Below the pieces are notes generated by a model, which did not search any database, was not told where the DNA came from, and worked only from the letters and a program-made list of their open reading frames with translations. Positions 1 to 64,000 of a DNA stretch of 64,000 nt are shown here, one piece after another. The stretch lies in contig JALNQF010000058.1 in the NCBI GenBank assembly GCA_028456385.1, positions 124,001 to 188,000 on the forward strand. The letters are read 5' to 3'. The translations under genes were made by a program, and so were the position numbers. Every line of letters begins with the position of its first letter. Position 1 is the first letter of the stretch. The stretch is from Ophiosphaerella korrae. Taxonomy: Eukaryota; Ascomycota; Dothideomycetes; Pleosporales; Phaeosphaeriaceae.

Positions 1-426
1 GGTTCGGCGACCTGGCAGTAACACGGCTGAGAGCCTAGTACCTTGGCACATAGATTCGGTCTTTGCGTAATGAGCATCGCCAGTTCTGTTCTCAGCCAAT
101 CAAAGGCCTTCGCGCACAACTCCGTGCACCGCTTGAGGTCGCGAGATCCAATCTCTAAAAGGTGAGACCCGTAGACGAGTCAGGATTCGCAAGGTTTATC
201 GGCTCGAGTGTCCGCACCAAAATGCCCTATCCGGTTCCGCGGTGGCTTTTGCTCTGTCGGCAAGGTCCCAAGACTGTTCACCGATCACTCACCATTTCGT
301 GGAGGCTTGGATTCTGACTGATCCAGACGTGCTCCTCGCAAACTCAATCATAATGACCGTTGTCCCATTTTTCCCAATCTCCACACTCCCTCTATGCTAA
401 AATCATCTCTCCACTGAGGCACTAGC
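1..426. other. Left-edge intergenic DNA
   Basis: No coding frame, RNA gene or repeat is supported here. The last 100 bases before the ATG at 427 are pyrimidine-rich and probably hold the promoter and 5' leader of the SAT4-type gene. Confidence 0.5.
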
Positions 427-1849
427 ATGCCTCCCGCTCTGTTCCCACCCGCGGATGGCGGCCACTACAAGTGGCCTGCACCAAACTTCGTCAACCCAGA
501 GACGAGGGGCTGGGCCGCGCCAGCTGGTATCATCGCTATGTTCTTCGTTACACTTTTCGTCTTTGTGATGAGGATCTGGGCACGATTTCACATCACGAGG
601 AAGGCTGGCGTGGATGACTGGCTTATCATTGCATCAATGGTGAGTAAATGCCAAAGCATTACGTGTGGGAGAAGCTCACCTAATATAGCCAGGGCTACTC
701 GGATTGACGATTGCAACCGTACTTGCACTTCGTGTATATGGCTTCCACCTCCATATCTGGGATCAGACACCACAGACTCTAATTACTATACGTCAGGTAG
801 ATAACCCTCTCCATCCAATAGCTCACTACTAAGTTTGCGCGCAGATCACCATGGCTATGGAAATCATATATTTAGGAACGTCAACACTCACCAAGCTCTC
901 AATCCTATGCTTCTACCGGCGCATTACATCTTCCATCATCAGTCGGCCTATTTTGTACGCTGTCTGGGCGAGTATCGTATTTGGTGTGTACATGTTTCAC
1001 AGTCTTGATATTCTCTCATTATGCTCATACTGCTTTACAGTTGCCGCATACGGAATTGCTTCGATCCTAGCTCTCATCTTCACCTGTAGCCCTGTAGAAG
1101 CATATTGGTACCGCTTTACACCACAATGGCTCAAGACTCACAAATACAAATGTGTAGACGAAGTAGCCTACCTGGTAGCAGTTATTAGTATCAGCACGCT
1201 TCAAGACTTTCTAGCTTGTATGCTGCCTATGTTTGTGGTTCACAAGCTTCTTTTGCCCTTTAGACAGAAGGTGGCACTGGCTGCCATCTTTCTTCTCGGT
1301 TTAGCGTACGCATTACATACTCCCCTCATTACTGATCAAGGAAGAGAATCAGACCATTGCTAACACCCACGTAGCGTCTGTGCAACTGGAGCCCTCCGCG
1401 TCCACTACGCCCACCGTGTCTATTACTACACTCGACTACACCCATCGCCCACTTACGATATCAGCTGGGAATCCCTCGGCTCATGGGTCTCTACCGCCGT
1501 CGAAACGAACGTTGCGATCATTTGCGCATCTGCGCCTGCGCTCAATCCCTACTTCAAAGGGTGGCTCAATGTATCTGGTTATGAGACTCGAAGTTTTGGC
1601 TGGTATAAACATAGGGGTAGAGGGTGGAGCCCTGGGAGACAAAGAGGTGATAGCTCACATTCAACACCACTAAAGCCCCTGAGTTGGAATAAGCGCAGTA
1701 CCGCGTCTCAAAACACGTCCTCTCCGTCCGCATATCCCCATATATCGCCGCAGCAATGGATTGATTCTCTAGAAAATATGCCACCTAGATCAGCAGGAGC
1801 GTCACAACGACAAGGAAGTGTTGCGCCGATTTTATCGAAGGAGAGATGA
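427..1849 (+). CDS. SAT4/fungal rhodopsin-domain integral membrane protein
   Basis: Five exons (427-643, 693-796, 845-983, 1041-1305, 1375-1849) give a 399-residue protein. All four introns are GT-AG, 49-69 nt. The N-terminus is extracellular-like, followed by about seven hydrophobic segments. The first carries the family signature VDDWLIIASM just after the first basic loop; later come the KLSILCFYRRI segment and the LNPYFKGW motif at the end of TM7. The C-terminal 110 residues are Ser/Pro/Arg-rich and cytosolic. These features fit the fungal SAT4-type rhodopsin domain family, which is abundant in filamentous ascomycetes and whose biochemical role is mostly unknown (some CFEM-containing members act as receptor-like proteins; no CFEM is present here). 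A decayed relative lies 1 kb downstream on the other strand. The exon 1/2 junction rests on the choice of donor at 644; the family assignment is firm. Confidence 0.85.
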
Positions 1850-1982
1850 TCAACACCTTATGCCTTAGTACTTTTCTGCCTAGATATGAGTTTGAATTCT
1901 CGACCAGGGAACAGGAATTTTAATATCTAGAGTAAGAGTCGGCTTATGGCCATCGCAAAGGCAAATTCGGCAATCTTAAGAT

Positions 1983-2371
1983 TTGAAATTCGTCTTTCAA
2001 ATGATTGCAAGATTCTGGGACGTTTTAGCGTTTCATCGCCTATTAATTTCATCCAAATCTCAGCCCAGGCTCCCTTCAAACACTACGGAAACCCCTCAAC
2101 AAGAGGCTGTGTTGGACATCTCAATACTATTCGAATCTGTTGCTGAAAACGATGCGGTTGAAACACTACAGAAGTTAGCTGATTGCTAGATCCGCGTTAA
2201 ACGAGACAACGGCAATTACTCGGGCGGTGCTGGTCCGTCCTGCGTATTTGAGGGTATTATCGCATCAGGAACCTTGGAATATCTCCAGTATCTCTCACGG
2301 GAAAGGGCCAAACACCAGACAGACGAGCATGCAATTCACATGCTCACCCATACGTCATTTGGCGCTTCAGC
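1983..2371 (+). pseudogene. Possible relic coding stretch with one in-frame stop
   Basis: One frame stays open from about 1983 to the TAA at 2369-2371 except for a single TAG at 2187-2189. Composition looks protein-like on both sides of the stop (for example SILFESVAENDAVETLQKLA before and EGIIASGTLEYLQYL after). A CAG-to-TAG change would explain the stop, which would fit C-to-T mutation of repeats (RIP) but does not prove it. I do not recognise a family and there is no clear ATG. It may be a chance open frame. Confidence 0.25.
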
Positions 2372-2859
2372 ATAATTGGATGGGTCATTCAGTCTGAACT
2401 AAGATCACTCCAGCCTTGCCATTCTCTTGTCTTGATTCGCGCAGAAGAGTCATGTGCCACGGGATTGGTGTTCCGGGTCGCTTGTGGCGGAGAAATTGCT
2501 CATTGCGAGGAAAGGTAGCGAGAAGAGGCCCCTAAATATTTTCCTTTTTCCCTCGGCTTCGGCACGGGCCTTCGCCCTTTGAATATCAGTAGGGTTGACA
2601 TCCATCTGGAACCTCCTGCCATAAACTTTGGGCCAAGAAAGCTATAAATAGTAGATCATACGATGTGGCGTTTTACCCATTCCCACATCTTAGCTGCAGA
2701 TGGCATGGATGATACGATGATCGAGATACTGGCCTCTATACACCTGTAGGTGCGTTAGGAGAATGGGATTGAGCTTGAAAACAATTACGCACGCGCACAA
2801 TGGACCTACGAGAACGTAGCGCAGACCGCCATGACCTATGCAGAGACGTACTCGGTAGT
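2372..2859. other. Gene-free interval
   Basis: No supported gene. Contains a TATA-like TATAAATAG at 2643 but no frame is convincingly attached to it. Confidence 0.4.
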
Positions 2860-3732
2860 ATAATGATATACCACCGGCCGCGATCGCTCTATAGTATCTC
2901 AGAAGTAATATTATCAGAAAATAGAGTTGACGTACAACAAATCAGTGAGGAATATCCCAAGAACACCCATCTTCTTTTTATATGACAGATTCAATTCCAA
3001 AATCTTAGGTATTGGTATCAAGAGGATAAGTAAATCAACGACCAGGCTGTAGGTTGAAACAATCACCGGCGTGGTACGTAATGTCAGGTTATTCTCTTCA
3101 GTGCTTTTCCACAGCTGTTTTGGTGTGGGCACAGAAAGTGCAAGGCCACAGAAGTTATGGGAATCAGCGTGCTTACAAAAGTAACGGCATAGATCTGATA
3201 TCAGACGTGATTGATGTGCCCGAAGATGCGATAGTAAAGTGCCAGGGCATAGCACTTGCCGAGGAAAAGTGCAAGACTTCCTACTATAAGAGCAGACACT
3301 ACCTTCTGTAGCAAAATATCAGCTTCATTGTCATCAGAGATACTAGACAAGTTGGCACTTGGTGTAATGCTGCGCTCAATACCAATCCAAGAGAAATACC
3401 CCCATTCGGCTTCCCAAATTCGCGTGTGCATGGGGTAGGCATCGATCCAATCGCTATCGTGGGAAACAACGCAACAACGGCACACCCTAATAACGCCAGT
3501 GCGAATGCGGATAGGTAGAATCGTCAACGAACAACCATCTAGTTTCCAAGTACCACGGCTTCCCCACTTGACATAGAGATATAACGCCCACGAATGCCAG
3601 TGTCAGGCTGAACATGGTTACCACTATGCCAAGATGAGTAGGCCCCAAATACTGGCACATCATATGGCAGCTCCATAACTGATTAAACAACGCCCACACG
3701 TCTAAGATCTGTTTCAGGTTATACATGTATCA
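2860..3732 (-). pseudogene. Decayed SAT4/rhodopsin-domain gene
   Basis: Read on the minus strand, family motifs appear in order but in different frames. First comes an N-terminal TM (LGPTHLGIVVTMFSLTLAFV) ending in LFVDD near 3530. The next helix FYLSAFALALLGC is shifted by one base; one T is missing between GAT and TCTAC. Then the ALFLGKCYALALYYRIF segment at 3215-3295 is in another frame and is followed by a TGA. Finally VDLLILLIPIPKI near 2990-3035 is in a third frame. Order and spacing match the intact gene at 427-1849. Multiple frame changes and stops, several explainable by C-to-T transitions, mark it as a pseudogene. An intron could account for one shift but not all. Confidence 0.7.
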
Positions 3733-3978
3733 AGGTGGCATACTGAAAGTGTATATTGATCCTGTATCACGTGCTACTTTACCTCTATGTTATCTAACGA
3801 ATGGCAGGCACTGGGAGTCTTGTCCAGTAAAATACGATACCTCGGTATTATAATATAGCTATGCAAATAGATAGTAATGATAACGAGACATGCTAAAATT
3901 TCAAACAAGGCTTAATGATAGTGGTTCCCGCTCATCTGCTACACCGCTCTCTTTAGAGAGTAGTGTAGAACTGTGCGT

Positions 3979-5561
3979 TTATAGCTCAAGTACTTGTTGC
4001 GTGGTACTACCATCTTGTGGCCTCCTCCCCTCAAGCCTCTTACGCATTAAATCCAATGCCTCTTCTTTGTGCTTCTTTGGGCCAAAACTCTCACTCGTCC
4101 TCTCCCACTCTAAGAATGCATTGCGTAATTTTTTCACATCGAGGCCAACCCCAGGGAGCAAACCTGACCACATCATGCCTAGGCGCTTGCCCTGATCACC
4201 AACCCACTGAGACCGTGGTCTCCGAACGCTGTCGTAAGCGAAGAGGGCTGCTTCGATAGTAGCAGCGTCTCCACCACGGGCTTTGCTCAACAAGGCGGCG
4301 AGAACCATGGCGTCTTCGACGGCTTGAGTAGGGGATGGATCCTTGAAATTGGTCATGTGGTGTGCTGCAGCACCAATCATGGCAACATTGTTCTTAATAT
4401 AGGTCGGGGCGTGAGGATGTTCGGTTTCGGGAATGAGTAGGTGACTTGAGAATGTATTCAAGAACTAAATGGAGACAAACACAGTATTCAGTTATGTTCT
4501 GCATAGTATGTGAATTGATCGGAAAACTTACGTTCGCAACAGCACCTTTGCTCTCGAATCTACCAAATCGGGCGGTGATCTCCTCATTGGTGGTTGCACG
4601 CATCAACTGCCTGACATCATATAATTCTGCAGTGTAGAAGAAGCCAACAACAGCAAAGAAAGAGTCTTGGTGTAGGCTGAAGTATCCGCTACCGTGCCCA
4701 ACATGTTCAAAGCGACGTTTGGCAGACACGTTTCCAAATTTAGGAAGATATTTCTCGCCGTCTTCAAACGTGGTCCTGGCAACAGCGGTGAGGAAGTTCA
4801 TAAATACTGGCAGAGTGGCTGGATGGTCAGCGCCTAGGACTTCTGAACGAATTTTGCCCGTGGGGCCATCGTCACCAATGAGGATATCAGCTTGAAGCGT
4901 TGTGTCATCCGAAAACTTTAACTCGAGGGGATGGTCCTTTGACGATGAGACTGCCTGTTCTTTGACTGAGACAAGCGTCTTATTCGCGTGTAGTCTTCCC
5001 TTGTCCACTCCCCTGAGCATTTGCTTCATAAATGAGTCAGGTCTAACTACTATGACTTTAGCGCGTGAGGGATGAGGGAGCTTGTCATGATCGACGATGA
5101 TGGTTCCAGTATCTGGCCCCTCACCCTATGCTTCTTGGTCAGAGTTGTCTTCATCAAAAGTTCATGTGGAAGGTCTTGTTGGCTAAACATACGACAATGG
5201 TCAGACGTGGGTCCTCCTTAAAATATCCCGCACGTTCGATGACTCCGCTTGCTTCCTCACTAATCTCATCAAGCACACCAAAGATTGAGGGCCCAAAACC
5301 GTAATCCAAAGGAGTTGTCGGAGTGAGGTTGAGAGCAGGATCAAAGTACTGGAGGTTGATCCCCTTGTAGTCTTTAAGAGCAAGCGCAAGCGTGGCGCAA
5401 GCTGGGCCACCCCCATAAACAGCGACGACAAGATCTCTCCCTGCTACTGCCTCAACCGCTGAAAAAAGGACGAGAACGACATGAATGAGTCTATCAAGCA
5501 TTTTGTATAAGGAATCGAAAACCTGTACATGCAGAGATGGTTTGAATCGAGCTGTGAGCAC
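3979..5561 (-). CDS. FAD-dependent monooxygenase (salicylate hydroxylase-like)
   Basis: Three exons on the minus strand (5561-5193, 5125-4532, 4464-3979; introns 67 nt each) encode 482 residues. The N-terminal Rossmann fold has the dinucleotide loop GGGPAC about residue 50. A DG-type motif (ADILIGDDGP) lies in the middle. The C-terminal FAD-contact segment, MIGAAAHHMTNF followed by QAVEDAMVLA, fits the PF01494 FAD-binding family of aromatic-ring hydroxylases. Family members hydroxylate small aromatics or polyketides with NAD(P)H. Oddities: the third Gly of GxGxxG is Cys, and the usual GDAAH is GAAAH, so the FAD ribityl-contact Asp is missing. This could mean a divergent or weak enzyme. The start is uncertain because a later ATG at residue 21 would also serve. 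It is divergently arranged with RCM1, 324 bp apart. Confidence 0.75.
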
Positions 5562-5885
5562 ATTTGGAAAGCATACTCGGCTGACAACTGACTTTAATGC
5601 TTTGGGACATCGATGACCGACGCAAGGTACGAAACTGATAACCGAATGTTATCGGCGTGGAGAAAGACGGTTATGTTCCCCGAGTTCAGCGAGGATAGAA
5701 CGTGCCCACAAATGTTTATCATGATTATTTAATCTTTCACTGTGGCCAATCGACGAGGTATGATGATGCCAACAAGGATGTTGTTGGTGTAACGGTCGAT
5801 GTTGGCTGGTCGGAGGTGTGCCGAGTTCAATAGAAGCTTGGGCGTTAACTAGGGAGAAAATCGTGCACTTGAACGTCCTGTCACA

Positions 5886-7660
5886 ATGTCACTCTACTAC
5901 GAGGCAGCGGCAATTCTTGCGAACGACGATAAGACAGGCGGATCGCTCAAGTCGCGGATATATACAAAGAAAGATCTGAAAAGCTCGCCAGGTCAGGTAT
6001 TTGCGCTCATCGCTGAGACGTCCAAATGGTCGGTGGTGCTCAAGAACGTGATTGAAAAGTGCGGCCTTCTCGCGCACGAGAAGAAAGTACGGCTTGACCA
6101 TTATTTGTGCTTTATCTCGTGTAACTAATGCAATCATAGCTAAGCCCGATACTGGCTCTCCTCCTTACACACGACCTGCTCGTTGCCAAAAGTGGTGTTG
6201 CCGCTCCTGCCAGCCATGTTCTGAAGCTCGCGATCACCAGATATAAAGCTCGGTTGGGTGCAGAGTTCACGAAAGCACGCATACGTCATGGATACGCTAC
6301 ATTGGCAGCATTCAAGGAGGCTGTCAATAATGGCGAATTCGAAATTCATGATGAAATCACTCAAAAGACGGTCAGACACCCACGCTGGGTACGAGTGAAC
6401 ACGATCAAATCGACATTGGATGCACAACTAAAGACGACCTTCGATGGGTTCGAGAAGGCGGAAAGTCTGACAGAAGTACTCTCGGCGCGCGGCACATCCA
6501 AGATTTATTATCAAGACCCAAATATACCGAACCTACTTGCGCTTCCCCCCAAAATCAATCTAAGCCGATCTACCGCATACACAGATGGGCAGATCATCTT
6601 TCAGGACAAGGCCTCATGTTTTCCTGCATACTTGCTAGACCTATCATCCGACGACGGGGACGTGATAGATGGATGTGCAGCTCCAGGGAACAAGACAACG
6701 CATCTAGCAGCCATAATCTCAACATTGAATGATTCAGGAAAGGAGCGGCAGGAGGTGATAGCATTTGAAAGGGACAAGATGCGGTCGTCAACATTGCAGA
6801 AGATGGTCAAGCTCACGTCAGCTGACAGCATTGTTTCTGTAAAATCAGGCAGCGACTTCTTGGCCACCAACCCCACCTCAAATGAGTTTTCTAATGTTGG
6901 AGCAATATTGCTGGATCCAAGTTGCTCAGGAACGGGCATCGTGGGTCGTGATGACGCAATCAAAATTCACTTGCCTGTTGCGAATTCTGGAACATCAACA
7001 TCACACAAGATAGACAAGGGCCAGAAGCGGAAACGTGGAAAGGACACGGCGAAAGAACCCGAACCCGCCACACTCGATCTAGATCTAAGCGAATCGATAC
7101 CAGAAGAGACTCCAAGTAAAGGAGTAGCAACTGACCGCTTGACTACCCTATCAAATTTCCAACTCCACATCGTTACACATGCCATGCGCTTCTCGAAAGC
7201 TTCTAAAATCACTTACTCCACCTGTTCTATTCACTTTGAGGAGAACGAGGGTGTGGTGTTCCAAGCGTTGGCTTCAGCGGTCGCAAAGGAGCGAGGGTGG
7301 AGGATCCTGAAGAGAGACTACCAAGTAGCCGGTATGAGGGTTTGGGAACGTCGAGGAATATGGGAGGACAAACTCGGTCTCACTGTAAAAGAAAAGGAGA
7401 GATACGAAGTCCTTGATGCCTGTATAAGGTGCGATAAAGGAACAGAGGACGGTACCATGGGGTTCTTCGTTGCAGCTTTTATTCGAGAAGAAGAGCAATG
7501 CCAAGAGGACACTGTTGTTAGAAAGGAGACGGAGGCCGAAGAATGGAATGGGTTTAGCGAGGAGGAAGCCCAGGAGGAAACAGGATCGCAGGCGGCTGAT
7601 GTGGGAGCGATGAAGAAAGGCAACAAGAAGAGAAAGAAGAGAAAGGTTGCCGCGAGATGA
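5886..7660 (+). CDS. rcm1: 25S rRNA (cytosine-C5) methyltransferase, NSUN5/Rcm1 family
   Basis: Two exons (5886-6086, 6140-7660) give 573 residues; yeast Rcm1 is about 490. The protein starts with the NSUN5-type N-terminus (MSLYYEAAAILA) and has the NOL1/NOP2/Sun SAM-binding motif DGCAAPGNKTTH near residues 244-255. Both catalytic cysteines are present: Cys329 in DPSCSGTG and Cys429 in YSTCS. A Lys/Arg/Glu-rich insert (about 355-395) and a basic tail (KKGNKKRKKRK) fit nucleolar targeting. The family member in yeast makes m5C2278 in 25S rRNA during 60S assembly. The 53-nt intron removes an in-frame stop and restores the conserved ILALLLTHDLL segment. Followed 270 bp downstream on the same strand by the SRA-YDG gene. 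Confidence 0.92.
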
Positions 7661-7930
7661 ATAGGTAGTCAAAGTTGCCATGTGTCTTAGCAAGCCGGAT
7701 TGAGTAAGTGCAACCTATTGAGACAGGCCACGGCATGGGTGACTGGCCTCGTTTGCATCTTGCGTGTTCTAGTTACTCCACCGTTACTACCTCGACTACT
7801 CTGCACAGTGCTATCCACTCACCTCAATGAAGACTGTGGGTCCTCCACACGCGGTTTGCCCGCTATCTACCGGAACGCCATCCCTACACAAGCCACTTCT
7901 ATCAGTTTACTTTGACAGACCAATTGCACA

Positions 7931-9632
7931 ATGTACTCGCCGTCGCCACTGTCTACCGATTTATCACGCCCTCGGCTCAAGATTCTTGCAAAATGGATTC
8001 GCGACGACCTTGATTTGCGCGTGGCCCGCGAGGGCCCCGAATCTCTACGGCTTGACGATGTGTTGATTCTACACGAAACCTTTGTGGCTCTCCGCCTTGC
8101 ACCTGGAATTACAGCGCTAGATCTACGTGCGACGGGTATTCACCGCGCTATTAGAGACATCGCTGGCGTCGCTACCAGGTGGCCTAGTCGGCTATGTGAT
8201 GACTGCGACAAGATCATTCTACAGTGGACAGCAAGATTTGGGCCCTTTAGCGAACTTCATCCTTTTCTCTATGAACGTGGTGGAAGACTTCACGGCATTG
8301 CTAGTATTAACGAGCATAGCCGGGACGTAGGTTGGGCTCGCTTTGATCATACAACAGCACTGACCCTCTCATTGTCAGGCACTGCTCAAGCGATGGTCAG
8401 AGACTTGCCCTCAAAGAGTGCATCCGAAACGAGCCCACAGAGTAGGCGACCTGGGGTTCCGAGCTGGAGAGTACGTATTCAGAAATTTTGGTGTATACTC
8501 TCGCTAACCAGCTTTATCATAGCTGGTGGATTAGTACACTCTTCGCGCACCATGCGGGCATCATAGGACTCGAGTCAGTGGACGGCGGCACTACATTCAA
8601 CAAAGAAGGCGCATATGCCCTAGTATTAATGGATACAAGCGAAATAAAATCAGGCTCAGCAAACTCATTCGTCTACCGCGTCCCACGTGCCGACAAGGGG
8701 ACATTCCGCCTCACTGTCATCAGTCCCAAAAAGAGGGACCTGATCCGAGTTTTGCGCAGCCACAGTATCAATAGTATCTGGGGACCGAAGGCTGGCGTCC
8801 GATACGAAGGCCTGTAAGACCATTGTTCCCTGCACGTTGGTCTCCCTGACAAAGTCTAGGTTTGTAGTCAAGGGTTGGTCAGTCCGCCAGGCCGGGATAA
8901 AAGACACTATTAGAGATGAATGGAAGATAGGCGACATCATTTTCGAAATCGAAATCGAACGTAAAAGCGACCAGATCTCGTTTGACGAGGTCATCAAGCG
9001 GCCAACGGCCACCGAGGTAGACGACTATGTTGAGTACAAACGCCTTCGCAAATTATACACTGAAGGCGGACGCAAGTTGCCTGGCACAACCACCCGCCCC
9101 GTCGATGTAGACGACCGATCCGCGCCAAAACCTACATCTTCAACATCTCCACAAAACTCCCTCGAGGCAATTACCTGGCCCAAGTTACTAGCCACATCGC
9201 CCTCCGTCACAACCCCTAAACTAATGTTCCGTCGTCCTCACTTCAACTCCCCCAGCCAACCCATCACTAACTCCGAAATCGTCTCCCCAATGACCATCCC
9301 GCAAACAAGCTACTTCCCCCTCATGCCCAGCAAAAGCAGCCCGCCCCCAATCCGCCCAAGCCTGCACCTCCCGCGTCCCACAAAAACAGGCCCCTTCACA
9401 AACAACCTACGCACCTTCTCCGCCCTAGACAAATCCGGCGCACACACCCCCAGCACACAATCCACCATCAGCGCCATCGCCCCCTGGACCGCCCTCGACC
9501 CAAAGTCCCAATCACACACCCCCCGTGCAAAAATGCCAAATAAACCCTACACCTCGCTGTTGTCTCCCTGCCCCGACCGCAGAAATGCCCCGCTCCTCAC
9601 GCCCTATTCCGGGTCGCCCACCGACGCATTGC

Positions 9633-9668
<36 letters not shown>

Positions 9669-10066
9669 ACGACTACTTCGGTACCGTGACTCCACTGTCG
9701 GACACGCCTGTGCACCGCCACAGCGCGCGGCGTGGCGCGGTGTCCAGCGACGACAGCGACAAGCATGTGTTTCCGCATATAGTGAGTGCGGAGGACGAGA
9801 GGGTTGATGTCGAGACGCCGGTTGGGACGGAGTGCGTGGGGTCGCTGAGTTTGAAGCGGCTTATGGCGGAGGGTGGGGTGAAGGAGGAGGGGGGCGAGGA
9901 GGAGGAGGAAGAGGAAGAGGAAGAGGAAGAGGAAGAGGAGAAGGAGTGTTGGTGTGATATGTGTGGAGTGGAGGTTCGGGTGCGGTTTGAGAGGGTGGAG
10001 TGGGGGGAGGGAAGGGAGAGGGAGAGAGCTAGGAGTGCACATGTGGCGCCGGATGAGTTGGGGTAG
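7931..10066 (+). CDS. SRA-YDG domain protein (modified-cytosine reader family)
   Basis: Four exons (7931-8326, 8379-8470, 8523-8813, 8860-10066) encode 661 residues; all three introns fall in consistent phases. Residues about 155-305 match the SAD/SRA (YDG) domain: RVGDLGFRAGDWW, then HHAGIIGLE, GAYALVLM, and IRVLRS leading to the hallmark GVRYEGLFVV (YRYDGLY in canonical members). The family flips and binds 5-methyl- or hydroxymethylcytosine in DNA. No RING, PHD or nuclease domain is seen; the C-terminal 350 residues are disordered and Ser/Thr/Pro-rich. They carry an Ala/Asp run near residue 520 from GCC and GAC repeats, a Glu tract near 605 and a CWCDMC pair near 622. A simpler model that skips intron 1 puts the domain out of frame. 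Role in chromatin or genome defence is inferred from family only. Confidence 0.8.
9636..9672 (+). repeat. Coding trinucleotide runs (GCC)n(GAC)n
   Basis: Short tandem GCC then GAC codons give six Ala and seven Asp in the SRA-YDG protein. A second purine tract of GAG/GAA codons follows at about 9890-9943. Both are likely length-variable. Confidence 0.8.
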
Positions 10067-10641
10067 GGGACTTGGTGGCTGGGTATTTGGTGTAAGCTGA
10101 GTGCTTTTGTACATTGATAACCTCATCTATCCGTGCATGTTCTTACAGTTGTAATATGACTAGTGCACTTGACGGCAGGATACACTTGTTCAACTTTGAA
10201 ACTATACACAAGATGACGAGGGGCTATGAATTTGCTACATCACAGCAATATCAATCTCGGAGACATTATGGGTCGTAGCGATCAATTGCTCACAACACTA
10301 CCTATACATGGATAGCTTTAGATCTGACATCGTTCATATCATTACACACTATTACCAATTACCGATCACCCCACCACGCGCCCAGCCCGAAAAGAACCAA
10401 CGTCTCGATCCGGTCATAGTCTGTGAACAAAACGCCATCACTCCAGATATGAATGAAAACAATGCCGTTTTGATCATCAAAGGGGTATCATCTCGAGTCG
10501 GCCGCGTCCCGGTTCCCAAGCCAGATGCCAAGCCTCGAAACGCCGTCATAATAGATTGAAAGCAAGGAGTAAGCAAGAAAACAAATGTAAAGGTGGACGT
10601 AAGAATGCTTGAAATGGTAGGAGAATACCAATGCATGCTTC
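10067..10641. other. Convergent 3' intergenic region
   Basis: Lies between the ends of the SRA-YDG gene and SPT20. Only short open frames occur and none has family features; it probably holds both 3' UTRs. Confidence 0.5.
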
Positions 10642-13600
10642 TTATCCGCTCCATCCCATCTCAGCTCCGCCCTGCTGACCGGGTTGACCCATTCCCCGTT
10701 GTTGGGCTTGTTGTTGGGCTTGTTGCTGGGCTTGCCTCATCATCATCATCTGCTGTTGCATCTGCTGTGTATTCATCGAGTTCATGTTCATCCCCTGCAT
10801 TGCCTGCATATTCTGTAAGTTCATGCCTGACATGTTTTGCATATTCATGCCCTGCATATTTCCCATGTTCATGCCCTGCATGTTGACATTATTCATCATG
10901 CCTTGGGGTAGTTGACCGCCTTGCTGCATCGCCTGTTGACGCATGGAAAACATTTGCTGCTGGCGGTGTTGGTTTGCGCGTTGTTGTTGAAGAAGCTGTT
11001 GATATTGTTGCATTTGCATGGGGTTCTGTAGATTGTTGGGGACACCGTTGGGCATACCATTAGGCATACCATTGGCCATTTGCGTTGCCATCTGGTTCTG
11101 CATTTGACCTGTCATCTGGCCTGGCATGGCATTATTCATGAGCATCTGGTTCTGCTGGTTCTGTTCGCCGGATGACCGTTGCAGAATAGCCTGCTCTATC
11201 TGGCGTAACCGTGCCACTTCTTGCTGAGGAATGTTTTGACCAAACTGCTGCATAAGTGCCATTTTCCGTTGACTGTATTGTTGTCGTAACTGTGCCACAT
11301 TCATATTAGCAACGGTCATGCCTTGCTGGCTGCCTTGGGGAGACATTTGCTGGCCCATGTTTTGGTGGCCCATATTCTGCTGGCCCATTTGCGACATATT
11401 GCCTTGTTGTCCCAATATGGCTTGCGTTTGCTGGGCGTGTTGTTGCTGTTGTTGCTGTTGCTGCTGCTGCTGCTGCTGCTGTTGCTGTTGCTGTTGCTGT
11501 TGTTGCTGATGTTGTTGATAGAAGCGTCTAGCAAGTGTTTGCTGGTGAGCCTGAGCACTTTGGCCTTGCGGTACCCCATGTTGCCGTATATGCGCTTGAG
11601 CCTTAGCGTACGCCATTTGCTGGAGCTGACTCACTCCAGGGGACGCGCCTTGTTGTGGTTGCTGTTGCTGTTGTTGCGCTATCTGCTGTTGCTGAAGCAT
11701 ACGTTGCTGCATCACTTGATTGTGCTGCAATTGTTGCATCTGTTCTGGTGTCATGTTCTGGCCTGGTTGCGGAGTCTGTAGCATAATTGGTGTTGCTCCC
11801 TGCATAGCCATAGAAGGGCTGCTCTGGTTCATGCGAACAGGAGTTGGCGTCATGTTTCGGTTCGGCATTGAGGTGTTCATCACGGGCGTCGTTCCCTGAG
11901 CCATTTGCGGCGTGCCTGTCCTGCTTAGGTTTTGTTGTTGGCTAATAGAACGGGCCATTTGCTGGTGCGATATAGCAGAAGGTGGTCGAGCAGGACTGGC
12001 AATTGCATGATTCGATGCTGTTGGAACCATTGGTGTACCGCCCACGGGGTGAGTGCCTTGTCCACTAACACGGGGAGATGCAGATGCGGGGGCCATTGGT
12101 GTGGCATTCCGAACAATTGGTGAGAACTGAGGTTGCGTGGCTGATTGAGGAGTTTGATTCATCTGTGCAGCAGTCAAATTTGCCAATTGTTGTGCTTGAG
12201 TGGCAGCGCGTGCAACTTCATTCTGCTGCAGCTGGAGTTGCTGGTTCTGTTGCACCTGTTGTGCTACTTGTTGTTGACGCATGAGTGTTTGTTGCCTCTC
12301 TTGTTCAGCCTGCTGCCTGCTAGCCTCTAGGTCCCGTCTCTTTTGCGCCTCTGCTTCTATTTGGGCCTGTCTCTTGGCTTGGTTGACGCGAGCATCTTCT
12401 TCCTTCTTTCGCCGCTCTGATTCTTCATGGTTCGCCTTGATAGTGGCAAGCGTCTTGAAGCGAGAGAAGTTTTGTGGATTGGTCGTGGTACGAGCTCCGC
12501 CTTCGTCGCCCCCAGTGGCGTTGGCAGCCATGTTGGCCTGCTGTTCGTCGCCTGCGAGCAGGAAGCGCTGAGTTGCAGCGGCCTCGGCCTCGTCGGCTTG
12601 CAGTTCGGCAGTTGTCCTCTTACGGGTCTTGCGGGCTGGTGCTTCGTTCTTGTTGTTTGGATGTGTGATGGCGCCAATCAGCGCAAGTGACTCTTCGAAG
12701 GACTTGGTTGGCTCGAGGTACAGTTTGGGGCAAGTTGCGTTGTAGAACTCGGCCTCGAATTCGTAAATGTTGCTGTCATCCAGCACCATCTTCTGGCGCT
12801 TCGGACTGGGCCCAGTAGGAAAGGAAGGGGTCGGGGGCACGGCGGTTATGGGCGTGGGTGGGAGGCCGCCCGCGCGTCCAGCAGCCTGCATTCTCTTCAT
12901 GGTGGCCATGTCCGGCATTGGCGTGGTGGCCAGTATCTGGATGTCGGCCAGATGGGACTGGGGAGTTGGGAACAAGACTGTAGTCCAGACCTTTGGCTTG
13001 CCCGGCTGCTTCTGGGCGGCGCCGTTCTGGGCGGGGGCAGGCATGTTCTCCTTGTCTTCCTTGTTGCCGGCCTCTTTGGCGGGGGCGTCGGTCGTCTTGG
13101 GCTTCGCATCAGCCTTGTTGGTGGAGGGGTACGGGGCAAAGGGCGAGGGCGTGATGAAGCTGTTGTAGTTGTGGATGGAGAAGGCATTGGTGCCGCTGTC
13201 GCCCAGGCTGTTTGTGTCGTCGCGGGGCTTGGCGCCGTTGTTGCGGAAGTCGCTGATCTCGACGATCAGGCAGTTGTCGTAGAAGGGCATGTCGGTGGCG
13301 TAGAAGTCCTCGACCATGTTGTGGGGGATGGTCTTGTTCTTGACGTGCTGGAGGATCTCGCGCATGGGCGACGAGTACTCGAGCATGTCGGGCGAGTCGT
13401 TGATGCGGAAGTGCTTTTGGTGCAGGAAGATGCGCATCGAGGGCGGCTTGCCCCTGTGGCGAGCGAGGATGTCCTGCTGCGTGTAGACTGGGGACATGTT
13501 GGTTAGCCGTTGCCGTGGCAGTGATGCTAGTAGTGCAAGACGGCCTTACCATAGCGCTTGGTGTCCTGCTTTGCGCCCTCGTCCTCCATGTTGCTTGGGC

Positions 13601-13691
13601 GAGCGGCCGCACGCGCAACGCCAGGTCGCTGAGACTCGCGGCGCACACGCAGCGCCTGCGAAGGGCGGGCAGCGGCGATGGCGCCCGACAT
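10642..13691 (-). CDS. SPT20: SAGA complex subunit Spt20
   Basis: Two exons (13691-13550, 13487-10642) give 995 residues. Splicing the 62-nt intron joins RY to VYTQQDILARHRGK, recovering the N-terminus seen in filamentous fungi (ARPSQ...RRESQRP). The Spt20 family domain starts near residue 50 (SSPMREILQHVKNKTIPHNM, then FYDNCLIVEI). A Lys/Glu/Gln coiled coil lies around 390-480. The C-terminal half is extremely Gln/Met/Asn-rich with an uninterrupted glutamine run near 706-732. Spt20 scaffolds the SAGA histone acetyltransferase/coactivator and links SAGA to TBP-dependent transcription. The first in-frame ATG is 13691; an upstream GTG-initiated extension was not used. Confidence 0.9.
11436..11513 (-). 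repeat. CAG/CAA polyglutamine repeat in SPT20
   Basis: Mixed CTG/TTG triplets on the plus strand encode about 25 consecutive Gln in SPT20. CAA interruptions should slow expansion. Several shorter Gln runs surround it. Confidence 0.85.
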
Positions 13692-14227
13692 GGCGGCCGT
13701 GATGGCGGTCACGTGTGGTGCTGGTGGTGAGGATGGCGGCAGTGGTGGTGGTGATGGAAATGGCAGTGGCTACGCTCGTGGATGGGGGAGGGGGGCTCGA
13801 GCGATCGAAAGAGCTTGGCGGCGTCTATCTGAGGGCAGGCGCAAAGACGCGCACACTGCCTGATGGCCTACAGCGCAATCGAAGGTAATTTTGCCTTGGG
13901 TTGTTGTTCGTGGTGGAGGCGACGCGACCTGCAACCTGCGGATGGACAACGGGGCAGACGATTCGCGAGGATGCCCTGTGACGCTTAGCGAAACCACCCG
14001 TCTGTTTCAACGTCCGTTGTCACGTGACCTCAACTCGGCTCTCTGCAGCGGCACGTCTGCCGATAGTCTTGCTGGCATTCAGAATCGAAGGGTATATTTG
14101 TGCATCGCAGCCTATTATGGGGCGCTACCAAATTCTACAAAGCTGACTTTCATCTACAAGCCCCAGGGTATCCAGTCAATTGAAGAAACCAAACTTCCTC
14201 CCACGCAAAACAACTCGTTCTCGCCGC
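13692..14227. other. SPT20 promoter and permease 3' region
   Basis: No gene seen. The 200 bases next to the SPT20 start are G/C-rich with GGTGGTGATGG-like triplets. Confidence 0.4.
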
Positions 14228-16263
14228 CTATTTGCTTCGGTGGCTGGTGATGCTGGCCCTCCTTGCCTCTAACACAGCTTCCTCGTGTGTGGGGGGGCCC
14301 TCATAATTCTTCTTGCCCCAGGCGAAATACCATGCAGTCGCAATCACAAAGAAGAAGACGAAAACGACAGATGCATAGTTCATCAGCTGCGGAGTCACGG
14401 GAAGCGTTGTCGGCATCGAGAAAAGAGGGATGGCAAGAGCAGACCAACCTGTTATGCATTAGTCAACCACAATACTTTATGTTGCAGCTGAAATACTTAC
14501 CAATAGCAACAACGTTGCAGAAAGTGCCCAGGGCTCCAAGATGGAAATCGCCCTCCTTGACATGCTGCCGGCCTCGAATGAGGGAGATGAAGATGGGAAT
14601 GGCGTAGCTCAGAGTCAGACAGATGACACCTACACCAGAGAAGGCATTGAAAGCAACCGGTGCCCCGAAATAGATGAGACCAAGGACGAGCTGGACAGCC
14701 ATGCTGAGCATCATTGCATTCAAAGGTACATCCAACTTGGGGTTAACCACCTTCCACCACTTGAAGCCTGGGATAGCACCGTCACGGGAGAAAGCCCAGG
14801 TCGCACGAGACGCGGCAGTGGTGCATCCGATGCCACAAATAAGCCCGAGGACAAGAAGAGGAATAAGTAGACCAATGGCGGCGCCGGGACCGCCGACCGC
14901 GTCCTTGATGATCGTGGGCACTGGCTGCCCAGAAAGCAGAGCCGCAAGTTTCGCCTGGTCTGGTAAAACGAAGACAAGCGGGATCAGGAAAACCAAGCCG
15001 CAAATAGTGTTGAGTGCAACGGTGCCAACCAGGGCTTTAGGCACCTGTGTGGCTGGGTGTTCGACCTCTTCACACATCCTGTAGCTGAGTCAGTAAGTGC
15101 ACAATTATAGACTGAAGTACCTTATATAGAAACGGTTGTCGCGGTGGGAAGTGGCTGCTTTGGGATTCAAGCTGCATGGGATCGGCGCATTGGAAGTTTG
15201 GCTGGGCAAAAACTACTGTCGCATAGGTACAAGGGGCATGCTCACGAGATAATCATTCCAGTTGAAGAAGTCGCATAGGCGGCGTGAAGCAATCCAACCA
15301 TGAAAGACCATCCTGGGACCCATCCGGAAAGAGTGGGATTGAATTCGGTGAAGACGTATTTGGCGTCGTGTCGGCCGTTTTTCGCAATGGCAAGGATGGT
15401 GACAATGATGGCAAGCACACCTGCAAAAGTCCAAAAGATGGCAAAAGTCTGGAATCGATGAGCAAGTCGCTGCATAGTGAGTAGAAAGAAAATCTCACAT
15501 CAAGCCAAGGTAGCCAGCGATTTCCAAGGGCAGACACCAAGTTGCATAAGAGGGTGATGGCCAGGAAGATCAGATACACCTGCCAGGCAGTTCCGGCGAA
15601 GATACCCACATCAGGCTCGGATTCGAAGACATTGATGCATGCACCGAGGAACAGGGCAGTGGCAAAGTTGACGGCGAGAGTAATAGTAATGTTTCCGACT
15701 ACAAAGGCCCAGCCACAGATCCACGACGCAATTCTGCGGTACGAGGGCGCTGCGAGCATGAAAGTCTGATAGTAGACCCCACCACTGGTAGGGTAGACGC
15801 TGGTGATCTCGCCCAGCGAAGCGGCCACACAGAGAATGATAAGAGAGACGCCGAGCCAGCCCCAGATGATGCCGACAGGCCCTGCGCAGGCGATGGGGTA
15901 GTAGAGCGTGGTTGCCAGCCCGTATGGGACCGATGCGAGGACAAAGGACATGAAGGCGACCTGGAAAGTGGAACGCGATCGCACCAGCTCCGACTTGTAG
16001 CCCATGGCCTGCAGCAGGTCGTCAGCATCATTGGGGCCGCCTCTTTCGCCAGACATGTTGTTAGTCAAGCTCAACTTGCGGCCTGGAGTTTTTTCAAAAG
16101 TGTTGCGCTGGTGAAGATCGTTTTCGGCGGCATACGCATCAGACTGCGTGCCATAGCGATAGTCGGACATGAGGGGCGTACTGCTTCCGTCCTGGGCCTG
16201 GGTAGGTTGGTCTGCGATCGCAAGTGAGGTGGTTTGTCCTTGGCGTCGAAAGCTCAGCAACAT
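14228..16263 (-). CDS. APC-superfamily amino acid/GABA permease
   Basis: Four exons (16263-15499, 15448-15246, 15078-14501, 14448-14228; introns 50, 167 and 52 nt) encode 588 residues. The hydrophilic N-terminus (about 95 residues) is followed by some twelve TM segments of the AA_permease_2 type. Diagnostic stretches include GEITSVYPTSGGVYYQ, the loop HAAYATSSTGMIISMCEEV with ATQVPKA, and GIGCTTAASRATWAFSRDGA. The APC core motifs and the closing WYFAWGKKNYEGP match fungal GABA/choline-type permeases. It should import an amino acid or related amine across the plasma membrane; substrate cannot be read from sequence. A second ATG at 16170 is an alternative start that removes 31 residues outside the conserved core. 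Confidence 0.9.
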
Positions 16264-17023
16264 AACCAGCAGGTGGGTGTGGGTGTCAGCGACTCTTCTA
16301 GTAGGACGTCAGCGAGACCAGGGTTCCGCATGGCCTTCGCATGAATTGGGTCCGCTAGACCGGGACGAGACAAGCATTCCTGCATTTTTGCCCACGCTAT
16401 CTCGATGCATGGCAGCCCGCTCTTGGCGCCTCCGTCTCCTACTCGGATACGCCTGGTAGAGTCGTGGGCTACCGAGTTAATTGCCCGATTGAGTCAGGGA
16501 GCCGTGGCGCTGGTCCACTCGAAGGCCTCTGGAATGAAACAGGTGCAGGTTCCGATGCTGCCCTCAGCGCCCTGACGATCCTTCGGCATCAAATCATCAA
16601 ATTCTCGCTCGTGCGCGAGCAAGTTGGGGCGAGGGTGAAAGTGGAACTGAGACAGTGACTAAAGGCTAGACAAAGCAGCCAATAGGGGTCGCCGGGGTCG
16701 CCATCTTGTGTTGCGCCGGTGGATGCGGGGCGCTCGTAATTCATCGCAAACATCCGGCCATGTCGCGTGCCAAATTGGCCACCAATCCCTCAGGCACGAA
16801 GCAGTGTGCTGTGAAGACACAACCAGGCCCCGGCTGCGTGGGTGGATGTGTAGCTCGATCCATGGGCAGTCCTACGTTGCTGCACGCCCTACGAATGTCA
16901 AACTACGGGTACTCACGCCGCACACCTGCATGCGGTCCAATTATTCAGTCTATAAACTGCACCCTCCCCAGCATTTGGCCTGCGTAACCGGTTACAAGAC
17001 CCTGAGCATCACTGACTTGCCCC
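16264..17023. other. Divergent promoter region
   Basis: A 760-bp interval between the permease and the dehydrogenase, which are transcribed away from each other. No RNA gene or convincing frame. Confidence 0.4.
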
Positions 17024-18074
17024 ATGCATGAAATCGTGGCACTCGAGAAACAACATCAGCCACTGCCGGCTGCCGGCTTCGACTTTCCCAACAACCTCAC
17101 TGCCTATGAGACAACCTCAACGCGTGACGAGCTCCACTCTCGCATCCGCAATGCCACTATTGTCATCACCACCACAGTGAAGCTCGACGCTGCGACACTA
17201 GACCCTACTGTGACCCCTCGACTTCAATACATCGCCGCTTCAGCAACAGGCAGCGACCATGTAGACCTCGCCGCTGCCAAAGCTCGCGGCATTCGCGTGA
17301 CAAATTGCCCAGGTGCTAATTATGACGCTGTTTCAGAGCATGCCATCAGTTTGTACTTTGCAGCAAGACGACGCACTGTGCTCTTGGACCGCAAGGTTAG
17401 AGAGCAGCCAAGTGAATGGAAAAGAGTGGGTTCTGTGAATCGCTACATGCGACTCCCTGATGGGACCCCACCCCTGACTTGCAAAGATGAGATCTTAGGA
17501 GTCATCGGGTATGGAGGATTGGGTTAGCGGACCCACCTAAGAGCCGCAATGTTAGGCTAATACCATGCTAGGAAAACGCATCGCGGATCTGGGACACGCT
17601 TTGGGAATGAATGTCCTTATCGCATCGCGTAAGGCCTCTACCACAACGCCGACAGATATAGACATCCAACGTGTGCCATTCGACGAGGTTTTGCAGCGAG
17701 CCACTGTCCTTATTCTATCACTCCCACGGAACCCAGAGACACTCAACCTCATATCTACTGCCGAGCTCACCAAGATGCACCCCTACGCTGTGCTTATCAA
17801 CATCTCTCGCGGCGGAATAGTCCACGAAGCCGCCGTCGTCCAAGCTTTGAAAGATAAGCGGATAGCAGGTTACGCAACAGATGTCTACCAGGTCGAACCT
17901 GCAGGTGGCCCAAACGACACACCCTTCCTATCTGAGCAAGCAAAGGATTTGAATATCACAATGAGTCCTCATCTCGCTTGGTTTTCACAACGCACTTTGA
18001 AAAACCTGGGCGATGTATTGAAGCAAACAATTGAAGGCTGGGCCAATGGAAAGGAGGTCAATGTAATTGCATAA
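17024..18074 (+). CDS. D-2-hydroxyacid dehydrogenase (hydroxypyruvate/glyoxylate reductase-like)
   Basis: Two exons (17024-17522, 17572-18074) encode 333 residues. The 49-nt intron interrupts the dinucleotide loop GYGGLGK, restored on splicing. The substrate domain carries ASATGSDHVDLAAAKARGI and NCPGANYDAVSEH. The NAD-binding domain has the catalytic triad in canonical context: Arg246 in NISRGGIV, Glu275 in DVYQVEP and His300 in SPHLAWFS. Members reduce 2-keto acids such as hydroxypyruvate or glyoxylate to D-2-hydroxy acids with NAD(P)H. There is no obvious targeting signal. The exact substrate is unknown; the family is clear. Confidence 0.9.
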
Positions 18075-18233
18075 CTGAGTTTGTCTCAATACTCTGTGCA
18101 GAAAATACAAGGATCAACATATGACAAAGGTCACAATGATTCCAACAAGTTAATGACATGGCAGTGTACAAAGTGTCACTCCATATCCCAAACTGTGAAT
18201 GAGCAATACAGCCACACTATTTTATCCTCTTCG

Positions 18234-18245
18234 CCCCCCCCCCCC
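18234..18245. repeat. Poly-C run (12 C)
   Basis: A homopolymer of twelve C just upstream of the zinc-ribbon gene; such runs are prone to length error. Confidence 0.9.
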
Positions 18246-18356
18246 TCTAATCTTCTACAATTCTCATTGCAAATACACCTATTGCTAACACCCGCGCAAA
18301 AATCCTACAGCGAAACTGCATACCAATAAACCAATCTCTACTTACAAAACTCCAAC

Positions 18357-18644
18357 ATGACATGGCTCTGCTGTACCTGCGGCTCCGTCGTCCCGGGCCA
18401 TGCCAGAAATGGCGAAACACCATGCTCTCGATGTGGGCACATGGCCTGTTACAACTGCGGCGATTACGAGGAACGCGGTCCTCCGTCGCCTTTACCGACC
18501 GCACGAGGAAGTGAGAAACCGGCTGCTGCTTTCCAGAGGCGCAGAGTAGGAGGCGAGCATGAGGGCGTGGAGGAGTTTAGGGGGGTGGTGAATGAGGGGT
18601 CGACATATGTGAGTGGCGGGCTGAAGAAGCAGAGTGGAGGGTGA
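18357..18644 (+). CDS. Small zinc-ribbon protein
   Basis: Single exon, 95 residues. The first 40 residues hold three CxxC-type knuckles (CCTCG, CSRCGH, CYNCG), enough for one or two structural zinc sites; the rest is Gly/Glu/Arg-rich and probably disordered. There is no signal peptide or TM segment. Short proteins of this WxCCxCG type are found in filamentous ascomycetes without known function. The ATG follows a pyrimidine-rich, A-rich leader typical of fungal starts. The evidence is limited to the Cys pattern. Confidence 0.6.
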   Translation: MTWLCCTCGSVVPGHARNGETPCSRCGHMACYNCGDYEERGPPSPLPTARGSEKPAAAFQRRRVGGEHEGVEEFRGVVNEGSTYVSGGLKKQSGG

Positions 18645-19651
18645 TGTGGGCTTGTGTGATGAGGTGAGGTAGGGAGGGTGGATATGATTGTGTACATAGA
18701 ATTAGCTATAGTCTATGTTTATAATCTAGATCAATTTCACAGTTTGGCTTTTATGATAATGATTGATGCAAGTTGTTGGGGTGTGTGGTGAGATTCGAGC
18801 ATCGTTGTACCGCGCGCCTATTGTGGTTATTTAGGTTAGATCTTCATGGTTGGCATTTGGGCCATCGATTCCCCGCTCTTCTCGTAGCCCGATATCTATC
18901 TCAAGGGTCAGCTTATCTAGTGATTAAGTAGCTGGCGTAAGGACGCGCTAACACTCGGTTTCGCCCGCCACGACCTGTCACATGCATTCGCTCTGGCCTT
19001 CGAAGGTCGCGACTACCGGCTAGAGACTCACTACCGCGAGGCTTCTTCTTGCATTGTCTGTGGTGTTTCTTAGTCTTGGTCTCACCTAGCAAGCAACGTC
19101 AAGTTGATGAATGCTATTTACAACTCCCGGCTTCACTTTTTTGAAGAATTGGATTAGGTATAATTCTATACTTTTGAAGATGGCTCTCCGTGTCATAGAG
19201 TAGCTATCAATTTCGTCAAGGTAGTAAATATCCGAGTGTTAGCGATCGCAACTTACGCATACTTCAGCATAAATCTCCCTCAGCCTACTTGTGGAGACAA
19301 TCCTCAACAGATTGATATGATATCGGAATGACGATATAGTTTTCTGTACGTCTGTTCATGATTGTCGTTCGGATTACTTGTTAGGAGTTTATTACGATGT
19401 TGACGAACCGTGCACACCTCAGTTCCATGGTTGAATCGACCACCTTTCCATGTCTCACATCCAGTTGTTCAGGTCTCGTCAAATCTACCATGTGAAAAAT
19501 GCCGCTCATTTGTTCATCATACATACTCCTTTGCCCATCTCAGAATTCGACCATAGAACAGTTTGCGGGATGAATGAGTACTTAAATTGAATATTCTAAT
19601 CGCTCTGGATTCGGCTTGAAGTCAAAATATTATCGAATCGGTAATGATACA
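18645..19651. other. AT-rich gene-free interval
   Basis: About 1 kb without a plausible frame. It may contain an unrecognised first exon of the bestrophin gene, whose N-terminus is uncertain. Confidence 0.4.
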
Positions 19652-21123
19652 ATGCGTTCGTTATTTGGATATACATGTAGGCGCATTAGTGTTTTAACGT
19701 ACTATTGCAGACCAACATTGACCTGCATTGTGCAGTCAAAAAGGACGAAATGCTACGCTCGGGGGTGCGGAAGAGAGCACGTAGTAGCCTACAAGAGCAT
19801 TTTGTGGGTATTTGATTCAAATTGGGCTAAGGGTAAACTCACATCAGTGCAGATCGGTCCACGAGACACTTCTCGACATTCAAAATGGCCTCGTGCGCTT
19901 CGAATGCATGGAAGCGTGACACCAAAGATCCTTTTACGCACGATCATCATTGGCGCCTGGACGGCCATTATCACAGCCATATCGAATAATGTGCATGAAA
20001 GTTAGACTATTGTATTTCAAAATCCAGGCCTCCACTAATTAGCTTAGTCATTGTACATCCCATTATCGCTACAGTCCTAGGTATCCTTATTGGTTTCTCA
20101 CTCAATCTACGGAGTTCTACAGCCTATGAACGTTATATGGAGGGCCGGGAAGTATGGAGTCATTTAAGATATGTTTCGGCAACGCTTGCACGTAACATCT
20201 GGATTCATGCCGAAGAAAGAAAAGGTGACCTCGGGAAGCAGGACCTTCTTGCCAAGGTTTCATTTTTGAATCTTATCGTGGCTTTTGCCGTTGCGCTTAA
20301 GCACAAAGTTCGTTTTGAGCCATATATTCAGTACGGAGATTTGAACGAGTTAGTCGCTCACCTCGATACCATGGCCCGAAATGCAGGAAGACCACCTGAG
20401 CCAAAACCGCAAGCCACGTTTATGAAGCACCTGAAAACCGTACTGAGAATGCTAGGAGAAAACCCCCGAAAGGAGTTGAAGCCAGCAAAACGCCCAGTGG
20501 GCAATTTGCCTCTCGAGATTCTTGGGTACATGGCCTCGTTCATCAAGTCAGTTAGTGATAATGGCACTTTATCATTGGGAGCCATGGAGTCAAAGGTATT
20601 AAACAATTTGCAATCTTTGGATGATATTCTTGTTACCGCAGATCGTATCTTGAACACTCCATTGCCAATTGCGTACACAATCGCCATTTCGCAAATCGCG
20701 TGGGTCTATGTCATCACTCTGCCCATTCAGCTTGTTAAGCTGCTGGGCTGGCACAATGTTCCGCTTTGCATGATCTCAGCCTACATTATCCTGGGCTTTG
20801 CCGCAATTGGTAACGAGATTGAGAACCCTTTTAGTGTGGAAGTCAACGACCTACCTTTAGATATATACTGTGCACAAATTGCATCGGATATCGCTATCAT
20901 CTCATCGAAAGCACCCGCACAACTGGAAGAATATGCGTTTCATCCGGATAACAAACCGCTTTACCCGATCAGCTCTGCCGGGGCAGAGCACTGGTCAGAT
21001 ACAAGTATGGAGGATATCCGTGATGCATCGAGAACCAGGGCATTGATAACTAAACCGGCAATGTGGAGAAGGCAGACTTTAACCCATATTAAAAAAAATG
21101 CCAAAATCGAGACTTCTCTATAG
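19652..21123 (+). CDS. Bestrophin-like (UPF0187/RFP-TM) anion channel
   Basis: Model: exons 19652-20000 and 20048-21123, 474 residues. The family core begins at GPRDTSRHSKWP and LRMHGSVTPKILL (first TM). After a 47-nt intron it continues with HPIIATVLGILIGFSLNLRS and the hallmark SSTAYERYMEGR. Later TM segments (PIAYTIAISQIAWVYVITLP, MISAYIILGFAAIG) precede the NEIENPF signature and DLPLD. The family forms pentameric, Ca2+- or voltage-regulated chloride channels in plasma or organelle membranes. The first 60 residues are atypical, so the true first exon may be different. A homopolymer of eight A at 21091-21098 precedes the stop. One further A would open a C-terminal tail that continues through a spliceable intron (21148-21225) to a stop at 21314, so a frameshift is likely here. 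Confidence 0.75.
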
Positions 21124-21637
21124 TTGAGTCAACATTAGATCAACAAGGTGTGTTTGAACATCGGACGGAACGCCGTCCACGATGAAAGGTAAACTTGTGC
21201 ATATACTAACATTTGAGATTTATAGATGAAGAAAACTTGGGAGCCATTTCTGAAAGCACCGCCGTTCAATGGGCATCTCGAAAAGTTTCATTTGGACAGC
21301 AGGAGAAGAAATGATTCGCAATATCACCGACATTTACTTATAGTTCACCATACCTAGTCTCTCCCTATTGTTACTTGCTTCATGGAATAAAACACTTCTG
21401 GAATCTTATTACTTCTAGTACCACGGCCTACTCGACAACGTAAAAATAATCCTGAACGCATGTGAATTGTAGGCAGTTTTGACCAAGATCTGAGCAACAT
21501 ATTCCCAAAGTAACGTTACTGACAACACTTCAAATCATGGTCCGTTCACACGCGTAGGACCTTGAGAAAAGGACTTCATGCCCGTTCAGTGAGTTCAAAG
21601 ATACTATTAAGAGTTTTTAAAGCTTCTTATATCTATC

Positions 21638-21665
21638 ACATACGACCATAGGGCGCTGGAATCAG
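21638..21665 (+). pseudogene. 5' fragment of a 5S rRNA gene
   Basis: The sequence ACATACGACCATAGGG followed by CGCTGGAATCAG matches the first ~28 nt of ascomycete 5S rRNA (ACATACGACCATAGGG start is strongly conserved). What follows is unrelated and AT-rich. The missing 3' part appears 1.3 kb downstream at 23009-23100, beyond the kinase gene. Confidence 0.65.
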
Positions 21666-21871
21666 ATTTTCTTATCTAATCCACCCTACTTCGAGATTCT
21701 GATTTCAGGCCTTCTGCTACGTGTGTAGCCGGAAATGGTTAACGGGGTTTAGCACAATCCTACTATTTATATCTATATTTCAGTAGAATCAAAGTGGGTG
21801 CGCTTTAGGTGATTGAAAATATGCCATTTAGTTCTCTTTTTACAACAGTGATTATCATTAATTGCATACAT

Positions 21872-22903
21872 TCATTCCTCATATCCAACAGCGCCTATCC
21901 CCAAAAAACGCTCAATATTTGATAACCCTTGCATATCTCCCTCCACTGTGCCCTCTAGCTCCCGATCAACCCACCCTTCGGCGCAGCCTCCACTAAAATC
22001 AATCACCCAAGCATTGCCACCCGAGCCTACTAGAACGTTATCTGGCTTTACGTCTCCCCATATAATGTTCCTGTCATGTAGCTGCTTAGTTGTAGCTCGT
22101 AATTGTTCTGCCCATTTCTCACGCTCAGTCTGTGGGGCCTCCTCAACAGCTTCGTACAAAGTCTTGCTACCGTGAACAAACTCAACAAGTAGGCCCATAA
22201 CGAAAAGCCCATTATCGTCATGTGTTACAAGCCCACCAATCCTTGAGACGCGTAAGCTATTAGGAAAGGAACTACTCCTAAAACGAAGTAATATATCAAG
22301 TTCCCGCTGAAAAGAGTGCGCCTCAAAGGCACCCTTGAAGTGGAACTGAGTTTCTTCCCCAGAGACTTGAACTGTTTTAGGGATTAGATCACAGTCAGCT
22401 TCGTGAGCTTCGGGCTCCAGAACAGCTTTTAGTTGTGACGCTGGGAAGCAAGGTACGCCTTGGGAGATAGCTTCTGACACCGCTGGATTGGACATCAACA
22501 CTTTTGGCGTAAGAGAAAGTGTGATTGAAGGGTCTTCAGGACATTGCACGGCCTTAAGGTAACCTTCTACGTTTATTAACTTAATGATAAATGTCTCTGC
22601 TCCGAAGTACTCTGCAAGCGAAGGTAGTTCCACACAAGGCAAGGATGGCGCAACTTGGTCCATAAAAGAAATGCAAGGCTTCACCATCCATTCTTGAAAC
22701 GCATCCATCCCGTCTGGGTCATCGTCTATGTTCGTTCGGGAGCTGAGAAACTGTCGCACCAGCGAATCGTCCCCTTTCCAACAAAGATCTTTAGTTGTGA
22801 TATGGATGTAAAAGCGTTTACCGCGGCTCATAATTGTGAGTGCAGCATCATGGTCTCCAAAAAAGAATTCGATCATAGCGAAGGGAGGGAAGCCGTCGTC
22901 CAT
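21872..22903 (-). CDS. Protein kinase-like protein with atypical motifs
   Basis: Single exon, 343 residues. The C-terminal third carries a kinase C-lobe: LHDRNIIWGDVKPDNVLV gives a catalytic Asp284, Lys286 and Asn289 in an HRD-like loop (WGD instead of HRD). The metal loop is VIDFSGG (DFS in place of DFG, Asp302). The N-lobe is poorly recognisable; a LRVSRIGGLV stretch leads to the hinge-like MGLLVEFVHG. It ends soon after the activation segment, lacking a full C-lobe. Such truncated RIO/ABC1-like or aminoglycoside-kinase-like fungal proteins are common and uncharacterised. The intronless structure and location between two 5S rRNA fragments suggest it arrived by insertion, which is inference. 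Confidence 0.65.
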   Translation of the reverse strand: MDDGFPPFAMIEFFFGDHDAALTIMSRGKRFYIHITTKDLCWKGDDSLVRQFLSSRTNIDDDPDGMDAFQEWMVKPCISFMDQVAPSLPCVELPSLAEYFGAETFIIKLINVEGYLKAVQCPEDPSITLSLTPKVLMSNPAVSEAISQGVPCFPASQLKAVLEPEAHEADCDLIPKTVQVSGEETQFHFKGAFEAHSFQRELDILLRFRSSSFPNSLRVSRIGGLVTHDDNGLFVMGLLVEFVHGSKTLYEAVEEAPQTEREKWAEQLRATTKQLHDRNIIWGDVKPDNVLVGSGGNAWVIDFSGGCAEGWVDRELEGTVEGDMQGLSNIERFLGIGAVGYEE

Positions 22904-23004
22904 GATAGCAAGTAACTGACTGGGTAGCTTGCAAAATCGGATATTGCAACTACTACAAACGGTGATCTTGGGGGCTGTGATTGCGATGGAACAAGAAGAG
23001 GCTA

Positions 23005-23100
23005 CAGAGCTTCTCGTTAGTTCAGCCTTACTTAAGCAGGGGGTACCGGCGGATCAGTACTCAGGTGGGTGACCACTGGGGAATCTCCGCTGTTGTATGC
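23005..23100 (+). rRNA. 3' part of a 5S rRNA gene (probably pseudogene)
   Basis: From GCTTCTCGTTAGTTCAGCC through TACTTAAGC, GGTGGGTGACCACTGGGGAAT and GTTGTATGC the sequence follows ascomycete 5S rRNA from about nt 30 to the 3' end. Stem GCGGA (23049-23053)/TCCGC (23086-23090) is intact, and a T-rich terminator follows. The first ~30 nt expected upstream are not present; that sequence (22977-23004) is unrelated. The matching 5' end lies at 21638. Confidence 0.7.
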
Positions 23101-24754
23101 TTTTGTTTTTGAACAGGTATCCCTTGCTCAATTCCTTCTTTCTTTTTCGTTAACCTATGCGATTGAAAACCTCACAGCTTGTCCGTGTCGTAATGATAAT
23201 TTGTTTTTGTCACGAGTTCGATCATCATCCACAACTCCCTGAACAACCTAAATCGTCACGAACACCAAAAACAAAGAAACAAAGAAAAAGAATACCAATC
23301 TAATAAACAACACTAGAAACCCTGAAAGCAACTTCCAACCCTAAGAATCGCATCATCATCCCTCACCATCCCTCACCGTTACTCCCTTTACTGCTGCAGT
23401 TTATTTTGATGGGAAGAGCAATGGAAAGCAATAGTGTCCCATTGCCCCCTAGCCAAGAGCGCCGCCAATGAGATATTATTTACCTTCTTCCAATCTGATC
23501 ATCGCTCTTTATTTTGCTCGCCGGTTTTGTGTTTGTAAAGGGGTCATCAACAGGCCCCACTGGCTGCTCTGGTATTATGATGCCTCTAGTGTATTATGAT
23601 TTTTCTGCTTGTAGGCCATTGCTATCAGGTTTTCGTGGATAGGTTTGGGCTTGTAGTACTCCAGGGCTCATTTTGATTTTGAGGCTCAGTCAAAGAGGGC
23701 TAGCCATGCTTTGTCCGCTTGATGGTGATGAGATATGATCGTGTAAAATTTACCATGTTCATTTAGTCCGCTTGGACCGAAGCTTCTTTCACCTTAGCAA
23801 ACCTATCCCCTACTCATAGTATCGTAAAGGGTCGAGAGAGATATAAGGATTAACATTGTCATTCCCGCCCTACTGGAGCCTACAGCCCAGTGGCATTACG
23901 TAATGCTACTGAAACCGACGGCCTATTTTAGGGACGTCGTTGAGCCACAAACAGCATAAACTGCCAGAGGCGATCTGTGACACAAGGCGCGACAAGAAAC
24001 GATTCCTAGCGTCCTGCCGTTGAGTTGAACCGAGTTTCGAAAGCCGCGCATAACTTTCGGCAGATATATTGATGGACAATTCTTTTATTGGCTAGATGAG
24101 AAGAAAAGTCAGGGCCGAGAGGCAAAAGCAAGATGGTAGCAGTATACATGATTAGAATCAGGATGTGCTTGAAGGTAGAAGGGTGGGGTTGGTATGAGAT
24201 GGCAATGTCAAAAATCATGTTTACAGCTCGATTCGGTTGTGTTTGTTTAGTCTTTGAATATTTGTAGTTTGCGTTGACGTGAAAATCTTGTAATTGTCCT
24301 GCCTACTTACCGAAGCTCACTGAATACAGATCGATCTCACCTACGATCTGCGACGCCACGAGTGTCATGCCAAAAAACAACTCTAATCACGCGGGCGGGG
24401 CGCATAATCCTTAAGTATACCCGGTTTCTAGCCTTGTTCATAGTTACGTCAGCTTTGAGGGAAGATAACTCTGGAGGATGTACCGTGCGAATGCAGGTAC
24501 GGTTTACGAGCGCATCATCGGGGATTGACAGCAAGTAAATAAGTCAAAATCTCATTCGGGGTATATCCTATCCACATATGAACAGTGCGTTTTAAAGAAT
24601 TTTTCAGGCTTGCTGAGGGAAAAATACGAAAGCAAAGCCGACATAGCCCGTCTCCTTATATAGTCTAGTTATATTTAGGACGGGTAATAAACGTGGCCAA
24701 ACTAACAATCATCTGCCTTAGAGATAACTTCGCAGTATGGAGCAACTATGGCCA
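23101..24754. other. Gene-free interval
   Basis: A 1.65-kb stretch with A-rich and CATC-rich tracts near 23260-23390 but no supported gene. Short minus-strand frames (for example 24006-24218) have no family features. Confidence 0.4.
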
Positions 24755-26666
24755 TCAAACCTTACTGGTTACTTCTGCGTCTACGTAACGCGGCCATGTG
24801 TTGGTGAACACCAAGTATTTGATGCTCTCGAAAGCAGCGTCGAAGATTTCGTCTGTGAATTCGCTTGGCACGTGACTCCGCGAGCTTGCTGTACTGGATG
24901 TGCTAGTCGTCGACTCGATGCTCGTTGGTCGGCTGAGTGTGTCCTCCCAGGGACATACAACATTTTCCCTCAATACTGGAGATTTGAGATCTTCTGGTGT
25001 ATCGCTGCGAGGCGTATATGGATCGAACTCAACGCCCGCAAATGTACTCTGTAACGATTTGAAGACTTTGTACTCGATGTTGATAGGTGATTCGGCTGTG
25101 AATGGGTTGACGAGAGTGAAAAAGACTAATGACGCCTCATTGAACATTTGGCGCCGCTGTGCGGTGGAAACGATTTTCAATGATGACCACTTCTTCTTAA
25201 AGTTACGTACTTCGCGAAGAAATATTGTGTTCTCGGCTGTAAAATCGCGGGATGCTGCCCACGCGATCAAAGGCTCAATACTGTTTTCGATGCTAAACTC
25301 CAGTGCTTGCATCGATGCTTTTGATTTCAGCTCTTTGTTACAAATATAGGTGTCTGATTTTGAGGATTCAGATGACAGAGTTGTTGTGAGTGATTCAATC
25401 TCTGAATCAATTTTTACTCGTTGCCGTCGTTGCAATTTAAGTGCATCTCGAAGAGGAATAATGATGATTACTTGCTGGCACACAACAAGACATGGTATGA
25501 ACCTAGACCAGGTTAGTAAGCAAGACAATGCAAAAATGCTTAGGCGATTCGATGCCAACGCCGAACACCCTATTACGTCGGTTCGACCATTGCATATAGG
25601 AGAATATGTTTGGAACCGGGAAGGGCGCGGCCCGCTGCAGGAGATATATGACTTACCAACCAGCTGGTGGGAAATATTGATTTATGTTGTACATCTGTTG
25701 AAGGTGCGAGAATGTGAAGGCGATCCATAGGGGCGTGCCGGGTAAGCTATACGATGTGAGCGGTTGATGGTTTCATCTAAATTGCTGTACCTACCCCGCG
25801 ATAATTGCGAGTCTGGTTTGCCAGGCCCAAGAATGCAGGTCTTGAATATGTCGAATTTTCCACAGTATCCATGGGCCAACAACAAAAGTCCAAAATAGCT
25901 GGACAAGGATAGAAGGAAGCCTACATGGCATTAGAATGGGCTAGGTAGCTGAGGTCAAGTACTTACCACTCAAAGCCTCTACGGCAGGTATAGTAGTCTG
26001 AAACTTCTCCAAATATGCCATAGCCATGGAAACGGCGTGAGCCAAAGAACAATATGGTTGCGAGAAATAGCTTTTGCAATGAGTGAAGATTCAAGCTGCG
26101 TTGTGCAGAAGTACTTACAGAAATAGCCAATCCTATAATCGAGCCGACATATACCTTCATTGCTGCATTGAGGTCTGTCCAAGCTTGCCAAAGCCCTTTT
26201 CGTGTGCAGGAGAAGCGCCTTTTGCGAGCGCCTTCCAGGAAATTGCGAGCCAGTCGACGCTGGCTTTCATATGCAGTCAGAACTCTGGCATTGCATGCTA
26301 TAATTGTTTAGCTTGGCTTAGGGATATTGACACCGCTTGCTTACCTTGGAAGAGGGCCATTCCGGATGGTAGAAAGACAGACATGATCCAAAACTCGGCT
26401 GAGCAAGGAAACATACCATTCCACGGATAGACGAGCAGAACGAGTACCAGGTAAATGTGAAGCAGCGACACAGCCGAGAAGACGACTTTGACGCTACGTA
26501 TCCGTACACAAAAAGCCGAACGGTGGTGGTTGAGTAGGTAGAGTTCCCCGGCTAATAGAAGTGTGTACAATATGGCGACGATAACGTAGAAGATACCGAG
26601 GGCATCAATGTTAGCTCCACCGCCATCCAGTGCTCGAGTACTTAGGATGGGAGCCATCCTGAACAT
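24755..26666 (-). CDS. Seven-TM protein with C-terminal RGS domain
   Basis: Six exons (26666-26345, 26297-26119, 26070-25967, 25920-25795, 25746-25657, 25502-24755) encode 522 residues; all junctions are GT-AG and in phase. Seven hydrophobic segments cover residues about 20-290, with FGSRRFHGYGIF and CRRGFEWLPSI between TM4 and TM5. An RGS domain follows: IENSIEPLIAWAAS, AENTIFLREVRNFKKKW, INIEYKVF and EIFDAAFESIKYLVFTNTWP. A Ser/Thr-rich insert sits inside the RGS fold. The layout matches fungal GprK-type receptors, in which a 7TM module is fused to an RGS domain that speeds GTP hydrolysis on G-alpha. It probably acts in signalling at the plasma membrane; the ligand is unknown. Confidence 0.85.
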
Positions 26667-28057
26667 TATGGGTTCGTGTCCAGTGGCACGATAACTTCAA
26701 TCGCACAGCGTTAAGAAGTGTCGAATTTCAGGCACCCTCTGTTACTTAAGAGAGGAGTGTGGATCCAGCGGCAGAGAGCCAGGAAGAGCGTAGGCCACCG
26801 AAGATATGGAACAAGTAAGTGAGGGTTACAGCAAGCGACAAAAGAGGTCACAATCCCAGGCATCGAATAGATTTCGGAGATTGATGGAGCAAGATAGAAA
26901 CTTGGACAAGGACGAGGGCTCTGTCAGAAGAGTGTAAACGTCTACATGTTTAGCAACAAGCTTGACGAACCAGCAGCAAGGGGGCACAAATGGAAGGGGG
27001 ACCGGGCACTACCGGGCTAGGGCTACAGTGTAGTGCGACACTCAGGTCCAGTAAGTGGGACGACCCTGGTACAGCTCGACGAAGGGAGGGCATTCTACCC
27101 AGGGAGAGACGCGTGAGGCGTAGTGCCGTAGGGCGATACAGTATCACAAGTGGCCGCCATGGCTACACAGACTGCTACCTTGCCATAGCGATAGCAGGCA
27201 TCACACTGCTGCAGCAACCGAGGATCGTGCTAAATGCGTTGAAACTTGGCGGCTTGCATGCAGGTCGTTGAATAATTAGCGACTGTCGGAGACTTAGTTG
27301 GGATGGGCCATTCGGGAAGATCAGTGAATCGAAGCGTGGAGATCACATTGCGGCTGGTGCGTGACGTTGCTGCCGCTTCGGAGGTGTTCAGACGGAACGA
27401 GTTTCGGACGCTCGGCACGATGAATGCCCTTCACAGTGCATCTAATTTGCTTACTGGGCGCATTTTGATTGTTACACGACAGTCAGCGAGCATCGAATAA
27501 TTCGCTCAATCATTAAACCAATCTCTGAGTGGCGGTGCTAGCTTGATCGTTGATGCAGGTACAACTCAAGATACCGCACTGCATGGCGAGCCCAAATAAC
27601 TCTTTCATCAATGCTGCCACCGGAAGCTTACATAGGTATCGATGTGACCTTCAACCTCTAGTGATTGGTATATCTCTAGAACATTCGAGTTTCGGTTTCC
27701 CATCTGTTGGCGACAATTTGGCATTTATGCAACACGTTCCTCCCTGGCACTTGGGGCGGGTCCTCGAAACCGTGGGATATCGAGCGGTGAACCTTAATCA
27801 GGAACATCCAAGTTCTTAATTGCTGTAATGGTTTCACATTAGCCCTTCTAGAAATATGCAACACCTGAAGCATGCCGACAATGCCATAACACCTATTACA
27901 TCAACCGGACATTCCGTCCCCAATAGGCTTCCTCGTCGACTCCCATTCGTTCTCAATGAGGCTGAAAGGCTTAGCGCCTCGCAAGCTGATGCGGGGAAGA
28001 AAACCTGTCGTACAGGCCGTTCGGTGTGGCAGCGTCGTGGTAGTGTGCAACATATCC

Positions 28058-28076
28058 AAAAAAAAAGGGGGGGGGG
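28058..28076. repeat. A9-G10 homopolymer junction
   Basis: Nine A directly followed by ten G. It may vary in length between isolates or assemblies. Confidence 0.9.
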
Positions 28077-29067
28077 CACATGCAGTACGCCACAAGAGCT
28101 AAACAAGAAAGCTGTAGCGATGTGGTTGAATGTCCCCATACTTGCGGATACGCCCCACCCCAAGAATACACGCGACACAATGAAGGGCATTCAATTGAAC
28201 TACCTGGACACGATGGCGATTGCCGAGCTTCGAGTGCAGCTCGGCAGACTTGCATGAGTTACATGACACGAACAGAGACCAAGTCCGCAGATCATGGCGG
28301 ATCATAGGAGCCACTAGTTTTGAAGGGCCAATCTGAGGCTCTCTTTTTATCGTCACCCGATACGAAGGATACCTACTGGGACCCGTAGAAAGGCCGTGAA
28401 ACAGGCCGACATCCAACAGCAGTTGTGGAAGCTGCTAATCACCAACCCAACGTACCACCTACCTGTGTTTTGCTGATCACAATGCATAGCGTGATAAAGG
28501 CACGCATCTCATGACATTGTGTAGTACTTTTACCTGGTGCATACATACATAGCAGCTTGATACTTTGCGTCAAGAAATGATCATGTCGATATACTGACTG
28601 GCTGTTGCGTCGATCTGTACTACAGCCTGTCTGGTTACCCGCTGCAGATCAACATCCGAGGTTCTTGTACATTGACCCTTGCCTGGATACACGTCTCATC
28701 TGTTTCGATCCACCTCGATAATCCCGCATGAACGAGCTGTGAGACGAGTCAGTTGTCAGAATGGCAGAGACTGTTCCTCGTCGAGTCAGGATTCTGTCAA
28801 ACGCGGAGTGCCACGCGGATCGTGTTACTACAACAACTCCAATGAATTGATATGGAAGATACCAAAGTACGTATTCCACGATAGCTTACATGGATCTTCC
28901 TATCTCTTTGACCATTTTGTCCGGCCTATTACGAACCTCTTAGACAGTCGTTCTACTGCATGCCCATGACAGTATATTTGAATGACCACACAAGAAGGTT
29001 CTGGATTACAAGGGAGCTAAGCCTGACATACGCGTCGTATACGTTTTGGTTCCTCCTTTGACTCCTC

Positions 29068-29090
29068 GTTGTAAAGCCGTCGTTTACAAC
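29068..29090. repeat. 8-bp hairpin GTTGTAAA/TTTACAAC
   Basis: A perfect inverted repeat with a 7-nt loop (GCCGTCG) in the gene-poor region. Function unknown; it is too short to call a terminator or mobile-element end. Confidence 0.5.
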
Positions 29091-29851
29091 AACGGCGTGT
29101 CGCTATCGTGTGTATTTTAGTTGTCGTACGTACGTAATCCTAATATACCTTAAAGCCGATATTGCTCCGAGTAGTAACATGCTATTGCGTACGTGATCTT
29201 GAAGTTCTTGTTTTATTCTCTCGTTCTCTACTACAGTCATGAGGCACAGCAAGGGGCTACTAAACCTCTACCGTCTACCAAGTTCTTGGTACAGGACTTC
29301 AGGATCTACCTATCACATGAACGAATCGAGCCAAACTCTGTGATCACTTAAAGATACGAAATACTTTTAGTTCCCTTCCTATAAACCGAAATTTGTAAGT
29401 ATAATTCAGGACGGCATCATAGGCTAAGTTATCACCCGCTAGATATGTTCCGTAGAAGGATAGCCATACTCATATAAGCCGAACTGATATGCAAATGCAG
29501 GATTCCAAGACCAAACTTGGTTCTTAGAGAGCGACTATCTATGTATAGTACTGATATGCTAGAGCCAAATCCAACTTGAACATGATTGTAAGAACCCAAT
29601 ACAGTTATTTTCGGCAGGGGAAAGGATACTACAAGGTTTTTGGTCACCAAGGAAGCATAAACAACGGCAAAGCTAAGAATTGGTCCTTTTATTGCAGTCA
29701 TAATCGCGCTAGTGTACAAACCTTTTATCACCCCTAACGTGCCCTTTCCATGTACCATTATTTCATGTGGAAGACGAAAGCGGACAGATATAAAGCTGTA
29801 ATTTAATAGAGAATATCTCAATCATGGTGCTTCTCCTGGTGCCCTTTCGAT

Positions 29852-30412
29852 TCATTTCTTGGAGGCGGCCTTTGCGAGATCTGCGAGAGCTTCACGACGC
29901 TTGAACCTAGCATCCTGAATAACACCTATACTACGATTAACATATACCTAGAAAAGGGTTATATCAAACATACTAGCATCTGCATCATTTGAGAAGTTAC
30001 CAGTCCAGGTGATGAACGTCTGTCCCTCGTGACTGCCTGAGGTGACAGGATATACGCGAATGGTTGAGACGGCAGAAGAGTAGGAGAGTTCAGGCTGGGC
30101 TGAGATGACACTGTACGTAATGAAGTGGTCAATGCTCTATAGCCTTCATTAGTTCGAATGTAATGCGAATCAGATGGTGAATGGTCGCACCGAGTGCTCC
30201 TCCTGCTTGACCTCCACGACGGTGCCATCCTTGAATGTCCATTTGACGACATCTGCCTCATCAGATATACCCTTGACCCAATCGCTCTTGTCAAGAGCGG
30301 ACCAGAACTTGCTGAAGTCCTGGAGCTTAATCAAGTGCCACACATCGCTGAAGGGCGCCTCGATGACTGCCGACTCGCTAACCGAAGTAGATGTGGGAAT
30401 GCGAACTGACAT
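29852..30412 (-). CDS. SRPBCC/polyketide cyclase-like small protein
   Basis: Three exons (30412-30191, 30136-29974, 29925-29852; introns 54 and 48 nt) give 152 residues. The START/Bet v1-like fold is suggested by SESAVIEAPFSDVWHLIKLQ at the N-terminus, VKWTFKDGTVVEVK in the central strands, TFITWTGNFSNDAD, and the closing helix FKRREALADLAKAA. Proteins of this size bind hydrophobic ligands in a helix-grip cavity; a specific reaction cannot be assigned. The third exon supplies the final helix and ends in KK; without splicing the frame stops early. Cytosolic, no signal peptide. Confidence 0.8.
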
Positions 30413-31320
30413 TGTGTAATTTGGTCTGAAATTCGTATATTGGTTTCGGCGTGTTTGGATTATAGAAAGGAGAATCAGAGCGATGTCAATGAGGTGATGA
30501 AATTTGGCAAGAAAGAATGCTGTAGTAGGTTACGTCACTGGCAACTGTTGCTCCTACCCCTCCCCCGCGTTCGCCACCAACGCTCAGCCTTATGGGCTTT
30601 CTTTGCGTCGCTACGGGAAAATTTCTTTGGCTTTCTTTACTGAACGCTACTTCTTGTTTATTGGTCGATTTTCCATCCAGGGGCGAATTTCCTTTTACAT
30701 AGCAACCCAGTTCGTTTAGCTTACCGGCTCAGGCCATCCTTCGGGCCCGTTTGTCGTCAAGCAGTAAGATTCACACATGGGAGTTTGCATTAAGAAATAG
30801 AATATCAGCATTGTCTGAAAAACCTCATAACTTCCCCGGTGGAGCGCCTCTGCATTCGTAATTTGCCAGCCCTTCGCACCTTTGCTAGGCCCGACGCCAC
30901 CTGTAGCACTCATCGGAGTTTTGCAAAACCCCGACCGTATGCCGCCTTACCCTTTTGGTACCACACCGGAACACGCAACCACTTTTTGCCTGCGATACAA
31001 GCCTTGCCCAGGCGACGTCTATCACACGCGGCAGAGTAGCCTAATTCTATGGCTCTTCTCGACTGTTCTGTTGGCTTCCTGGAGAACGCCCACCGTTCAT
31101 GCTATTGGCCTACAATGCTGAAGATGCAGTCTAGGGCACAGGAGGCTGGTGGCGAGAAGAGCGAGCCCACGTACGCTTTCACGTGTAGAGTGATGCCTGA
31201 AGATGTGAATTATGTATAAGTTATTGAAAGTTAGGACGTTGTTTCTTCTCTCATCAAACACTTCTACTCCTCATCCACTTCACTACACAATATTCAAATT
31301 ACCTCACACTACATCAAAAC
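30413..31320. other. Intergenic region upstream of the small HSP gene
   Basis: Contains an HSP20 promoter; the final 60 bases are C/T-rich with CAAACA-type leader sequence. I did not find a clean heat-shock element. A minus-strand frame at 30716-30913 is discussed as a weak candidate. Confidence 0.4.
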
Positions 31321-32385
31321 ATGCCGTCTGTTACCTACATGAACCAATCCGCCCCCTTCTGGGACTTTATCGCTGGCCTGGAACAGCAAGGCAATAACCA
31401 TCCTTTCTTCTCTCAGAACCGCGATAGCGAGAACGAGAACGAGAACGGCGAGGGACACGAAAACCACCATGAGCCTCCCCCCTTTGGTCCTTGGGGATGG
31501 GGTGGCGATTTCTTTGGCGGACGGGGCTTCCCTCACCGCGGTCCTCCAGCTCCTTCCGGGCCAACCCCAAACCAGCATGATGAAGAGAATGGCGACCAAA
31601 CCAACGAGAAGGACACCGAAAAGAACGATGAGAACAACGATGAGAAGATGAAGGATGTTAACGACAACGGAGAAGGCCCGTCAGGATTTTCGGGCTCTGA
31701 CAACGAGGGCTGTGGTAAAGGTCGAGGGCGCCATGGCCGATGCGGCGGTAGTCGTCATCGAGGACACTGTGGCCCCGGTGGCTTCAGTGGACCATGGCAA
31801 CACGGTGGACCTCGCCACGGACATCACCCTCACGGCTTCTCTGAAGGCCCTCACTGTGGGCCTCGCCATGGGCCACGAGGCTTTGGTCGTCGCGGCGGCT
31901 GGGGCCCATGGGGTCGCGGAGGCTTCGGCGGCGGCTTTGACCCCTCTGTGCTTGCTGCTCATTTCTGGGGCCAATTCAACAATACCCATACTGACGGTGA
32001 CGCAAATAAGGCATCCACTAACGACAACGGAGACCACACTCCTGATGTTGATGTCTTTGACGGCGAGACTGCCTTCGTCGTTCACGTATCGCTCCCCGGC
32101 GCAAAGAAGGAAGACATCGGCGTCAACTGGGATGCAGAGAAGAGCGAGCTGTCTGTTGCCGGTGTTATCTATCGTCCGGGCAGTGAGGAGTTCTTGAGGA
32201 CACTTGCTATGAATGAGAGGAAGGTCGGGCCTTTCGAAAGGAAGATCAGACTTGGTACAAGGGCTACTCCAGCGCACATTGACGCCGATGGTATCCTTGC
32301 CAAGTTGGAAGATGGCATTTTGAAGGTTGAGGTCCCGAAACTGGACTCAGGTTATGTGGAAGTCAGGAAGGTGGATATCAACTAG
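31321..32385 (+). CDS. Small heat-shock protein (HSP20/alpha-crystallin family)
   Basis: Single exon, 354 residues, long for the family. Residues about 242-338 form the alpha-crystallin domain: AFVVHVSLPGAKKEDIGV opens it and DGILKVEVPK gives the conserved G-x-L-x-V-x-V-P-K strand. The preceding 190 residues are a low-complexity region rich in Gly, His, Arg and acidic residues (GPRHG, GGFGG and DNEG patterns) of unusual length. The N-terminus (SAPFWDFIAGLEQQ) matches fungal Hsp30-type starts. ATP-independent chaperone that holds unfolding proteins in the cytosol. Expected to be stress-induced, but no clear heat-shock element was seen. Confidence 0.92.
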   Translation: MPSVTYMNQSAPFWDFIAGLEQQGNNHPFFSQNRDSENENENGEGHENHHEPPPFGPWGWGGDFFGGRGFPHRGPPAPSGPTPNQHDEENGDQTNEKDTEKNDENNDEKMKDVNDNGEGPSGFSGSDNEGCGKGRGRHGRCGGSRHRGHCGPGGFSGPWQHGGPRHGHHPHGFSEGPHCGPRHGPRGFGRRGGWGPWGRGGFGGGFDPSVLAAHFWGQFNNTHTDGDANKASTNDNGDHTPDVDVFDGETAFVVHVSLPGAKKEDIGVNWDAEKSELSVAGVIYRPGSEEFLRTLAMNERKVGPFERKIRLGTRATPAHIDADGILAKLEDGILKVEVPKLDSGYVEVRKVDIN

Positions 32386-33015
32386 TTGTGCTGATGTTTC
32401 AGTGTTATCTTTGTCTCCATGGTACCGATGTCACTGCTAAACAGAGAATTTTGGAGTGGGCATGGTAAGATGGGCCCTGAATCTATACATCTGTGGGTAT
32501 TCTAGATAGCAATCTGTTCACAATCACCTCTAATTTTTATGAACCATATGAAGAATTTCTCATGATTTTTCTTTCTTGGACTGAAAACGTGCATACGCTC
32601 TATTATTTTGCGGTCAGGTTGCTTGATCAGACATAAGCTATCACTTAGAAACTGAGCAGTGCTGTACTCCTTGTGCAAATACTAATAAACGCGGTTTCTA
32701 TCACCGTACTTGTGTTGATGTTGGCAATTCATTGTAGTGTTGATCTTTGTTCATTGATGTCTGTGAAACATGGTTGGTGTGAGGCTGGAAAGCGAACAAC
32801 AGATTCAAATGAAGTTGATAGAAAGTATCTTATTAACATCGAGACCTCGTAAGGTTATATGAATCAGGTATCAACTACTGCACAAGTGTTTCCAGAGGTA
32901 ACACACTGCTGGTACTAATTGCCAGTCTCATGTTTCTATGCAAACAATTATACCGCTTGCACAGCAAAGTGTAAATTAACAAGCCCTGTGAATGCACAGA
33001 GAGGGGCCACGTATC
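32386..33015. other. Convergent intergenic region
   Basis: AT-rich 3' region between the HSP20 gene and the Cys-rich minus-strand gene. Nothing recognised. Confidence 0.45.
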
Positions 33016-33669
33016 CTAAGATGCGTACCCAGAGTACCTTCTCAGTGCTTCATCCATCCTCCAAGAGCGAAGATGGACCAGGTCGCCCCTACCCAGGCAT
33101 TCATGACATAGAATCGCATCGTGTAGCCTCTCTTTATGTGCCTCAGCGCTACGGCAGTGAGAGGAATGTCCGCAGTTCAAAGCACAAGGCCGCTTCGCTT
33201 TGATCCAGACTTGGTGGCCACAGCGAAGCTGATGCGCGTGCACCCAGCCCTCCTTGTCATCGAAGTAAACTCGACATAGAAGGGCATAGGCCTGCTCAAT
33301 ACTTATACCAGTGGTGGTTTGGAGGTTTGATACCGTCAGGGCGGTGCACCAACGGTGATTCTTCTTGACTATCCGCTGGTACCGATCAAAGGTGATGCCC
33401 TGGCATACCTCGCAGAACAAGTCGTTGACAGAAGGCTTTCCAGCCGGCCTATATGAGCTGGATAGCGTTAGAGACTCTTGTTGGCTAGTAGTAGCGGGGA
33501 GAAGGTACTCTGTAGTCTCGACTGTCACACGTGAGTTGGCGGCCTGGCAATTGCGCCCACAGGCTTGATTGGAGTCATTGATGATGACGATGTGGCCGCA
33601 GGAAAGTAGATGAAAGATGCCGCCATTGCATGGCATTACGAAGTTGGGAATGATATCGAATAGAGTCAT
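33016..33669 (-). CDS. Cysteine/histidine-rich hypothetical protein
   Basis: Single exon, 217 residues, no family recognised. Cys and His are arranged in pairs that suggest zinc binding: HLLSCGH, ACGRNC, FCEVCQG, LRCGHQVW, CALNCGHSSHC and LCHECLG. The order resembles small fungal proteins in which two Cys/His clusters flank a helical core. There is no signal peptide. The ATG at 33669 opens with LFDIIPNFVMPCNGGIFHLL, which reads like genuine coding sequence. It converges with the HSP20 gene. Confidence 0.6.
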   Translation of the reverse strand: MTLFDIIPNFVMPCNGGIFHLLSCGHIVIINDSNQACGRNCQAANSRVTVETTEYLLPATTSQQESLTLSSSYRPAGKPSVNDLFCEVCQGITFDRYQRIVKKNHRWCTALTVSNLQTTTGISIEQAYALLCRVYFDDKEGWVHAHQLRCGHQVWIKAKRPCALNCGHSSHCRSAEAHKERLHDAILCHECLGRGDLVHLRSWRMDEALRRYSGYAS

Positions 33670-35197
33670 AATCTCAAATGGCTTCGGTATATGGTTGAAG
33701 TAGTGGTGGGTGTTTGTTGCTTTGATCTGTGCTCAAGCGTAGTGGGTAGGTGGGCCGTGTGATAGTTCAGTGGAGGAAGGAGCACAAGAGCGGAGGGACC
33801 CCTCTAGACAAGACTGATTCACTTACTTCTTCCGACTCTTGACTTAGCCTTTCCAACCTTGGAACATTCACAGCAGCTGTATAAACCTCATAGAAGAGGT
33901 TATGTGCTATTGATGTTTTCTTAGCAAACCCTGAACGATCTAAGGCGAAGCTACGGTTGTCTCTAGGCTTAGAATGCCTTCAGTGCTTGATTCCAGCCGC
34001 CTTTCTTGAGCCATATATTTCAGGTGAGTCCTGTGGGATGTCAATAGAGCATCCAATCCAATCACTTACCTGCTGTAATCTCGAAAGCTGATTTTATCTT
34101 GTACTGGCGCCCACGCAGTGTCTCCCCATCTGTAAGAGCGCAACTCGACAACTCGACACCACTGCGCCAGCCCAACCACAAGAGAAGAATCGATTCAATC
34201 AGCAGCGTTGACTGCTGAGAGTACAACAGCCTATATTGTTGCAATCCATCGCAGTCTCACAAGCACTTTACAAAAAGTAAACGTAGGACTCCCTTGGAAT
34301 CCTACAAGCCTCAAACAGCCTCTAGGGGTACCACAACAGGAATGAGGTGCTCATGTTGTCAAGACGAGGTGTGACGTCCAGCATGGCTGGTCCGGGCTAG
34401 GTGCATTTGCTGCGCCGGGATGCCGAAGAAGCGCGAACCCTGCCAATATGGCTATCGTACCTCACCACCAGCCCAGTGGCTATCTTGCTTTCCCTGCATC
34501 GAGAAATTGCGCCTGCCCATGGAGACGCAGCTTCTACCGCTACAGAAGCTGGTATTGACGCAGGGAGGTGCATTGCCCGCAATCAGTAAGCAGGGAAAGG
34601 CAAGAAGGTAGGTACTCCCTCCGCTCCACCAACTTCGATGCCCGTGTCGCCCGCCGACCTGAGCATACTCCACTTCCCAAAGCCGAACACCATGTCGCAC
34701 CGTACCTGCGATTCCGGCGCCTGTCTCTGAGGAATTTATTCTCTAACACCTGCCCAGCAACACGCGACTCCTACAATAGATGCAAGTTGCCCACCATTCA
34801 GCCCGCGACGCCAAACAAGGGCGCGCTCCTGCAGACGCCGACCCCTACACATGCGAATGCATTTACGAGCTCAGGCTCTTCCACCGCCGAATCTCTTTCA
34901 GAGTTGACGTCGTCATCGTCCCGGGACTCTCTCCCGGTTGCCTATAGCCACGGCGGTGTCAATACCACCCCTCAGAAGCAGTCACGGAACTATCGACGCA
35001 CCAAATCTGCAAAGTCAACTCCCAAATGGAGTAGAGGAGGCGGCTCGATAGACGAAACTGGCTCGGACCGCAAGCCGTCAACACTACAGCCTGCAGAGGT
35101 TGCGTTGAACACGTCTCCAACGCCACAGCCACCGGCGTATAAGCAACGTCTGCCTCATACTGCTACCAGGAACCCCGCTCTCAGCCAAGGACGATTG
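33670..35197. other. PAN3 upstream region
   Basis: 1.5 kb without a confident gene. The frame of PAN3 exon 1 stays open upstream from about 34568 with no ATG, so this could be a long leader or hide an upstream exon. Confidence 0.45.
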
Positions 35198-37465
35198 ATG
35201 GCAACAACTTTTGGCAGCCCTTCGGGTGATTCGCGACGAGGAGTGGCTTCTCCTCGACCAAAAGGTCGCGGTATGATTTTTCTTTAATTGGACACGGCGC
35301 TGGACTGACCACATGGCGCCACAGAAGCCAAAAATACCTTTTGTCGCAATGTCACCATTTATGGCCATTGTCGGTATGAGAACAGTAAGTGCTTAACGTC
35401 GCACCTGTCCGATCCAGGGGTGACACCTTCTAGCTTGTCCATACATCCATGATCATGCGAAAACGAACCAAAACGAAAATGCGAAGAAGAGATTCAACGT
35501 CGACTCTCCTTCCTTTACTCCCCTGCAAGCTGCTACTAATGGCTCTATAACTCCCTCGACCCGCAACGCTGCGATTTCACCCAAGGCCGCCAATGCTGCA
35601 GTTTTTACCCCAAAGTCGCAACGGTCAAGTGAGTTCGAAGGTTTGGTTACTATACAACAGCTACGTGCTAACGAATCCAGCTACAAGCACTCCGAGTATG
35701 CACCATAAGGAGCCCGCCATTGATTGGCACGCGCAGGAGTTCCAAGAATTTGTTCCTGAGACGTTTGGTGGTCCAATGGTGCGTATTGACAGTTTACATG
35801 TCGTTCACTCAAACACAACTTTCTGGTTCCTAAATTCATTTTTACCTTGCGTTTGGTTGTATCGCAGGAGTAACTGAGAATCCACAGGTCGATACAAATG
35901 CTTCCGCATCATACACAAACTATGACCCTTACACTTCGAACACAACCCTATCGTCGATTGCTGGAACTGGTCATCAAGCATCAACAATTAATCCATATGC
36001 ACAGGGCCCTTCCGGCCTTGACCCAACGTTCTATCAGAACCCAAATGGGTTCCAAACAACGCCAGCCTACCATTTGTATTGGCCTGTCGGCCCTCAGCCT
36101 ACCGGTCTGCTCGCCTATCAGCGAACCGCGCACGACTTTTTCATACCCGACTCCATTCGCGAAGATCTACAAAAGAAGGCTGAGGTCGCTCGCCAGGTTC
36201 TGCCAAACACAACACTGCCACCCATCGAGCAGTTCCACTCCCTGTTCTGTTTGGACACATCCCCACAAAAGAACACCGTGCCATTCGGTTACGCTAGTTG
36301 GATATATAAAGCTATCTCTGGCAAAGATGGAAAGACATATGCGCTTCGTCGGCTCGAGAATTTCCGCCTCACTAATGAGACCGCAATTCGCTCCGCTCAG
36401 CCATGGAAACGTATCCTAAATGGCAGTGTTGTCACAATCCACGAAGCCTTTACCACAAGAGCGTTTGGGGATAGCTCTCTCATCCTAGTAACCGATTACC
36501 ACCCGAACTCGAAGTCCCTTGCAGATGAACATTTCAAACAGATGCAGCGGTTCCATGGCCGGCAAACTGCTTCCTCTCATGTCCCAGAGCAGGTGTTGTG
36601 GGGTTACATTGTTCAAATCGCATCTGCGCTCAAAGCTATACATGGGTCTGGCCTGGCCGCGAGACTAATATCTCCTTCCAAAATCTTACTAACAGCTAAA
36701 AACCGTATCCGTTTGAATGCCTGCGCAATCATGGATATTGTCCAGTTCGAGAATGCGCGCCCAGTTGCCGAGGCACAAGCGGATGATTTTGTCCAGCTCG
36801 GGCGTTTAGTACTTTGCATTGCCAACAACAGCCCTACGGCTCATCTTCAGATGCAAAAATCTATGGACTACATTTCACGCAGCTACACCGCCCGCCTGAA
36901 GGAATGCGTCCAATGGCTACTCAGCCCAGCTCCATCAGCTGGAACACCTTCATCGCCCACTGCGCAAGTGGCTATGCAGAAGGATATTGACACTTTCTTG
37001 GGGGGCATTGCAGATCAATTAGCATCTGTGTTTGACAGTGAGCTGCATTCGCAAGACACTCTAACCAATACCCTTGGTCGCGAGCTCGAGTCTTCAAGAA
37101 TCGCACGTCTGCTGATCAAGCTGAATATGATAAATGAACGTCCTGAGCTAGATGCATCACAGCAAATGCCTGGGAGCAACACTACGAACCCGTCATCGGT
37201 GTGGGCAGAAACAGGCGAGCGATATTATCTCAAGCTATTTCGAGACTATGTCTTTCATCAAGTGGATGCAAATGGACATCCAGTTACCGATCTGGCGCAT
37301 GTTCTCGAATGCCTCAACAAACTTGACGCTGGAACGGACGAGAAGCTGGCGCTCATAAGCCGAGACGAACAAAACGTTTTGATCGTGAGCTATCGGGAGT
37401 TGAAGCGCGGCGTAGAGTCAGCGTTCCAGGATTTGGTCCGGGCGGGACGTGGTTCGGGCAAATAG
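35198..37465 (+). CDS. PAN3: PAN2-PAN3 deadenylase regulatory subunit Pan3
   Basis: Five exons (35198-35270, 35325-35384, 35434-35628, 35681-35778, 35888-37465) encode 667 residues. The N-terminal CCCH zinc finger is split by introns: FCRNVTIYGHCRYEN followed by CPYIHDH. A PAM2-like, Pro/Ser/Asn-rich linker follows. The pseudokinase domain starts near 235 (YALRRLENFR, then VPEQVLWGYIVQIASALKAIH), and the C-terminal knob (ERYYLKLFRDYVFHQVD) is the PAN2-binding region. Pan3 binds poly(A)-binding protein and poly(A) RNA and directs Pan2 to trim mRNA tails in the cytoplasm. The start at MATTFGSPSGDSRRG matches the short N-terminus of fungal Pan3; the first four introns all restore conserved sequence. 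Confidence 0.93.
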
Positions 37466-37942
37466 AAGAAGCCCAGCTTCAGTTCTCCCGGCTAGCAGTG
37501 TAAACTAGGATAGGGACATAGATGCAAACACAGAACAAGAAGAAGCCTAAGTGCTTCTGAGGAAGTTCGGAAACAACACTGTACTGGGTTTGTTCAGGGG
37601 TGATACACAGGGTATGAGCGTGTATTGGGTTAACGATAAGACGATGGATAGGCTAGGTAGAACAGGGCAGAGTCGAGAGCGCCCTCATGATAGGCACATC
37701 CACAACACAGGCAAAATTGCTTGCGGTTTCCAGACTGCTATGCTAATGACTAACCTTCTTTCAACCTCTCCTCGATCGTTGCGGCATGTTCTCGGCTACA
37801 CTTTCCCGACAAACTCCGCTTACTGTGATAATCGCTCGGACAATTGCCCCTCGCTCTCCGACACTTCTTCTCTGCCCCACCACTTTCAGAACAGAACAAC
37901 ACTACTTCGCACCCCTACTCGCGCTACATACCCTCTTTCGCA
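37466..37942. other. PAN3 3' region and adenosine kinase promoter
   Basis: No additional gene. The stretch from 37750 to 37942 is C/T-rich as in many strong fungal promoters. Confidence 0.45.
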
Positions 37943-39106
37943 ATGCCTGGCAATTTCGAACTTCTGTGCCTGGAGAATCCGCTATTGGACATTCAGGGTG
38001 TTGGGTGCGTCATTTCTGCTGCAACAAGCCCATGAGTTCCGCGCGAACCTCTTGCTGACGAAGAAATAGAGACCAAGCGCTGCTCGACAAGTATGGCCTC
38101 AAGGCCAACGATGCAATCCTCGCTGATCCCGAGAAACACATGGGTCTATACGAGGACCTAATCCAGAACTACAAGGCCGTGCTGATTGCCGGAGGTGCGG
38201 CGCAGAACACGGCGAGAGGTGCACAGTACATCCTCGAGCCCAACTCGACCGTCTACATTGGCTGCATTGGCAAGGATAAGTATGGCGAGACGCTTGAGAA
38301 GATCTCTGGAGAGGCCGGCGTCAAGACCGAGTACCTTTACGACGAGAAGACGCCCACCGGTCGCTGCGGTGTCGTTATTACTGGCCACAACCGCTCGCTT
38401 TGCACTGATCTTGCAGCCGCGAACGAGTACAAGGTCGAGCACTTGAAGCAGGAGCGTATCTGGAAGCAGGTTGAGAATGCTCAGGTATTCTATGTTGGTG
38501 GCTTCCATTTGACTGTCTGTGTGCCAGCCATCAAGGCACTCGCAGAGGAGGCTGCCGCAAAGAATAAGGTGGGCATTGTCGCTAAGTTCCATCACCAGGG
38601 TACTGACGTTTTTGTAGACCTTCATTCTCAACCTCTCCGCACCCTTCATTTCCCAATTCTTCAAGGACCCTCTTGATGAAGTCTTGCCCTACGTTGACAT
38701 TTTGATCGGCAACGAAACCGAAGCAGCGGCATTTGCTGAGTCACATAACATTGAGTCCAAGGATATCAAAAAGATTGCCGAGGCAATTGCGAAGGGTCCC
38801 AAGAAGAATAGCAAGCGCACAAGGACAGTTGTGTTCACACAAGGCACCGACGCTACCATTGCCGTTAGTGCGAAGGAAGACGGCCAAGTGGATGTCAAGG
38901 AAGTTGCTGTACACGCTATTGGTGAGGATAAGATCAATGACACCAACGGTGCCGGTGATGCTTTCGCCGGAGGATTTGTTGCTGGTATTGTCCAAGGCAA
39001 ATCGCTTGAGACATCAATCGACATGGGACAATGGCTCGCCAAGTTGAGCATTCAGGAGCTGGGCCCATCATACCCGCAACCCAAGCAGACTTACACTGCT
39101 AGCTAA
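37943..39106 (+). CDS. ADO1: Adenosine kinase
   Basis: Three exons (37943-38004, 38070-38568, 38618-39106) give 349 residues, the usual length. The small first exon encodes MPGNFELLCLENPLLDIQG and its 65-nt intron restores VGDQALL. PfkB-family features: IAGGAAQNTARGAQ (substrate lid), GCIGKDKYGE, TGRCGVVI, and the C-terminal signature DTNGAGDAFAGGF with the catalytic Asp in the GAGD anion hole. It phosphorylates adenosine to AMP and keeps the S-adenosylmethionine cycle running by removing adenosine. Cytosolic. Confidence 0.95.
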
Positions 39107-39635
39107 GCGCCACTCCTCGTGAGCGCTGATGCTCGTGATTTCAACAATATACGAGAACCAGCCCGACCCTTAGAGTCGAGCTGCGGTCTGAACCACCTAG
39201 ACGTGGAATAAGCTGAGGCATTGAAAAGGCGTTTTGGCGCCCAAAATAAATAGGGATATGGCCATTCAACAGCCATTCAACAGATACCCTGAATAGCATC
39301 ATATCGCACAGCTGCGGGGATGAATGAAATTAACAACGCATGAAATGTACTTAGACACATGCCATCTAAACTTTCCCACTTGAGCTGACCTTGATTTAAT
39401 ACTTTCCCAAACAAAATCACGGCATTGATGGCCAACAGTTGAAGACGAGAGCAATCACGTGTCAATTATAGGATTACCCCTCACCTGAGTCTCTTCCCTA
39501 AAATAGAACTAGCTTTTACGGATCCTGTATTTGTGAGTCGGGGCTAAAGTTCCCCATGGGGCATAAGACTATATGGTTGCGTTTATAAATGTGAAAAATC
39601 TCTGAGATTTCACCTTGCAGACAATTTCAGATCGA
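39107..39635. other. Intergenic DNA before the tRNA gene
   Basis: Nothing recognised; contains a direct repeat GCCATTCAACA near 39260-39280. Confidence 0.4.
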
Positions 39636-39642
39636 GCCCGTT

Positions 39643-39653
39643 TGGCGCAGTGG
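39643..39653 (+). promoter_or_regulatory. Pol III box A of tRNA-Thr
   Basis: TGGCGCAGTGG fits the box A consensus TRGYNNARNNGG and lies entirely 5' of the D-arm intron. Confidence 0.85.
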
Positions 39654-39657
39654 TAAC

Positions 39658-39716
39658 GTACGTCCACTCTGATTCCTCCATTGTCTGTTCCAGCATAGGT
39701 CTAACTTGTGATCCAG
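39658..39716 (+). other. Spliceosomal-type intron inside the tRNA D-arm
   Basis: 59 nt, GTACGT at the 5' end, CTAAC branch site at 39701-39705 (branch A 12 nt before the AG), CAG at the 3' end. These are the same signals as in the protein-gene introns of this window (for example GTACGT at 8471 and 61435). Its 5' part can pair with the D-loop (AGTGG 39649-39653 with CCACT 39664-39668). Excision joins GGTAAC to GCGTCGCA and completes the D-stem. Confidence 0.75.
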
Positions 39717-39730
39717 GCGTCGCACTTGTA

Positions 39731-39742
39731 CCTTGTACAGAA
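39731..39742 (+). other. Canonical tRNA intron (37/38)
   Basis: Twelve nt, CCTTGTACAGAA, immediately 3' of position 37. It contains TACA, able to pair with the TGTA of the anticodon loop, as in canonical tRNA-endonuclease substrates. Confidence 0.8.
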
Positions 39743-39756
39743 ATGCGAAGATCCGC

Positions 39757-39767
39757 GGTTCAATTCC
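39757..39767 (+). promoter_or_regulatory. Pol III box B of tRNA-Thr
   Basis: GGTTCAATTCC matches box B (GGTTCGANTCC) with one change. The A-B spacing is enlarged by the two introns to just over 100 nt. Confidence 0.85.
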
Positions 39768-39784
39768 GCGAGTGGGCATAAATC

Positions 39785-39790
39785 TTTTTT
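39785..39790 (+). terminator. Pol III T-run terminator
   Basis: Six T beginning seven nt after the mature tRNA 3' end. Confidence 0.85.
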
Positions 39791-40540
39791 GGCACTTTTT
39801 CCCTACACTTTTCGGCCTATCCTATCGGATTAAATTAAAAACTTGTCGCAAACTTTTGTCAATACAGGGAATCTTCATCTGTTCGTTATCTTTTGGTGTG
39901 GCAGGCCTGCACTTTACTTTTGTGCTGTACACATGATTTGGTATAGAGATGTATTGAGATTGTACATGGTTCAGCGAGTGGTAAATTATGGTGTCCTCAA
40001 AGAAAACGAATGGGATCATCACAATACTCATACTAGCTGCCTAGTTTGTTGTATCGAAGATGACAAGATATCTGGCATCCACTCGGTGCTCAAAGGAGCC
40101 TGCGGATAGCCGCTAGCTATTGTTAAGCTTCCGCAGGATAAAGATTAACTACAGTCATCACTTTTTTATTGAAGCAGCCGCTTGATAGAGTTGGCAGATA
40201 GGACCACAATGGAGAAGAATGACGCTGAACTTTCAGCTTGCGTATGGGCACAAAAGGTTGAGTTTGCCAGATATGCCAATGCGAACTATGAATGTACCCA
40301 GCTATATTTCAATGAGGTCTGTCTGTTGCGATGTGCTTTGTAGATGAATAACGATGATGGTAGAGTGTTAGAGTGGGCAATGAGATAGCGGATGGAAATG
40401 TCACGTCTTGGCGGCCGACGCTCACGGACCATATCAATTTTAAGCGAGAGGACACGGACCACCGCACGAAGCGCACACAGCTCGACCGACGTCCAACTTC
40501 GATCTCTCCAACGACAACCTATACCAACACAAACGTCGCC
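39791..40540. other. uL2 promoter region
   Basis: No further gene seen; the last 150 bases before 40541 hold the ribosomal-protein promoter and leader. Confidence 0.4.
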
Positions 40541-41582
40541 ATGGGTAGGGTCATTCGCAACCAGAGGAAGGGTCGCGGCTCTATCTTCACGGCCAACACT
40601 CGCCTGAACAAGGCCCCCGCCCAATTCCGCACGCTCGACTACGTATGTTGGCGCCGCCCAACCTCGAAATTGAACATGTCAAGAGCACGCAGCTAACTGG
40701 CACAGGCTGAGCGCAATGGATACATCCGGGGTGTCGTAAAGGAGATTGTCCACGATTCTGGTCGTGGTGAGTACTCGGCCTGATATCGACCATTGTGCAC
40801 ACGACTGACAATTTCTCTACAGGCGCTCCTCTCGCCAGGGTCACCTTCCGCAACGTGCGAAATTCACACCTCCCGCTCAACTAGACGCAACGCTCACAAT
40901 TCTGTAGCCATACCGGTTCAAGCACAACACCGAGACCTTCATCGCAAACGAGGGCGTGTACACTGGCCAGGTCAGTTGGAGAACAGCATGTGCACAACAT
41001 GGGAATATATGGCCTAACATCTCACAGTTCATCTACGCCGGCAAGAACGCTGCTCTCACCGTCGGAAACGTCCTACCTCTCCACTCCGTACCCGAAGGTA
41101 CCGTTCTCACCAACGTCGAGGACAAGTCTGGTGACCGTGGTGCGCTCGGTCGTACCTCTGGTAACTACGTTACTGTCATCGGTCACAACCCTGATGAGGG
41201 CAAGACCCGTGTCAAGCTTCCATCTGGCGCCAAGAAGGTTCTCCCCAGCTCGTGCCGTGGTATGGTTGGTATCGTTGCTGGCGGTGGCCGAACAGACAAG
41301 CCCCTCATGAAGGCTTCGCGAGCTAAGCATAAGGTGAGCATCTTAACACCACTAGCACAAGTATCCCACTAACCGTCACAGTTCGCTGCCAAGCGCAACA
41401 GCTGGCCCAGGACTCGTGGTGTTGCCATGAACCCCGTCGACCATCCTCACGGTGGTGGTAATCATCAGCATATTGGTAAAGCCTCGACAATCTCCCGATA
41501 CGCCGTCCAGGGTCAAAAGGCCGGTCTCATTGCCGCGCGGAGGACAGGTCTGCTCCGTGGTACCCAGAAGACCAAGGATTAG
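40541..41582 (+). CDS. RPL2: 60S ribosomal protein uL2 (Rpl2/L8)
   Basis: Six exons (40541-40642, 40706-40766, 40823-40854, 40908-40970, 41028-41333, 41382-41582) give 254 residues, identical in length to yeast Rpl2. It begins [16 protein letters not shown]. The peptidyl-transferase-proximal segment [18 protein letters not shown] is complete, including the conserved His needed for activity. The tail [11 protein letters not shown] is standard. Universal protein at the peptidyl-transferase centre and subunit interface. Five introns in a short gene, one leaving a 32-nt exon, are typical of filamentous fungi. Confidence 0.97.
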
Positions 41583-41871
41583 AGTGCATGATACAATGGC
41601 GTCGATATGGGTCAACGACAAGGATGCGGACGGTTATTCTCTCCATACCTCTCTGTCCGGGTGGCTGGGCGTTATAACGAAACTTTTCGGCAGGCTGGGC
41701 TTATATGGCTTGCATGCATGATAGGTTAGGGAATGTGATTCCGAAAAATGCATCCTCTCTGTATTCTGGCAATGTGAACGATTTCATCATGATGTCTGTT
41801 GGCTTATGCAGTGCTCACACGTGTCATGTTTGTGCCTGTTGATACAGTGATACCCTCTTGGGCCTTTGTCC

Positions 41872-44483
41872 TCACGCCCCATCCATGTCAACATCCTTGT
41901 CATCATCTTCCTCGCCACTACCATCATCCCCTTCACTGTCATCCCTGGTACCCCTCTTCTTAAAATCCATGTCCAGTATTCTATAATGCTTCCTATCATC
42001 ACTCAGCACCACAACAACTCTCCTCCCTTTCCTGCCATTGACAATAAGTTTGAGCGGCGTAAACCTGCCTTCAAACACATGTCTCGTATACGTCCTCACA
42101 AGCTCAGATGATATTTCCACCTTGACGCGACCAGACTCTGGAACCTGTGTGCCATCCGGCAGCAACGCGCCCTGTGTCGCGACAGCTGCGTACTCCGTGT
42201 CGGATTGTGTGTAAGGAATGCGAAGTATCAGATTTTGTTTGTCTGGCTGGAGGTGTATGAGGACGAGGAGGGAAGTATCGTCTGCGAATTTTGCGTCGAG
42301 GACGCGGGACTGAGGGGGGAAGGATAGCGATGCGATGGCGTGTGTTGCGAGTGTGTTGGGGAGGCGGTGAATGTGGAGTGTTGCTGGGGAATCTGGGGTT
42401 GATACCACGACGAAGGAGTGTGTTGTGGAGGTTGAGGGCTGTTGTGATTTAGTACATGATATGATATGATACGATATGTTTGAGAAAAAAGGGGAGGGGA
42501 GGGGGGATGATGTGAATGCAAACTTACCTCGAACACCAGCCGCATATCAACTACCAAGTCCTCGTGCACCCTGTCCTCCAGCACAATGCCGTTCTCTATC
42601 TGGATATTCGCCTCTTGCCACGCACTCACCTGCCTTAACAGCGCCGCAACCCCCCCCTTCAAATGCACCAGCACGCGCTCCAAACACACTGCCCCAGGCC
42701 TAAACACGCCGCCCTCCCTACCTAACTCAACCGCCTTCTTCGTATCCTCGTAACTACTCGCCTCCTCCCCCTGGACCTCCGCCTCCCCCCTTAAAAACGG
42801 CTCCACATCCGAGCCCACGAGCGAATACCGTATGTACTCCAGCACCAGCCCTATATCGACGCCAGCATCCCTAGCCTCCATTTCCGCGCGGCTCTGCGAC
42901 TCGGGCTCCGTGGCCTCGAAATCAATCGCAAAGCGCAGCCAGCGAGTAAACGCCGCGAAGCCGCGCTTCTCATCGGCAAGATGCAGCAGGACCGTGTGCG
43001 CGAGAAATCGCATGTTGCGCAGGAGTTCGAGCGAGGCGGCGAAGTCGGCGAGTGGGGAGGAAAAGATCCAGTCTGTGTCGTGGAAGTGGGCGAGGCCGCG
43101 GAGGCGCGAGAGGACGATGGCCGTGTGATCGAGGGCTGGGATGAGGTTTTCGTGGACGAGGGCGAGGAGCGTGGTTAGAGAGGTTGTTACCGTTGTGTCC
43201 CAGCGCTTGTGGCCTTGTTCGGCGAGGTCGTCGACGAGCCATTCGTGGAGTAAAGGGGGGCAGTTGCCCGTGCAGGCGAGGTGGTAGAGTTGGGTGACGA
43301 GGTCGTCTTGGTTTTTTGAGGCGAGTGTTTCGGAGATGGAGGACATGAATTTGGAGGGGAGGTCGCGTGCGTGTTTGAAGAAGGTGCGAATGCGTTGGAG
43401 CGTTTGGGTGATGTAGAGGAGGAGGTTTTGGAGCTGCGAGGTTTTGGAGGCGATGATGTGGAGGTAGATTCCGGCTGAGGGGATGAAGTTTAGGGTGAGG
43501 GGGATGAAGGCGAGTTTGGGGTTGCGAGTGGTGGGTGAGGTGGTGCGCATGAGGAGACTGTGGGAACAGCTGTATGGGTGGCTTGCGTGGAGTAATGGGG
43601 CGCTTTGGATGCCCCAGCTATCTGGCAGATGTATGTTGACAGTTTCCATGGAGTCGTAGAGAGAAGGATGGATGGTGCCACTATCGGAACATCGGATGAA
43701 TATGTCGACAGAATTGTGATCTTTTAGATGATGCGAATGCAGCAGTGAATCGACATCAACTTGGGAACTAAAAGCACCCGAGTCCGCCTGCGATATACGC
43801 ATAAAAGGTAACGCAGGTGGCAGTGGTATCGCAGGTAACTTGGGCAACAGCGTCTCCATATCCATCATGGCGAGTTGGTCCGGTAGATCAGGCGCAATAT
43901 CCAAGCTCTTGAAGTCAGGCTGCCGTTGTAAAAAGTCTTCAATCGTAGTTTCGTCCTTGAAAGCATTCCAATCCTCCGTCACAGGCTGTCCAAAAGCATC
44001 TGTTTCCACAGATTCCACCCCATTCGTCTTGGATTTGAGCTTGAGCCCCGTCCGCCTCTTGACAGCATCCACATCGATGAAATTGAGACCCCAGCCTATG
44101 CACTTGACTCGCGGCGGTCTTTCATCTTCTTGCATACTGTCGCCTTCCTTCGCGGGAGAGGGCAGCATCCAGTCCTTGTGGCTGACTTTCCCCGTCTCGG
44201 CATTGACTAGGTCCGTAGAGCCATCACTCCAACTGATTGCAATGCTTTTACCATTAAACTCCCATTGCAACGCATCAACGCTGACTTCCTCGCTCTTTCT
44301 CTTCAATCCGAATGCTCTTTGGCCATTGATTCGATAGACGTCTAAGTTTTCCTCGTCGGTGACTACGGCAATCAAGTCCATGGTTGGGCAGTACGTGATC
44401 AGATGTGGGTGAATTGGATGTAGCAATATCTTCTCAGCCTGCAGAAGCAGCTGGCGCTGCTTCTTGGACTCTGCGGCTGGCAT
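41872..44483 (-). CDS. APC4: Anaphase-promoting complex subunit 4
   Basis: Two exons (44483-42528, 42438-41872) encode 840 residues. The N-terminal WD40-like region starts MDLIAVVTDEENLDVYRING and continues with ALQWEFNGKSIAISWSDGS, diagnostic of the Anapc4 WD40 domain. The helical long domain follows (HEWLVDDLAEQGHKRWDTT, LRGLAHFHDTDW). The second exon holds a C-terminal domain with SFPPQSRVLDAKFADDTSLLV and an acidic end (SEGDDGSGEEDDD). Apc4 links the TPR and catalytic arms of the APC/C ubiquitin ligase in mitosis. The 89-nt intron contains a poly-pyrimidine tract; reading through it changes frame. Confidence 0.9.
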
Positions 44484-44994
44484 CCTTGAAGCCGGAAAGT
44501 CTCCAAAGCCTTTGAATCACTTAGGCGACTTTGGTTGTGGCTTATGGGTGGATGTGTTTGGAGCTGCACGTCTGGCCAAATTTACTTAGCGTCGTCGCGC
44601 GATCACGTTTCTCAATTCACGGCTCTGAACCATTGCAAGTGCATGCGCGCATGGATTTCCATGATATATCAATTTCGGCATAGGCTAAGCTGCTCAAGGA
44701 AATGAGGCATTTGATAGAGTATCATATCATTTCGCTACAAAAACAAAGGAGATGCACATATGCAGACCTCTGCATACCATCTGGGTATACAAGCCATGCC
44801 TCATCGTACAAGTACAGGACATCTGTTCCTCAGACATCTTCTCGTACCCAATGCCACCAATAGTACGCCAAACGCCGTGGTGCGTTGCAGAACCCAAAGT
44901 CAAACCGCACAGACCAGCCATGCGGTGATTGCTCATGCCATAATGCAGTTCAATACTTCGTCTCGACCAGTCTCGATGCTGAATTGTCGAAAGA
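44484..44994. other. Intergenic DNA
   Basis: APC4 promoter on one side and the 3' region of the NIPA gene on the other; nothing else recognised. Confidence 0.45.
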
Positions 44995-46465
44995 TTATCG
45001 TAACGAACTATTCCTCTTCGGCTGAACAACCTCTTTTTGTATTTGTGCCCTCCCTCGCCCCGCGCCGCTCAGCCTGCCATGCGACCTCTGGTCGTCGTCA
45101 AAGCTTGTCCGCTTCCCGTTATCTAGCCCTTCGTTGTCATCCGACAGTTCGGCCAGTTCGAATTGGTTTTCAACATCGTAGTCATGCATGAGCGCGCCTC
45201 GGTCTCCTGTGTCTCCTCTCCTAGCATGTCCGCCATCGAGGAACGGGCTTTGGAGCTCCATGCTTCGTCGCGCTTGCATGCTGCGTCTTGTAGGAAATCC
45301 TGAAATCGCGTCTGAAGGAGCGCCATCTGTGAATTGAGAGCCGAGCGATCGGTTGCCATTGGGGTCATCGCGCGAGAGATTGAGAAGGTAGACGCCAGAG
45401 AAGATGATGAGAAAACCGCAAAGAAGTGAAATCGTGTTGACAGCGGATGTGGTGTTGAAGCCCTGGAAAAGGAGGAAGGATGCAGCAAGTGTGCAGGTTG
45501 TGAAGGTTACGTAGTAGAGCGGGTTGACACTGCTTAACATTAGAGTTGCGCTTCAAAAGTGTCAAAAGTATCCTTACATGTTGGTCGAGAATTGACTCAG
45601 CGCCTTGTTGAAATAATTCATCTGGGTAAGGATGCATCCCACAATCATGATAACAAAGACATAAGTAGAGGGATGTGTGAACTGGTTTTTGCCCGCAAAG
45701 GTCATCTTCAGCGCAAGGCCGAATGCCTTGATGAACATGATAGAGACTGAGCCAGTCGTGGAGCAAATGGAGAGGTAAATGAGCGGGTTCTTGCGGCCGT
45801 ACTTGGGTGCGATCTTGTAGATCATGAAGATGGAGAAGATGGTAACGAAGAGGCAGTAAAAGAGGAATCCTGGCTTAAGAGCAAGCTCCAAGATCTCATC
45901 GACCGACTTGACTTCCTTGTCTGGCGGAGCATGAAGAACGATGATGACTGATCCAATCAAACATATCGCGCAGCCAATCTTGCCAAGTAGACCGAGTTGT
46001 TCGTCGAGAAAGTACGAGCCCAGGACGGCGCCGATGAGAACAGAGAGGGCGCCCAAGGGAGTGACCAGAATGGCGGGGGCAAAAGCATAAGCGGCGAAGT
46101 TGAAGATCTCGCCCAGGACCACTACAGACGGTTAGTTGGGGGCGCTCAGATATGGCGTGGGGTGTGCGCTCACTTGTGGTTATGCCAAACCACCAGGTAG
46201 GGTTGCGCAGATAGCTGAAGCCGTCGCCGTCGAAACCGTTGTTTTCCTTGGAGGCATTGAGGCCCTTTTTGGTGATAACAAAACTGGCGCCTGGTCCGTC
46301 ATGGTTAGTGTTGTTGTTTGCGGGCGGTGGTGGAGAGGAGCGTACCGATGGCGAGCGACGAGCTCACGGCCAGCATGAGACCGATATATCTGTCCGCAGT
46401 ATTAGCCTTGAGTCGTTGCCTCGGCGCACCCGTACAGGTGCAGCGACGTACTTGTCTTCCACCAT
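44995..46465 (-). CDS. NIPA-family magnesium transporter
   Basis: Five exons (46465-46452, 46389-46346, 46290-46174, 46121-45578, 45529-44995) give 417 residues. The first exon is only 14 nt. About nine TM segments follow: IGLMLAVSSSLAIGASFVIT, the family stretch NPTWWFGITTMVLGEIFNF, APAILVTPLGALSVLIGAVL, and VNPLYYVTFTT after the last junction. The cytosolic tail (about 130 residues) is hydrophilic and rich in Arg, Asp and Ser. NIPA proteins (PF05653) mediate Mg2+ movement across plasma or endosomal membranes in animals; the fungal role is inferred. All introns are 48-62 nt. Confidence 0.92.
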
Positions 46466-48294
46466 GTTTGCCTGTCAAGGGTCTGCGACCCGGTTGGCGA
46501 AAGGCGTGTGAATAAGAGAGGCGGGCGGTCGCTGTGGGTGTTGTGGTGCAAGTGCGTGGCCGTGGTGGAGGAAGTCGCGCGCGGTTCAGCTGGTGGTGCG
46601 GTCGGTCACAAGCACAGCGAGATTCGAGAAGACGAGGTGCAGTGCGATGCGACGGCAAGCAGGCACAACCCACGACCTAATCCCTTGGGCGATGCGACCA
46701 GAAGAAGGATTTCGCTAATCCGGCACAACGGCCTGCGGAATGCGTTGCCAGAACCGATTCACGTTTCACCAAACGCCTGCTTGCTATGGCCGGTTCCTGG
46801 CAAGCGTTTCTGCCGAGCGGCCAATGTCGAACGAATGTGGGACGACTCGTGTGCGCGCTGCAAGGACAGCGAATCGACGTCACAAGGACAGGCAATAAGG
46901 AGTGTGCTGTGTTATACAAGTCTATCGATCGAACGGGCAAACGAGCGAAGAACTGTGGGCAGCCAATCTACCTATCTACCGCCCTGCCTATTATCGATTG
47001 CAGCTCCAGCCGAAGTGGCGCTCCCCAACTTTCTGACAGTTTCCCCGTCCCGGCGGGCCTTGAAGAGGCCCAGCTTGCGCCAACGCAGGGGCGCCTGCTC
47101 AGCCTCGAAACCGTCTGCTTCCAGATGCCACGCTAGCAAGGCCTCCACGGCCTCCTCCTCGTAGCTGGCTGGCCCGTCCCCTGACACGCGGCACAGGAAC
47201 GCGTCACAGAGCCCTGCAATTCCCACACGATAGAAACATCGCACGCCTCGCAATACTCTGTAAGCCTGTGTAAGGCTTGAGCCGCTGGGCAAAGTCAAAC
47301 ATGCCTGGGTAGCCAAAAGCACAAAATTAGGCTGATGGGCTTCCCGAACGTCTACTTGCACCACTTCAGCTCTCTGCCAGACTTGACACGAGCTCTGCAA
47401 CCAGAAACATGGAGCTGCGTCGCAAATCGGCCTTTCTGCCCCTGGCCGCTGTCCCGGCGACGGAAGAGCCTATCAAACGTTATCGATATCGCGTACCTAG
47501 CTTACCATTCGGCTCCATTAATAGATTGCCCTTTGACTCGATGCAGCAGGCAGTAATGACACGCTGACCGAACGAGTACGAGTGACATGTAGCAAGCACA
47601 TGATACCATCATCATCAGATAGCTTGCTTACTGTCAATGTTCCATCCATTGAATCGTATTCATACGAGATTTCCATACTAGGTTACCAAATCGGGCACTT
47701 TCTTACTGTCGTAACAGCAAATATTGGCCTAGGAACCCTTGCATCCACCCCCACCATCTCTCTCCATCGCTGACAGCCCATAAACGCCTGCGGACATGTG
47801 TTCATGTCGAGATATCGGGTATTGTAATTCAATAAACACACTCCGTTCGCCCCTACCCTCATGTTTGCCATCTTATCACCAAACCACAAACGCCCACCAT
47901 GAATTTCGCCCTCCAAAAGCCCCTAAAGTCCCCAAATCCCCCAAACAAGCAAAAAAGAAAATCCGCTCGCATGACAACGAACAGTGAGACGAACTTACTA
48001 CGAGTGTTGAGCTTCAGGTGAAGACTCGCCAAGTGATTTGCGTGGGTTGCCAAATGTAGCAGCGTGAATCTGATATCAGTATTACAATCACCTTCAATTA
48101 GTAAATTTAGTCCATGGAGGCGGGCGACGGTTGACGCGGGTGCGAATCGGAGGTCCAGAAATAGGCCGAGACGAGGGAAATTGCAAAATTCAGAAGTCCA
48201 AGTTAGAAGATGTCGAAGTTGGAAAGTCATTAAACCGGAAAGGGGCTATTGTTAGTATTCATCGACCTGAGCAAGGTTCGGAAGACGGGGGCGT
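46466..48294. other. 1.8-kb gene-free interval
   Basis: Overlapping frames at 46508-47164 (+) and 46972-47400 (-) start at non-ATG codons and show no family feature. I see no gene, RNA or repeat that can be supported. Confidence 0.4.
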
Positions 48295-50805
48295 TCACAC
48301 CCTGGGTCGCTTTATGTCTGGACCAATGTCAGCGCAAGCAGGATGGACGTAGGACAAAGGGTCCCATAACATACCTGAAAGGTCGAGTGCATCGCCAGCC
48401 GAATCGCCAACCTCGTCAATCGACCTCTTCAGTCCTTGGACAGGGCTTTTTTGCAGATCTCCTGACGAGGCAGCAACAGGATCTGCAGCCGAAGACGCTG
48501 CGACCGCAGGTTGCTCCACCACGCCGTCCTCCTCTTCCTCGAGCTGAATCGTGTCGGTGACCACATCTTGTACAAGGCCTGCATCTACAGGTACCTTGGA
48601 TGTTGGCTCTTGGTCGATCAACCATTCGGTCGCATTCTCTAGGTCTAGGAAATCATCTCCGTCGGCAAGGGTGATACTGGCATTTGCAGAGCCATCGGCA
48701 CTAGCGTCGTCATCGAACTCAGCGCCACTGATGAAGTCATTCTCAGCCTCTTGGTCCGGATCCTGGTATTCATAGCCAGTATACGTATACTCTTCGTTAG
48801 TATAGACCTCGAGATCAGTCTCTGTAGGATAAGCTTCCGTTGTATTCGTTTCAAAATTTTGGTATGGGTCCTCTCGGTCTAGGGCCTCTTGGATCGCTAT
48901 ATACTCTCCGGAAGAGGTTGCGTTTTCCTCTTGGCCGGGCTGTTCTTTGGTATCAGGATGAGTACCAGCTTTGATCTCTGCGTCAGAAACCACATCCTCC
49001 TCAGCGCCATCGTGGAAGTCTTCATGCTTAGTAGATCCTACAGTATGTGTAGATATCTCACCTGCCACATTATCATCACCTTGTACAGTAGACGAGGATG
49101 GCGAAGGGGTATTGTGAGTCGCAGTGTGCGGTTCTTCGTCGTCTTCAGCGTCACTGTAATCAATGAAATCATCGTTTTCCTCTTCCCTTCGTACTTCGAC
49201 GATTCCCTGAGCTCCTTGCTCAACTACTTCATCTTCACCTGCATCTGAATCATGCTGGCCAACCTCTTCGCTATGGTCAGCATGCTCTGGTGCAGCTGCA
49301 TTGTTGTCAATTCGCGCAACTTGCTCTACATGGGTGACACCTTCAGATGCAGTGCCATTTTGAGACTTATTGTCATCATCCTCTTTTTCATACTCTGCGA
49401 CCTTAGTGTTAGGCCCTGCTTTGGTTGTGGCCCCTTCTGTAACCGCTTCTACAACGTCCTCTGTAACCTCGTGCTGTTCGGCCTCGTCATTTTCCCACTC
49501 CGTCACATCGTGATCAGTTGAGTGGCCAGAATGCGTAACTTCGAAGTTGGTTTCACCTGCAGCTATGGCTGCGGCCAGCCCGGAGAAGCCACTGCCTTGC
49601 TCTGCATATTTTGCAACATCGCCGAGCAGGCTTGCGAACCGTGGCCGAAATAGTAAGCTCACGTAGAACGACTCAGGGTCGTAAACCTCATCTTGCGCAT
49701 TAAGGGTGTGATACAAATCAACTAAACGTTCCAGTGATACCGCAACACAGGCGGTGTTGTCTTCGTAAAGCTCCATGTTGTGGAAGTTGTCGAAGCGAAA
49801 TCCTAATTCGGTCTCATGCGTTAGGGAGTCTTCAAGAAACTCTCTACATTGCCGAAAAATCTCTGAAAGACTGGAGCGAAGAAGCGAAATGTCTGGCAAG
49901 ATCCACTCGCCGCTATTGTCAGTATCATGTAGCTCGAATAGCCAAAGCTCATTGCCTGAAATGTTGATAGTGATAGGGCGCATGTCGGAATTGTGCTGGT
50001 CATCGTGAGCTTCAGGGACGGGCTCTTTGTCATCAGCTGGGACCTCGACATCTTGCAATGGAACCCTGCCCTGTTCACCATCTGAACGGCCGTCTGCTTC
50101 ATGAAGCGCATCGAAATCAGGTGCATATTGTTCTTCTTGATCATTTGTCGTATTCTCAACCGTATTGTCATATTCGACGTCGTGCTCGTGCGCGTCGTTG
50201 TTGCTATCGTGGACCGAGCCAGGCGTGTGTGCCGTATCTTGAGTCTGTTCTTGTTGTGGGACTTGGTCTTCATTCACAGCAACATGGATTTCATCAATTT
50301 GTTGACCGGTAGATGTGGGCTGCAAGGTGGTAGTATCTTCCTCTTCATCAGAGTAGTCGATCAAATCGTCTTCTTCGAGTGCTGGCACAGCTTCCTGTGT
50401 TGCGATAGTGTTGGTTGGTGATGATTTACCCGCATTTACTTGATCACCATACTGAACATCTTCCTCGTAGGTAAACTCATCATCGAATGCTGCCACAGCT
50501 TCCTGTGTCGCAACGGTATTACTAGGTGATACTTTATCCACATTTGCTTCATCATCATGCTGAGCATTTTCTTCTTCCCAGGTGAAGTCAGGCTCTGTCA
50601 TTTCATCATCCTCGTCTCCATACGCAGTGACGGCATCTTCAGGTGCGTCTTTGATGGAGATGTCATCGTCTTGGGCATCTGCGGGAGGTGCGAGATCGAG
50701 CTCGATATCACCATCTCCAAGATCAATGTCGATGTCGGATTGAAGATCCATCTCGTCAGGCTCGGTGATGTGGAGGCTGGGTATGGCGTGTGCGGTCGTG
50801 GCCAT
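48295..50805 (-). CDS. Acidic, largely disordered hypothetical protein
   Basis: Two exons (50805-48375, 48317-48295) give 817 residues. The short last exon supplies DIKRPRV, a likely nuclear signal. Most of the chain is Asp/Glu-rich and disordered. One folded-looking segment around 280-440 (NELWLFELHDTDNSGEWILP, then LEDSLTHETELGFRFDNFHN) is probably a conserved domain of unknown function. Repeats: a unit with TIATQEAV occurs twice near residues 80-140, and the motif IDYSD recurs. I do not recognise a named family; nuclear location is inferred. Divergent from RET2. Confidence 0.75.
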   Translation of the reverse strand: MATTAHAIPSLHITEPDEMDLQSDIDIDLGDGDIELDLAPPADAQDDDISIKDAPEDAVTAYGDEDDEMTEPDFTWEEENAQHDDEANVDKVSPSNTVATQEAVAAFDDEFTYEEDVQYGDQVNAGKSSPTNTIATQEAVPALEEDDLIDYSDEEEDTTTLQPTSTGQQIDEIHVAVNEDQVPQQEQTQDTAHTPGSVHDSNNDAHEHDVEYDNTVENTTNDQEEQYAPDFDALHEADGRSDGEQGRVPLQDVEVPADDKEPVPEAHDDQHNSDMRPITINISGNELWLFELHDTDNSGEWILPDISLLRSSLSEIFRQCREFLEDSLTHETELGFRFDNFHNMELYEDNTACVAVSLERLVDLYHTLNAQDEVYDPESFYVSLLFRPRFASLLGDVAKYAEQGSGFSGLAAAIAAGETNFEVTHSGHSTDHDVTEWENDEAEQHEVTEDVVEAVTEGATTKAGPNTKVAEYEKEDDDNKSQNGTASEGVTHVEQVARIDNNAAAPEHADHSEEVGQHDSDAGEDEVVEQGAQGIVEVRREEENDDFIDYSDAEDDEEPHTATHNTPSPSSSTVQGDDNVAGEISTHTVGSTKHEDFHDGAEEDVVSDAEIKAGTHPDTKEQPGQEENATSSGEYIAIQEALDREDPYQNFETNTTEAYPTETDLEVYTNEEYTYTGYEYQDPDQEAENDFISGAEFDDDASADGSANASITLADGDDFLDLENATEWLIDQEPTSKVPVDAGLVQDVVTDTIQLEEEEDGVVEQPAVAASSAADPVAASSGDLQKSPVQGLKRSIDEVGDSAGDALDLSGMLWDPLSYVHPACADIGPDIKRPRV

Positions 50806-51567
50806 GCCGTTGGTTTCAGTATGGCAGGTAGTTTGAGAAGTGTTAGGTAAGGAGCGTGGCGAGTACGACAGCGCGCAACTCAAGGTGGCGACGTGCAAAC
50901 GGAGGCCCGCGTAGGTTTGTGCTTTCAGGCGCAAGTGTTATGAGCACATGCTGCAGTGAATGAGTATGCCCGGCGAATACTTGCGATGAATGAGTAGGTG
51001 AGAGGCAAAACAAAGAAGGGTGCGAGTGAGTCGCGCCAAGAGCACGGATAGGGAGGTTGCGCGCCTGGAGCTTTGACGTGTCCTAGACTCAAACAGGATA
51101 TCCAGGGACTGGGGAGAGAAGGACTGGTCTACGAGTTGAAGTCTGCAGTCGAAAAGCAAGATGCTCAAGGTGGAGGTGAGAGTTTGTCGGATGTCAGGGT
51201 TTGGAAGTGACTTGGGGCGGGGTGAAGATGTGACATGGTTGGAACGTGTAGGCAATGGCAGGCACGTGATCTACAAGTGTCCACATCGACTCCAGGAACA
51301 CCAACATACCGTAGATTGCGCAAGTGGCCACAGAGGAGCTGTTTGTCCGTCCAAGACAAGAAATATCGCGCGACATCGCTTGACGAGTGCAGTGTCTTCT
51401 CATAGCAAGATATCCGAATTCCTCCACTCGTGAAGAATCAGGGTGGTGCTTCTCGAAATTAGATTCGACAATATCCCCTCCATCCCACTCCTCGTCCACG
51501 GCCGCAGCTACCAGCCACCACCTACTGACCTGTTGATATATAGAGGTATTCAATTGGGTTCGTTATA
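50806..51567. other. Divergent promoter region
   Basis: Shared upstream DNA of the acidic protein gene and RET2. No gene supported. Confidence 0.45.
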
Positions 51568-53245
51568 ATGGTACGAAAACCTAGAACCACCACGGCCCTA
51601 CACACCGCAATATAGCTGACGAAAGCTAGGTTGTCCTCGCAGCATCGATATGCACAAGAGGCGGCAAGGCCGTTCTCTCGCGTCAGTTCCGAGAAATGCA
51701 ACGCTCTCGAATCGAAGCTCTACTTGCCTCCTTCCCGAAGCTGGCAGATAGCGGTACCCAGCACACCATCGCCGAGCAGGACAATGTGCGCTACGTATAC
51801 CAACCCCTCGACGAGCTGTACATGGTCCTGGTCACCAACCTACAATCAAACATCCTGCAAGACATCAACTCACTCCACCTATTCGCCCAGGTTGTCTCTT
51901 CGATATGCAAATCCATTGACGAGCGCGAAATCTTGAAGAATGCCTTTGAGCTTCTGACTGCCTTTGACGAAATTGTTACACTAGGATATAGGGAGAACCT
52001 GACCATGAGCCAGATTAAGACATTTCTGGACATGGAGTCGCATGAAGAACGCATCCAGGAAATTATTGCGCGGAACAAGGAGCTCGAGGCTTCAGAAGAA
52101 CGCAAGCGCCGAGCCAAGCAGCTCGAGATGCAACGCAAAGAGATGTCAAGATCTCAGCGAGCCGGAGGCGGTATGGGTGGTGGCATGGGCAGTGGCAGCA
52201 TGGGGCGCTCTCCATCCTATCCTGCATTTACACCCAGCGTGCCCACCACCAATGTCACCGACGCATACGACTCATATGAAAAGGAAAAGAAGGCCGCAAG
52301 TAAGCCGCTGGCTCTAGGCAAGAAGGGCATGCAGCTCGGCAAGAAGAAGCAGGGAAATAATCTGTTCGAACAAGTAACCGGAGGCCTACCGCAAGAGGAG
52401 GAACCGCTCGTCTCGCCCAAACCTCCTGCGCCAGCTGTAGCTGCTCCTGTCAGCGCGCGCCAATCGACCTCCATCGATCGACAAGCCATACACATCACTA
52501 CAACTGAGACCATCTCCGCCAGATTAGATCGTGAGGGTCTTCTCAAATCTTTTGAAGTCAAGGGAGAGATGCAGTTAAAGATTTCTGACCCGTCCTTGAC
52601 ACAAGTCAAGCTAGACCTCGCAACTGGCGACACCCGCGGCGCCCAACTTATGACACATCCCAAAGTTGACAAGACTGTCTTCCGCAATGACAAAGTCATC
52701 CAACTCTCTGATACAAGCAAAGGTTTCCCTTCGAATATGGGCATTGGTGTCATGAAGTGGAAGCTTGCACCACGGCCCGACGATGTGTCTGACCCACCCA
52801 TCACCTTCCGCGTCTGGGTCGAAGAATCAGGCAACTCGTTCAACATTACTGTCGAATATGAGCTCACAGGCAGCGGCCCATTGAAAGATGTCACCGTCGC
52901 CATACCATATGAAACGGACGAGCCCAGCATTTCCTCTTTCGACGCCGTCTATGAAGTTAGTGGTGACAGCATCGAGTGGAACATCGGTACCGTGGACGAA
53001 GCAAACAGCTCTGGTAGCTTCGAATTCGAGGCACACTCCGGCAGCGACACCGAGTTTTTCCCTATGCGTGTTCGCTTCTCCAAGAGCACGCCATTCGTCG
53101 ATGTCGATGTAAGTCAATTCGTCATGTTTATGTCTCGGGCTAATTTGCGTCATAGGTATCGTCTGTCACACTGCTGTCTATGGGACAAGGTATTGGATTC
53201 TCAAAGGACGTCAAGTGTACGGCAGACGTATATGAAATCGCATGA
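51568..53245 (+). CDS. RET2: Coatomer (COPI) delta subunit
   Basis: Three exons (51568-51570, 51630-53108, 53156-53245) give 523 residues. The first coding exon is just the ATG; the 59-nt intron then leads to VVLAASICTRGGKAVLSRQF, the canonical delta-COP start. The longin-type N-domain (DNVRYVYQPLDELYMVLVTN) is followed by a helical linker with KRRAKQLEMQRKEMSRSQR and a Gly/Ser-rich spacer. The mu-homology domain covers about 275-523 (ISARLDREGLLKSFEVKGEM, MKWKLAPRPDD). Part of the COPI coat for retrograde Golgi-to-ER traffic. The last exon completes the mu-homology fold (VYEIA). Confidence 0.95.
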
Positions 53246-54258
53246 GTGGGAGAAGTGTAGGCATGGCACTAGACAAGCGCAACAAACATATCATTCAACA
53301 ACCGTAACTTTGAATGTCTTCTATTTGATTGATCGTATCTATTTGTGATGTATCATTCGATTATGCCTCACCACAGCCATTAGTTCAACACCTTCGTCTT
53401 GGGCGAAAAGAAATCCAGGAGTAATGTTGAAGCACACAGTATCAGATTAACATTGAGAAAAGTCTCACGACACCGGATCACATTCTCTCTCAGACGCAAC
53501 CGACATCCTAGCTCCCGGAAGTACAATTCTTCTGCAAGCATCATAGTCAGCGCGAAGTAGCACCATTAACCTTTGCCCCATGTTTCTGATTCCCCATCTC
53601 GGACCACAAGTGGATCATGTTAATACTCAAGGTTTGATATATCCCATCACTCGCCGATCCCACACTGGGGTCGATGCTGGCTACATAACGCCAGGAACCG
53701 AGACAAGGGAACAGCAGAGATGACGTCGTGCACATCCCAAAAAGCTGCATCAGCTCAGCATGTGAAACGAAAAGGTAAGCCGCATACTTTAATCTACTCA
53801 ACCAACCACCAATAACACCGAGGAGGCCAGCGATATTTCAGACACCCGCATCATGATAGTATCACGCCATAGCAAGTGGGAAAAGGAGAGTTCGTAGAAA
53901 TTCATGATTCATTATGATTTAGCGGCTATCGCTGGCAAGTCTGATTCCATGCCCATAGCAAGGGGGAGGCCGTAGTGCGCTCCCTGCAGTTCCCATCAGA
54001 ACTGTTTGCATACAACTCTATATCCAGTTGCAAAAAAAAAAAAAAAAGGCAAAAACTAAGAACTCGCTAATGTTCGCGTGACTGGTATCCGAGGATGCAA
54101 AGATGAGAAAAGGGAGAAAAAAGCGGCAAAGTTATACATGAAAGATCTTTGAGCGAAAATGTGTCGCGTAAGTCGATTGAGAAATGTATCGGCTCGTAAT
54201 ATAAGGGTATCGCGGGAGTAAATGTTGGTGGGAAGGTGGAGTACGAGATGCTTTTGGT
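53246..54258. other. Convergent 1-kb intergenic region
   Basis: 3' regions of RET2 and the minus-strand gene. A run of 15 A lies at 54032-54046. No gene supported. Confidence 0.45.
54032..54046. repeat. Poly-A run (15 A)
   Basis: Homopolymer in the intergenic region. Confidence 0.9.
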
Positions 54259-56313
54259 TTAATGGACGGAGTCGCCGAGGTATCCAAAGTCATCCATCAG
54301 CCTAGTAAGCTGGCTGACAGAGTTCTCGCGCTGTACGCTGGGCTCGACGCGCAGGGCTGAGTTGGTGATGGTGGTCTTAGATGTGGTCTCGTCTTCAGGA
54401 AGGCTGTAGTGGAAACCCAGGCCAAAGCACGCGGCTTGTCGGCGAGGAGCTGAGTCGGCGTGCTGGATGTCGAGATTGAATAGATCTGAGCCGAATGTAG
54501 AAATGCGAAGGTCATCTAGTTGTGGTGGGGATGCTGAAAGAAAATCGATTGTTGACTCTTCTTCTTGCGTCGTAATGCTGGTCTCCGTCAATGTTGAGCC
54601 ACGCTTCGAATCGAATTCGGGCTCGGTGAACGAGTGGCGCAGGGACAGCCTTTGGGGGGATCCCATGTCACTGCAGCAGTCGCTCGTCAGAGCAGAAAAT
54701 GTGGGCGAGTTGGCCTCTTCTGCATCAGGTGTTGAACAGGTATGTGCCATTGATTCATTGCTCCATGTGGAGAAATGACTCTGGGGCTTGTCTTCGTATT
54801 CCCTGATGATATCATGTAGTACTTCGTCGTCTTCCTCATCTTCCAACTCTTCGTCATGTAAAAATTCTTCGATTGACGGCTCGACCGGAGATGAGTTGTT
54901 ACATGCAAATAATGGAGCCGGTGTTAGGTACCGAGGGAGTGCCGGAAGATCCTTGTCTATTGGCAACTGCCGGAGAGATGGGCTTCCTCCGTGGCTAGAC
55001 GTTGGCCTTTGACCTTCAGATGGAGGTATAAGCGAACGTGAGGGGCGTTTCAGTTCCGGCATAGCAGGGACATTTTCAACCACGTTCTGGACGTCTGATT
55101 CCAAGGGTTTCTGGAATCTCGGAGAAGAAAGCCAAGGGTCATTGGAGAAGAGATAGTGTCGCGTTCTCCGCGTATCCGAAGAGTTAGCACGCATGCGGCC
55201 CTGCGTCAAATGAACCTCACTCGTTACAATTGTGGACGGAATATGAGACCGGCGCCGCTTGAGAGATGCTTTCCTCTTTACTGGTTCAGCGTGAGCGAAG
55301 ACAGGGTCTCGGACAGGATCAACTGGATGAGACCCAAGTGGCGAGAACTCCTTCCTGATTGATGGTATCGAACGGACCACGGGAGGAACATCTGTAGTAT
55401 CGCGTGGTGCAGATATAGGCGCAGGCCGATATGAATTCAAGGGAACTAGATTGAGGTCGTCGGCTGTAGTACTGATCAATATCGGTGTGCCAATCTCCAA
55501 TTCGTGAGGCTTAGATGAGCTGCGTGTTCTGGATGCGGACCGTTTCGACGCCAGCTTTTCCTTCAAGCTTCTAAAGTCGGCAAAAAGCGGCGTTGAAGGC
55601 ATTCGTGGCGATGCGGATGCACTGCGTGCGTGGCGTACTACATTTGGAGACAGGAACGCACTTGATGGAGGGTAGGTAGCGGATCTTGGTGTCCACAAGG
55701 ACGGCTGTGGCACGGAATTTGCATTCGGATTTGGGCTTGGGGCACCTGAACGTGGTGATGACAATGGCTTTGGAAGCACAGGCGGCACTGGATTCAGATA
55801 TCGGTCACTTGGGTTGCGAGTAAAGCCGTCAGTCGACTCAGGATAACTATGTATGGGCGCCTCGCTGGGAAGCTCCAAAACATTGAGGCGCTGTCCTGGC
55901 AATAGCGGGCAGAATGTGGTCGATGGTTCTGCGGGATTATGGATTTCATCATCACCGTCAACCTTGTACTGTAGCAGGTCAGTATTGTCGGTAAATTGGT
56001 AGGTAAGCTGACCTACATAGTACCAATATGTGCCACCCATTTTCAAAAGCCCGTTTCGTTTCGGGCTCAATGCGGCCAAGTCACCGTCGCAAATGATATC
56101 TGAGAAGGTAAAGCAACCTCGCCAATAGTTACGCCCGCGCCGTGTGTCAAGCTCGAGGTGATATGAACTAGCGAAGTTGTCCCAACTTCCAAACAAGACT
56201 ACTGTGCGCTGTGCAGTAGGGCACTGACTGTTTGGCAAAGTTAGTGGCAGCCTTGAATGGGGCAGTAAAGGGTAGACATACAACAAAAAAGTATGTAGGG
56301 TTGTGTTTTCCAT
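54259..56313 (-). CDS. Protein with N-terminal carbohydrate-binding-like (AMPK/CBM48-type) fold
   Basis: Three exons (56313-56282, 56227-56017, 55968-54259) give 650 residues. After splicing, the N-terminus reads TTLHTFLFQCPTAQ and VVLFGSWDNFASSYHLELD. It is followed by RRGRNYWRGCFTF and GGTYWYYYKVDGDDEIHNPA. The beta-sandwich pattern (FGSWDNF, W-x-G, YYKVDG) resembles glycogen-binding domains of AMPK-beta/CBM48 type, by inspection only. The remaining 500 residues are Ser/Pro/Arg-rich and disordered with many SP sites, plus an acidic patch (HDEELEDEEDDE). Such proteins occur across Pezizomycotina without assigned function; a link to glycogen or cell-wall signalling is speculation. Confidence 0.75.
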   Translation of the reverse strand: MENTTLHTFLLYVYPLLPHSRLPLTLPNSQCPTAQRTVVLFGSWDNFASSYHLELDTRRGRNYWRGCFTFSDIICDGDLAALSPKRNGLLKMGGTYWYYVGQLTYQFTDNTDLLQYKVDGDDEIHNPAEPSTTFCPLLPGQRLNVLELPSEAPIHSYPESTDGFTRNPSDRYLNPVPPVLPKPLSSPRSGAPSPNPNANSVPQPSLWTPRSATYPPSSAFLSPNVVRHARSASASPRMPSTPLFADFRSLKEKLASKRSASRTRSSSKPHELEIGTPILISTTADDLNLVPLNSYRPAPISAPRDTTDVPPVVRSIPSIRKEFSPLGSHPVDPVRDPVFAHAEPVKRKASLKRRRSHIPSTIVTSEVHLTQGRMRANSSDTRRTRHYLFSNDPWLSSPRFQKPLESDVQNVVENVPAMPELKRPSRSLIPPSEGQRPTSSHGGSPSLRQLPIDKDLPALPRYLTPAPLFACNNSSPVEPSIEEFLHDEELEDEEDDEVLHDIIREYEDKPQSHFSTWSNESMAHTCSTPDAEEANSPTFSALTSDCCSDMGSPQRLSLRHSFTEPEFDSKRGSTLTETSITTQEEESTIDFLSASPPQLDDLRISTFGSDLFNLDIQHADSAPRRQAACFGLGFHYSLPEDETTSKTTITNSALRVEPSVQRENSVSQLTRLMDDFGYLGDSVH

Positions 56314-57835
56314 GACCGCGGTTCTGGATCTACTAAGCTGATAACAGCAAGGAGTGTCAATTTGAAGCGCGTGCGCGTCTAAGCTCTGGGCAGCTCTGAT
56401 GTGTGCATAGACTTGGGTGTATCAAAAATAGATATCCATGCCAATAACTATTTTAGCTGGCTGTTGCTGTTGGTCCAGTCTCTGAAACGTCCGAGATCAG
56501 GCTCGTAATTGGTGGACAACAAGGCGTTTGGGAGAATACTGAAACTGCACCCAGGCTTACTGATGTATGCTTATGGCGAAGCTGACAGGGTAAGATGCAG
56601 GTTCCAGGAGCAGGTCGACTCGGAGAAAATAGAGAAGAAACAGAAGGACGGTGTTTCATTCAAGTGGTTCGTACTGTTGGAAGTCTTGTTGTGGGAGAGG
56701 AAAGATTGGTTGAATTGGCGCTGTTGATGATGTTGGGGCTGAGCGATGCAGCCTGGCGGCCTGGGTGGGCGCTTATGGCAAGTGCAGATGGTGGAGTAAG
56801 TGAAACACAGTGGCAGAAAAGCATCTATGTCGTGTAAGTGTGCATGTTGCTATGCAAGTGAAGCCCTGAATGTCGTGGGAAAAGAAAAGGGACAGAATGA
56901 AAAAGACGGCGATGGTCGGGGCCAAAGCTAAAGGAAGCCACAATGGCGTTCGTTGCTAAGAGGGAAGGGAACGGCATGAGCGAGGCTTCAGTGGAGCTGA
57001 GGCACCCATGAACGAGGGCTCCTCGTTGGCTGGTGAGAAGCCGAAGCCGTCGCTCATCTCCTGAATGTTTGGTGAAATGATTGCACCAAGACCCTAATAT
57101 TAAGTGGGGTCAGGACAGAAGCTGAAACCATCGCATTTCTTCAGCTGCCCACGGGCAATGGAGAGTTCCTAGGTGCTAGTAGACTAGTAGGCTAGACAAA
57201 GGAAAGGATCGCTCGGGAGCTGAGCAGATCAAATCGATCTCACATCATCCGAGAAGTGCGAGCGGTTAGATACCACGCTTCGGCTGGTGCCCCCCTGTGC
57301 GCAGGGTGCAGGGTGCACCCACGCGGTCGCCAGCATTGAAAACTCTCCACAACGCATAATAACAAGAGACCTGACCAGTGCCTGACACTGCCTGCTCATT
57401 TTCGCTCAGGACCCTCAGGCATTGACGCTACAGTATGGCATAATTACTCCGTCATGATCATCGCCGTCGTCGGCCCACTGGCCCTTTTTCTCTCTTTTGC
57501 GCCGCTACCAGTCTATGGCCGACTTGATGGCCACGCACGCCAGCGCAACGGCCCCGAAGCGCCCATTGTGTGGCACAGTCTTGTCGCAGAGTGCGCCGGC
57601 CCTGAATATAGATTATGACACCTCGCTGCACGGGCCACATAGTATCTGATAGAGATGGCACTGGCATAGTCAACATGGAGCAGCTCTGTGACACAGTCAT
57701 TTATGAACGACTGGTTGTTTCGCATGACAACGCTTCGATGTATTACGTGGTACAACACTAGGTACCTAAACCAAGCACCACATGCAGTCATGTAACAAGT
57801 GGATCATGCCACTATCATCACTTTCCTCTCCTGTC
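56314..57835. other. 1.5-kb intergenic region
   Basis: Upstream of the CBM-like gene. No gene supported; short frames lack family features. Confidence 0.4.
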
Positions 57836-59475
57836 TCACTGGAAGCTCGTTGCCAAAATTTCTGGCTTTCTGGCCTCCAAGTCAAGGATCATCTGTCCAA
57901 ACAGCCCATTCGCCCACGAGAACCACTGCCTCGTCCACTTACTGGCGTTGAAGCTATTGATACTCTCGTGGATCAAACCAAGCCCGTCTGTGCTACTCAG
58001 AATCTGTCGCAACTCATTAATAATCTCAGTGTCGTTGTTACTAGTGAGAATCCTCATAATGGATGCCTGTACAAACATTCAGCGTCTTCTTCATATCAAT
58101 AATATCTTTGTACCACCTACCATAGGCCACGCATTTCCAGGACCAGCATGAGGGCCACCCACCGCGTTGATTACGGGACCGCGCATAAAATACGGATTGG
58201 ACGCGCCAAGCACAAGGGCTCGTGTGTTAGCATACGTCTCTTGGTTGACCTGGTATCCTAGGAACGGCGCAGATAGGAGTGATGGGATATTGGCATCATC
58301 CATGATGGTGGAGGAACCATAACCGTCGACCTCAAAGGCATAGATCCTGCCGTACTTTGGATGGTTCACAGTCCCGTGATTTTCGATCGCTTCATGAAGG
58401 TCCTTGGAGAGAGTCGACATTCGCTGAGCCAGCGATGCTGAATTGCTAGTATTAAGCTGACGCATTATTTCAGAAGTTGAGGCGAGTGACGCGCTCAGCA
58501 TCATGTTTGCTGGAATGTAGAACTGGAAGATGGTTGAGTCGTCGCTAGGTCGAAATCCTGACCTGATGAGGCCTGTACCCTTTGCAATTGGATTACCAAT
58601 TCCGTCGTTACTGAATGTTTCCGTGGATCTTGTTGTAAGACGAGTGAAGGTGTATGGACTTTGCAATACGGCTCCGTCATCGCCATATGTTGGCAAAGTC
58701 ATGTCCTGGGCCACCTTGAGAACAGCTTCCACGGCCTGGGTCCACTTGAATTTGCCGAAGAACGTGGAGTCACCTGTCGCCTTATAATAGTCGGCCGATA
58801 TCTGGAGAAAGGCTGCCAGCGAGTCAAGCTCGTATTTGCACTCGAACACTGAACTATTCGAATAGGGTGGATGTACATTGTCTTGGGACGAGGCATCATT
58901 CGGCTGTGCCTGCAAGCCTGACTCACGTGGCGGCTGAAAGGAATTACAGTATGGAGAAGTGAGCAGATAGCGCGCTTGTAGGTTAATCACGCCTCGGAAA
59001 AGGCTTGCTAGAGAATCTGTACCATTGCTCGCTTTTAGTAAAGGAAGGTAGCTCTGCATCTGATTTGCGGAGTCCCTTAACCACGTCGCGTCTATGTCAC
59101 CAGTGACCAGAAATGCCTTGCCAATTGGTGAGTGGTTTGACCAACTTCTGTTACCAGGTAACTTACTAGCTCCGCCCCATCGTCCGCGGCATTACCATTC
59201 CATTTGATGGCAGTATCTAGGGTATTGGGAAATGTATTCTGAAAAAGTCTGTAGAGGTCTGGATCGGCAATGACCGATTTCATGCGTAGTATCGTGTCTT
59301 CAAGCACCTGGGACTTGTAGGTGCGGCAGTTTTCGACAGGCCGTTGGTAGGCGAGCTTGTATTTGCCGGAGCTGAGAGGGCCATGGACTTCTTTTGCGTA
59401 GTCGATGTACTTTGGGCATTCCTGTGTCAATACCAATTGAGGTAAGAGTACTGCCGTAATGGCGGATACCCACAT
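57836..59475 (-). CDS. Secreted GH125 exo-alpha-1,6-mannosidase
   Basis: Three exons (59475-59167, 59116-58121, 58066-57836; introns 50 and 54 nt) give 511 residues. A signal peptide (about residues 1-17, cleavage after VLT) precedes [15 protein letters not shown]. Family features: [45 protein letters not shown], and the C-terminal [25 protein letters not shown] and [12 protein letters not shown]125 enzymes (DUF1237) hydrolyse alpha-1,6-mannosidic bonds with inversion; fungal members are secreted or Golgi enzymes acting on mannans or N-glycans. Splicing restores AWPM|ASIM. Several N-glycosylation sequons occur. Confidence 0.93.
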
Positions 59476-59554
59476 GTTGTTGCTTGGATGTGTGTAGTTT
59501 GCAAAAGAGGCAGAAATGAGCAGCGAGATTCTTAGATATATTCACGTTATGAAG

Positions 59555-59629
59555 ATTCTCACCCGGCCTCGCAAGATCTTTGAAGTAAACGAGATTCACT
59601 TGAGGATATGAGGAGAATTCTCACCCGGC
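59555..59629 (-). promoter_or_regulatory. Two 13-bp direct repeats upstream of the GH125 gene
   Basis: ATTCTCACCCGGC occurs at 59555-59567 and 59617-59629 (GCCGGGTGAGAAT in the sense of the gene), 80 and 142 bp before the ATG. The spacing of 62 bp and the promoter position suggest a duplicated regulator site; the binding factor is unknown. Confidence 0.35.
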
Positions 59630-61344
59630 TTGGTCGGGTGGCAGCAAATGCCAATCGGCGCTTTCCATTGCAAATTACTACCCAGGTATACCCCGCTGAT
59701 GATCCCATGAGCATCTGCCCCTGAGCGGATGTCATTGTGACCATGAGTGTAGAATCGTCCAGCTAGGTATGCATGATGCACGGGAACAGGGGAGCCGCTT
59801 TCAAAAACAGAAGGTGCTTGCCTAATAAGCACGTGGATGCGGAGATGGCGGGGGTTGAGACAGCAGGTATTTAGCACGCGACGCTTAGTTGCATAGCGCG
59901 TGCATAGCTACTCGCTGCACCGACCACCACAAACAAATAGACTAGTAGAATTATCTCCATGATGATCAACACCATCCGACAAGTACATCAATAATTGAAG
60001 GAATCTGCACACTATGTTTGCACCAGCTATTCAGCATGTTGGCCAAGCCTCACGAAGCATACAAATTTCGTGTCAGGCAAGTCAAGAGTGGCAACACGGA
60101 GCCGATGTTCTTATGAACAGCCTTCACCAATCTTAAACCCAACCAAACTCATTACCTACCGAAACCGGCACTGTGACACCTAGCTCATTTTCTTCCTTAC
60201 TCATGTGGCTCCAGCACGATGGTCGGGTGTGGTGATGCATCGCAGCGTTGAGCAAAATTGATGTGCATAAGATCGGTCACCACCTTTATGCAAACTGAGT
60301 TTGTCTGGCTTGCAGATGTACATACGGACGCGTCTGACGGTGAAAGGTCTCGAGCACCCCCGTTTATCAGCACTCGGCAATCAGGCTGGTGTTTGCCTCT
60401 CCATAAACAAAAAAAGTGGGATATTCATTCTCCTCACAATAATGCCAAGCGCATAAACAGGGCATGCACTGCATAACTATCTTTCTAGGAACCTTGTACT
60501 ACTCCCGTCAGACTCGTAACTATCGAGAAAAAGATCCTAGATAGTACCGATAGCTTTTGGCTGCCGCGCCTTAGGTCACCTATATCCAAATTGTTTAGAC
60601 AGATGAAGAGACGGAAAGGCGGAAATATGGAGAGCTATGGGGTTCAAGAGCCAGGGAGCCGGAGTCGGGGCTGTGGGCTTGAGAGCTGGGGAGCTAGAAA
60701 CCTTGAGCCAGACAATCATTGCTGTTTTCGAAGTTGCTGTGGGGGATCGGAGGTTTGGAAGGCGTCGGACGCTATGAGAAATTAGAGATTAGACGTTTTG
60801 TAGGAGCTCGGAGGCTTTGGATGCTTTCGAGTCGAGTTGGGCGTTGTGGGAGGCTATGAAGGCATTGTGGGGATTTTGTGAGAGGCTGTAAGCTTTGCAG
60901 GCTTTGGAGGCGCAGATGCGAGGCTTCATGTAATTCAGAGTCTCAAGCTATGCACTAGTAACAAGCTTGTGAGACTGGGAAACCAGTTCCTAAAGCGTCC
61001 CTGGATGGTAAGACATCCAGATGTTTCCTGTGCGTTGAGATTCATTTGTGTTGGGTTCGCGGAATTCCGAAGGAGCATACTTGACATGTCGGAGTCTCTA
61101 GAGGCTTTGGAGGTTTTGGAGGTGTTATGGGAAAGTTGGAGGTTTCGTGAGAGAAGATCGGAGGTGGGGAACCTGGGTGCCACGTGCTAGGCCACCAGCA
61201 TCGCAACACAGGCATCTCGCCATCGACAACCACATAACCAACAGTGTATCACATCTTTTTCTGGCGCGGTTTATTCTCTAGACATAAGCAGTTGCTCCGA
61301 ATGGATCAGCTTCATCTCTATGCTACGTCAGCTTCCGTGCAACC
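59630..61344. other. Intergenic region with G-rich degenerate repeats
   Basis: 1.7 kb without a gene. From about 60600 to 61165 the plus strand is rich in GGAGGCTTTGGA-like units (for example at 60810, 60885-60910 and 61100-61125), making a degenerate minisatellite-like tract. Confidence 0.45.
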
Positions 61345-62769
61345 ATGTCTTCAAATTTTGCTACAGTCCCAGCACGAAGGGCTCATCCAAAGTCGCGACT
61401 AGGATGTGCAGACTGTAAACGTAGGCGGGTCAAGGTACGTACTGGACGTCTGTTATATATACACAGCCCATGCAACGGGTCCCCTTGCACCACTAATTAG
61501 TCTAGTTAGTGTGATGAAAGTCGACCAGAGTGTAGCAATTGCCAAAAACGCGGTGTGAAGTGCAGTTATTTGGACTTCGACCCGTCTCCTCAAAGCAGAG
61601 CCTCAGCTTCGGATGAATGCTCGCAAGGGCCTGTCGCGCCGATGGTTCATGTGTTTCCCGTCAAGCAAGTAGAGAGCGCCAACACATTTTTACAAGAAGA
61701 GATCCAGGATGTGCTGCTTCGAGATTTCTCAGTGTCAGACCGCCCGAAGCTGAAGATCATACTAAATCATTTCGCAAGCAAAACTATCCCGACTCTTTCC
61801 CCGGGCGCACTATCAAGGCTAGCATGGTGCGAAGCGTTGCCAAAGCTAGCAATGCAACAGCGTTATGTGCTTCATGGCATTTTGGCTGTTGGAGGCTTAC
61901 ATCTATCCATGTTGGTTGATTCAGCACAAGAGAGAGACGACTTCCAAAACCAAGCTGCCACTCAGATGAACATCGGAATGGCCAACTACCGCGAAGACGT
62001 CAAAGAAGTGAAACTTAGCAATGCTGAACCGCTATTCGCATTTTCCACGATGATTACTACATTTGTTCTCGGTACCGCAGGCAGCAAATGCAAGACTGTT
62101 CTAGAATCTTGCAAAAAATCGATACCTCAAACTGATCGCCATGAAGATTATTTATCATCTTTAGTACAATCTATCAGTAGGGTATTTCGAGCCATACGTG
62201 GGGTACTTGTCATTCTGGTTCCATGTTACCATTTCCTTCGCAGAGGAAAGTTCGAGGCCATCCTGGAGCGGTCTTGGTGGCCACTACCAGTTCCAAAGAC
62301 CACCGAAGAATTCGAAAACGATCGAAAGTTGCAACAATTGGAAGTGATGTGGTCTCAGCCAGGAAAGCCATACGAGTACTCCTTCGATACGTTTCGAAGT
62401 GCGCTGAAGAGTCTACGCGAAGACTTTGCTCTTCTATCGCGGCTTGCCCATTGCTCATTTCCAGGCGACTCCGAAGGCGCGAAGACATTCGATTGGACCG
62501 CAGCATTAAACTGGCCAGTCCAGTTGAACCTGGAATTTCTCTCACTACTCGAACAACGCCGTATGGAATGCTGGGTTCTTTTAGCGCATTATGCACTTTT
62601 ACCATCTAAGGCTTCGATGAATCCTTGGCTGGACGGCTTTGCTACCAACATCGTCGCAACTGCAGCACTTGTGATAGGGGAAGAAAACTGGCACTGGATC
62701 GTATGGCCTGCTGATGCTCTTGGGATTGACCTGAAGGTGTACTCTTCAAGACTGTGCTTAATTCAGTAA
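61345..62769 (+). CDS. Zn2Cys6 transcription factor
   Basis: Two exons (61345-61434, 61510-62769) encode 449 residues. The binuclear cluster is split by the 75-nt intron: CADCKRRRVK then CDESRPECSNCQKRGVKC, giving C-x2-C-x6-C-x6-C-x2-C-x6-C with Cys at 21, 24, 31, 38, 41 and 48. The rest is an alpha-helical region of the Fungal_trans_2 type (RYVLHGILAVGGLHLSM; AFSTMITTFVLG) ending WHWIVWPADALGI. DNA-binding regulator, probably of a metabolic or sterol-type pathway; the target is unknown. The stop TAA at 62767 sits inside a GTAAGT donor, so an alternatively spliced C-terminus is possible. Confidence 0.85.
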
Positions 62770-63192
62770 GTACAGTCACGAGTATCGTTCCTGTCTTATC
62801 GCTGGGTATAGCTGCATTCACTGTCAGATGGGGAGTGACGAGAGAGAGAGAGAGTGGGGAAGTGGTTGGTTAGTTGGCTTTGTTTACCATGGTCTGAGCT
62901 CACTCTCTTACTTTTGTGTTTGAACGACTCCCTCGATTTGAAATTCATCACCAACTCTTATTACAAAGCCCTTGGATCTATCCGAAATCACAAATCGTTT
63001 TTTCTCTAAGCTCTTCTTCGAGTGGCAATGCCTGTCGTATGGGGCTTCAGCCCAGAGACACGTTGGGCCACCAACCAGGTCACCAGCAGCAACAGCAACA
63101 GCACCCACACGAACTATTTCGTTTCATTCAACTTCAAATCGATTCTTAATTTAGAAAATAAATCTCTTCATTCAACATGTAAAGAGTTCAGC
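62770..63192. other. Intergenic DNA with a GA repeat
   Basis: A short (GA)n run lies near 62838-62851. No gene recognised. Confidence 0.45.
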
Positions 63193-64000
63193 AACCATGC
63201 CAACAAAGCATGCTGACTATGTGCCTCAGCGTAGATCAGTGAGAATTGACGCGGTCTCGATCCGTCAATGCCATCGAAGAAGGCTCGGACGTCGAACACG
63301 AACCTTGATTCCGTTTGAAATTCGTATACCCAAAAGGAATCGACTCCGATGACAAATTTCCCGTGCCGGCGAAATATACACAGATTGCACAAGCGGACGG
63401 TGAGGAATACGATGAAGAAGTATCGTCGACCTAGGCTTTCATCACAGTTCTCGAACCCGAGTTGCCAACTAACTACCATCTGACGACTCACCCTGGTATA
63501 AGCACTACGAGCAGAATTATCGCACCATCGTTGTGAGCAGTTACGAGACCTATGCTTCTCGCATGGGTCCAAATGCTATGAAAGCCTGGTACAAGACTAC
63601 GCAAGGCCAGAACTTGGAATTTATGTCTGGCACCTTCATTCAACAGTTGGCGAATTTCCCTTCTAGCCCTAAGGGTCGTTTCCGTGGAATCATCTGTGAT
63701 GAAATACAGTATGGTCTTTGGAACCTTTCGGACTTTTGGAACGCTATATCATGGGCATGTGCAGACAGATCTTTCTCTTTTCCTGTACCCTAGCTTCTAG
63801 AGCTCAGTTCTCGAGTCATGATTCGAGACGCATCACACAACTACACTCGAGAAACCAATCCGTATGAGGTAGACAACTCAAACCCTGCCGCGGCGTATCG
63901 ATTTACACGTCGTTATTTCGAATATTTGATCCTGCAATCAGAATTATACGATAATATCGACAAAGCTCGTATCGCTCGCAAGATACTCAAACATTTTATA
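63193..64000 (+). pseudogene. Decayed SNF2-like helicase, continues past the window
   Basis: Protein-like segments occur in order but in changing frames with stops. They are an ATG-led MPTKHADYVPQRRSVRID at 63196, then FVYPKGIDSDDKFPVPAKY, then WYKHYEQNYRTIVVSSYETY at 63494-63553. GRFRGIICDEIQYG follows near 63679 and ends in TAG at 63792; the tail frame ILQSELYDNIDKARIARKIL runs to the edge. The IVVSSYETY and ICDEIQ segments resemble SNF2-type motifs Ia/II (DE[AG][HQ]). The many stops suggest a dead copy. Without the downstream sequence the call is tentative. Confidence 0.45.

Follow-up and report, generated by a model that had tools for sequence, protein, structure and literature searches.

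Does the spliceosome process a tRNA? In the textbook view, tRNA introns belong to a protein endonuclease. The window that we analyzed (the whole 64-kb stretch of DNA) contains a tRNA-Thr(UGU) gene that is interrupted twice, by 59 nt in the D-arm and by 12 nt between positions 37 and 38 (Table 1). A sequence-only reading of this locus had described the 59-nt segment as having GTACGT at its start, a CTAAC branch site, and CAG at its end, and had noted that such an intron would mean either that the spliceosome acts on a tRNA precursor or that an intron transposed into the gene. The segment is as described, and a search for similar introns turned up six more tRNA genes in the same genome with the same signals and unrelated intron bodies. 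The 59-nt segment is very probably a spliceosomal intron of the U2 type (GT-AG), excised by the spliceosome, in a tRNA gene that would be transcribed by RNA polymerase III (Pol III); it is one of at least seven.

We first consider the anatomy of the gene. Given 251 nt around the gene and lax filters, the Rfam tRNA model matches exactly 39636-39778 at 32.6 bits (the cut-off is 29), and the alignment skips 64 nt in its D-loop and another 14 nt in its anticodon loop. Neither an Rfam scan of the entire window at default settings nor ARAGORN without introns reported a tRNA at this locus. Once both inserts are taken out, ARAGORN identifies tRNA-Thr(tgt) and 20 of the 21 stem pairs form. As had been stated, box A precedes the intron, and box B and a run of six Ts follow it; the box A call uses what we take to be the consensus. 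After removal of the inserts, the gene has the paired stems, both internal boxes, and the terminator of a functional tRNA gene. By its position, the 12-nt insert is a canonical eukaryotic tRNA intron, while the 59-nt insert lies elsewhere. We rejected two other readings by ARAGORN, tRNA-Gln(ctg) if one intron is allowed and Ser(aga) if only the 59 nt are removed, because the two-intron reading as tRNA-Thr pairs 20 of 21. A TATA-like pattern was found upstream of 8 of the 11 tRNA genes that we scanned, which are the window gene and seven others with the element at -33 to -46. By the same pattern, two Cys genes lack the element; the scan of the Gln gene covered 31 upstream nt only.

Table 1. Features of the interrupted tRNA-Thr(UGU) gene, the other interrupted tRNA genes, and an mRNA intron of the window. 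Positions without a contig are in the window; tRNA position numbers in all seven genes were assigned by eye.
Feature	Location	Strand	GT-AG insert between	Insert at 37/38	Remarks
tRNA-Thr(UGU)	39636..39778	+	23/24	12 nt	window gene
Exon 1	39636..39657	+			acceptor strand, box A, D-loop, up to position 23; Rfam model match
Box A (TGGCGCAGTGG)	39643..39653	+			read from sequence
59-nt spliceosomal-type intron	39658..39716	+			a one-base shift gives the same product
5' splice site GTACGT	39658..39663	+
Branch site TCTAAC	39700..39705	+			branch A at 39704, 12 nt ahead of intron end
3' splice site CAG	39714..39716	+			first AG downstream of branch
Exon 2	39717..39730	+			D-stem 3' end, anticodon stem 5' strand, anticodon TGT (39727-39729), A37
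12-nt canonical intron (CCTTGTACAGAA)	39731..39742	+
Exon 3	39743..39778	+			anticodon stem 3' strand, variable loop, T-arm, acceptor, discriminator A
Box B (GGTTCAATTCC)	39757..39767	+
T6 Pol III terminator	39785..39790	+
TATA-like element	39584..39589	+			52 nt upstream of mature 5' end (-52)
Coatomer delta mRNA intron	53109..53155				47 nt
tRNA-Cys(GCA)	C18 (L059)		24/25	15 nt	box A-box B spacing search
tRNA-Pro(UGG)	C973 (L052)		34/35, within anticodon	14 nt	Rfam search
tRNA-Leu(CAA)	C126 (L068)		in variable arm	30 nt	box A-box B spacing search
tRNA-Gln(CUG)	C52 (L118)		11/12	21 nt	T-arm + terminator search
tRNA-Lys(CUU)	C168 (L111)		11/12	none	branch-acceptor-box B pattern; also on T-arm + terminator list
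tRNA-Lys(UUU)	C312 (L053)		14/15	none	partial Rfam match

We searched the host assembly (63 Mb in 974 contigs) by four routes: the Rfam tRNA family, the spacing between box A and box B, a pattern of branch site, acceptor, and box B, and a pattern of T-arm plus terminator. At least six more tRNA genes have such inserts, at other positions, for a total of at least seven. In the Thr, Cys, Pro, Leu, and Gln genes, a second insert lies at 37/38. The seven genes measure 123 to 160 nt between their mature ends, and each is followed by a terminator of five or more Ts. When the exons are joined, 19 to 21 of the 21 stem pairs form in every gene, and U33 and T8 are kept in all seven. With both inserts out, ARAGORN names every gene as expected: Thr(tgt), Cys(gca), Lys(ctt), Lys(ttt), Pro(tgg), Leu(caa), and Gln(ctg). 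Unspliced, and without the intron option, none of the seven is detected. If only the GT-AG insert is removed and introns are allowed, then Cys and both Lys genes are named as expected; Thr, Pro, Leu, and Gln are misnamed because ARAGORN puts the 37/38 intron elsewhere.

Five of the seven genes (Pro, Lys(UUU), Leu, Cys, and Gln) were retrieved without using any branch motif, although the introns of Cys and Lys(UUU) were recognized only after the branch-pattern search. The signals had already been noticed when Thr was picked, and Lys(CUU) came to light through its CTAAC pattern. The tally of seven leaves out introns with CTGAC branch sites. Another 31 nuclear tRNA-like genes were read with ARAGORN or by eye, although not each of them was scored; 30 seem to have either no insert or one that is consistent with 37/38. 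Seven of 38 should not be taken as a rate, because the census is incomplete and partly motif-selected. The remaining gene (L050, C24:310280-310410) resembles tRNA-Ser; we set it aside, as its best insert solutions are not GT-AG. Its long insert and imperfect anticodon stem are accounted for neither by a plain 37/38 intron nor by a GT-AG intron.

Several other candidates were also set aside. L112 (C712:76211) is a tRNA-Val(AAC) whose insert fits 37/38 and whose CTAAC is the anticodon loop. L037, a Lys(CUU) gene, has GT..CTAACAG inside 17 nt, but a 36-nt insert at 37/38 fits fully. By eye, L115, L116, L119, L120, and L121 do not look like complete tRNA genes. Separately, a tRNA-Val(tac) gene (L007, C2:113942-114013) is nearly identical to copies on a mitochondrial-like contig (L012, L013, and L014 on C92).

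The seven inserts are 48 to 59 nt long, start with GTNNGT, contain CTAAC or CTAAT, and end with CAG or TAG. The donor is GTAAGT in five of them, GTACGT in Thr, and GTTAGT in Cys; the branch is CTAAC in all but Gln, which has CTAAT; and the acceptor is CAG in four and TAG in three. For introns in fungal U3 genes, the available portion of PMC5832005 gives a branch of RCTRAY, 6 to 36 nt between branch and acceptor, GTRWGT as the commonest donor, and YAG as the acceptor. Five of the seven donors fit GTRWGT, and GTACGT and GTTAGT are each off at one place. CTRAY fits all seven branches and the full RCTRAY fits four, with the R missing in Thr, Lys(UUU), and Pro. If we include the insert in the U6 gene (described below), all eight have the ends of a U2-type intron (GT...AG with a GTNNGT donor) and a CTRAY branch 6 to 36 nt before the acceptor; the branch A is 9 to 13 nt from the intron end. 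We scored seven inserts (six tRNAs and U6) for AGs downstream of the branch, and in six of them no AG comes before the acceptor. The exception is Cys, which has an AG one base past the branch box.

Such signals rarely arise by shuffling: among 200,000 mononucleotide shuffles of each insert, they recurred at most once (never for Thr). The composite pattern (GTNNGT, CTAAC, and YAG within 45 to 65 nt) has 7 occurrences in the 64 kb, both strands counted, and the Thr intron is one of them. In the pattern searches, reversed-pattern controls outnumbered the raw hits, both for the box A-box B spacing (25 hits versus 49) and for the branch-acceptor-box B scans (64 versus 109 and 88 versus 171). Thus, the raw counts are meaningless alone, and the evidence is the surrounding tRNA structure. 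Among the branch-pattern matches, similar sequences starting CTAACAGA-AG recur at C40, C46, C179, C183, C255, C557, and C806; these look like a dispersed repeat.

We also considered whether these could be ectopic tRNA introns that are cut by the tRNA splicing endonuclease, as in red algae and nucleomorphs. tRNA introns at non-canonical positions are known from the Guillardia theta nucleomorph and from Cyanidioschyzon (PMC4090602, in the portion available), and the second insert at 37/38 in five of the seven genes would fit an endonuclease. However, all seven tRNA inserts and the U6 insert fail a relaxed computed test for the bulge-helix-bulge (BHB), which 44 of 3,000 random sequences pass, and cutting by the endonuclease leaves GTNNGT, CTAAY, and YAG in all seven unexplained. 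We consider this explanation very unlikely. The introns of nucleomorphs, Cyanidioschyzon, and archaea resemble those described here in lying in the D-arm or elsewhere outside 37/38, sometimes with two or three per gene. They differ in being endonuclease (BHB) substrates, or else inserts of 3 to 24 nt whose mechanism is unknown, and the available portion of PMC4090602 does not mention GT-AG or branch signals for them. The string "spliceosom" is absent from PMC4090602 (2014).

The signals of the tRNA inserts are shared with other introns of this genome. The sole U6 match above the cut-off is at C185 (C185:41983; L054, 1501 onward), and this gene reads ...CACGCTCA/GTTCGT...GCTAAC...GACAG/ATCAAAGAGAAGCTACCA, followed by nine Ts. 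By the signals of the tRNA inserts, the U6 insert is 53 nt and lies near the 3' end of the gene; we chose the exon borders by eye from what we take to be the ends of U6. A donor of GTAGCT was dropped in favor of GTTCGT, four bases upstream, which yields a U6-like 3' exon. The U6 gene probably carries a 53-nt spliceosomal intron. Canzler et al. (2016) is reportedly the reference for such introns in fungal U6 snRNA genes. As an example of an mRNA intron, we used the coatomer delta gene of the window, whose protein is 94% identical to that of Phaeosphaeriaceae sp. PMI808 and 89% identical to that of Parastagonospora nodorum (each with 87% query coverage). From these identities, we take the host to belong to the Pleosporales, close to Phaeosphaeriaceae. 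The intron of the coatomer delta gene is marked by a break at the same place in three of four aligned homologs; the fourth (a JGI record) reads through in one frame. The signals of this intron (GTAAGT, GCTAAT, and TAG) are those of the tRNA-Gln insert, and its 47 nt compare with 48 to 59 nt for the tRNA inserts (just one mRNA intron was compared).

Spliceosomal introns in genes for other noncoding RNAs are known. Like the inserts described here, those of fungal U6 snRNA are GT-AG introns in a Pol III small-RNA gene, but the hosts here are tRNAs, most of them with a second insert at 37/38 (PMC5832005, in the portion available). Introns in fungal U3 snoRNA genes have the same types of donor, branch, and acceptor as the tRNA inserts, and as with the tRNAs, intron-bearing and intron-less paralogs occur in one genome; besides the host gene, they differ in lying at a few clustered positions, whereas those in the tRNAs are scattered (same source). 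In lichen fungi, mRNA-type introns interrupt rRNA, which is also an ascomycete transcript that is not made by Pol II, and according to the available portion of PMC8527467, they are removed in vivo, in yeast too. Those are Pol I transcripts, while here the transcripts would be Pol III tRNAs. In the literature searched, which mostly excluded subscription papers and was available in part, we found no report of a spliceosomal intron in a tRNA gene.

Uninterrupted relatives are present for some of the seven genes. An uninterrupted tRNA-Thr(UGU), with a 10-nt insert at 37/38, is at C20:100511-100592; Cys has an uninterrupted copy at C57, and Lys(CUU) has copies at C201 and C390. The joined exons of Thr, Cys, and Lys(CUU) match these paralogs. 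Gln has a full-length relative (79%) at C1:787593-787678. We found no uninterrupted copy of Lys(UUU), Pro(UGG), or Leu(CAA) among the best candidates of the Rfam and DNA searches. This census is incomplete, as it leaves out the Rfam matches at C656 and C769 and many T-arm pattern matches, and a DNA search can miss a diverged copy: one such search missed the Thr gene at C20.

The C20 gene rules out the window gene being the sole tRNA-Thr(UGU), and the window copy may be dispensable. The sequence-only reading would have counted a silent locus, with an intact tRNA-Thr(UGU) elsewhere, against its proposal, and the second part of this, the gene elsewhere, is present. So, is the window gene a pseudogene with an insertion in its D-arm, while C20 supplies the tRNA? 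When just one of many synonymous tRNA genes of a eukaryote has a short insertion in its D- or T-arm, that gene is supposed to be a pseudogene (PMC4090602, in the portion available). However, the window gene has kept its terminator, its boxes, its TATA-like element, and 20 of 21 pairs. It differs from the C20 gene at seven stem positions, and six of these keep pairing (three changed on both sides and three on one side); the seventh, 13-22, is unpaired in both genes. Also, six other tRNA genes have the same signals, and for three of them we detected no uninterrupted copy. Decay into a pseudogene is possible for the window gene alone and leaves the set of seven unexplained; overall, we judge it to be improbable.

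A second copy of part of the Thr insert is at C208:29581-29636 (minus strand), which repeats 39634-39689 of the window (96% over 56 nt) and so covers exon 1 plus 32 nt from the start of the intron. We saw no 3' half of a tRNA beyond it. This fragment looks like a truncated duplicate of a Thr gene that was already interrupted, and the intron seems to predate the duplication. Seven inserts in a single genome, one of them with a partial second copy, might suggest copies of one mobile element that by chance ends in GT and AG. But the C208 copy includes a tRNA exon, so it is a gene duplicate and not a free element. Furthermore, pairwise comparison of the intron bodies (28 pairs, with U6 among them) revealed no marked similarity (top z of 2.2), so that no shared family is apparent at that sensitivity. 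A mobile element is extremely improbable, and the lack of likeness points to separate gains.

The borders of the inserts cannot be fixed by folding alone. In six of the seven genes, ARAGORN accepts 155 to 247 deletions of similar length per gene (209 of 385 for Thr); for Pro, it accepts 3 of 385. A simple pair score, computed for all of the genes but Gln, prefers a non-GT-AG deletion by 0.5 for Thr and by 1.0 for Cys, and gives 24 to 719 ties for Lys(UUU), Pro, and Leu. The GT-AG segment is singled out only for Lys(CUU) by the pair score, and nearly so for Pro by ARAGORN. The border can slide, with the same product, by one base in Thr, Pro, and Leu, by two in Cys, and by three in Gln, but not at all in either Lys gene.

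We then compared deletions to the uninterrupted paralogs across the first 36 to 37 nt (2,800, 2,800, and 2,412 deletions). For Cys and C57, the best result has 0 mismatches in 36 nt and is reached by three equivalent slides, one of which is GT-AG. For Lys(CUU) and C390, the GT-AG segment is the unique best, with 1 mismatch in 37 nt; against C201 (73 nt, 2,232 deletions), it ties with one other deletion for the best result, at 9 mismatches. For Thr and C20, the best deletions are also 59 nt, but are shifted by one or two bases, and have 2 mismatches versus 3 for the GT-AG deletion. The GT-AG deletion alone keeps the pair 12-23, which is C-G in the C20 paralog and G-C in the window gene. For the Thr borders, we thus rely on the uninterrupted C20 gene, which places them to within two bases, together with the GT-AG ends and the pair 12-23.

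If the 59-nt segment is a spliceosomal intron, then expression of the gene would most likely proceed as follows. Pol III would use the upstream TATA-like element together with boxes A and B, and would transcribe the gene through to the T6. The spliceosome, which also acts beyond ordinary mRNA precursors on U3 and U6 (PMC5832005, in the portion available), would recognize GUACGU, UCUAAC, and CAG, and the 59 nt would leave as a lariat. The restored tRNA body would then fold and its ends would be trimmed, and the tRNA endonuclease and ligase would take out the 12-nt intron last. We place the spliceosome before the endonuclease because the endonuclease reads the mature tRNA body (PMC10539383, in the portion available). 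In both Lys genes and in Gln, the insert breaks box A. By eye, the GTAAGT donor of these three genes partly extends the box A consensus, and this continuity may keep their internal promoters working.

A stronger version, which we favor by a little, is that the spliceosome is obligatory for tRNA processing in this fungus: the sole genes that we found for Lys(UUU), which reads AAA codons, for Pro(UGG), whose insert is inside the anticodon, and for Leu(CAA) would need it, and their introns would be independent gains, perhaps by reverse splicing. In that case, decoding would depend directly on mRNA-type splicing.

If these are spliceosomal introns, then they would be clear-cut examples of intron gain in very small genes whose structure is known, some with uninterrupted paralogs alongside. 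Such genes would also escape gene finders, as illustrated by ARAGORN, which without introns misses all seven and with them calls the window gene Gln(ctg). More broadly, our results suggest that in the host fungus, tRNA production also involves the machinery that splices mRNA. Two unrelated splicing machines would then act on one small precursor, and translation would be linked to the capacity of the spliceosome.
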